From: Verrucomicrobiaceae bacterium | GTDB taxonomy: Bacteria > Verrucomicrobiota > Verrucomicrobiia > Verrucomicrobiales > DEV007 | Direction: 5' to 3' | NCBI GenBank assembly: GCA_009936795.1 | Contig: JAACDM010000081.1 | Span: forward strand, 1-38,198 | DNA length: 38,198 bases | Shown: positions 1-38,198 of the stretch, in pieces | How the letters are laid out: the number at the start of each line of letters is the position of its first letter | Numbering within the stretch: the stretch's first letter is position 1 | Position numbers and translations under genes: made by a program | The notes under the pieces: model-generated | Database searches by the model: none | What the model was told of the DNA's origin: nothing | The model's input: the letters and a program-made list of their open reading frames with translations, nothing else

Positions 1-3000
1 CCAGCGGATGTGAGCTATGGTGTCAAGGAAAGGTCTTTGTTAGCCGAGCCGACGCCGGGCGACGAGAATGCAGTGGCCATTGGATCGCCGCCGCTCAAGC
101 CCACATTCTCGCGGGAGCGTGGCTTTGTATCCAGTCCGTTTCCTCTCATCATGATCGCATCGACTCCTCAAACGGTCATTCGTTACACAGTGGATGGGAG
201 TGCGCCGAGCGAGACGAATGGGCAGCTTTATCGGGGGCCCATTCAAGTGAATCAAACTACTGTTGTGCGCGCGGTTTGTCTGATACCTGATTGCTTGCCC
301 AGTCGTGTGACGACTGCCAGCTATCTCTTTCCGCAAGATATTCTCACGCCCTATCAGGATATCCCGGAAGGCTGGCCGCCCGCTCGCCTTATCAATGGCC
401 AACGTCTTGTCTATGGTATGGAAGCGCCGATGAATATCGGAGCGACTCATGACGAATTCGCCAAAGCGCTTGTTAGTGTGCCGACGGTCTCGCTTGTCAT
501 GGATCTGGATGATCTGTTGGATGAGGATACTGGCATTTACACGCATGCCGTAGAACGTGGTCGAGACTGGGAGCGCTCGGTTTCCATGGAATGGATCGAT
601 CCTCGAGACAACGTCTCCTCGTCAAAGCAAGCCGATGCGGGCTTGCGCATTCGGGGCGGCTACAGTCGTTCTCGGCGTGCGCCCAAGCATGGTTTTCGTG
701 TCATTGCGAGGTCGGCCTATGGTGACGACAAGTTTGATTGGCCCTGCTTCGGTTCAGATGGGCCTAACCGATGTCGTACGGTTGACTTGCGATCCCCTCA
801 GAATCACTCCTGGTCGACGGATGGATCCAAGGATAACACCTTCCTACGTGATGGCTTCTGTCGCGACACTCAACGGGATCTTGGGCGGCCTTACACACGT
901 GGCCAGTTTGTGCATCTCTTTCTCAACGGCGTCTATTGGGGCGTCTACGAGTCGCATGAGCGAGTCGATGCGGATTATGCGGAGCGGTATTTGGACGCGG
1001 ATCCCGAATCGGTCGATGTGATCAAAGCGGCGCACCCAGGAGTGCTGAAGACCGTGACGGCGCCGAGGGAGGGCGATTTGAATGCCTGGCGGCACCTTTG
1101 GGAATCGGCCAATCGCCTTGCGGCGCAGCGCGAGGAGTCCGTCCGGTCAGCGCTGTATTATGATTTGCAAGGGCTGAGCCCTGCTGGTGCTCCTGATCCG
1201 GACAAGGCCTCCTATGTCGACGTTCCAAGCCTGATCGACTACATGATGATCATCTTCTTCAGTGCGAATCAGGATGCGCCGATCTCACAGTTCTTTGACA
1301 ATCTTCGTCCAAACAACTGGTTTGCGGTACGGGATCGGGATGGGCGGGACGGTTTTCGTTTCTTTATCCACGATAGTGAACACAGTTTGGGCCTGCCAAA
1401 ACACTATGGAAATAGCCGAATAGGGCCGTTCGAAGGAGGTGCCGATTTCACGTATAGTAATCCCCAATGGCTGCACCAGCAGCTCATGTCCGTCGAGGCC
1501 TATCGCGAGGCCTTCGGAGATCGTGCAGAGGCTTTGCTAGGTCCTGGAGGCCTGCTTAGCGCTGAAGCTAACATTGCGCGGCTGAGCGAGCGTGAGCGTG
1601 TGTTGGAACCAATCATGGCATTGCATGCAGCGCGATGGGGCAGCGCGCGTTCGGATCGGCCTCGAACGAAACGTGATTGGCGTGGAGCTGTTGCGCGTCT
1701 CAAGACGTACCTTATTGAGCGTCCTGCAATTGTGAAGAACCAGTTGCGCGGAGCCAAGCGCTTTGCGCTAGGGGACCCAAGCCAACACTTTGAGATGGCG
1801 CCGCTGTATCCGTGGGTGGCCCCCCCGCGTTTCTGGACGGCGTTTGCCAATCCTTTAGCCGCGCATGTCACCGCGGACGAAGGGGAGGTTTTAGCCTTCG
1901 TCAATGGTGAGACGGAGAGCGCCGTTTCTCTGGGGCAACCGGTTCTGAAGGTATTGATCGATGACTCGACGCTGATGCGAATGTCTCAAGGTGCTAGTGC
2001 GGAGGATTGGATGCAACCAGGCTTCGATGATGCGGCGTGGAATGCTGCGTTGTCTGATAGGTTGGCTTCTGGCTATACTGCTTCTGAAGCCGGTAGTGTA
2101 GTCTTTGTGAGGACGACGTTCGAAATGGCCCAACTCGGGGCCTTGGTCGATCTCAAGCTTCGGTTCAAGTATGAGGATGGCTACGTTCTTTACCTAAACG
2201 GACATCCAGTGGCAGAAAAGGAGTCGCTCACAACGCGCCTCCGGGAAGAACGGGCGGTGCCTGAACTGCTCGATCTACGAGAACATTCCCTACGCTTACG
2301 TCAGGGGAAGAACGTTATCGCCTTCGCCAATCATCGGTTGAGACGTGTCAGTCGCGACTTTGAGTTTGGTCCCCGTTTGGAAGCCACCTTTGTCACGGGT
2401 GGCAAACCGCTGCCAGTTCGACAGGGTGGAACGATCCAGGCTCGCGCCAAAGTTGGCAAGCAATGGAGCGCACTAGCGGTTTATCGTTCCTCTGGGCCAG
2501 TGGAACGTGCCTCCGCCGCGAACTTCGTTATTTCGGAGATCATGTATCATCCTCCTGCGCTGTCGACGAAGGAGAAGCAACGCGGAGTGAAAGACTCAGA
2601 TGCGTTTGAGTTTCTCGAGTTTCTCAATACCGGGAGCAGTCCGATCAGTCTATCCAAGGTCCGTTTCATTGATGGCATTCAGTTTCAATTTCCGGATCGG
2701 AGTGCGCTGCTGGGGCCGGGTCAGCGATTGGTGGTGGCCAAGAACCCTAGCGCTTTCGCAGTTCGCTATCCAAAGGTAGAAGGGGTGTTTGGCCCTTATG
2801 CCGGTGGTCTCAAGAATGGCGGTGAGCGTCTCACTGTCTTGGATAGCCGCAGTCAGCCCATCGTGCGCTTCCGTTATGATGATGACGCTCCTTGGCCAAG
2901 CAGTGCCGACGGCTTGGGCTTCTCTCTCGTACTGAATTCGACAACAGGTAAAGTGAACTTGGGTAAAGCCTCCAGTTGGCGCGCAAGCACCGAAGTGCAT

Positions 3001-4074
3001 GGCTCTCCTGGACTTGGCGAGCCTGAATCGAGCTTTGCTGGCATCGTCATCAACGAAATCCTGACGAACTCAGACTGGCCGGATACAGATGCCATTGAAT
3101 TATATAACCCGAGTGAATACTTTGTAGATGTGAGTGGGTGGTTTCTCACGGATAACGTTAAGGAACCTAAGAAATGGGCCATCCCTTCAGGTAGTGTGAT
3201 CCCGCCAAAGGGTTATTGGGTTACCTATGAAGACAATGACGCGGATTCAACAAATAATGGTGATCTTCGGCCTAACTACTTTGGAGGAGCCTTCTCACTG
3301 AGCTCTCTCGGGGAGGAAGTGTTTCTCTTCTCTGCGGATGCCCAGGGCAATCTCACTGGTTATACTCATGGCTGTGAATTCGATGCCTTGCCCACAGGGA
3401 TCGCCTATGGTCGCTCTATCAATTCGGCGGGCAAGGATGTCTTCGCTATTCGCAAACCGACTCTCGGCCAGGCGAATGGCATGCCTTTGTTAGGTCCAGT
3501 CCTCTTCTCGGAGGTTCACTATCATCCTGAAGAAAGCGATACCGAGGAAGTGACCGAGTTTGTTGAGATTTGGAATCGAACGGATCATTCGATACCGCTC
3601 TTCGATTCCGAGCGCCCCGAGAATGCGTGGGCGCTGAAAGGGGCTAAATTCACCTTTCCACTAGAACAGACGCTCGCCCCAGGTGAAACGGCGCTTGTGG
3701 TGCGCATGAAGCCAGAAGAATTCCGTCAAAAGCGCGGGTTATCAGCGGAAGTGAAGATCTATGGGCCTTTTGAGGGAAGCTTGAACAATAGTGGCGAACG
3801 CCTTACCTTGGTGCGCCCGTTGGACCCTGAGGCTGACGGCAACCTTTCCGTGATTCCTATGGTACCTGTCGATTCTATCCGCTATAACGACAAGGCTCCC
3901 TGGCCGCAGGAGGCAGACGGAGCTGGAAATTCGCTAGAGCGTCGCGATAGTTCTGGAATCACCGATGAACCGAAGACTTGGCAGGCCTCCTCAAGTGTAG
4001 GGGGAAGCCCAGGAACTACGCCTCTAACTTTAAAACCTACAACGAACGACAATCAAGATGATGATGAATTGTAA
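1..4074 (+). CDS. Secreted CotH-kinase / lamin-tail-domain protein A (5' end outside window)
   Basis: The frame is open from base 1, and the first visible residues align with the region after the first lamin-tail domain (LTD) of the next gene, so the signal peptide and LTD1 lie upstream of the window. Visible order, in residues from base 1: chitobiase/hexosaminidase C-terminal-like domain (~30-112, YTVDGSAPS), CotH kinase-like domain (~160-480, with GLRIRGG, FLNGVYWGVYE and HDSEHS near 457-462), a galactose-binding-like segment (~650-800, FDDAAW and YLNG), then three LTD modules starting near 840 (VISEIMYHP), 1013 (VINEILTN) and 1165. CotH-fold proteins are atypical protein kinases in Bacillus spore coats; here the substrate is unknown and an extracellular site is inferred from the paralogues' signal peptides. 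The 3' end overlaps the next gene by 17 bases, implying co-transcription. A GTG at base 10 is available but is not the real start. Domain calls are by eye. Confidence 0.85.
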   Translation, partial: PADVSYGVKERSLLAEPTPGDENAVAIGSPPLKPTFSRERGFVSSPFPLIMIASTPQTVIRYTVDGSAPSETNGQLYRGPIQVNQTTVVRAVCLIPDCLPSRVTTASYLFPQDILTPYQDIPEGWPPARLINGQRLVYGMEAPMNIGATHDEFAKALVSVPTVSLVMDLDDLLDEDTGIYTHAVERGRDWERSVSMEWIDPRDNVSSSKQADAGLRIRGGYSRSRRAPKHGFRVIARSAYGDDKFDWPCFGSDGPNRCRTVDLRSPQNHSWSTDGSKDNTFLRDGFCRDTQRDLGRPYTRGQFVHLFLNGVYWGVYESHERVDADYAERYLDADPESVDVIKAAHPGVLKTVTAPREGDLNAWRHLWESANRLAAQREESVRSALYYDLQGLSPAGAPDPDKASYVDVPSLIDYMMIIFFSANQDAPISQFFDNLRPNNWFAVRDRDGRDGFRFFIHDSEHSLGLPKHYGNSRIGPFEGGADFTYSNPQWLHQQLMSVEAYREAFGDRAEALLGPGGLLSAEANIARLSERERVLEPIMALHAARWGSARSDRPRTKRDWRGAVARLKTYLIERPAIVKNQLRGAKRFALGDPSQHFEMAPLYPWVAPPRFWTAFANPLAAHVTADEGEVLAFVNGETESAVSLGQPVLKVLIDDSTLMRMSQGASAEDWMQPGFDDAAWNAALSDRLASGYTASEAGSVVFVRTTFEMAQLGALVDLKLRFKYEDGYVLYLNGHPVAEKESLTTRLREERAVPELLDLREHSLRLRQGKNVIAFANHRLRRVSRDFEFGPRLEATFVTGGKPLPVRQGGTIQARAKVGKQWSALAVYRSSGPVERASAANFVISEIMYHPPALSTKEKQRGVKDSDAFEFLEFLNTGSSPISLSKVRFIDGIQFQFPDRSALLGPGQRLVVAKNPSAFAVRYPKVEGVFGPYAGGLKNGGERLTVLDSRSQPIVRFRYDDDAPWPSSADGLGFSLVLNSTTGKVNLGKASSWRASTEVHGSPGLGEPESSFAGIVINEILTNSDWPDTDAIELYNPSEYFVDVSGWFLTDNVKEPKKWAIPSGSVIPPKGYWVTYEDNDADSTNNGDLRPNYFGGAFSLSSLGEEVFLFSADAQGNLTGYTHGCEFDALPTGIAYGRSINSAGKDVFAIRKPTLGQANGMPLLGPVLFSEVHYHPEESDTEEVTEFVEIWNRTDHSIPLFDSERPENAWALKGAKFTFPLEQTLAPGETALVVRMKPEEFRQKRGLSAEVKIYGPFEGSLNNSGERLTLVRPLDPEADGNLSVIPMVPVDSIRYNDKAPWPQEADGAGNSLERRDSSGITDEPKTWQASSSVGGSPGTTPLTLKPTTNDNQDDDEL

Positions 4075-7000
4075 GCACCTTATCTCGAGCTTGGTGGCCT
4101 CCTTGGGAGTGGTTACTACCGTATCCGGAATCTCAGCACCCTCGCTTGTGATCACAGAAGTCATGCCTTCTAACGAAGATGTTGTTTTTGACGGGGATGG
4201 AGATGCTTCTGATTGGGTTGAGATCTATAACGCAGGGAACGAGCCTGTTGCTTTGAAGGGCTACACCTTAACTGACGATCCTGCCAACCTTGGGAAATGG
4301 GCGTTTCCAGATCGTAAACTCAATGGTGGCGAGTTTCTCTTGGTCTTTGCTTCGGGGAAAGATCGTGCCAAAGGCGACAGTCTCCACACGAATTTCAAGC
4401 TCGGGGCTAAGGGTGAGTTTCTCGGGATGTACAAGGGAGGGGAATCCATTCAAACGTTTGCACCGTCCTTACCCAAGTTAGGGCAGAATGAGTCCTATGG
4501 TGTGGTCTTCAAAGGTGGTCGGGCTGATATGAATAAGTCAGGTGCGTTGTTAGAGCCAACGCCCGGGCAGCCCAATGCCGAGGCTTGGGCTTTGCCGCAA
4601 ACGGCCGATACCAAATTCAGTCAGGATCGGGGCTTTTATGACACACCATTCAAGGTAGCGATCACCTCTGCAACTGGTGATGCGCAGAGTCGCTATACGA
4701 CCGACGGCAGTCAGCCTAATCAAGAGGGTGGGACACTCTATGAAGGACCGATCGAGATCACGACAACAACCACGCTACGAGCAGCAGCCTTCTCCGACGG
4801 CATGCGTTCTTCTGACATTGATACGCATACGTATATCTTTCCAAAGGCAGTCATGCGACAACCCGAGAGTCCCGAGGGCTGGCCTAGCACTAGGCCGGGA
4901 TATGCCGGCCGCGGCGGTGGTGGCTTTTTCGGCTTTGGTCGACGGAAGGGTGGTCGAGCGGTGGACATGGATTACGCCATGGCGGCTCCGAGCGATGTGA
5001 AAGCGACCGAAGAAGAAGTTGTTGAAGCGCTAACTTCCTTACCTTCGCTCTCGGTGGTGACGGAATTGTCCCACTTATTGGATAGCAAAGAAGGTATCTA
5101 CGCCCATCCCAGTAATCGTGGTCGGGATTGGGAACGGCCTATTTCCGTCGAACTCATCGACCCGACGGGTGGGGAAGAAGGCTTTCATTGGAATGCGGGC
5201 CTGCGCATTCGTGGTGGCCATAGTCGCAGTCCATACTGTAAGAAGCACGCCTTTCGAATCTATTTCCGAGATGATTATGGCGATGGCAAACTGAACTACC
5301 CGCTCTTTGGCAGCGAAGGGGTTGAGGAGTTCGACGACATCGATTTGCGAACGGCACAGGACTATTCCTATCATTATTCTGACTCTGGCTCGCAGAACAC
5401 GATGGTGCGCGAGGTCTTCTCTCGCGATACCCAACGCGCCTTTGGCCAGCCCTACGCTCGGAGTCGCTACTACCATTTGTATTTGAATGGGCTCTATTGG
5501 GGGCTCTATCAGTCTCAGGAACACACCGAAGCGTCTTACGGCTCGAGCTATTTCGGCGGTGATGAGGACGACTACGACACGATCAAGGCATCACGCACTG
5601 GCGAGCGTGCCACCGATGGCAACGAGGAGGGCTGGCGTCATTTGTACGAAGAATCTGGCAACATTGCGGCCGAGTCGGATCCAGGCAAACGGCTCGAACG
5701 CTATTATGATCTTCAAGGGCTCGATTCCGCTGGAAATCCAGATCTGAAGAAGACTGTCTATCTCGATTCAGAGAACTTGATCGATTACATGCTCATTATC
5801 TTTTATACCGGCAACTTTGACGCGCCGATTTCTCGCTTCATGGGGAACCGCATGACGAACAACTGGTTCTCCATCTTCCAACGTGATGGCCGTCGCGGCT
5901 TTCAGTTTTTCTGTCACGACTCAGAGCACTCCTTAGGTTCGGATGGCGGTGCCCGTATCAACCGTGTTGGGCCGTTCCCTGCTGGATCAGACTATCGCGG
6001 CAGCAATCCGCAATGGATCCACCAACAGTTGCTGGCGGTGGATGAGTATCGACAGGCCTTTCAGAAGCGCGCGGAATGGGCGCTTCTCGGTGAAAATGGT
6101 CCATTGACAGAAACTGCCGTCCTAGACCGCATTGATCGACGTGCGGCGACTGTCGGCAAAGCCATCCTCGCAGAATGCGCACGCTGGGGTGACGCCAAGG
6201 ATGAACCGCGGGATGGGCTGAGTTATACGAAGCAAGATTGGACAGGGGCTATCGAGCGCTTGAAAGAAGTAGCCACGGTTCGCTCTCAGCTTCTGCCAGA
6301 GCAGCTTCGACTCTCCCGGCGATTTAAGCATGGTAGGCTTACGGGGGAACTTGTTCCGGCACCGTTGTTCAATCCGGTGCCCATTCCTGTCATGCGCTGG
6401 CGTGATGATGCTAAAACCCGAGGGACGTTCCAACTGAGCCAAGGCAAGACGGTCTTCTACACGACCGATGGATCTGATCCCAAGGACCAAGGTGAGGCAA
6501 GCCAGGCCACGCCGTCGACGACATCACGCAAGTCACTTCTCCCTGCGGGTAGTGTCATTCGCGCCTTCGTGCCCAAGACCAATGCGCTCAAGCAAACCTG
6601 GACCAAGCCCGATTTCGATGATTCGAAATGGCGGGCAGGCATCGGAGGCGTTGGTTATGATTTCAGGCCGGACTACAAGTCTCTCATCGGCGTCGATGTC
6701 CGAGATGAAGCCGCTGGAAAATTCCCCAGCGTTCTCACTCGCTCTCTCTTTAAGTGGGATGGGATCCCTATCGAGAAGCTGGTCCTCAATCTCAAGTTCG
6801 AGGATGGTTTCATCGCCTACCTCAACGGAGTGCGCGTGGCTTCGCACAATGCCCCGAAGATTGCTAACAATGTGGCTAGTGCGTGGGGGCAGCACATGGA
6901 TGGTGAAGCTATGCGGTGGAAGCCATTCGATCTCAGCGAACACACAGATCTTCTTGTCACCGGAAAGGACAACGTCCTGGCCATTCAGACGATGAACGAT

Positions 7001-8728
7001 CGTGTGGGGAGTTCCGATCTACTCATCTACCCAGAGCTTGTGGCCGAACGAGAGATTTCAGGTACTGAGATCACCCTGGGGAAAGGGGTGCGTGAAGTAA
7101 GAGCCCGTGCTTTCGAAATGGATCGCTGGGGACCCATGCGTGTCGTGCCAATCGTCACTGGTGAAGCCGGGGCGGCTGCATTGGCCGCTGCTGGGAACGT
7201 GGTCATCTCAGAGATTATGTACCATCCTGGCGAACCCACTGCCGAAGAGGCGGCGGACGTATCTGAAGATCCCGATGACTTTGAGTTCGTGGAGGTGATG
7301 AACATTAGTGACGAAGACGTGAGCTTAGCAGGGGCATCGTTCTCCAATGGAATAGATTACATTTTCCCCAAGAATGCATCTTTGAAGGCGGGCGAACGTG
7401 CCGTCATTGTTAACAACCTCGGAGCGTTTCAGAAGCGTTACGCGGACAGCAAGGCCAAAGTCTTGGGCCTGTATGACGGTGGTCTGAAGAATTCTGGTGA
7501 GAAACTTACGTTGAGCGATGCCGATGATAACGTGATTGCGAGTGTGTCCTTCAAAGACAGTACCCCTTGGCCGCAGAGTGCTGACGGGCTCGGTTTTTCG
7601 CTCGTGCTCAAGGTTCCAGAATCGAATCCATCTCTAAACGAGGCGGGTAATTGGCAAGCGAGCAGCTCGGTTGGTGGCTCGCCAGGTGCTGGCGACGAGG
7701 CCACTGCCGGCGGTGTCGTTATCAACGAGATCCTCACGCATACTGACCTTCCCAATGTCGATGCGATTGAACTCTACAATCCAACGGATGCCGAGATCGA
7801 TCTTAGTGGCTGGTTCCTTACCGATGACACGGACACGCCTGACAAGTACCGTATTCAATCAGGTACTAAGATTGCTGCCTCTGGCTACGTCGTTATCAAA
7901 GGGGACAATGACGACGTTCCTACGAACAACGATTCCCTACCTGCAGATCGCTTTGCCAAGAGCTTCTCGCTCAGTTCACATGGCGAAGAGATTTATCTCT
8001 TCGCGGCCGATGCCTCTGGCCAGCGCACCGGTTACAGCCATGGATTCGAATTCATCGCCTCGCAGAATGGCGTTTCCTTTGGTCGGCACATCAACTCCGA
8101 GGGCAAAGAGCTCTTCCCACCGCAGCTCGCGTTGACGTTGGGTGCGGAGAATGCTGGTCCTGCCAAACCGGCTGTCGTGATCAGCGAGATTATGTACCAC
8201 CCTGATGACAACGATGAGGAAGAAGGCGAGTTCATCGAAATCTGGAACTGGGGTAGTAAAGCTGCTCAGCTCTTTGATCCTGCTAACCCGGCCAACACCT
8301 GGCGACTCAGTGGCGTGAAGTTCACCTTCCCCGAGAAGCAGACGCTCAAGCCGAACGAAGTTGCTCTCATCACTCGCCTCGATCCAGACACCTTCCGTCG
8401 TCGCTATAAAATTGAGGCGTCGATCAAGGTCTTCGGCCCACTCGATGAGTCAGCCAAACTCTCCAACAAAGGAGAACGTCTCCGTCTCCTGCGCCCTGAT
8501 CTTCCCGATGTCGATCTGGAGACCCAGGAAACCACCGTGCCAATGCTAGAAGTCGATTCTGTTCGCTACAACGACCGCGATCCTTGGCCCGAAGCGGCTG
8601 ATGGCGAGGGCGTCTCCATGGAACGGATTCCTGCGGCAGAGTTTTCAGATGATCCTGAGTCCTGGAAAGGCTCTGCTCAAGACGGCGGCACGCCTGGGAA
8701 CGTTCCTGCCGTATCGGCAACGCCTTAG
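4058..8728 (+). CDS. Secreted CotH-kinase / lamin-tail-domain protein B, full length (1556 aa)
   Basis: Begins at three consecutive ATG codons inside the end of the upstream gene. An N-terminal signal peptide (hydrophobic, ending near VSGISA, residue ~26) leads into LTD1 (~29-150, VITEVMPSN and DWVEIYN), a chitobiase-like domain (~185-262, YTTDGSQP), a Gly/Arg-rich insert (~281-300), the CotH kinase-like domain (~325-690; GLRIRGG 381-387, LYLNGLYWGLY ~474-484, HDSEHS 620-625), a second chitobiase-like piece (~785-845), a galactose-binding-like region (~850-1010) and LTDs starting near 1046, 1218 and 1371. The protein is a close paralogue of the gene before it, so this is a tandem duplication. 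It is presumably exported and may bind and modify cell-surface material; neither substrate nor catalysis can be read from the sequence. The candidate metal-binding D621/E623 are conserved between A and B. Confidence 0.88.
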   Translation: MMMNCKHLISSLVASLGVVTTVSGISAPSLVITEVMPSNEDVVFDGDGDASDWVEIYNAGNEPVALKGYTLTDDPANLGKWAFPDRKLNGGEFLLVFASGKDRAKGDSLHTNFKLGAKGEFLGMYKGGESIQTFAPSLPKLGQNESYGVVFKGGRADMNKSGALLEPTPGQPNAEAWALPQTADTKFSQDRGFYDTPFKVAITSATGDAQSRYTTDGSQPNQEGGTLYEGPIEITTTTTLRAAAFSDGMRSSDIDTHTYIFPKAVMRQPESPEGWPSTRPGYAGRGGGGFFGFGRRKGGRAVDMDYAMAAPSDVKATEEEVVEALTSLPSLSVVTELSHLLDSKEGIYAHPSNRGRDWERPISVELIDPTGGEEGFHWNAGLRIRGGHSRSPYCKKHAFRIYFRDDYGDGKLNYPLFGSEGVEEFDDIDLRTAQDYSYHYSDSGSQNTMVREVFSRDTQRAFGQPYARSRYYHLYLNGLYWGLYQSQEHTEASYGSSYFGGDEDDYDTIKASRTGERATDGNEEGWRHLYEESGNIAAESDPGKRLERYYDLQGLDSAGNPDLKKTVYLDSENLIDYMLIIFYTGNFDAPISRFMGNRMTNNWFSIFQRDGRRGFQFFCHDSEHSLGSDGGARINRVGPFPAGSDYRGSNPQWIHQQLLAVDEYRQAFQKRAEWALLGENGPLTETAVLDRIDRRAATVGKAILAECARWGDAKDEPRDGLSYTKQDWTGAIERLKEVATVRSQLLPEQLRLSRRFKHGRLTGELVPAPLFNPVPIPVMRWRDDAKTRGTFQLSQGKTVFYTTDGSDPKDQGEASQATPSTTSRKSLLPAGSVIRAFVPKTNALKQTWTKPDFDDSKWRAGIGGVGYDFRPDYKSLIGVDVRDEAAGKFPSVLTRSLFKWDGIPIEKLVLNLKFEDGFIAYLNGVRVASHNAPKIANNVASAWGQHMDGEAMRWKPFDLSEHTDLLVTGKDNVLAIQTMNDRVGSSDLLIYPELVAEREISGTEITLGKGVREVRARAFEMDRWGPMRVVPIVTGEAGAAALAAAGNVVISEIMYHPGEPTAEEAADVSEDPDDFEFVEVMNISDEDVSLAGASFSNGIDYIFPKNASLKAGERAVIVNNLGAFQKRYADSKAKVLGLYDGGLKNSGEKLTLSDADDNVIASVSFKDSTPWPQSADGLGFSLVLKVPESNPSLNEAGNWQASSSVGGSPGAGDEATAGGVVINEILTHTDLPNVDAIELYNPTDAEIDLSGWFLTDDTDTPDKYRIQSGTKIAASGYVVIKGDNDDVPTNNDSLPADRFAKSFSLSSHGEEIYLFAADASGQRTGYSHGFEFIASQNGVSFGRHINSEGKELFPPQLALTLGAENAGPAKPAVVISEIMYHPDDNDEEEGEFIEIWNWGSKAAQLFDPANPANTWRLSGVKFTFPEKQTLKPNEVALITRLDPDTFRRRYKIEASIKVFGPLDESAKLSNKGERLRLLRPDLPDVDLETQETTVPMLEVDSVRYNDRDPWPEAADGEGVSMERIPAAEFSDDPESWKGSAQDGGTPGNVPAVSATP

Positions 8729-8745
8729 ACCGCCATTCAAGGTCG

Positions 8746-8764
8746 ATGATACTAACGGTATCAT
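8746..8764 (+). terminator. Hairpin after the CotH pair (weak terminator candidate)
   Basis: A perfect 7-bp inverted repeat (ATGATAC / GTATCAT, 5-base loop) lies 17 bases after the stop of CotH protein B. No T-run follows, so intrinsic termination is doubtful. It may instead stabilise the 3' end of the exoprotein mRNA. Confidence 0.3.
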
Positions 8765-8791
8765 GTAAACGTTGCGTTCGGGAAATTGACC

Positions 8792-9432
8792 ATGAAAAGT
8801 GCACTAGTAGTTCTGATACTAATCTATTTCGAAGCTGTCTCTGCGGATCCTATTCCTGCAGTTGAAGCCAAGCGATTAATTTCCGCTCCCGCCGAGGGAT
8901 GGGACTTTTTCTTCGGTAGTTGCAGTTGGTATTGCGGTTCCAGAGCAATCAAGGTTGCTTCCTCAAGCTTCCTAACCGAGCGCGACCTGCGACTCAAGTG
9001 CATGATGGGAACATGGGAAAGGTCTGGAGCGAAGAGGTGAAAGGAAATGGAATTGGAGAGAGCCTCACCTTCACCTTCCACACGACGAAGGAAGACACGA
9101 CCGATCTAGGAGTGACATCGTGCGGTATCTGACATCAGGGCTCCGCGACGCTCTTCCGACAAAATGCCAGACCAAAGGTGATCGAGCTTAGTGTAGATGG
9201 TGAACCCAAATTGCGGCTTCACCTTAAAGACACGATGGGGCTCCAACAGTTCGAGATTCCGAAGTTCGCACTGGAACGCCCAAGTAAACATGCCATTACG
9301 CTAAAGATCATGGACGTATTCCCGAGAACTAAGTTCGAGGACTGGATTGCAGAGGTCTACTTTCAAGGCACTGGGGAACATGCACTGATTCCGGCGGAAC
9401 GAGATCGTGTAGGACGGCCTTTCGGGCCGTGA
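8792..9432 (+). pseudogene. Broken gene: secreted NADase-type glycan-binding-domain protein
   Basis: An ATG at 8792 starts a signal peptide (MKSALVVLILIYFEAVSA) followed by a Cys-rich GSCSWYCGS segment and AIKVASSSFL. This frame runs to a stop at 9040, but from about 8998 the recognisable sequence continues in another frame (HDGNMGKVWSEEVKGNGIGES), implying a one-base deletion near 8998-9000. In that second frame a TGA at 9130-9132 interrupts before GSATLFRQNARPK, IELSVDGEP and LHLKDT, and the frame then ends at 9430-9432. The pattern (W.E.VKGNGIGE, then R.K...L..DG, then LKDT) matches what I know of the NADase-type glycan-binding domain, a carbohydrate-binding module of exported proteins. 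A TGG-to-TGA change would explain the stop. Without the two lesions it would encode a ~213-residue secreted protein. The domain identity is from memory of the family. Confidence 0.7.
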
Positions 9433-9452
9433 ATCGGGCAAGATGCCCGATT
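9414..9452. terminator. Two tandem hairpins between convergent genes
   Basis: The first stem is 9414-9419 / 9425-9430 (ACGGCC / GGCCGT) and overlaps the last codons of the broken gene. The second is 9432-9439 / 9445-9452 (AATCGGGC / GCCCGATT, loop AAGAT). They sit where the + strand remnant and the - strand DUF2314 gene converge, the usual place for a bidirectional terminator, but no clear U-tract follows either stem. Confidence 0.35.
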
Positions 9453-9508
9453 TGTATCTGTCATTGGTCGAAATTTGCGACAGCGAGAGTCAGGCTTGAC
9501 GTTATTCC

Positions 9509-10321
9509 TCATAAGGTCTTGTGCTTGTCCAGCTCGTGCTGGCGGACAAGGTGGAAGACCATCCCGCCGGGAGAGGCTTTTAAGGAAGCCGGGCGTTTCT
9601 GGCCAGGATTGCGCATGGATAGCGTTAGCTTATCGCCATCCAATTCGTAGACGCTGTAGCCAAGCGTGTCTTGGCGGCGGAAATCGATATGCTTTGGCTC
9701 AGCCTCGGTATTCATCTGAGCGAGGTCTGCCATCTTGGCGCGTGCTGGTTGGTCGCCTAACTGACCCATGAAGAGAGCGTCACGCGTGAACTCGATCGCG
9801 GCACCTGGTTGTTTGCGTGGGCCCGTGCCGCCATCCACTTCTTTGATCACCCAGATACCAATCAGTTCATGCTCGCCGAGATCGACGGCAGGCTCTTCCA
9901 TCGCTTTGTCCGTGAAGCCGCCGACGGTAGTTCGTGTATCGGCGTCAGCGTAAATCCAGTCGGAGATCTTGCCCTTGGCCACCTTGTAATCATCTCCTCG
10001 CTTCACCTTGGTGATGACGTGAGGCTGATTGCTGATCTTTCCCACACAGTGACCGTCTTTGAATGTCACATCAGAAATCCAGAGATGCTCCACATGGTCT
10101 CCCTCCGTCACAGCCGCTTTGACGGCAAACATTGGGAAGCGTTTCTTGTTGTTGGACTTCAGGGCTCCAAGAAATTCGTCGATGCGGGAGCGAGCCTCGG
10201 CGATCGCAGCATCCATGCGCTCGTCCTCGCTCAGAGCGGGTGTGGGCGGGTCCTCGGCCAAAGCCCTACCCATGATGAAGATAGTGAGTATCGGAGCACA
10301 GAGAAGACGGGGCAGGTTCAT
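9509..10321 (-). CDS. Exported DUF2314 protein fused to a TIGR03067-like lipocalin domain
   Basis: The 270-residue product has an N-terminal signal peptide (MNLPRLLCAPILTIFIMGRALA). Residues ~38-140 resemble DUF2314: FPMFAVKAAVTEGDHVEHLW, then a G-x-I-x-N-x-P segment and ISDWIYADADTRTTVGGFT. After a short linker, residues ~145-262 look like the TIGR03067 beta-barrel domain common in Planctomycetes and Verrucomicrobia (LIGIWVIKEVDGG, then YELDGDKLTLSMR near the end). Neither domain has an established biochemical role; both occur in exported proteins of unknown function. The gene lies 65 bases downstream of the histidine kinase gene on the same strand and could share its transcript. Domain calls are by pattern recognition only. 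Confidence 0.75.
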   Translation of the reverse strand: MNLPRLLCAPILTIFIMGRALAEDPPTPALSEDERMDAAIAEARSRIDEFLGALKSNNKKRFPMFAVKAAVTEGDHVEHLWISDVTFKDGHCVGKISNQPHVITKVKRGDDYKVAKGKISDWIYADADTRTTVGGFTDKAMEEPAVDLGEHELIGIWVIKEVDGGTGPRKQPGAAIEFTRDALFMGQLGDQPARAKMADLAQMNTEAEPKHIDFRRQDTLGYSVYELDGDKLTLSMRNPGQKRPASLKASPGGMVFHLVRQHELDKHKTL

Positions 10322-10386
10322 AGGTTAATTTGTCCAGCATCCTGGGCCAGGTCAACCCAGTCCACGGCCGAGCGTTTGCGTTCACT

Positions 10387-11997
10387 TCAGACCGTGTGAA
10401 AGAGCATCGCCTCTTCCACAACGTCCCCAAGGGCTTTCAGAGCGAACGGCTTCGGTAGAATACTGGCGAAGCCCTTGGCTTGATATTCTACCAATGAGTC
10501 CTTGTCCAACGAGCCACTCGTCGCAATGCCAACGATGTGAGGTGTGAGACTACGGAGTTCACGGAAAGTATCTTCGCCATTCATGCCGCCTGGAAGTGTC
10601 AGGTCGATGAGTGCTAGATCAAAGGCGTCACCAGCTTGCCAGGCATCTCGGTAGGTATCAATGGCTGAGTTCCCGTCCGCAGTACAGACGACAACGTGGC
10701 CGATCTGTTCGAGATACATCTGTGCAATCTTGCTGATTCCGGCTTGGTCTTCGACCACAAGGATTTTGAGATGCGCTAGAGAGGGTGGTTTGAGGGCAGC
10801 GCCTTCAGCAGCGGTTGGAGGTGTTTGTGGGTTGCCGGAAATCTCGGCAAAGGCTTCGGGCACAGCAGGGAGGTAGATGACAAATTCACTTCCCCGGTTG
10901 GGCTCTGAGTGGACATCGATGTAGCCATTGTGGCCGGACACAATCTGAGCACACGTGGCTAGACCCAGGCCACTACCGGAGGGCTTTGTAGTGTAGAGGG
11001 ATTCGAAGATGTGCTTGCGGTCCTCTTCAGGAATGCCCACCCCGCGATCACGCACGGTTAGCGTTACATAGCTACCCGGAGGCAATCCCAGCGGCGAGGC
11101 CTCATCGACAGGGACATTGTCTGCCATGAGGGCAATGGTTCCTCCGCTCGGCATTGCCTGCTGAGCGTTTACAAGGAGATTGTTGATGACCTGCACGATC
11201 TCGATGCTATCGGCAAGAATCGGCCAAATGTTAGGATTGATGATACGCTTGCAGGTGACATTTGATCCCAAGCCAGTGATCGCGACGGCTTGATGGAGGA
11301 CGTCGTGGACGGCACATGGTCGCTTGGTTGAGCGGCGTCCTTTGGCGTAGTTGAGCAGGCGTTGGCAAAGTGCGCTTGTGGTCATGGCGGCTTCAAGCGC
11401 TTGCTCAAGGGCATCGTGAACTGAAGAACCAGCTTTCGTTCCCGGCATGGCGACTTCCAAGTGGCCACGGATTGTCGTGAGGGAGTTGTTGAAATCGTGA
11501 ACGATGCCTTTGGCGATATGAGCTATGGTGTCTGCTTTGCTGAGCTCGAAAGCATGGCCCTCTGGAATGGTCTCATTTGGGTCATCTGAAGACTCCGCAG
11601 GCTGATCCAAGGACGAGCGCCAGCGCAAGGTTGCTGTATGGTCAGCCTCGCGATTCTCGCCACCTGCGCGAGAGGAAATTTCCCATTCGGCCTCCACCAG
11701 GTCGCCAGCCAACGTTCGCATTGTATAGACACCGTGGAAGGCAAGCTGTGGGTCTGATTTTAGCCAGTCTTCCCGAAACCGGTCTCGTTCTTCTTTTAGA
11801 AAGAGTTCGCTCAGGGCCACCCCCTCAAGGCGAGCGGGCTCAAGCTTCAACTGAGACTCGAGAGCGCGGTTGGCGAAAACGATTCGCAACTGATCAAAGT
11901 TGTCGATACCTCCCTGTAGGATGCAGATACCTTCCTGAATCTGATCAATCGCAAGCCGCCAGTGGTAGTTCAACGCCTGCAGTTCTTCTGTAGTCAT
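10387..11997 (-). CDS. Hybrid histidine kinase: PAS - HisKA/HATPase - receiver
   Basis: A 536-residue cytoplasmic protein with no signal peptide or membrane segment. An N-terminal PAS-like sensor occupies ~8-125. The phosphoacceptor helix carries GIVHDFNNSLTTIRGH, with the likely autophosphorylated His167. The ATPase domain shows an N box (INNLLVNAQQAM, ~271-282), G1 (DRGVGI, 317-322) and G2 (GSGLGLA, 341-347). A Pro-rich linker leads to a C-terminal receiver (~410-530) with the acidic pair E416-D417, phosphoacceptor Asp465 (LALIDLTLPG) and Lys516 (LPKPF). The HDFNN H box is typical of PAS-type kinases that act with NtrC-like or stand-alone partners. No DNA-binding response regulator lies nearby, so its output partner is elsewhere. 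It is transcribed divergently from rpmI across a 232-base AT-rich gap. Confidence 0.92.
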   Translation of the reverse strand: MTTEELQALNYHWRLAIDQIQEGICILQGGIDNFDQLRIVFANRALESQLKLEPARLEGVALSELFLKEERDRFREDWLKSDPQLAFHGVYTMRTLAGDLVEAEWEISSRAGGENREADHTATLRWRSSLDQPAESSDDPNETIPEGHAFELSKADTIAHIAKGIVHDFNNSLTTIRGHLEVAMPGTKAGSSVHDALEQALEAAMTTSALCQRLLNYAKGRRSTKRPCAVHDVLHQAVAITGLGSNVTCKRIINPNIWPILADSIEIVQVINNLLVNAQQAMPSGGTIALMADNVPVDEASPLGLPPGSYVTLTVRDRGVGIPEEDRKHIFESLYTTKPSGSGLGLATCAQIVSGHNGYIDVHSEPNRGSEFVIYLPAVPEAFAEISGNPQTPPTAAEGAALKPPSLAHLKILVVEDQAGISKIAQMYLEQIGHVVVCTADGNSAIDTYRDAWQAGDAFDLALIDLTLPGGMNGEDTFRELRSLTPHIVGIATSGSLDKDSLVEYQAKGFASILPKPFALKALGDVVEEAMLFHTV

Positions 11998-12069
11998 AGG
12001 ATTCGTGTCACAGGAAGGGAATGATGCGACTAAGTTAAGAAAGCTTAATGTTTAAGAAGTCTTAGAAGA

Positions 12070-12099
12070 TTCTCAATATTAAAAGATTAAATTTGAGAA
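12070..12099. promoter_or_regulatory. AT-rich inverted repeats in the kinase / rpmI divergent region
   Basis: The gap 11998-12229 is notably AT-rich at its kinase-proximal end. It holds a 7-bp inverted repeat, TTCTCAA (12070-12076) and TTGAGAA (12093-12099), and just before it a cluster of TTAAG/CTTAA repeats (about 12034-12062). This could be an operator or promoter zone for the kinase gene. I cannot assign convincing -35/-10 boxes for either direction. Confidence 0.25.
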
Positions 12100-12229
12100 G
12101 ATGATCAGTCGATTGCTAACAATTGTAGTGGTCTCTGGAAATTCGCTCCCTATGCCCAGATGGCACCGCTGGGTATTCAGGTCAAAAACTGATTGCCAAG
12201 GGTGTATTTGACGATAGTTTCGCCGTCCC

Positions 12230-12439
12230 ATGGCCAAAGGCACTTCTAAAGCAAAGACGAGAAAGGCAGTCGCGAAACGTTTTAAAGTGACTGGTACTGG
12301 CAAGGTTCTACGCCGCAAACAGGGCAAACGTCACTTGATGCGTGTGAAGAATCGTAAGCGTAGCCGCAATCTCGGTAAGGTGACGTTGGTCGCCGATGCG
12401 AACCTCAAGGCCGTGAAGGCCAACATGCCTTTCGCGTAG
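12230..12439 (+). CDS. rpmI: 50S ribosomal protein L35
   Basis: A 69-residue highly basic protein (MAKGTSKAKTRKAVAKRF start, VLRRKQGKRHL centre) of normal L35 length. L35 is a small structural protein of the large ribosomal subunit and is normally encoded just before rplT, as here. No infC lies upstream; the preceding gene is a divergent histidine kinase, so this gene probably heads the transcript. The stop is TAG. There is no purine-rich ribosome-binding site in front of the ATG. Confidence 0.97.
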   Translation: MAKGTSKAKTRKAVAKRFKVTGTGKVLRRKQGKRHLMRVKNRKRSRNLGKVTLVADANLKAVKANMPFA

Positions 12440-12463
12440 AGAATTCTGAACACTTTCCACAGC

Positions 12464-12559
12464 TGCCCTCGGGTGGCACCCATCAAGGCATCTACCTCGC
12501 TCTGGCGGGGACACCGAACAGACGAGTTGCCTGGTGATTTCGGAATAACGGTCTGTTCG
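12464..12559 (+). promoter_or_regulatory. Structured rplT leader, candidate L20 autoregulatory element
   Basis: The 133 bases between rpmI and rplT can fold into several stems: TGCC/GGCA (12464-12467 / 12475-12478), a 6-bp stem with a TCTG loop (12495-12500 / 12505-12510, one G-U) and a perfect 9-bp long-range stem CGAACAGAC / GTCTGTTCG (12515-12523 / 12551-12559) ending 13 bases before the rplT ATG. In E. coli and Firmicutes, L20 represses its own operon by binding an mRNA mimic of its 23S rRNA site. The position suggests an analogous control here; the structure is not one I recognise. Confidence 0.4.
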
Positions 12560-12572
12560 ACACCTACTAATC

Positions 12573-12947
12573 ATGCCTAGAGCAACTAATTCACCAGCCA
12601 GCCGAAAGCGTCGGAAACGCATGCTTCTGAAAGCGAAGGGTTTCCGCGGATTCCGTTCGAAGTTGTACCGCTACGCCAAAGACGCCGTCTATAAAGCGCA
12701 GCAACACGCCTACCGTGACCGCAAGGTTCGTAAGCGCGAGTTTCGCGGTCTTTGGATCCAGCGGATTAACGCCGGTACCCGGGCCCATGGCTTGAGCTAC
12801 AGTCGATTTATGGAAGGTCTAAAAGCGGCTAGTATTGAGTTGGATCGCAAAGTGCTCTCCGACATGGCCATCCGAGATGAAGGTGCTTTCAACGTTCTCG
12901 TTGAGACTGCGAAGGAAGCTCTCGAGAAGAAGAAGGCTGCCAGTTAG
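12573..12947 (+). CDS. rplT: 50S ribosomal protein L20
   Basis: A 124-residue basic protein with the L20 signature blocks ([20 protein letters not shown], then [16 protein letters not shown] and GLSYSRFM). L20 binds 23S rRNA early in 50S assembly and commonly represses its own operon. The length is normal for the family. It follows rpmI after 133 structured bases, ends in TAG, and is followed by a strong hairpin before pheS. Confidence 0.97.
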
Positions 12948-12975
12948 TCAGGTTCTCCTGCGAATTTCTAATTTC

Positions 12976-13018
12976 AATGGCCGCGACGCATTGCCGTTTC
13001 GCGGCCATTGCTATTTTT
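12976..13018 (+). terminator. Intrinsic terminator / possible attenuator between rplT and pheS
   Basis: A perfect 11-bp GC-rich stem, AATGGCCGCGA / TCGCGGCCATT (12976-12986 / 12999-13009), has a 12-base loop and is followed at 13014-13018 by five T residues. This is a canonical Rho-independent terminator. Only 31 bases separate the T-run from the pheS ATG, which leaves little room for a separate pheS promoter. Conditional readthrough (attenuation) of the rplT transcript into pheST is therefore plausible; E. coli has its pheM attenuator at the same place. Confidence 0.85.
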
Positions 13019-13049
13019 ACCTTACACACTCACTTTCGTTTTTTAAAAC

Positions 13050-14072
13050 ATGATTGCTCAGCTCGATGCCATCCATCAAGACGCGCAAGCTGCTATCGAG
13101 GATGCCTGCGATGAAGCCGCGCTCGAAGAGTTTCGTATCCGTTTCCTCGGCAAGAAAGGTGCCCTTACCCAAGCAGCCTCAGGAATGCGTGACGTGTCCA
13201 AAGAGGACAAGCCTGCCGTGGGGCAGAAGCTTAATGAAGTCCGCCAAGCACTGACGAGGTTTGTCGAGGCGCGTTCTGCCCAACTCCTTGCTTTGAAAGA
13301 TGCGGAAGCGGCCAAGGGGATCGATGTGACGTTGCCGGGGCGTCGCCCGCAACAAGCGGCTTTTCATCCGCTGACCCAAGTCATGCACCGTGGTATCAGC
13401 GCCCTTCGGCAAATGGGATTCACCTTGGCGGCAGGACCTGAAGTGGAGACAGAGTTCCATTGCTTTGATGCACTGAACACGCCCGAAGATCATCCTGCCC
13501 GCAATGAGAAGGACACCTTCTACTTCGCTGATGGTCATCTACTGCGGACGCACACCTCTTCTGTGCAGGTTCGCACCATGGAGACCACGAAGCCGCCCGT
13601 GCGCATCATAGCGCCGGGCAGTGCTTACCGCCGTGATGAGATCGATTCCACCCACCTCAGTGTCTTTAGTCAAATGGAAGGGCTGTATGTTGCTGAAGAT
13701 GTCAGTCTTGGGGACTTAAAGGGAACGTTAGAGCGACTCTTCCGCGCGATCTTTGGTCCCAAGACGCCCGTGCGGTTTCGGCCGCACTTCTTTCCTTTCA
13801 CGGAGCCTAGCTTCGAGATCGACATCAAACTCCAGCCGAAAGGTCAAGATCCGCGCTGGATCGAAATTGCCGGGTGCGGCATGGTCGACCCCAATGTCTT
13901 CCGCCAAATCTGCGAATCGCGTGGGGATGATGTCTATGATCCTGACAAAGTAACTGGATTTGCTTTTGGTCTCGGATTGGAACGTCTCGCCATGATCATG
14001 TGGGGCATTCCTGACATCAGGCTGCTCATCGAGAATGATCAACGCTTCCTCCGTCAATTTGCATCTGCTTAA
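13050..14072 (+). CDS. pheS: Phenylalanyl-tRNA synthetase alpha subunit
   Basis: A 340-residue class II synthetase subunit of normal length. An N-terminal coiled-coil arm (~1-85) contacts tRNA-Phe. The catalytic core carries motif 2 (GSAYRRDEIDSTH near 192), the Phe-binding region (FFPFTEPSFE) and motif 3 (GLGLERLAMI near 313). It activates Phe with ATP and charges tRNA-Phe as an alpha2-beta2 enzyme with PheT, whose gene starts 10 bases later. The start is the ATG at 13050; it has no Shine-Dalgarno and is preceded by an A/T-rich run. Confidence 0.97.
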   Translation: MIAQLDAIHQDAQAAIEDACDEAALEEFRIRFLGKKGALTQAASGMRDVSKEDKPAVGQKLNEVRQALTRFVEARSAQLLALKDAEAAKGIDVTLPGRRPQQAAFHPLTQVMHRGISALRQMGFTLAAGPEVETEFHCFDALNTPEDHPARNEKDTFYFADGHLLRTHTSSVQVRTMETTKPPVRIIAPGSAYRRDEIDSTHLSVFSQMEGLYVAEDVSLGDLKGTLERLFRAIFGPKTPVRFRPHFFPFTEPSFEIDIKLQPKGQDPRWIEIAGCGMVDPNVFRQICESRGDDVYDPDKVTGFAFGLGLERLAMIMWGIPDIRLLIENDQRFLRQFASA

Positions 14073-14081
14073 CCGTTAGTC

Positions 14082-16169
14082 ATGAATACCTCTCTCAATT
14101 GGCTCCAAGATCATATCGATCTTTCTGACTACTCAACTGACGCCCTTTCGGATCTCCTCACCTTTGCCGGTATCGAAGTGGAAGGCATCCAAGAACGTGG
14201 TGCCGGCGTCGATCACGTGGTTGTCGGTCAGATCAAGAGTTCGGATTCTCACCCTGGCGCAGACCGCTTGAGTGTCTGTCAGGTTGATGACGGCAGTGGC
14301 TCGCTCCGTCAGATCGTTTGTGGAGCCAAGAATTACAAGGTCAATGACAAGGTTCCCGTGGCTCTTCCGGGCGCCGTCTTGCCGGGCGATTTCAAAATCA
14401 AGGAAGGCAAGCTACGCGGTGTCGTTTCGAATGGCATGATGTGCAGTGGCCGTGAACTCCAACTCACAGACGACCATGAAGGCCTCCTTATTCTGAAGAC
14501 CGACGAGGCTACGGGGACTCCGATTGGTGAGCTGTTTGAATCGGACACCCTTCTGGAGCTTGAGATCACGCCGAATCGTCCCGATTGCCTGAGCCACTTG
14601 GGCATCGCGCGCGAACTAGCAGCCCTTGCCAAGCGCCCACTCAAAGGAGTTCCTCATTATGGTGCAAGCAGTGTGACGCAGCAGCCCGCCAAGACAGAGG
14701 AGATCACTTTGGAGGCGTCGGAGTCCTGTCCATTCTACACAGCTCGTCGGATCACCGGGGTGAAGGTCGGCCCAAGTCCGGACTGGCTCAAGGGCAAGCT
14801 TGAAGCCATCGGTTTGCGTCCTATCAATAACATCGTAGATATCACCAACTACGTCCTCTTCGAAATGGGGCAGCCCTTGCATGCGTTCGATGTGGCTAAG
14901 CTCGACGGTGGCATTTGCGTGCGTCTGGCCAATGATGGTGAGACCTTCCAGGCTCTGGATGGCAATGAATATGCCTTGCAGACGGACGACTTGGTCATCG
15001 CTGATCAATCGAAGGCGGTGGCCATCGGCGGCGTCATGGGCGGCGAAGATTCTGGGGTCACTGAAGGCACCACCGACGTGCTCTTGGAAAGTGCCTACTT
15101 CACGCCCAGCCACATTCGCCGTACATCGCGACGGTTAGACTTGAGCAGTGATTCAAGTTACCGCTTTGAGCGCGGGATCGATCCTGCCCAAACGATCGGA
15201 GCATCGGAACTCGCGAGCAAGCTCATTCTCGAACTCGCAGGTGGCAAGGCCGAAGACGTTCTGCTAGTTGCTGGCGAAGTGCCCGCGTCTCCATCGCCCG
15301 TGATGCTTGACCATGGACGGGCCCAGCGTTTGTTAGGCGTCGATCTCTCTGAAGACGAGATGGGCGAGATTCTTACGGGGCTTGGCTTGGAAAGTCAGGG
15401 CGCCGGTGCCTGGAAAGTGCCTAGCTTCAGAGGCGATCTCGAACGTCATGTGGATCTGGTAGAGGAAATTGCGCGTGTTTACGGCATCGATAAGATTCCT
15501 GCCCGTGAAGTGGCATTCTTTGCGGAGCCAAGCAAGGAAGACGCGCGTTATGATGCCCATCATCAGCTACGCCAGCGTCTGGTCGATCTAGGCTACGATG
15601 ATTGCCTCACGATCAAGCTCATTTCAGATGCGCAACTCGCGGACGATCTTTGTGCCTTGCGCCTCGGCAAGCAGAACCAAGCAGTGCCTCTTAAAAAGCC
15701 ACTCTCGCAAGATCACACGACCCTACGCCCAAGTGTCCTCCCGGGGTTGCTCGATGTGGCTGAACGAAATATTTGCCAAGGAGCGACAAGCCTCAAATTC
15801 TTCGAAATTGGCACCGTCTTCTCCAAGCACGAGAAGAGCCCGAAGGTGCTCGAATCGCAACAGCTCGGCATTGTGTTGTCTGGCGACATGACCAACGCGT
15901 CCTGGCACGGAGAAACGGCCCAAGCCGACATCTGTGATTTGATAGGACTCTGCGAAGCGCTCTTTGGCGGTGGCAAGCAAGCCGTGACCATGCGACGCCT
16001 GGAGCAAGAAAGCCTTCTTGTGGCAGCAGAGGTCTTGCTAGGCAAGTCGGTCATTGGCCGCCTTGGCCAAGTCGATCCTGCGCGTGCCCGTGAAATGGAT
16101 TGCCAAGGCCCGCTCTACGTTGCTGAGATCGATCTCGCAAAAGCGATCAAGCCGAGCCTATCGGCATAG
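14082..16169 (+). CDS. pheT: Phenylalanyl-tRNA synthetase beta subunit, stopped before its C-terminal domain
   Basis: The 695 codons cover the N-terminal EMAP/OB-like tRNA-binding domain (~40-150), the B3/4 editing domain (~200-390, ADQSKAVAIGGVMGGEDSGV), the B5 domain (~400-470) and the synthetase-like core (VEEIARVYGIDKIPAR onward). PheT is normally about 790-800 residues. Here TAG at 16167-16169 ends the frame, yet the missing anticodon-binding FDX-ACB domain continues in the same frame right after it. With the TAG read as sense, the total is 799 codons including the final stop. A CAG (Gln) to TAG change is the simplest origin. Either the base is wrong, the gene has just been inactivated, or the subunit is made as two chains. 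TAG is the ordinary stop of rpmI and rplT nearby, so general TAG recoding is unlikely. Confidence 0.93.
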   Translation: MNTSLNWLQDHIDLSDYSTDALSDLLTFAGIEVEGIQERGAGVDHVVVGQIKSSDSHPGADRLSVCQVDDGSGSLRQIVCGAKNYKVNDKVPVALPGAVLPGDFKIKEGKLRGVVSNGMMCSGRELQLTDDHEGLLILKTDEATGTPIGELFESDTLLELEITPNRPDCLSHLGIARELAALAKRPLKGVPHYGASSVTQQPAKTEEITLEASESCPFYTARRITGVKVGPSPDWLKGKLEAIGLRPINNIVDITNYVLFEMGQPLHAFDVAKLDGGICVRLANDGETFQALDGNEYALQTDDLVIADQSKAVAIGGVMGGEDSGVTEGTTDVLLESAYFTPSHIRRTSRRLDLSSDSSYRFERGIDPAQTIGASELASKLILELAGGKAEDVLLVAGEVPASPSPVMLDHGRAQRLLGVDLSEDEMGEILTGLGLESQGAGAWKVPSFRGDLERHVDLVEEIARVYGIDKIPAREVAFFAEPSKEDARYDAHHQLRQRLVDLGYDDCLTIKLISDAQLADDLCALRLGKQNQAVPLKKPLSQDHTTLRPSVLPGLLDVAERNICQGATSLKFFEIGTVFSKHEKSPKVLESQQLGIVLSGDMTNASWHGETAQADICDLIGLCEALFGGGKQAVTMRRLEQESLLVAAEVLLGKSVIGRLGQVDPARAREMDCQGPLYVAEIDLAKAIKPSLSA

Positions 16170-16172
16170 CCA

Positions 16173-16478
16173 GTGACGGATCTGCCCAAGTTCCCTGCCA
16201 TCACGCGAGACATTGCCCTCGAGGTGCCCTCCGACATGGAGAATGCGGAAGTGGCGAACTTCTTCAACAAGCAGAACGACGTTCTGCTAGTGGGCTTCAA
16301 GATGTTCGATCTCTTTGCAGATCCGACGGGAGAGAAACTCCCAGTCGATAGGAAGTCGGTGGCCTACACCCTCACGTATCGTTCAAACGACCGCACGTTG
16401 AAGTCGGAGGAAGTCGACAAAGCGCATGCCAAGGTGTTGGCCGCGTTGCCCAAGCTCGGGGACGTGAAACAACGCTAG
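16173..16478 (+). CDS. pheT: PheT C-terminal FDX-ACB domain, separated by an in-frame stop
   Basis: Opens three bases after the pheT TAG in the same frame, with an available GTG. It encodes PKFPAITRDIALEVP, the conserved beginning of the ferredoxin-fold anticodon-binding domain, and continues through GEKLPVDRKSVAYTLTYR and RTLKSEEVDKAHAKV to a normal C terminus. In bacterial PheRS this domain binds the anticodon stem-loop of tRNA-Phe. All family landmarks are intact and no further lesions are seen, so the domain was under selection until very recently or still is. Separate translation by stop-start coupling is conceivable, but no ribosome-binding site is visible. Confidence 0.8.
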   Translation: MTDLPKFPAITRDIALEVPSDMENAEVANFFNKQNDVLLVGFKMFDLFADPTGEKLPVDRKSVAYTLTYRSNDRTLKSEEVDKAHAKVLAALPKLGDVKQR

Positions 16479-16495
16479 TTGTCCTTGATCTGCTC

Positions 16496-18172
16496 TTAGA
16501 ATCCTAAGGCACTGCCATTCACGCGTGGGTCGCTTTGTGCTGCGAGGGTGTCATCGGCTTCGAGGCTGAGGGCTTGGCTGACCCCGAGGCCCGAAGTTGC
16601 TGCGACCATGTGGCCTTTAGCCTTTAGCGCGTCTTGGATTTCTTGTGGCATGGCGCGCTCTACCCGTAGCTGGTTAGGTCGCCATTGGTGGTGGATTCTG
16701 GGGGCTTTGAGACACTGGGTGAGGGGTTGCTTGAGATCGATGCGGCGGACGATGGCTTGGAGGGCTTGGGTGATGATGGTGGGGCCACCAGCAGCACCTA
16801 CGGAGAAGACAGGCTTGCCGTCTTTGAGAACGATGGTGGGGCTCATGCTGGAGAGAGGGCGTTTCCCTGGGGCGACGGCGTTCGCATCGGAGCCTAACAA
16901 GCCGAAGGCGTTGGGGACGCCGGGTTGCGCGGCGAAGTCGTCCATTTCGTTGTTCAGGACGACGCCCGTTCCTGGAACAACCACTCCGGATCCGTAAGTG
17001 GTGTTCACGGTTTGGGTGCAAGCGACCCAGTTTCCTGCTTTATCGGCGACGCAGAAGTGGGTCGTGTGTTTGCCGAACCAATCGCTGTCTGACCCATCGG
17101 GTGTTCCGTGAGTCGGGACGTCGATGGCCTTATTGAGGTCAATGCGTCTGGCGAGTGTCTTGGCGTAGACCTTGTCGATGAGTCCTTTCGGAACCTTGGT
17201 GAAGTCGGCATCGCCTAACCAATGGGCGCGGTCAACGAAGGCTAGTTTCATGCTCTCGGCGATGACATGCAGGCGGTCGGTTTCGTCCATGGAGGCGAGA
17301 TCGAATGTCTCTAGCATGTTCAGGATCTGAGCGACGTGAATGCCGCCAGAACTCGGTGGAGGCATACCGATGATTTCGTGATCGCGATAGGTTGTGCGAA
17401 CGGGGGCGCGTCGCTTGGGCTGGTAGTTGGCGAAATCAGTTTCTGTGAGGATGCCGCCGTGTTCCTTCATCCACGCGGCGACAGCTTTGGATAGAGGGCC
17501 ACGGTAGAAGTGGTCGAGGCCGTCCTTGGCAACAGACTCGTAGGTGTTGGCGAGGTCTATCTGGATGAGGCGATCACCGACTTGCAGCGCGTGAGCGTCG
17601 TTTAGAAAGATGGCGGAGGCTCCTGGGAACTCGCGTAGTTTCTCCACGGCGCCACCGAGCCGTCTGACATAGTCCTTGCCCAACACGAATCCATCGCGTG
17701 CGATAGCGACCGAGGGTGTGATGACCTGAGCCAGTGTCTTACTACCATGACCTTCTAGTGCTTCGGCATAGGCGGCCAGCGCTCCGGGAACGCCAACGGC
17801 GAGTGGGCCTTTCCTGCTGAGGTCGGACACGGCTTTACCCTCACGAAGAAACATGTCGCGATGGGCCGCTGCGGGAGCTGTTTCGCGGCCATCAATGGTG
17901 AAGATCTCGCCATTGGAAGCGTGGATCACCATGAAGCAGCCGCCGCCGATACCAGAATTGAAGCCATCGACGACTCCGAGTGCGAGCCCAGCACCAACCG
18001 CGGCATCAACGGCATTGCCGCCTTCCTTGAGGATGTCCAAGGCAATTTTAGAAGCCAGCGGATGTACTGTGGCAACGACTCCGTTTGTGCCCGTAGCATG
18101 ACGAACGGGCTGATGCTGATCGCCGTAGGCAATAGACAACAGGCAGAACGCAGTGATGACAAATGCTCTCAT
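16496..18172 (-). CDS. ggt: Gamma-glutamyltransferase
   Basis: A 558-residue exported enzyme with a short signal peptide (MRAFVITAFCLLSIAYG). Gamma-glutamyltransferases cleave or transfer the gamma-glutamyl group of glutathione in the periplasm and mature by autocleavage. The cleavage site is clear: TTHFCVADKAGN, with the catalytic nucleophile predicted as Thr370, which becomes the N terminus of the small subunit. Other family signatures are NAVDAAVGAGLALGVVDGFN (~53-72), NSGIGGGCFM (~72-81) and the oxyanion/substrate loop RPLSSMSPTIV. The gene lies 80 bases downstream of the B12 receptor gene on the same strand and may be read from the same promoter. It converges with pheT, leaving only 17 bases between the stops. 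Confidence 0.95.
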   Translation of the reverse strand: MRAFVITAFCLLSIAYGDQHQPVRHATGTNGVVATVHPLASKIALDILKEGGNAVDAAVGAGLALGVVDGFNSGIGGGCFMVIHASNGEIFTIDGRETAPAAAHRDMFLREGKAVSDLSRKGPLAVGVPGALAAYAEALEGHGSKTLAQVITPSVAIARDGFVLGKDYVRRLGGAVEKLREFPGASAIFLNDAHALQVGDRLIQIDLANTYESVAKDGLDHFYRGPLSKAVAAWMKEHGGILTETDFANYQPKRRAPVRTTYRDHEIIGMPPPSSGGIHVAQILNMLETFDLASMDETDRLHVIAESMKLAFVDRAHWLGDADFTKVPKGLIDKVYAKTLARRIDLNKAIDVPTHGTPDGSDSDWFGKHTTHFCVADKAGNWVACTQTVNTTYGSGVVVPGTGVVLNNEMDDFAAQPGVPNAFGLLGSDANAVAPGKRPLSSMSPTIVLKDGKPVFSVGAAGGPTIITQALQAIVRRIDLKQPLTQCLKAPRIHHQWRPNQLRVERAMPQEIQDALKAKGHMVAATSGLGVSQALSLEADDTLAAQSDPRVNGSALGF

Positions 18173-18252
18173 GGTGACACGCTACTTCAATCTAAGGAGC
18201 AATCCCAGGATGATTATCTAGCCTGTTCTGAAGGGCGAGGCCTTCTTCATTC

Positions 18253-20046
18253 TTACCAGGCTACTGTCAGACCGGCGAAGGCGCCCAATCTTCGAGCGGC
18301 AACGGGGGTGCCTCCGAAACTGGCGTGTTCATAGCGTTCGTCGAACGCGTTCTCGAGACGTGCATTGATGGTGACATGGTCGGTTAACTCATAGGAGCCG
18401 TAAAGCCTAGTGACAACGTAGGCGTCTAGTGGGTCGCCTCCAAGGGTTCGGGAGCCGACATAAGAAACCTCGGCTCCGAGGTTTAACTGATCCGTGGCTT
18501 CCCAGTGGAGATGCGCTTGAAAGACGTGCTCTGGCAAACCTACCAGACTGTCGTCTAGGTAGGTGTAGGCGAGGCCATAGCGAATGAGGCCAGCTTGGCC
18601 TTCGAGGCCCACTTCCAGGCCGCTGGCTTTGCCTTTGCCAGTGGTGTTGAAAGGAGCTGCTCCGAATCGGTCGACGATGAGGTTCTCCACGTCATTCTCG
18701 AACCAGGTGAGGTTGAGTGAAATGTCCTCCCCGAAGGACTGGGAGATACCGAGGTCCCAGCCTTCTGAATGCTCGGGAGAAAGGTTAGGATTGCCAGCTT
18801 CAAACGGTCCGCCATTGAGTTCGAGCAGGTTTGGTGTTCGGAAGGCGGTACCGTAACTGCCACGTAAGGTGGTGTCCGAGCCGGGGAAGGTGTACGCTGC
18901 GGTCGTGCGCCAAGTGAACTCATCTCCGTAGTCGTCGTAGTCTTCCCAGCGTAGACCTCCAGTGAGGACGAGGTCTTGGGACACCTCCCAGAGATGGGTG
19001 GCGAACAGGCCTAACTGATCGCGATCGGCAGGAAACGAGAAGTCTTGGGCAAAGTCCGTTTGTTCGAAGAGGGCTCCGAACGCCGTGGTGTGTGCGTCCG
19101 ACCACGTCACTTCGTTCTCCCAGCCGACACTGAGTTTCTCGGCGTCGGTAGCGAAGGTGGAGGGATCGCCGAAGTCATAGGATTCGGTGTAGGATCCGAA
19201 CCGTAGGCGTGACTGCCAGGAATCGGTGAGGTCGATCTCACCATACACCGTGATCAGTTGGTAGTCGGTGAAGTTGTCGCCACCGAAGTTGTCTTGGAAA
19301 TCCCCATGCCCGCCGCGAAAGGTGGCACCTACTCTGGCATGATCACTCAAATCATAGTCCAGACGCAGCGCATAGGTGAGCTGTTCATGATCCAGTTCAG
19401 GGGTGCCCTGCGCATCGTTCTCGGTCGTTTCCCAACCGATCCCAAGTGTGTAGGAGAGTCCACTGTCAAAATTCCCGCTGGAGCTGGCGCCGGTGCGCAA
19501 GGTTCCAAACGAGCCGCCTTCGACGAAGACACGGGATTCCGGTGTGCCTGAGCCCTGGGCTGAATAGACACCGATGACGCCGCCGATGGATTCGCCTCCA
19601 TAGAGGGCGCTTTGAGGGCCTCGCAGGATCTCAATTCTCCCGACCCCATCAAGCAGGCTGTTTCCAAGATAGTTGTTCGTGGAGACCGTGGAATCGCTGA
19701 GCCGCACGCCGTCGACAAGAACATGGGCGTGTGCGGTCTTCATGCCGCGGAGAAAGAGTGAGCTAATCGAGCCGGGCTGGCCTCCGGTCGATTCTGAGAA
19801 GACGCCCGGTGAGCGACGCAGAGCGTCTTCCAGGCGGAAGACCTGGGCTTCTTCTAATGCTCCGCCATCAAGCACGGTGACGGCGCTGCCGGTCTGAACA
19901 AGGGGAGTGAGGATACGGTTGGCGACCACGGTGGTGGGTGCCAGAGCTTCCGTTTCTTCAGCGGTGACGGGCAGGAGCCCGGCCAACGATGATGAAAGGC
20001 CTAACAAGATGGCGCTACGGTGCAGCGCACGGTTGGTTGATGACAT
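18253..20046 (-). CDS. btuB: TonB-dependent vitamin B12 receptor, BtuB-like
   Basis: A 597-residue outer-membrane beta-barrel receptor with a signal peptide ending near VTAEE and a TonB-box-like segment (APTTVVANR, ~36-44). The plug domain (~45-155) contains VLVDGVRLSD and IEILRGPQSALYGGESIGGV. The 22-strand barrel follows to a C-terminal aromatic (GLTVAW), the outer-membrane insertion signal. The compact barrel fits the BtuB/CirA group, and the cobalamin riboswitch in its 5' leader strongly supports B12 or corrinoid import driven by TonB-ExbBD. The start is the ATG complementary to 20044-20046. Confidence 0.9.
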   Translation of the reverse strand: MSSTNRALHRSAILLGLSSSLAGLLPVTAEETEALAPTTVVANRILTPLVQTGSAVTVLDGGALEEAQVFRLEDALRRSPGVFSESTGGQPGSISSLFLRGMKTAHAHVLVDGVRLSDSTVSTNNYLGNSLLDGVGRIEILRGPQSALYGGESIGGVIGVYSAQGSGTPESRVFVEGGSFGTLRTGASSSGNFDSGLSYTLGIGWETTENDAQGTPELDHEQLTYALRLDYDLSDHARVGATFRGGHGDFQDNFGGDNFTDYQLITVYGEIDLTDSWQSRLRFGSYTESYDFGDPSTFATDAEKLSVGWENEVTWSDAHTTAFGALFEQTDFAQDFSFPADRDQLGLFATHLWEVSQDLVLTGGLRWEDYDDYGDEFTWRTTAAYTFPGSDTTLRGSYGTAFRTPNLLELNGGPFEAGNPNLSPEHSEGWDLGISQSFGEDISLNLTWFENDVENLIVDRFGAAPFNTTGKGKASGLEVGLEGQAGLIRYGLAYTYLDDSLVGLPEHVFQAHLHWEATDQLNLGAEVSYVGSRTLGGDPLDAYVVTRLYGSYELTDHVTINARLENAFDERYEHASFGGTPVAARRLGAFAGLTVAW

Positions 20047-20067
20047 GTGTGTTTTCTAAGGATGTGG

Positions 20068-20086
20068 CGCCCGTATTCCGCGGACG
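20068..20086 (-). promoter_or_regulatory. Hairpin between the riboswitch and the btuB start (expression platform candidate)
   Basis: On the - strand RNA a 6-bp stem (CGUCCG / CGGGCG, one G-U, 7-base loop) forms about 21 bases before the ATG. There is no U-run, so if it is the switching element it would more likely act on translation initiation than on termination. Confidence 0.35.
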
Positions 20087-20089
20087 ATG

Positions 20090-20245
20090 CAATCACTTCC
20101 CAAGGCTGGCGATCTGGCTCGACTAAATAAACGCGTCATTTAATCTCACAGTGGCGGGACCGCTCCGGAGTAGGCACAAGATGCTGTCACCGGATTCCCC
20201 ATCTATTTCTTGCCCGAGCGACGGGCTTCCAAGAGAAGACCCCAG
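20090..20245 (-). promoter_or_regulatory. Cobalamin riboswitch (B12 aptamer) upstream of btuB
   Basis: Reading the - strand, the leader holds the conserved aptamer blocks in order: GGGGAATCCGGTG (complement of 20188-20200), CTCCGGAGCGGTCCCGCCACTGTGA in pieces (CTCCGGAGCGGT ending near 20159, CCGCCACTGTGA at 20157-20146), and a B12-box-like AGCCAGATCGCCAGCC (20119-20104), close to the common AGYCAGAAYGCCTGCC variant. A GC hairpin (GCCCG...CGGGC, 20212-20226) precedes them. Adenosyl- or another cobalamin binding would repress the receptor gene. The outer limits are approximate. Confidence 0.93.
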
Positions 20246-20343
20246 CTCTCCTGAGGTGAGCGCATTTCAGCCTATTCTGGATGCTGTGCAACAAGGAAAT
20301 GCTCAAAGCTTGCCAAGCTGGCTCAAGAGCGATTTCTTGGGGC

Positions 20344-21873
20344 ATGCTAAAACTCCTTTTGTCACTCACCTTCCTGATTGCTAGTCTTGGGCACGCTGCC
20401 GAGAAGCCTAACATCGTGGTCATCATGGCTGATGACATGGGCTATGGCGATGTGTCTTGCTATGGCGCCACGGCGTTGCAGACGCCGCACATCGACAAGC
20501 TTGCCGCGGAAGGGCGACGTTTTACGAGTGGCTACTGCTCGGCCTCGACTTGCACGCCGACCCGCTACTCGTTGCTGACGGGAACCTATGCCTTTCGGCA
20601 GGAAGGCACCGGGATCGCGCCACCTAACAGTCCTGCAGTCATCAAGCCGGGTAGCGAAACGCTCCCTTCACTGTTAAAGAAAGCGGGTTACGCCACGGCG
20701 GTTATTGGTAAATGGCATCTCGGTCTCGGCGGGCCGGAAGGACCGGATTGGAATGGTGATCTCAAACCGGGCCCCTTGGAGATTGGCTTTGATCATTGTT
20801 ATCTCTTGCCAACCACCAATGACCGGGTGCCACAGGTTTACGTCGAAGATCATCGAGTGAAGAACCTCGATCCGAGTGACCCTCTCTGGGTGGGAAAGAA
20901 GAAGCCGAGTGAAGATCATCCCACGGGCATCACGCACCGAGACACCCTCAAGATGGATTGGTCTCACGGGCACAATTCGACGATTCACAATGGCATTAGC
21001 CGGATTGGGTTTTACACAGGCGGTCATGCAGCGCGTTTCCGAGATGAAGATCTTGCTGACGAATGGGTTAACCGATCTAATGCGTGGATCGAAAAGCACA
21101 AAGATGAGCCTTTCTTTCTCTTCTTCTCCTCGCACGACCTTCATGTCCCGCGCATTCCGCATGAGCGCTTTCAAGGAAAGACACGGCTAGGTTTCCGCGG
21201 AGACGCCATTATTCAGTTGGACTGGTGTGTAGGCGAACTGATGAAGACGCTGGACCGTCTCAACCTGGCTGAGAACACCTTGGTTATCTTCTGTTCTGAC
21301 AATGGTCCCGTGCTTGATGATGGTCATGCTGATGATGCCGTCGAGAAGATTGGTCGCCACCGGGCAGGGGGGCCTTTCCGTGGGGGGAAGTACAGTGTGC
21401 TTGAAGGTGGCACGCGCACGCCTTTCATCACGAGATGGAAAGGCCGCATTAAGCCCGCAGTTGAAGACAAGGCTGTGGTCTCCACGATTGATCTGGTGGC
21501 TAGTGTTGGCGCGCTAACGGAGACGCCACTTCCTCAGGATGCCTATCTTGATAGTCATGATGTGATGGGGGCGTTGCTGGGAGAAGACGGGGGGAAAGGG
21601 CGTGAGCATCTCATTCAACAAGATAATGGTCGTGCTGGGAACTATGGCTATCGGAAGGGGGACTGGAAACTTCAGCGGCATGAGAAAGGCACGGCTAGAA
21701 ACGTGGTGGTCGAGGCAAAGCTAGCGAATACAAAGGTACCTAAGCACCGATTGTTCAATTTGGCGGAGGATCCAGGTGAGACCCGGAATTTGATCGAGAA
21801 GCACCCTGACATCGCCAAGAAGATGATTGAGGAGCTAGACGCACATATCAAGGCTGGGCGGACGAGGAGCTAG
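20344..21873 (+). CDS. Exported sulfatase, formylglycine type
   Basis: A 509-residue alkaline-phosphatase-superfamily sulfatase. I chose the ATG at 20344 because it begins a clean signal peptide (MLKLLLSLTFLIASLGHA); an upstream in-frame ATG at 20281 would add 21 residues that spoil it and run into the riboswitch-side leader. Metal ligands are D30-D31 (MADDMGYGD). The FGly motif is Cys70-T-P-T-R (STCTPTRYSLLTG), whose Cys is oxidised by a formylglycine-generating enzyme encoded elsewhere. GKWHLG (K123, H125) and a later SDNG complete the active site. It hydrolyses a sulfate ester, probably on a polysaccharide, as is common in Verrucomicrobiota; the exact substrate cannot be told. It is divergent from btuB. 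Confidence 0.94.
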   Translation: MLKLLLSLTFLIASLGHAAEKPNIVVIMADDMGYGDVSCYGATALQTPHIDKLAAEGRRFTSGYCSASTCTPTRYSLLTGTYAFRQEGTGIAPPNSPAVIKPGSETLPSLLKKAGYATAVIGKWHLGLGGPEGPDWNGDLKPGPLEIGFDHCYLLPTTNDRVPQVYVEDHRVKNLDPSDPLWVGKKKPSEDHPTGITHRDTLKMDWSHGHNSTIHNGISRIGFYTGGHAARFRDEDLADEWVNRSNAWIEKHKDEPFFLFFSSHDLHVPRIPHERFQGKTRLGFRGDAIIQLDWCVGELMKTLDRLNLAENTLVIFCSDNGPVLDDGHADDAVEKIGRHRAGGPFRGGKYSVLEGGTRTPFITRWKGRIKPAVEDKAVVSTIDLVASVGALTETPLPQDAYLDSHDVMGALLGEDGGKGREHLIQQDNGRAGNYGYRKGDWKLQRHEKGTARNVVVEAKLANTKVPKHRLFNLAEDPGETRNLIEKHPDIAKKMIEELDAHIKAGRTRS

Positions 21874-21996
21874 GTTTGCGTTTGAGCGGGAGTATACTAA
21901 CAATACGCAAGTGTTTGCATTGATGGATATTTCGAATCCCAGAGTCCTTCACTGAAAGGCGTTCTCTTTCCGGTAATAGGCCTGATTCGTAGTGGC

Positions 21997-22212
21997 TTGA
22001 TCTTGGCGCATGCGCCGGATTGGAAAGTAGCATTGCTGCTAGCCATTGCCTTATGGGCCTTCTGCCGCTTCTACTACTTTGCCTTTTATGTGCTGGAGCA
22101 CTATGCTGACTCCCGGTTTCGTTATGCGGGATTGTGCGACTTGGCGCGCTACCTAATCACGGGTAAGCCAAGCGAGGGTCAAGAGGTAGAACCTGAGGAT
22201 GGTGAGCGTTAG
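21997..22212 (+). CDS. Small membrane protein, probably 5'-frameshifted
   Basis: The frame encodes a hydrophobic helix (WKVALLLAIALWAFCRFYYF) and a soluble acidic tail ending EPEDGER. TTG at 21997 is the only start shown by the open frame, but recognisable hydrophobic sequence (KGVLFPVIGLIRSGLILA) extends upstream in frame from about 21955. An ATG at 21923 in another frame encodes MDISNPRVLH and stops at 21955. Restoring one C near 21951 would join them into a ~96-residue, two-helix inner-membrane protein starting MDISNPRVLHLKGVLF. I do not recognise a function. It follows the sulfatase by 123 bases on the same strand and overlaps the 3' end of the convergent DUF58 gene by 4 bases. Confidence 0.6.
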   Translation: MILAHAPDWKVALLLAIALWAFCRFYYFAFYVLEHYADSRFRYAGLCDLARYLITGKPSEGQEVEPEDGER

Positions 22213-22766
22213 AGAAGCCCCGCGTCTTTGATTTCCAAGTAGCGGTTGGTGAGCGCGGTGGGGAGATTGGCAGCAGTGTCGTCCAGAGTCAGGATGCCAT
22301 GCGAACGGATCTGCTCAAAGGTCTGAGTGCGCTCCTCGACATAACGCTGGGTGGCGCTATGTGAGAGTGCGTCTTCAAAGGTGGTGACAGGATATTTCAA
22401 GGCTCCCTCGGTGGTAGATTCGCGGAGGCTGGCGATGAGTGGAAGATGACGCTGCTTCATGAGTTGGAGTGGTGGAAGAATGTTGGCAATGTCTTCACTC
22501 CGCAGATTGGTAAGGAGTATGACGAGGGCGCGGCGGCGTTGACGCATCATGAGGCGCTCGGCTGCTTCGGCGAAGTCACTCGTCTGCGGGCCCGTCTCGT
22601 AGTCGTAGAGATGGTTGAGCAAGGTCGTCATGGCGTGTTGCCCTTTGACCGGTGGCAACCAGCGGTCCGTGCCGCCGAAACTGAGTACACCCACGTGGTC
22701 GCTCTGACGGAGAGCGATAAATGAGAGTAGGAGTATGGAGTTAAGGCAGTGATCAAACTGTGAGAG
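22209..22766 (-). pseudogene. DUF58 protein, C-terminal part downstream of an in-frame TAA
   Basis: Continues the DUF58 gene in the same frame after the TAA at 22767-22769: LSQFDHCLNSILLLSFIALR, then VGVLSFGG, RWLPPVKG and a vWA-like C-terminal half ending NRYLEIKDAGLL. The family normally has both halves in one chain of ~430-440 residues; the joined frame here is 437 codons. A GTG at 22694 is the first conventional restart, but it would leave out about 24 conserved residues. No other damage is seen. Confidence 0.75.
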
Positions 22767-23519
22767 TTATCCATCGAGAGCACGCATGCGGCGTCCGCAA
22801 TCAACCATGAGAATGATGTTCTGGTCCCGCTCCTCTCGATACTCGCGGCTGATGAGTTGGAGGCGTTTGGAGGTGGCTTTCCAATCGATTTGGGAAAGGT
22901 TGTCGCCTTCTTGATAGTCGCGCAGCTGATGAAAGTTGAGACTGGCTCCACGGCGATGCTTCATGACGATACCCATCTGGTTCTCGCGGTTCTCCATGGC
23001 AAGGAGGGCGTAGCGCACGACAGGTTCGTAGTTTGGATAGACCCGGATCTCGTCCTGATGATCAGTAAGATAGCGGCGCTGCCAAAGACCGAAAGGAGAT
23101 TGGTGTAGAACGTGAATGGATCCCAGTGCAGAACGGCCTCGTTTGCGCATGCGGATGGGATAGGCGACTGTGGTGAAGCCCTTGGATTGAACGGTTCCTG
23201 TCCACGGAATGTCTGGGGCGTGGGCTTCTTCCGGGAGGCCATCGAAGACCGAGAGGTGGGCGATCAAATGTCCTCGATTGTGCAATGTTAGCAAAATTTC
23301 GTCGTCGACGTTGAGGGCAAGGTGTCCAGGAATCCTGCGCTCGATGTCGATTCGTTTGCTGGACTTCGCTAGAATGAAATCAATTCCAGAAAGAGCCGCG
23401 AGCAGAGCCCCAAGCCCCCACCATAGAACCACGAATTGCGCCCAGAAAGACGCAGCGATACCGATAGCAATCCAAACGAGGATGCCGTGGAGTAGGCGTG
23501 AGGTGGGCCTCATCGACAA
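22767..23519 (-). CDS. DUF58 protein, N-terminal part, truncated by TAA
   Basis: The 250-residue product has two N-terminal membrane helices (~10-50) followed by the DUF58 beta-sandwich and the hallmark block RGASLNFHQLRDYQEGDNLS...IDWKATSKR, then LMVDCGRRM, the start of the vWA-like metal-site region. DUF58 proteins pair with MoxR-family AAA+ ATPases, and the moxR gene ends 14 bases upstream. The chain stops at TAA in the middle of the vWA-like fold; GAA to TAA is the likely change (family members often have an acidic residue here). A product this short should not fold properly. Confidence 0.85.
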   Translation of the reverse strand: MSMRPTSRLLHGILVWIAIGIAASFWAQFVVLWWGLGALLAALSGIDFILAKSSKRIDIERRIPGHLALNVDDEILLTLHNRGHLIAHLSVFDGLPEEAHAPDIPWTGTVQSKGFTTVAYPIRMRKRGRSALGSIHVLHQSPFGLWQRRYLTDHQDEIRVYPNYEPVVRYALLAMENRENQMGIVMKHRRGASLNFHQLRDYQEGDNLSQIDWKATSKRLQLISREYREERDQNIILMVDCGRRMRALDG

Positions 23520-23533
23520 CGAATCAGGCTCCT

Positions 23534-24580
23534 CTAGCGAGGTGATTCAACGGTATTGATCACGTTAGTAAGGACATCATCAATCTGCTGACCGCTGATG
23601 GCAATCTCAGGCGCGAGAGCGACCCGGTGACGCAGGACAGGAAGGGCGCCTCGTTTGACATCGGCGGGTGTGATGAACTGGCGACCTCCGAGGACTGCGA
23701 AGGCCTTGGCCATGCGAATGAGGCTGATGGCACCACGAGTTCCGGCACCTAGCGTAATCGCATCCGACTGGCGTGTGGCTCGAATGAGGCTGACCGCATA
23801 GTTGATGACATCATCAACCGCCTGAACTTTCGCGGCCGCTTGTTGCCCGGCAATGACGTCCTTGGGCTGGCAGATTGGGGAGATAGCATTGGGATCGAGG
23901 CCTCGCCCACCTGCTCCTCCCGCCGCAAGTTTCACGATGGTCGCCTCATCGGTCGAACTCGGGTAATCGATGAGGATTTTGAGCAGGAAACGGTCGAGCT
24001 GTGCTTCTGGTAGTGGATAGGTGCCTTCCTGCTCAATGGGATTCTGGGTGGCAAAGGTCATGAACGGTGGTTCCAACGCCATGGATTCTCCATCGATTGT
24101 GACTTGAGCCTCTTGCATGACCTCTAGCAAAGCGGCCTGCGTCTTGGCCGGAGCGCGATTGATTTCATCAGCCAGGAGAAGGTTTGTAAAAACGGGCCCT
24201 TTCCTCAGTCGAAATTGCTGGGTGCTCATGTCGAAGAGTGAATGACCAGTGACGTCCGAAGGCATGAGATCTGGCGTGAACTGGATCCTTTGGAAATTAC
24301 CGCCAAAGGTACGAGACAACGCAAGAACGAGGTGCGTCTTGCCCAGTCCAGGCTTGCCTTCGAGCAGAATGTGGCCGCCTGCGATAAGGGCGGCGAGGAC
24401 CTGATCGATGACCGCATCTTGCCCGATAAAGACGCGGGTGACCTCATTGCGAATTTGTTGCCACACGCTCGGTCTCTCCACAGGAGGTTCGGCAACTTCT
24501 GGTCGGAAGTCACTGGGAGGTGTGGGCTCTGGAGAACCCGGAGTTGGAGGGAAACTAGGTGGTTCGTTCGTGTCGTTCAT
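23534..24580 (-). CDS. MoxR-family AAA+ ATPase
   Basis: A 348-residue cytoplasmic ATPase. A Pro-rich N-terminal tail (~1-35) precedes the AAA+ core: Walker A GKPGLGKT (75-82), Walker B LLLADEI (134-140) with the MoxR signature NRAPAKTQAALLEVMQE, sensor 1 in ATQNPIEQEGTYPLPEAQLDRF, and a C-terminal lid domain. MoxR ATPases act as chaperone-like remodelers with vWA or DUF58 partners, here encoded next. The start overlaps the preceding DUF4350 gene by four bases (ATGA), indicating translational coupling. Confidence 0.95.
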   Translation of the reverse strand: MNDTNEPPSFPPTPGSPEPTPPSDFRPEVAEPPVERPSVWQQIRNEVTRVFIGQDAVIDQVLAALIAGGHILLEGKPGLGKTHLVLALSRTFGGNFQRIQFTPDLMPSDVTGHSLFDMSTQQFRLRKGPVFTNLLLADEINRAPAKTQAALLEVMQEAQVTIDGESMALEPPFMTFATQNPIEQEGTYPLPEAQLDRFLLKILIDYPSSTDEATIVKLAAGGAGGRGLDPNAISPICQPKDVIAGQQAAAKVQAVDDVINYAVSLIRATRQSDAITLGAGTRGAISLIRMAKAFAVLGGRQFITPADVKRGALPVLRHRVALAPEIAISGQQIDDVLTNVINTVESPR

Positions 24581-25701
24581 AAGCTTGTTTCTAGCGATGT
24601 GATATCTTGGATCAAGCGGGTGAAATGGTTCGCATCGTTCTTGGGTTCTCCGAGCATGGCTTCACGAATGCGATCTTGAGACAGGCCGCTACGTTCCGAC
24701 AGGTAAGCGTGTAGGCCTGGGTCGTTGAAGCTGGGCAGCGATTTCCCGGTGGATGATTGATAATGTTGAGTGAGACGACGTCGTACTGGATCCAACAGGC
24801 TACTTGGTGAGCTGTGACGCCAAAGGAATTGCGCGGTCATGCCGAGGTGATCGGAGAAGTGGCGGGGAAGGACCGTGGCAGGAGGGAGGCGTGGGCCGAA
24901 GCCTGGGAGGGATTTCCATAGCCAGAAGATCAATAGGGCGAGCAACCCTAACAAGGGCATCCACCCGAATTCCCAGAGCATACCCCAGAAGGAAAGGTCA
25001 CTGGCATAGACGAAGAGCACGTCGTAGCATTCGTGAAGCTCGCTGAGAGCTAGCATGAAAGCGGCATGATCTTCTTGGTCGAGCGTCCGGTTCCTCATAG
25101 GGAAGGCAGAGGCGAGCGCGGTGAAGCGGCCATAGCCAGAGTCTATGCTTACCATGAGGGCGTTCTCTTTATCCATGCCCATGAAATGATCGACCTCGTC
25201 GGTGTCGGTCAGGTCAAAAGTATTGCTAAGAGGGAAGCGGATGCGACCAGAATGTTCTCCAAGGTCAAACGATACTGTATTTCGATTGTCTGTGAGTTCA
25301 CCAAAGCGAATTCCGTAAGCGTCGAGTAGGGGATGATTGACCAAGGCGAGAGCCTTGAATTGGTCGCCGCTGTTCTGCCAGCTCATCATGCTGGTTCCAC
25401 TGAGTAGGTAGATGAGATGCCCTCCATTCTCGATCCATTCCTTCAGTCTACGTGAACGGCTCGGTGTCGTGATCGCGTCCGCTGGCATGATCAACAGCGT
25501 GCCATCCCAGGGCATGTCATTAAGCCGGAGTGAACTCGTGGCCTCAAACCCGTATTTCTGATAGAGTTTCTCGGCAGCGAGGAAAGGATTGCGTCTTGCT
25601 TCGCCTTTGACACCGATCTCGGTTGTGTCCTCGCGTTTCTCAAGGCACGAGGTGAGTGTCAGGCAGATCAGGCCGATGAATACACGGGAGAGCGGCTTCA
25701 T
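24577..25701 (-). CDS. DUF4350-domain lipoprotein
   Basis: A 374-residue protein with a lipoprotein signal (MKPLSRVFIGLICLTLTSC, lipidated Cys19). The extracytoplasmic part (~45-225) contains the DUF4350 pattern, including NPFLAAEKLYQKYG, LLIMPADAITTPSRSRRLKEWIENGG and HLIYL, which resembles a glutamine-amidotransferase-like fold without obvious catalytic residues. A single membrane helix follows (~245-265, WMPLLGLLALLIFWLW) with a cytoplasmic C-terminal tail. Function is unknown; it is a regular member of RDD/SpoIIM/DUF4129/MoxR/DUF58 loci. It overlaps both neighbours by four bases. Confidence 0.85.
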   Translation of the reverse strand: MKPLSRVFIGLICLTLTSCLEKREDTTEIGVKGEARRNPFLAAEKLYQKYGFEATSSLRLNDMPWDGTLLIMPADAITTPSRSRRLKEWIENGGHLIYLLSGTSMMSWQNSGDQFKALALVNHPLLDAYGIRFGELTDNRNTVSFDLGEHSGRIRFPLSNTFDLTDTDEVDHFMGMDKENALMVSIDSGYGRFTALASAFPMRNRTLDQEDHAAFMLALSELHECYDVLFVYASDLSFWGMLWEFGWMPLLGLLALLIFWLWKSLPGFGPRLPPATVLPRHFSDHLGMTAQFLWRHSSPSSLLDPVRRRLTQHYQSSTGKSLPSFNDPGLHAYLSERSGLSQDRIREAMLGEPKNDANHFTRLIQDITSLETSL

Positions 25702-27203
25702 GAGGACACCTCCTTGTGGTGAAAGGGCCAGTCTTTGCAGAGAAGTTCTACCGTGGCATCGTCAGGCCAGATCTTTCCGTAGGCGGCACCGGTCCAGCGA
25801 TCTGTGAGACGATTGAAATAGGAGACCATCTGGCGGTTAGACAGCTCATTGGCACGTTGGATGCAGTCGAATTCTGTATCGCTCTCGATGATGGGAAGGT
25901 TTTCACGTACGACCATCCAAGAGATGGATCCTCGATAGAGAAGGCTCAATGCCTCCTGCCGTCGTCCTGCAGTCCAGGCCTCCCAAGCAGTCTGAGTGAT
26001 ATTGTCGGGAAGGGATTCAGCGCGGACATCCATCCCCATCACGGTGGTGGCACGCGAGTGAGGAGTTGCAGAGCGTTTTTTAAAGCTGCGATTGAGAAAG
26101 ACGTGTCGATAGGTGTAAATCCAGTAGGCGAGGCCGCCAATCGCAGCCACCACGACGAGCCAGAAGAGAAACTCGCCTAGGATCTGAAAGATGGCGGCAC
26201 CGTCTCCACCTCTGCTATCACTATTGTTCCCCCAATGCCATGTCTCTCGCGTGTGGCTATGGATCTCAAACTCAGGTTGCTGAAGGATAGTTGCCGCTGT
26301 GTCTGCCGGTGACGACCCGATCTCTTCCTCGGCAGCGAGCTCTGTTTCTAGATCCAAGATCGGTTCTTGGGCCCGACTTTCATTTACTGACGCTACTAGC
26401 AAACTGCCTAGAAGGAGCATGATGACGACCTTGGACACTCGGGTGATCAGTCGAGCTTCCAGTTGGCGAAATCTTAACTCGAGATCCCAGCCTTCACTGC
26501 GGGTACGACCATTTACATACATGCCGAAGCCACCGCCTACATAGAAGGGCTCGATCAAGCTCATGGCGAAGAAGTAGGCCGCGGTGAGCGTGTAGTAGAC
26601 GATACCCGGAATAGGGAAGAACTCTTCCATTTCGAACCCTGCAACCCAGTCCTCCATTTCCGCCCCCAAGGTTGGTGATGGGTTGAGCATGACAACTAGG
26701 CCAATGAGCCCTATGACAATTGTGGCCTCGAAACAACTGCAAGCTGTGATGAGAGAGGTCGTGTGGGCATTGGCTTCGCGATTGAGAACACTCACACGGG
26801 TGTTTCTAGAATTGCCCGAGAGCCCTTCTAACAAGCCCACTGGCATGAGGTAGCTCCGAGCGGGAGAGAAACGTCTCCAAGTCAGGTCGCCAAACAGCAT
26901 CCGGAGGAAGAACTTTGGAGAACCAAGAATCTCTCGCAGCCGCAATCGATTACCGAAGAGTGACCGACTCAAGATGATAAGGGGCACGCGGTCGTAGAGC
27001 GGCTTGAACCAGAAGATAGCGAAGATCCATAGACCGGGCCGCGCTTGAAGCACGAAGACTAATAAAGCGCAGAAGGGCAGTACCGTGCAAGCCCAGGCCA
27101 GCATGATGAAACCATAATCTCGACGGACCATTGCCATGCCGAGATCAATGGCTTCCCAAGAAGTGCGAGGCCGGATCTCGGCAGAGACGTCCTCAAGCCT
27201 CAT
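25698..27203 (-). CDS. Multi-pass membrane protein with DUF4129-like C terminus
   Basis: I use the ATG complementary to 27201-27203 (MRLEDVSAEIRPRTSWEAIDLG), which overlaps the upstream gene by 11 bases; a longer version starting at 27248 adds 15 unconvincing residues. The ~501-residue protein has several hydrophobic segments in its first half (about 30-75, 165-185, 215-235, 270-290), an acidic linker (EPILDLETELAAEEEIGSS), another helix near 360-385, and a cytoplasmic tail with the DUF4129 pattern (AWEAWTAGRRQEALSLLYRG, then SYFNRLTDRWTGAAYG). The role is unknown; the location in the MoxR/DUF58 operon suggests a membrane complex. The six-gene spacing implies one transcript. Confidence 0.8.
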   Translation of the reverse strand: MRLEDVSAEIRPRTSWEAIDLGMAMVRRDYGFIMLAWACTVLPFCALLVFVLQARPGLWIFAIFWFKPLYDRVPLIILSRSLFGNRLRLREILGSPKFFLRMLFGDLTWRRFSPARSYLMPVGLLEGLSGNSRNTRVSVLNREANAHTTSLITACSCFEATIVIGLIGLVVMLNPSPTLGAEMEDWVAGFEMEEFFPIPGIVYYTLTAAYFFAMSLIEPFYVGGGFGMYVNGRTRSEGWDLELRFRQLEARLITRVSKVVIMLLLGSLLVASVNESRAQEPILDLETELAAEEEIGSSPADTAATILQQPEFEIHSHTRETWHWGNNSDSRGGDGAAIFQILGEFLFWLVVVAAIGGLAYWIYTYRHVFLNRSFKKRSATPHSRATTVMGMDVRAESLPDNITQTAWEAWTAGRRQEALSLLYRGSISWMVVRENLPIIESDTEFDCIQRANELSNRQMVSYFNRLTDRWTGAAYGKIWPDDATVELLCKDWPFHHKEVSS

Positions 27204-28158
27204 CTTCTTGTCTCCCAGCAAAGGTGAAATAGGCGACCAAGGCCACAAACCAGAACGTGGCTACGGTGTATTTGACCGGGGCAGCAACAGGCTGGGCCGA
27301 CCAGAAGCCTTCGATGATCGCAGCCAAGAACGTGAGGAGCGCCGCGCCGTAGAGGAAAGGTATGGAGCGTTTTCCTGCGTCTAACAATGCTTGCTTGCGT
27401 CCGCGTCGTCCAGAATACAGGATGCCCAGCCCAACGTGGAGTCCGGCCATGCCGGCAACGAGCATGCCCATGATCTCGACACTGGCATGTCCACAAATAA
27501 AGTTGTAGAACGACTCAGGATTGGTGGCTTCGTGAATGTAGGCGGTGGCCGCACCAAAGAAGAGCCCGTTGAAGACAATAAAGAACAGGGTGCCGACGCC
27601 GCAGAGGATGCCTCCGGCAAAGATTCGGAAATCAATGCCAATGTTGTTCATAATGTAGAAGGCAAACATCATGAAATTCGAACCGAACTGTTCTCGCAAA
27701 TGCTCGACGGGACTATCGCTCCCATACATGGACTGAAGCTGAGACATTTGCTCTGTGCCGAGCAATGCGTGGCTCCATCGTGGTTCGATCATGGATCCAA
27801 GGATGATGCCGGCAAGTGGGATGAAGAAAAAGACGCAGTTGATCCAGAAGAGCTTGATGTCCTTTCGAAACGCTCTGGGAAAGTCCACGGCGATGAAACG
27901 CAAGATGCCTTCGCCAAGCCGCGCTGAACTCCGATAAAGATGTTTATGGCCTCGAATGACCATGACATTGAGCCTCTCACAGAGTCGCAGGCCATACATG
28001 CGCTGCTGTGCTAGTGAAAGATCACTGCATACTTGGCGAAACATGGCTGGGAATTGAGCACTTTGCTCGGGAGGATTCTTTCCATCCAATTCATCGAGCA
28101 TGGTCTCAAAGGCGTTCCAGCGCTCTTGATGCAGAGATTCGAATGTTTGGCGATTCAT
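27193..28158 (-). CDS. SpoIIM (stage II sporulation M) family membrane protein
   Basis: A 321-residue inner-membrane protein. The cytoplasmic N-terminal ~95 residues are helical and basic; after that come five or six hydrophobic helices, among them LFWINCVFFFIPLAGIILGS, GTLFFIVFNGLFFGAATAYI and a GHASVEIMGMLVAGMAGL block typical of the SpoIIM/DUF95 family. SpoIIM acts with SpoIID/SpoIIP in peptidoglycan remodelling in endospore formers; in non-sporulating bacteria the paralogue sits in MoxR operons and its role is not established, so the name should not be taken to mean sporulation. It starts 15 bases after the RDD gene. Confidence 0.87.
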   Translation of the reverse strand: MNRQTFESLHQERWNAFETMLDELDGKNPPEQSAQFPAMFRQVCSDLSLAQQRMYGLRLCERLNVMVIRGHKHLYRSSARLGEGILRFIAVDFPRAFRKDIKLFWINCVFFFIPLAGIILGSMIEPRWSHALLGTEQMSQLQSMYGSDSPVEHLREQFGSNFMMFAFYIMNNIGIDFRIFAGGILCGVGTLFFIVFNGLFFGAATAYIHEATNPESFYNFICGHASVEIMGMLVAGMAGLHVGLGILYSGRRGRKQALLDAGKRSIPFLYGAALLTFLAAIIEGFWSAQPVAAPVKYTVATFWFVALVAYFTFAGRQEDEA

Positions 28159-28173
28159 GAACTCAGATTAGTG

Positions 28174-28902
28174 CTAGGAAGAGTTGCGAATCCACCAGCC
28201 CATGCGGAGGAGGCGATTGACGCCCTCGCGTCCAGTTTGGCGGGTGAGAGTGGGCACGTGGTTGGCAAGTTCTTCCCGCCGAGCGTCTGACCAAAGGCCT
28301 GCGCGTTCCAAATAACTCACGAGGGCGAGTTGTTCGGACCGCTCCAATGCCGTGGTCGGAGCGAGGGGGTCCAGATTCAGGGGCATGGGCCCATCAGCGG
28401 GAGGTTCTGTGCCTGTGTAGATGACGCAGGTGCCTGCGGCGAGATCTCCCAAGCGTTGAAAGCTGTTACCGGACAAGCAGGCGACTAGACCAAAGGCATA
28501 GCCAACCGGTAAGGCATCAACGAATCGGAGGAAATTCCTAACGATGGCCTGACTCCAAGTGAGTGGGGCCCCTGACGTTTGCACTACTCGCAAGCCCATG
28601 GCACGTTTGCCAGGTGAGGCACCGCGCTTGCCCACCTCGTAAAAGACGTAAAAGAACCACGTCCACCAGAACATGAAAAGGAGCATCACCCCTTGGGCGA
28701 CGTTTTCACCTAGCATGGTACTGGACAGCCCGATGACGATTGCCACGACGATGAGAATTCCCCAGCGAATGAGGAAATCGATCAGGTAGGCCATTGCGCG
28801 GACGGTCGGACCAGCAATGGGCAGCCAGATCTCCACACCTTCCGTCAATTCGATACGTTGACGCGTATCAATCTTGGGGATGGCGGGCGACGTTTCTGGC
28901 AT
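28174..28902 (-). CDS. RDD family membrane protein, first gene of the MoxR operon
   Basis: A 242-residue inner-membrane protein with the RDD domain at ~35-160: RAMAYLIDFLIRWGIL, then FYEVGKRGASPGKRAMGLRV and NFLRFVDALPVGYAFG, with three hydrophobic segments. The C-terminal ~80 residues are soluble. RDD proteins have been linked to transport or Na+/H+ exchange in some bacteria, but in MoxR loci the role is unknown. Upstream is a 92-base gap shared with the divergent DUF5362 gene, which must hold the operon promoter; I could not pick a clear one. Confidence 0.88.
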   Translation of the reverse strand: MPETSPAIPKIDTRQRIELTEGVEIWLPIAGPTVRAMAYLIDFLIRWGILIVVAIVIGLSSTMLGENVAQGVMLLFMFWWTWFFYVFYEVGKRGASPGKRAMGLRVVQTSGAPLTWSQAIVRNFLRFVDALPVGYAFGLVACLSGNSFQRLGDLAAGTCVIYTGTEPPADGPMPLNLDPLAPTTALERSEQLALVSYLERAGLWSDARREELANHVPTLTRQTGREGVNRLLRMGWWIRNSS

Positions 28903-28994
28903 TGGCTTACAGAAACATAGATCTTTGAGAAAGCTTCACAATTCTCGGCTCGGAAGTCGACAAAGAGTGGGCTCTTTGTTCCATTGAATTCATC

Positions 28995-29525
28995 ATGCCT
29001 GCCAACCCTTACGAAAGCCCGTCGTCTGATCCTCTTGGAGCGAATACTGCTGCAGGCCGTGGTGTGACGCCGCGAGTAGTGAGCGAGCTTGTTGGCACAA
29101 AGCCTTGGGTTCGGATGATGGCTGTCTTGGGGTTTATCGGTGCGGGATTCATGGTGTTAGGTGGATTGGGCATGTCGGTTGCCATGATGACCCAGTTGGG
29201 GCCCGCAGCGATCGTGTTTGGTGTAGTTTATGCGCTGATGGGCTTAATCTATCTCTTTCCAGCGATCAAGTTATGGAAGTACGGGACGTCAATCTTGCGG
29301 CTGCAATACTCGAGCACCACGGAGAACCTGGAGGAAGCGTTGACCTACCAGCGTGGCTTTTGGAAGCTTACGGGGATCATGGTCATTGTTGGAGTTGCGC
29401 TTGGTCTTCTCGTCTCGGTTGCGATGGGAATCTTTGGAGCCACTATGGCAATGAAAGGTGGTGTTGATATCCCGTTAGATGAGGGCGCGTTCGACACCTC
29501 CGATTTCGAATTGGATGGAGATTAA
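28995..29525 (+). CDS. DUF5362-like small membrane protein
   Basis: A 176-residue protein with an N-terminal NPYESP motif and three to four hydrophobic helices (VLGFIGAGFMVLGGLGM, IVFGVVYALMGLIYLFPAI and GIMVIVGVALGLLVSVAMG). The block TKPWVRMMAVLGFIGAGFM and LKLWKYGTSI-like spacing fit the DUF5362 family, function unknown. The C-terminal tail is acidic. It is divergent from the RDD operon and convergent with the recombinase gene; the two stops share the four bases TTAA at 29522-29525. Confidence 0.78.
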   Translation: MPANPYESPSSDPLGANTAAGRGVTPRVVSELVGTKPWVRMMAVLGFIGAGFMVLGGLGMSVAMMTQLGPAAIVFGVVYALMGLIYLFPAIKLWKYGTSILRLQYSSTTENLEEALTYQRGFWKLTGIMVIVGVALGLLVSVAMGIFGATMAMKGGVDIPLDEGAFDTSDFELDGD

Positions 29526-30451
29526 GCGCGCGGATGCGCCTCGTCGTAAGCTTCCTTCATACGCTCGACACTGACGTGAGTGTAGATCTGCGTCGTCGAG
29601 AGGCTAGCGTGGCCTAACAAAGCCTGCACGCTGCGCAAGTCAGCGCCATTGTCTAACAAATGCGTCGCAAACGAGTGGCGGAGTTTGTGTGCGCTGACAT
29701 CAATGGGGATGTCGGAATGGCGTAAGTATTTCTTTACGATATTATGAAGCGATGTGCGTGACATGCGTTTGCCGAGCTTGGATATGAAAAGCGAGCCTTC
29801 ATGAACACGCGCTTTCTGGCGATAGCGCTGGATGGCATCAAGCGCATGCTTGCCTACGGGACAAAGACGTTCTTTGCGTCCTTTGCCGACGACTCGCATG
29901 GTTTCCTGGTAGTCGTCCAAATCGGTGACGTTTGCCTTGGCTAGCTCTTCCAAACGCATGCCTGTGCTGTAAAAGAGTTCGAGAATGGCCGCGTCGCGTT
30001 CGCCTACCCAACTGGGGGCCTGCTTGGGTTGCTCAATTTTCAGAGGGAGAGCGAGAAGTTGTTCGATCTGTTTAAGCGTAAGGACGACTGGCAGTTTCTT
30101 TTCAAGCTTTGGGAGTTGCACGTCCGCTAACGGATTTGGTTCAAGACCGTGTCGGTGGCAGAGATACTTGTAGAAGGACCGAAGAGCCGCGAAGTGGAGT
30201 CGGATCGTGCTGCGCGCACGTTCTTCCTTCATCATTTCGAACAGGTAGGCACGAAAGTCATCGGGCTGGCATTGTTCCCATGACTTGAATCCTCGCGGGT
30301 GGCGTTCACGAAATCTGTTGAGAGCCTGGAGGTAGTTCCGGCCGGTGCGATCCGAGGCATCCTTCTCCACGCGCATGAACTCGAGAAAGGCGTCTACCTG
30401 GGCGTCGGTCACGGCATCTTTTGAAGGGGGAGTCGATTGAGGAGCCGCCAT
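29522..30451 (-). CDS. Tyrosine recombinase, XerC/XerD type
   Basis: A 309-residue protein with an N-terminal core-binding SAM-like domain (~15-105) and a C-terminal catalytic domain with the full active site: Arg166 (TGMRLEEL), Lys190 (VGKGRKER), His255-x-x-Arg258 (HKLRHSFATHLLDNGADL), His281 (LGHASLSTTQ) and nucleophile Tyr290 (YTHV). The length and lack of a cargo region fit a chromosomal dimer-resolution recombinase acting at dif, rather than an integron or phage integrase. XerC and XerD cannot be told apart here. No dif-like site is seen in the window. Confidence 0.93.
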   Translation of the reverse strand: MAAPQSTPPSKDAVTDAQVDAFLEFMRVEKDASDRTGRNYLQALNRFRERHPRGFKSWEQCQPDDFRAYLFEMMKEERARSTIRLHFAALRSFYKYLCHRHGLEPNPLADVQLPKLEKKLPVVLTLKQIEQLLALPLKIEQPKQAPSWVGERDAAILELFYSTGMRLEELAKANVTDLDDYQETMRVVGKGRKERLCPVGKHALDAIQRYRQKARVHEGSLFISKLGKRMSRTSLHNIVKKYLRHSDIPIDVSAHKLRHSFATHLLDNGADLRSVQALLGHASLSTTQIYTHVSVERMKEAYDEAHPRA

Positions 30452-30510
30452 GGTCTATCGATACAAATGCTTTTTGACGCCTGCAGAGACGTCGGTCAGG
30501 TTAGCACACA

Positions 30511-31293
30511 ATGCTGACGAAACGAATCATTCCTTGCCTCGATGTGACCGGTGGCCGCGTGGTCAAGGGTACTCAGTTCGTCAATCTACGTGACGCAGGA
30601 GATCCTGTCGAGTGTGCCATTGAGTATCAACGTCAGGGCGCAGATGAGCTTGTCTTCCTTGATATCACGGCTTCTTCTGATGCGCGCAAGACCATGGTGG
30701 AAGTGGTGGAGGAAACCGCGCGTGAGTGTCATATGCCACTGACGGTTGGCGGCGGCATCCGAACAGTGGAGGACATGCGCAAGATGCTCCGTGCGGGCGC
30801 GGATAAGGTGAGTGTCAACACCGCAGCCATTCACAGACCGGAAGTGTTGTCCGAGGGGGCCCGTGCCTTTGGCGTGCAGTGCATCGTCCTCGCCATCGAT
30901 GCCAAGCGTAACGAGTCCGGAAGCTGGACCGTTTACACCCATGGAGGTCGCAATCCGACCGAGCTTGATGCGATCGAGTGGGCCAAGCGAGGCGAGGAGT
31001 TGGGCGCGGGTGAGATCTTGCTCACGAGCATGGATGCGGATGGGACCAAGGATGGTTTCGATCTCGAACTGACGCGGACGGTGAGCGAAGCGCTGACCAT
31101 CCCTGTAATCGCAAGTGGTGGTGTGGGCAATCTGGATCACCTTGCGGATGGGCTCATCGACGGCAAGGCCGATGCGGTGCTTGCCGCGAGTATCTTTCAC
31201 TTTGGCGAATACACAATTGCCGAAGCCAAGACGCATCTTGAGAAGCGGGGCATTCCGGTGCGGCCGTTTCAAGAAATGACCGTGGAAGGGTAG
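30511..31293 (+). CDS. hisF: Imidazole glycerol phosphate synthase, cyclase subunit
   Basis: A 260-residue (beta/alpha)8 barrel of normal length. It starts [20 protein letters not shown] with catalytic Asp11 and has the second acid in LAIDAKRN (~130), plus GGGIRT and ASGGVG phosphate-binding loops. It uses ammonia from HisH to convert PRFAR into imidazole glycerol phosphate and AICAR in histidine biosynthesis. No other his genes are in the window, so the pathway is scattered. It is transcribed alone and divergently from the recombinase gene. Confidence 0.97.
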
Positions 31294-31322
31294 CCAAGGT
31301 CATCTTGTGGCATCGAGCTGAG

Positions 31323-32390
31323 CTAGTCTTTGGAGGGAGACCTGCCCGTACCCAAGCTCAGTGTCCAATGGGCTTTGACTAGACCAATCCCAAGGTGGTT
31401 GGGGCCATTGGCGATCATGACCTTCCGATGGCCGTCGCTTTTCCACCACGCGACGTAGGCTGCCATGGGCGAGCTGCTGCCTTTGTAGATGTTCTCACCT
31501 TGCCAGCGACCTGAATACATCGCGTTCTTCGCACGTTTCGAAGGTGAGGCATTGGCGGGAGTGGGGGACTGGTGTGCAAAGTAACTGAGCTTAGCCATTT
31601 CAGCGCAGTGATTGATGCTTGCTAGAGAGAGTTCCTTTTGCAAGTAGAGCGGGCTGAGGCCTAGCTCTATCCGCATTTCGTTGATGATCTTGGCAAAGCC
31701 ACGCTGGGAGGATGTTGGCCACTTCGCACTGTCATTGTTGTAGGAATCGACCTGTGCGGACTGCTGGCGTTGCGCCATGAGACTCTTGGCTTGTTTGATC
31801 AGATGGATTACATTGTCGCCGAAAGGAAATTCCTCGAAGACGTCACCTAACGAAAGGTCAAAGGCCTCTTCTTCGGCGCCTTTGAGCATTGCTAGTTCAA
31901 TGTCCAGCTCTAGCAGGAGCTTTCCGTGTGGCTCTAAAGTCTTCCAAACATTGGTTGCGGCCAGTGCCTGCGCCTGGAGTTGGCGGTAGGTGCGGGAAGC
32001 CTCATGGAGGAGATGATCAAGCTTCTTCAGGTCGCTGGTATCATAGTCCAAGCTTTTGCGGCCCAATGTTAGTGCTTGTTTGCGTTCGTGAGTCCAATTC
32101 CGTCGAGCCTCTGCGAAAGGCTGGAGTTCTTTGTAAGTCCGCTCCAAGGCGTTCTCCAATGGTGTCGCATGGTGCAGTCGCGCCTTGTGGAGAAGTCTTT
32201 TGTGGACTGAGCTATCGTTCTCTGAGAGCTGGCTAAGGAATTGGTGGGCTCGCCGGCGGGTATCGGAGTCCTCGGAGCAAAGCCAACGATAGATTTGGCG
32301 TTGCTGCTTGGATCCAATTTGTATCGAGCTGGATTCCTCTGCGAAGACGTCCGGGCAGAGAATGGCAACAAAAAGAAGAACTTGAATCAT
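31323..32390 (-). CDS. Exported CAP (SCP/PR-1)-domain protein
   Basis: A 355-residue secreted protein with a short signal peptide (MIQVLLFVAILCPDVFA). The first ~215 residues form a mostly helical, charged region with no recognised domain. Residues ~233-345 are a CAP domain with INEMRIELGLSPLY, putative active-site residues His273 (FAHQSP), Glu299 (QGENIY) and His321 (WKSDGHRKVM), and NHLGIGLV. Bacterial CAP proteins are exported and of mostly unknown function. The start codon directly follows the stop of the CotH/LTD gene (TAG-ATG), indicating coupled translation. Confidence 0.85.
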   Translation of the reverse strand: MIQVLLFVAILCPDVFAEESSSIQIGSKQQRQIYRWLCSEDSDTRRRAHQFLSQLSENDSSVHKRLLHKARLHHATPLENALERTYKELQPFAEARRNWTHERKQALTLGRKSLDYDTSDLKKLDHLLHEASRTYRQLQAQALAATNVWKTLEPHGKLLLELDIELAMLKGAEEEAFDLSLGDVFEEFPFGDNVIHLIKQAKSLMAQRQQSAQVDSYNNDSAKWPTSSQRGFAKIINEMRIELGLSPLYLQKELSLASINHCAEMAKLSYFAHQSPTPANASPSKRAKNAMYSGRWQGENIYKGSSSPMAAYVAWWKSDGHRKVMIANGPNHLGIGLVKAHWTLSLGTGRSPSKD

Positions 32391-35300
32391 CTATTCAGCA
32401 ACGGAGAGACGTAAGAAACGCACTTCCATTGAGCTCTCGAGAGTGAGCGTGACGGATTCTTTCGTGGCATCGATGACCGTGGTGCCTGACTCACTGGCAG
32501 TGGCACCGGCAGGCTGCCACGCTTTGAGGTCGGAAGAGACTTCGACCTTGATAGGTGAACCGTCGAGATCTCGGCGGCGCTGATAGCTTATGGAGACGGC
32601 ATCGCCTTCGGTCGCAGCAGTAATGAGTGAACCGCTGTCCGCAGGTCGTGGATCTTTGGCAAAGGCATACTCAATCCGATTGACCAGGCCATCTTCATCT
32701 GGGTCGGCCATAGGACCCACGATGGCGGCATCGCCTAACTGATCGGCGCTAAACGACTCGGCTTGCCACTGGGCGAAGGTGAGACCTGGCTGAGGTTCGC
32801 TACCCCCGTCAGCCGTCCCAGGGCTGCCTTGATCGGAGGCAGAGGCGTTCCAGCTCTGAACTTCATCGGCGTAGGCATCCAGTGAGGTTCGTTCTAGTGA
32901 ACGCCCCGTGCCATCGGCTGCGATCGGCCAGGGCTCGGCATCGTTGTAGCGCAACGAATCTTCGGTGATCTTAGTCGTCTTCTCGACTCCATTGTCGAGA
33001 TAGGTCTCACCAGGACGCTCAAGTGTGAGACGTTCGCCATCATTGTTCAGTCGGCCGTCGTAGCCTCCAAAGATGGTGATTCCGTCAGGGATGCTTGGGT
33101 AGAGTGTGCGTGCTGCATCGCTGGTGGCGCGAGTGACGAGAATGACTTCTCCTCCTGCCATGGTTACGCCCTCCGGAACAGTGAAGCCTATTCCGCTGAT
33201 GCGCCAGCCTGCAAGACTGACAGAAGCTTCGGAGCGATTGACGAGTTCCAGATATTCTCCAGCATCGTCGGCCTGAGAGGAATTATACATAATTTCCGAG
33301 AAGACGATCTGGCCGAGGCGTGGTGCACTGTTGACGTCTCCAAGAGAGGCCGTCGCTTGTGGCGGATATTCCCCTCTTCCTTGCGAATCGACCACGCGCC
33401 CAAACGTGACGCCCTCTTCAGCATCGCCGAAGGAGAAGCCATCGCTGTAGCCGGTCAGCTGGCCGTCGGCCTGAGCGGAGAAAAGATGGACGGCATCGCC
33501 ACGTGAACTGAGTGAGAAGGCTTTGCCAAAAAATTCCGCTGGCAGGTCGGCGTTGTTTGTTGGATCACTGTCATTGTCTTCAAGGATGACGAGGTAACCG
33601 CCAGCAGGAATGTTCGCCCCTGCGGCTATGGCATACTTGCTCGGCTCGTTTGGATCATCGGTGAGGAACCAGCCGCTCACATCGATGGCTTCGGCTCCGC
33701 TGTTCAATAGCTCAATGGCATCGACTGCAGGTGGTGCTGAGTTTGTGAGGATCTCGTTGACCACCACGCCAAAGCTTGGGGCTGTTTCATCGGTGCCTGG
33801 CGAGCCGCCGGGTGCGGCACTGGCGCGCCAGGAGCCACCTTTGTTAGGATCAGCATTGTTGTCCGTAAGAACGAGTGAAAAACCCACGCCGTCGGCTGTT
33901 TGCGGCCAAGCGCCGCCATCACTGTATTCGAACTCCTGAATAACTGCACCTTCAGGACTTATGAGTCCGATCGCTTCGCTACCGTTTTTCAGGCTACCAT
34001 CATAGATTCCTGCAATGGCAATAGCATCGCCATAGCGGAAACGAAACGCTGCTTCATCAACGACGAGGATCAAGCTTGCTTCGGGCGCCAGCACTGCATT
34101 CGGACCGGCTACAAATTCATAACGAAACCCGCGACTAAACTGGCATCCTGTGAGATCTACGACTTGATCGCTGATATTGCGCACCTCGATATACTCGAAG
34201 TCATCGCTACTCACATGACCTGCTGCCGACTCTGCAGCCGTGGGCGGCGCCGGATGATACATCACTTCAGAGATAACCGTGTTCGAGGCGCTCGCTGGAG
34301 TCACCGCGACGCGGTAATAAGATTCCGTAAGGGCGCTCCAGTCTCCACTCGCGGCCCGAACACGCGCTTTTACCCATGCGGATTCTGTAAGAATCACCCC
34401 GCCTGAATATTCAATCGCTTCCGCATCGATCTCCTCGTCAATCGTGCTCGGGTCATTTCCGTTCAGCGTGTAGTAGATCTTTCCTGGATTGAAAAGAGAG
34501 ACCCCTTTGGACGAGAGTTTTAAATTGAAATCTTGTTCAACCGCACTGCCGACTTGCCCGAGATCGACGCCAGCGAGATTGGGATAGAGGCCCCAGTCTT
34601 TGAAATTGTCGAGCGCTTCCTCGACGCGGTCGGGGAAGAAATCTTCCAGGATGCGTTTCTGTTCAGTCAGCCAGTCGTCATCCCGCGTGTAGGGGTCATT
34701 CGCACGCCTGAAGTCGCCCCATCGAGCACTCTCGGCGACCATGGCGGTGTGGAGTTCGTCAGCTCGTTCTTGCCAGCGGCTAACATTCGCCTCAGGCGTC
34801 AGCGCGCCTCCGTTGAAACTATGTTTCTGGAGGCGATCCCCAAAACGACGGACAAACTCAGGATGATCGCTGAGATCATCGAGGATGCCGGTTGGATCGG
34901 CCGAAGGTGTCGGCAATTTGAAGTTCACCTCTTCGATGATGCGCTCCGTATCCCAGAGAAAGAAGCGCCATGGCAATTCGTCAGGACCGCCTCCGGCCGC
35001 TTTCCAGTTGCCATTGTTCTTAAGGTCGTGATTTCCCATCCACCGCTGAACGATCGTCCAATCGATGTAGTCATCGATATCCACCAGTTCTTCGATGCGT
35101 TCCCACGGCGTGTTGGCGTTAGAGACAGCGCTCTTCATTGCGTTGTACTCTGACAAAGAGCCATTGGTTGGGCTGCCTCCGTTGAGCGCGTCGATCTCTC
35201 CCGCATAGCCTCCGTAATAATCGGCATAGTGCGAGTGATCCATGCGTTCATGGACATTGTAGATTCCCCAGTAGTGGCCATTCAAATAGAGGTGGAAATA

Positions 35301-36689
35301 GTTGCCGTGCCCTGCTCCTTCGAAGCCCATGTCTAACGCTGTGTCGCGTGCAAACTGATCGCGCATCAGTTGGCCTCGTCCCTGTTGGCCACCATTGCTG
35401 TGGTGCCAGGTGTTGTTGTATCGAGCACGCAGATGGATGGCATTGAAGGAAGTCATGGGTGAGTCTTCAATGAGGGGGAAGTTCAATTTCCCAACGCCAT
35501 AGTTCTTTCGAAAGCGCAAACTCATGGCGTGCTTTGGCGAGCGATCCGCATTTCGACTCGCACCACCCTGGGCGCGGAGGCCGCATGGCACTTGCATGGA
35601 TTCTCCGTTTACATTGATGAACTCGGCGGAGACGGCATACTCATATCTGAAATCAGCACCCTCACCTTGTTGCGGCCTGCGAGTCACATTGAGATATAGA
35701 CCATTGCGTCCAAAGAGGTTGTCTTTGTCAGTGACAATCGAGAGCGTTGGGATGTCCTTGAGCGCTTCTTCGATCTCATCTTTGTAGGCAGGATCATCGA
35801 CCACGTCTGGATCCATTTCATAGTCGGCTGTTTGGTTGCTCTCCCAACGAGCAGGATATCCATCCGGTTCATCTTCCTGACGAATCACGTCTTTGGTGAA
35901 TAGGTAAGTATGAGTGTCGATGTTGGTGGGCTCAATCCCATCTCTATAAGCGCGTGCGCGCAACACGGTAGTTTCTTCGATGGCCAAGGGCTCGGTGTAC
36001 TTCTTGCCGGGTGTAAATACTGAACCGGGACCAGGATCGCTTCCGTTTGTGCTGTAGTAGATGATGGCGCCTTCGGTTGCTGTGGTGATGGCAACCGTGA
36101 TAGGCTCATCATAGAAGCCTCGGCTCATACTAAACTTGGTATCGGCAACACGCGGTGGTAGGTCGACGCGACCAGGGCCGTTGGCGGCACGAGGTGTCGG
36201 CGTTTCGAAATAGCGCTCTTCGGTGCCATCGTTCTCATTGTCACCAATCCCATAGGATAGCCCGAGCCTTTGGTTGGGGTATTTGCTAGCAAACTCGCTT
36301 AAGACACTCTCCCCATCTGGGGCGACAAGGGCGAGATACTCACCTGATTCGCTCAGTTCGAAATTTGTATGGAACGTCGATGCGAAGAGACCGCCCTGGT
36401 TCTTACCGGAGGCGAAGATGATCCCGTACCCACCCGGAGAAAGACTGAGAGATCCGGGCACTTTCCATTTGCGGAGATTGCGCCTGTCATCCGTCAGGAA
36501 ATGATCTTTGAGATCCACAGAGCTTCCAGTGGGATTGTAGAACTCGATCCAATCTGAAGAATCGCCATCATCATCCTCAAGAGCTTCCAGATTGGAGGCC
36601 ATGAATTCGGAGATGACCGCCGTGTCCTGCGCGCGAGCAGTGACGATGGCAAGCGCAAGAATGAGGAAAAGGAATTGGGGGTTCTTCAT
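32391..36689 (-). CDS. Secreted CotH-kinase / lamin-tail-domain protein C (1432 aa)
   Basis: Signal peptide (MKNPQFLFLILALAIVTARA), then LTD1 (~24-145, VISEFMASN and DWIEFYNPTG), a chitobiase-like domain (~185-265, YSTNGSDPG), the CotH kinase-like domain (~310-700; GLRAQGGASR ~370-379, LYLNGHYWGIYNVHERMDH, FFLWDTERI with D580/E582), a second chitobiase-like domain (~722-795), LTDs starting near 803 (VISEVMYHP), 975 (VVNEILTN) and 1125 (IVFSEIMYN), and a C-terminal tail (~1295-1432) with DPDEDGLVNRIEYAF, a calcium-binding-like repeat, ending RFLRLSVAE. It is a paralogue of the two genes at the left edge, but lacks their galactose-binding-like segment and has WDTER where they have HDSEH. It lies between the mutarotase gene (50 bases upstream) and the CAP gene. 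Confidence 0.88.
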   Translation of the reverse strand: MKNPQFLFLILALAIVTARAQDTAVISEFMASNLEALEDDDGDSSDWIEFYNPTGSSVDLKDHFLTDDRRNLRKWKVPGSLSLSPGGYGIIFASGKNQGGLFASTFHTNFELSESGEYLALVAPDGESVLSEFASKYPNQRLGLSYGIGDNENDGTEERYFETPTPRAANGPGRVDLPPRVADTKFSMSRGFYDEPITVAITTATEGAIIYYSTNGSDPGPGSVFTPGKKYTEPLAIEETTVLRARAYRDGIEPTNIDTHTYLFTKDVIRQEDEPDGYPARWESNQTADYEMDPDVVDDPAYKDEIEEALKDIPTLSIVTDKDNLFGRNGLYLNVTRRPQQGEGADFRYEYAVSAEFINVNGESMQVPCGLRAQGGASRNADRSPKHAMSLRFRKNYGVGKLNFPLIEDSPMTSFNAIHLRARYNNTWHHSNGGQQGRGQLMRDQFARDTALDMGFEGAGHGNYFHLYLNGHYWGIYNVHERMDHSHYADYYGGYAGEIDALNGGSPTNGSLSEYNAMKSAVSNANTPWERIEELVDIDDYIDWTIVQRWMGNHDLKNNGNWKAAGGGPDELPWRFFLWDTERIIEEVNFKLPTPSADPTGILDDLSDHPEFVRRFGDRLQKHSFNGGALTPEANVSRWQERADELHTAMVAESARWGDFRRANDPYTRDDDWLTEQKRILEDFFPDRVEEALDNFKDWGLYPNLAGVDLGQVGSAVEQDFNLKLSSKGVSLFNPGKIYYTLNGNDPSTIDEEIDAEAIEYSGGVILTESAWVKARVRAASGDWSALTESYYRVAVTPASASNTVISEVMYHPAPPTAAESAAGHVSSDDFEYIEVRNISDQVVDLTGCQFSRGFRYEFVAGPNAVLAPEASLILVVDEAAFRFRYGDAIAIAGIYDGSLKNGSEAIGLISPEGAVIQEFEYSDGGAWPQTADGVGFSLVLTDNNADPNKGGSWRASAAPGGSPGTDETAPSFGVVVNEILTNSAPPAVDAIELLNSGAEAIDVSGWFLTDDPNEPSKYAIAAGANIPAGGYLVILEDNDSDPTNNADLPAEFFGKAFSLSSRGDAVHLFSAQADGQLTGYSDGFSFGDAEEGVTFGRVVDSQGRGEYPPQATASLGDVNSAPRLGQIVFSEIMYNSSQADDAGEYLELVNRSEASVSLAGWRISGIGFTVPEGVTMAGGEVILVTRATSDAARTLYPSIPDGITIFGGYDGRLNNDGERLTLERPGETYLDNGVEKTTKITEDSLRYNDAEPWPIAADGTGRSLERTSLDAYADEVQSWNASASDQGSPGTADGGSEPQPGLTFAQWQAESFSADQLGDAAIVGPMADPDEDGLVNRIEYAFAKDPRPADSGSLITAATEGDAVSISYQRRRDLDGSPIKVEVSSDLKAWQPAGATASESGTTVIDATKESVTLTLESSMEVRFLRLSVAE

Positions 36690-36739
36690 GAGTTTAGGGA
36701 ATGAGCCTGGAGACGGTTGGTCGTCTTGCCAAGCGTAAC

Positions 36740-37621
36740 TTAGGCCAGGCTAAGCGTAAGTGCCAGCTTGTGGGTTTCCCCTGGAGGCACGGCAATAGCG
36801 TCGTCTGCTGCGTTCGTCGTCTCCACGCAGAGCATTTCTTGGTATTCCTGGTCGCCGAAATCGGCCATGCGCTGGGCTTTCGCGATCCACGGATTCCACA
36901 CCACCGTTGAGTGACTGCCTTCTTTGGCGATTCGAATGGTGCGGTCCCAGCCGTTATCATTGACTAGACACGTGTCCGTGGTCTCTAGGTAGATGCGGTC
37001 GACTTCTTCCTGGAAGCGGATCGGACCGGCTTGGGTCTTGCGTGTCTTGCCGTCGATCGAATCGATGTAAGGACGTCCGTCGAGCCCCTCGGCGCGTGCT
37101 TGGTCAATATGGGAAACGGCAAAGTAGGTGTGCAAGGCGCCGGTGTAGGTGAACGGGGATTTTCCTGGATTGTGTACTGATAGTTGAATCGCTAGAGCGT
37201 CACCAAGCGTGGCCTGCAGTCGCAGAACGAAGTCATGTGGGAAGTGCTCGCGGGTCGCTTCATTTGCTTGCAATTCAAGGGTGAGACTAGCAGAGTCCGT
37301 AGAGACGACCTTCCATGAGCGTGTGCGGGCGACACCATGGGCAGGGTAATTCGGCTCATCTGGATGATCGGCGAACCACGGCCAACACACGGGGATACCA
37401 CCACGGATGGCTTTGCCGTCTTTGAAGATGGCTTCTTTACTCAGCCAAAGAACAGGCTTGGCTCCAGCCGGGACGTAAGATAACACATGTGCCCCATGAA
37501 GAGCGACGGTTGCGCTGGCACCCTCGTGAGTAAGCTCGGCGATCGCGAGACCGCCAGGTCCTTCTGCGAATCGAAGGCCTCGGGTTTGCCAATCACGATT
37601 TAAAGTATCGATCAGTGTCAT
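36740..37621 (-). CDS. D-hexose-6-phosphate mutarotase (aldose-1-epimerase family)
   Basis: A 293-residue cytoplasmic beta-sandwich enzyme of the YeaD type. It has RGGIPVCWPWF near 73-83, His95 (PAHGVART), His164 (ALHTYF) and Glu267 (CVETTN), the expected catalytic and substrate-positioning residues. It interconverts the anomers of hexose-6-phosphates such as glucose-6-phosphate. There is no signal peptide. It follows the partial exoprotein gene by 25 bases on the same strand, an odd pairing of a sugar-phosphate enzyme with exported proteins. Confidence 0.93.
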   Translation of the reverse strand: MTLIDTLNRDWQTRGLRFAEGPGGLAIAELTHEGASATVALHGAHVLSYVPAGAKPVLWLSKEAIFKDGKAIRGGIPVCWPWFADHPDEPNYPAHGVARTRSWKVVSTDSASLTLELQANEATREHFPHDFVLRLQATLGDALAIQLSVHNPGKSPFTYTGALHTYFAVSHIDQARAEGLDGRPYIDSIDGKTRKTQAGPIRFQEEVDRIYLETTDTCLVNDNGWDRTIRIAKEGSHSTVVWNPWIAKAQRMADFGDQEYQEMLCVETTNAADDAIAVPPGETHKLALTLSLA

Positions 37622-37646
37622 GGAGACACGAAAGCATCTTCAGGTT

Positions 37647-38198
37647 CTATGGCAACTCGACGCGCAGTCGGACATGGGCGGCAGTCTCACCAGAAAACAC
37701 CGTTCCGATCTCAGTACCACCATCTGGTAGCGATCTCTGTGAGAAGCCTACATCCCAGCCTCGCCCGGCTGGGCGCACGCCTGTCAGTGACCAATTCTGA
37801 AGATCGACCGAGGATTCGATGGTATAAGTGATGTCTGGCCGATCCGCGCCAAGTCTGAATACTACCATCGGCTCGGGCGCGAAGAATAGCGGCCCACGTC
37901 CCATGCTGAGAGCAGGCGCCGTTTCTCGGCGGGTCGGGTCACGGTCGAGGGCGTACTCAAGCAAGGCGGGCCAGCCGTCGCCATCGTCGTCGCTCTCTGG
38001 GCTGGAGATTCCCCATTGTTGAGCCCAGGCTCCGTAGCCTCCATCGTCATTCGTAAACCCTCCGGGCGTGCCGTGAAGAAAGGTGCCGCGTTGCCATTCC
38101 AAGGTTTCTGTGGCGACGAGTTCGAGGGAGGTGCCGGGAACGTTATGCTCGTAGCGGAAATCTAAAATCGCTGCGCCGAATGGTTTGGGTAAGGAAAG
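37647..38198 (-). CDS. C-terminal part of an exported protein with a Ca-binding-like tail (5' end outside window)
   Basis: The frame stays open to the window edge, so the start lies beyond 38198; the visible part is 183 codons. It contains DDDGDGWPALLEYALDRDP, the same D-x-D-x-D-G...EYAL pattern found near the end of CotH/LTD protein C, followed by a beta-rich segment (YTIESSVDLQNWS) and a C terminus HVRLRVELP. Such tails are common at the ends of large secreted proteins of Verrucomicrobiota, and by analogy this is likely another exoprotein, possibly a fourth LTD protein. No catalytic region is visible. Confidence 0.75.
   Translation of the reverse strand, partial: LSLPKPFGAAILDFRYEHNVPGTSLELVATETLEWQRGTFLHGTPGGFTNDDGGYGAWAQQWGISSPESDDDGDGWPALLEYALDRDPTRRETAPALSMGRGPLFFAPEPMVVFRLGADRPDITYTIESSVDLQNWSLTGVRPAGRGWDVGFSQRSLPDGGTEIGTVFSGETAAHVRLRVELP

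Follow-up and report, generated by a model that had tools for sequence, protein, structure and literature searches.

The pheT gene of this draft metagenome-assembled genome is interrupted by one in-frame TAG (positions 16167-16169), and we think that this stop is probably an error in the assembly consensus, or a base of a minor strain that entered the consensus. The TAG is present in the record, the corresponding gene is intact in relatives, and conserved genes of the same draft show a surplus of isolated in-frame stops; from these comparisons we infer that the base at 16167 itself is wrong. Since relatives are intact and the draft has many similar stray stops, the most likely cause of the interruption is an ordinary error or else a mutation of recent date, rather than a new kind of split enzyme.

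The pheT locus

The window, by which we mean the whole stretch of 38,198 nucleotides that was analysed, corresponds to contig 239 of a 95% complete draft genome, which comprises 6.6 Mb on 739 contigs. Towards its two ends the window encodes three very large proteins with a CotH kinase domain and repeated lamin-tail domains (10-4074 and 4058-8728 on the plus strand, and 32391-36689 on the minus strand). The genes at the locus studied here are arranged in the order rplT, pheS, pheT. An intact pheS, which encodes the PheRS alpha subunit (13050-14072, plus strand; PF01409 at 5.3e-89, and PF02912), lies directly 5' of pheT, an essential gene. The first open frame of pheT (14082-16169, plus strand) begins with ATG, encodes 695 amino acids and is closed by the in-frame TAG; its domain matches are to tRNA_bind, B3/4, B5 and the catalytic-like domain CLM, which, adjoining pheS, mark the gene as pheT.

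As described in the original prediction, the TAG interrupts a longer frame (14082-16478), which is open again from 16170 to a normal terminal TAG at 16476-16478. This continuation (16170-16478, plus strand) holds the anticodon-binding FDX-ACB domain, also called B8, and the domain is indeed conserved, with a match to PF03147 at 16185-16457 that covers profile positions 1-88 of 94 (E 1.1e-21). Thus, FDX-ACB is in frame here but past the TAG, while in the congeners it belongs to one uninterrupted frame. The two parts joined amount to 798 codons, equal to the congeners, so that the normal PheT length claimed for them is confirmed. Moreover, protein identity to the nearest congener is 90% and runs through the stop, and the continuation is therefore not a chance frame.

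The stop was also said to fall at a domain boundary with a GTG three bases later, and we find both to be correct. The CLM match in the joined protein ends 11 residues short of the stop, and FDX-ACB starts 6 residues past it; alignment to solved PheRS beta chains likewise places the stop in the linker that joins these two domains. The GTG at 16173 is in frame and might in principle serve as the start of a second chain. A search of the draft genome for a second pheT, which had been proposed as a check, found no second copy of either part and no other FDX-ACB domain.

The stop site in relatives and selection downstream of it

We compared the codon at the stop site among relatives. The other three genomes in the genus all have a Glu codon at this position (GAG, GAA and GAA), each within an open frame of 798 codons. 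With Glu in all congeners, the ancestral codon was one for Glu, and the stop is most simply explained by a G to T substitution that converted GAG to TAG. Thus, the earlier suggestion that a CAG-to-TAG mutation or a sequencing error would be simpler than two chains holds in so far as a one-base change or error is the best supported explanation, but the codon that it assumed does not hold: CAG was to be looked for in relatives, and 3 of 3 congeners have Glu codons instead. Outside the genus nearly any residue occurs at the site in the family comparison, as would be expected of a linker.

To place the stop in a wider context, we sought FDX-ACB across the taxonomic family; of 75 genomes, 65 have it, each in one copy. 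No other family genome surveyed has a stop at this pheT site, so that the stop is unique to this draft and the family provides no second split at the site, as a naturally split gene kept in relatives would. Other short pheT frames in the survey were considered as splits and rejected: those of G007, G016, G067, G069 and G070 end at contig ends, that of G011 runs into a stretch of N, and that of G023 results from a frameshift. The last of these (L098, on contig 450 of G023) comes from a distant family member with a 70% complete draft, in which pheT is frameshifted upstream of FDX-ACB.

Divergence from the nearest congener indicates how the two parts of the gene have been constrained. The part past the stop has a dN/dS of 0.026 (5 nonsynonymous and 36 synonymous changes), and the part before it has a dN/dS of 0.062. 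Judged by these substitutions, the FDX-ACB part was under strong purifying selection until very recently, which implies that the stop is either recent or absent from the cells. The low value for the second part is compatible with an error, with a mutation of very recent origin and with continued translation of this part, and does not separate them.

In-frame stops elsewhere in the draft

A second interrupted gene lies in the same window, 6.6 kb from pheT, and bears on the background rate of stray stops. This DUF58 gene (22209-23519, minus strand) is cut by a single in-frame TAA at 22767-22769. DUF58 matches lie before and after this stop, and the congener ortholog has GAT at the site and an open frame of 436 codons. 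The cut DUF58 gene adjoins a MoxR-type AAA gene.

We surveyed about 1.15 Mb of the draft genome, sampled in stretches, for further stops of this kind. An in-frame TAG in gnd (L120:964) replaces a Trp kept in all three congeners, a TGA in hrpA (L141:3501) replaces Gly, and a TAG in a DUF2891 gene (L117:8289) replaces Gln/His; an esterase gene (L122:3717) and a sulfatase gene each have an in-frame TAG as well. The residues replaced by the stray stops are unrelated (Trp, Gly, Gln/His, Asp and Glu), and the stops in gnd, hrpA and the DUF58 gene fall in the middle of a domain. Thus, isolated nonsense changes are in excess across unrelated conserved genes of this draft, as would be expected of consensus errors.

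Two counts compare this load with that of congeners. Inner stops occur in 8/137 sulfatase domains here, in 4/108 of a congener assembled in 470 contigs and in 0/84 of a congener assembled in 70 contigs (Fisher P = 0.025 for 8/137 against 0/84), although any link between fragmentation and stop load is based on these three genomes only. In a homology scan restricted by a coding-frame filter, which we added because the unfiltered scan was swamped by shadow frames, we found 27 stops in 103k codons here, none in 39k codons of the well-assembled congener and 1 in 24k codons of another congener; the stop count is rough, since the filter let in a few doubtful cases and dropped the true DUF58 case. At the rate of the draft, the chance of finding no stops in the well-assembled congener is about 1.6e-4. 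A well-assembled congener was thus free of such stops in both comparisons.

One sulfatase gene has several in-frame stops in both species (G000 contig 163, L116; G002 contig 409). Being broken in the draft and in the congener, it is probably a shared true pseudogene. Since some of the counted stops thus lie in true pseudogenes, the counts do not measure the error rate cleanly. For the lone stops in gnd, hrpA and pheT, by contrast, a base error is an easy explanation and a pseudogene a difficult one.

Discussion

We propose that the TAG is a GAG codon with one base wrong in the consensus of this metagenome-assembled draft, or that the consensus took up the base of a minor strain. The living population most likely has an unbroken pheT of 798 codons, encoding an ordinary bacterial PheRS beta subunit. 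The most likely order of explanations puts such an error first and a real but rare nonsense variant second. A genuine nonsense mutation that arose recently in the sampled population, and that would be harmful or almost harmful, would need only one substitution in a linker that tolerates any residue across the family, and the undecayed C-terminal part is what a very recent change would leave. However, pheT is single-copy here and is established as an essential gene, which makes a mutation of this kind an unlikely, if reasonable, alternative, even if low-level readthrough or residual activity of a PheRS without B8 perhaps provided partial rescue. The domain that would be cut off is also one of consequence, since in Thermus B8 contacts G34, the strongest identity determinant of tRNA-Phe (PMC9976931).

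That same contact in Thermus PheRS, taken together with the archaeal and eukaryotic cytosolic enzymes, in which B8 is missing and the anticodon is recognised by other means (PMC3275996), makes a detached B8 imaginable. Translation would then terminate at the TAG and restart at the GTG at 16173, and B8 would join the enzyme as a separate chain of 101 residues; the GTG so close to the stop, the place of the stop between CLM and B8, within a linker, and the persisting selection on the C-terminal part all agree with this. We nevertheless consider two functional chains very improbable, because no relative has the arrangement that this draft has, because we saw no Shine-Dalgarno-like stretch before the GTG, and because other genes of the draft have the same kind of stop in the middle of a domain. 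Moreover, no promoter-like site or terminator was found at the junction, and the sequence around the stop is not more stable than its shuffled versions (fold z-score +0.93), as might have pointed to a recoding structure; our search of the literature for PheT nonsense mutants or a detached B8 found nothing directly relevant. The idea in the original prediction that coupling could yield two chains thus gains no support. We give still less credence to the possibility that TAG is read, wholly or partly, as an amino acid by a suppressor tRNA or under a reassigned code. Several conserved genes do have an in-frame TAG, and 18/27 of the filtered in-frame stops are TAG, compared to 47% expected from codon usage (P = 0.03), an excess that is mild and too weak to build on. 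In contrast to what recoding predicts, TAG is not depleted at the ends of genes but closes more long open frames (181/425) than either of the other stops, and pheT itself, TAA and TGA also occur inside genes, and the residues replaced by TAG are not one amino acid but differ (Glu in pheT, Trp in gnd, Gln/His in the DUF2891 gene). Neither the 26 tRNAs recovered nor a genome-wide pattern of anticodon and T loop yielded a tRNA with a CUA anticodon, although the tRNA list is incomplete, as is the draft, so that this does not prove its absence. The frequent terminal use of TAG and the failure to find a CUA suppressor tRNA leave recoding unsupported.

If the split were real, it would mean that B8 of a bacterial PheRS could act in trans. 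At present it serves as a warning: in a draft genome built from metagenome data, chance can place a stop codon between two domains of an essential gene. A comparison with congeners, combined with a look at the nonsense load of the draft itself, settles most of the question.

The gene has the domains of bacterial PheT (tRNA_bind, B3/4, B5, CLM and FDX-ACB) in the same order and with the same total length, and differs from it by one in-frame TAG between CLM and FDX-ACB. The first open frame alone would resemble the archaeal and eukaryotic cytosolic enzymes in being without B8, but the enzyme here is of the bacterial type throughout and B8 is still in frame. Like the usual stray nonsense changes of draft metagenome-assembled genomes, which are isolated single-base stops scattered over unrelated conserved genes, the pheT stop stands alone; it differs from them in that it happens to fall at the domain boundary of an essential gene.
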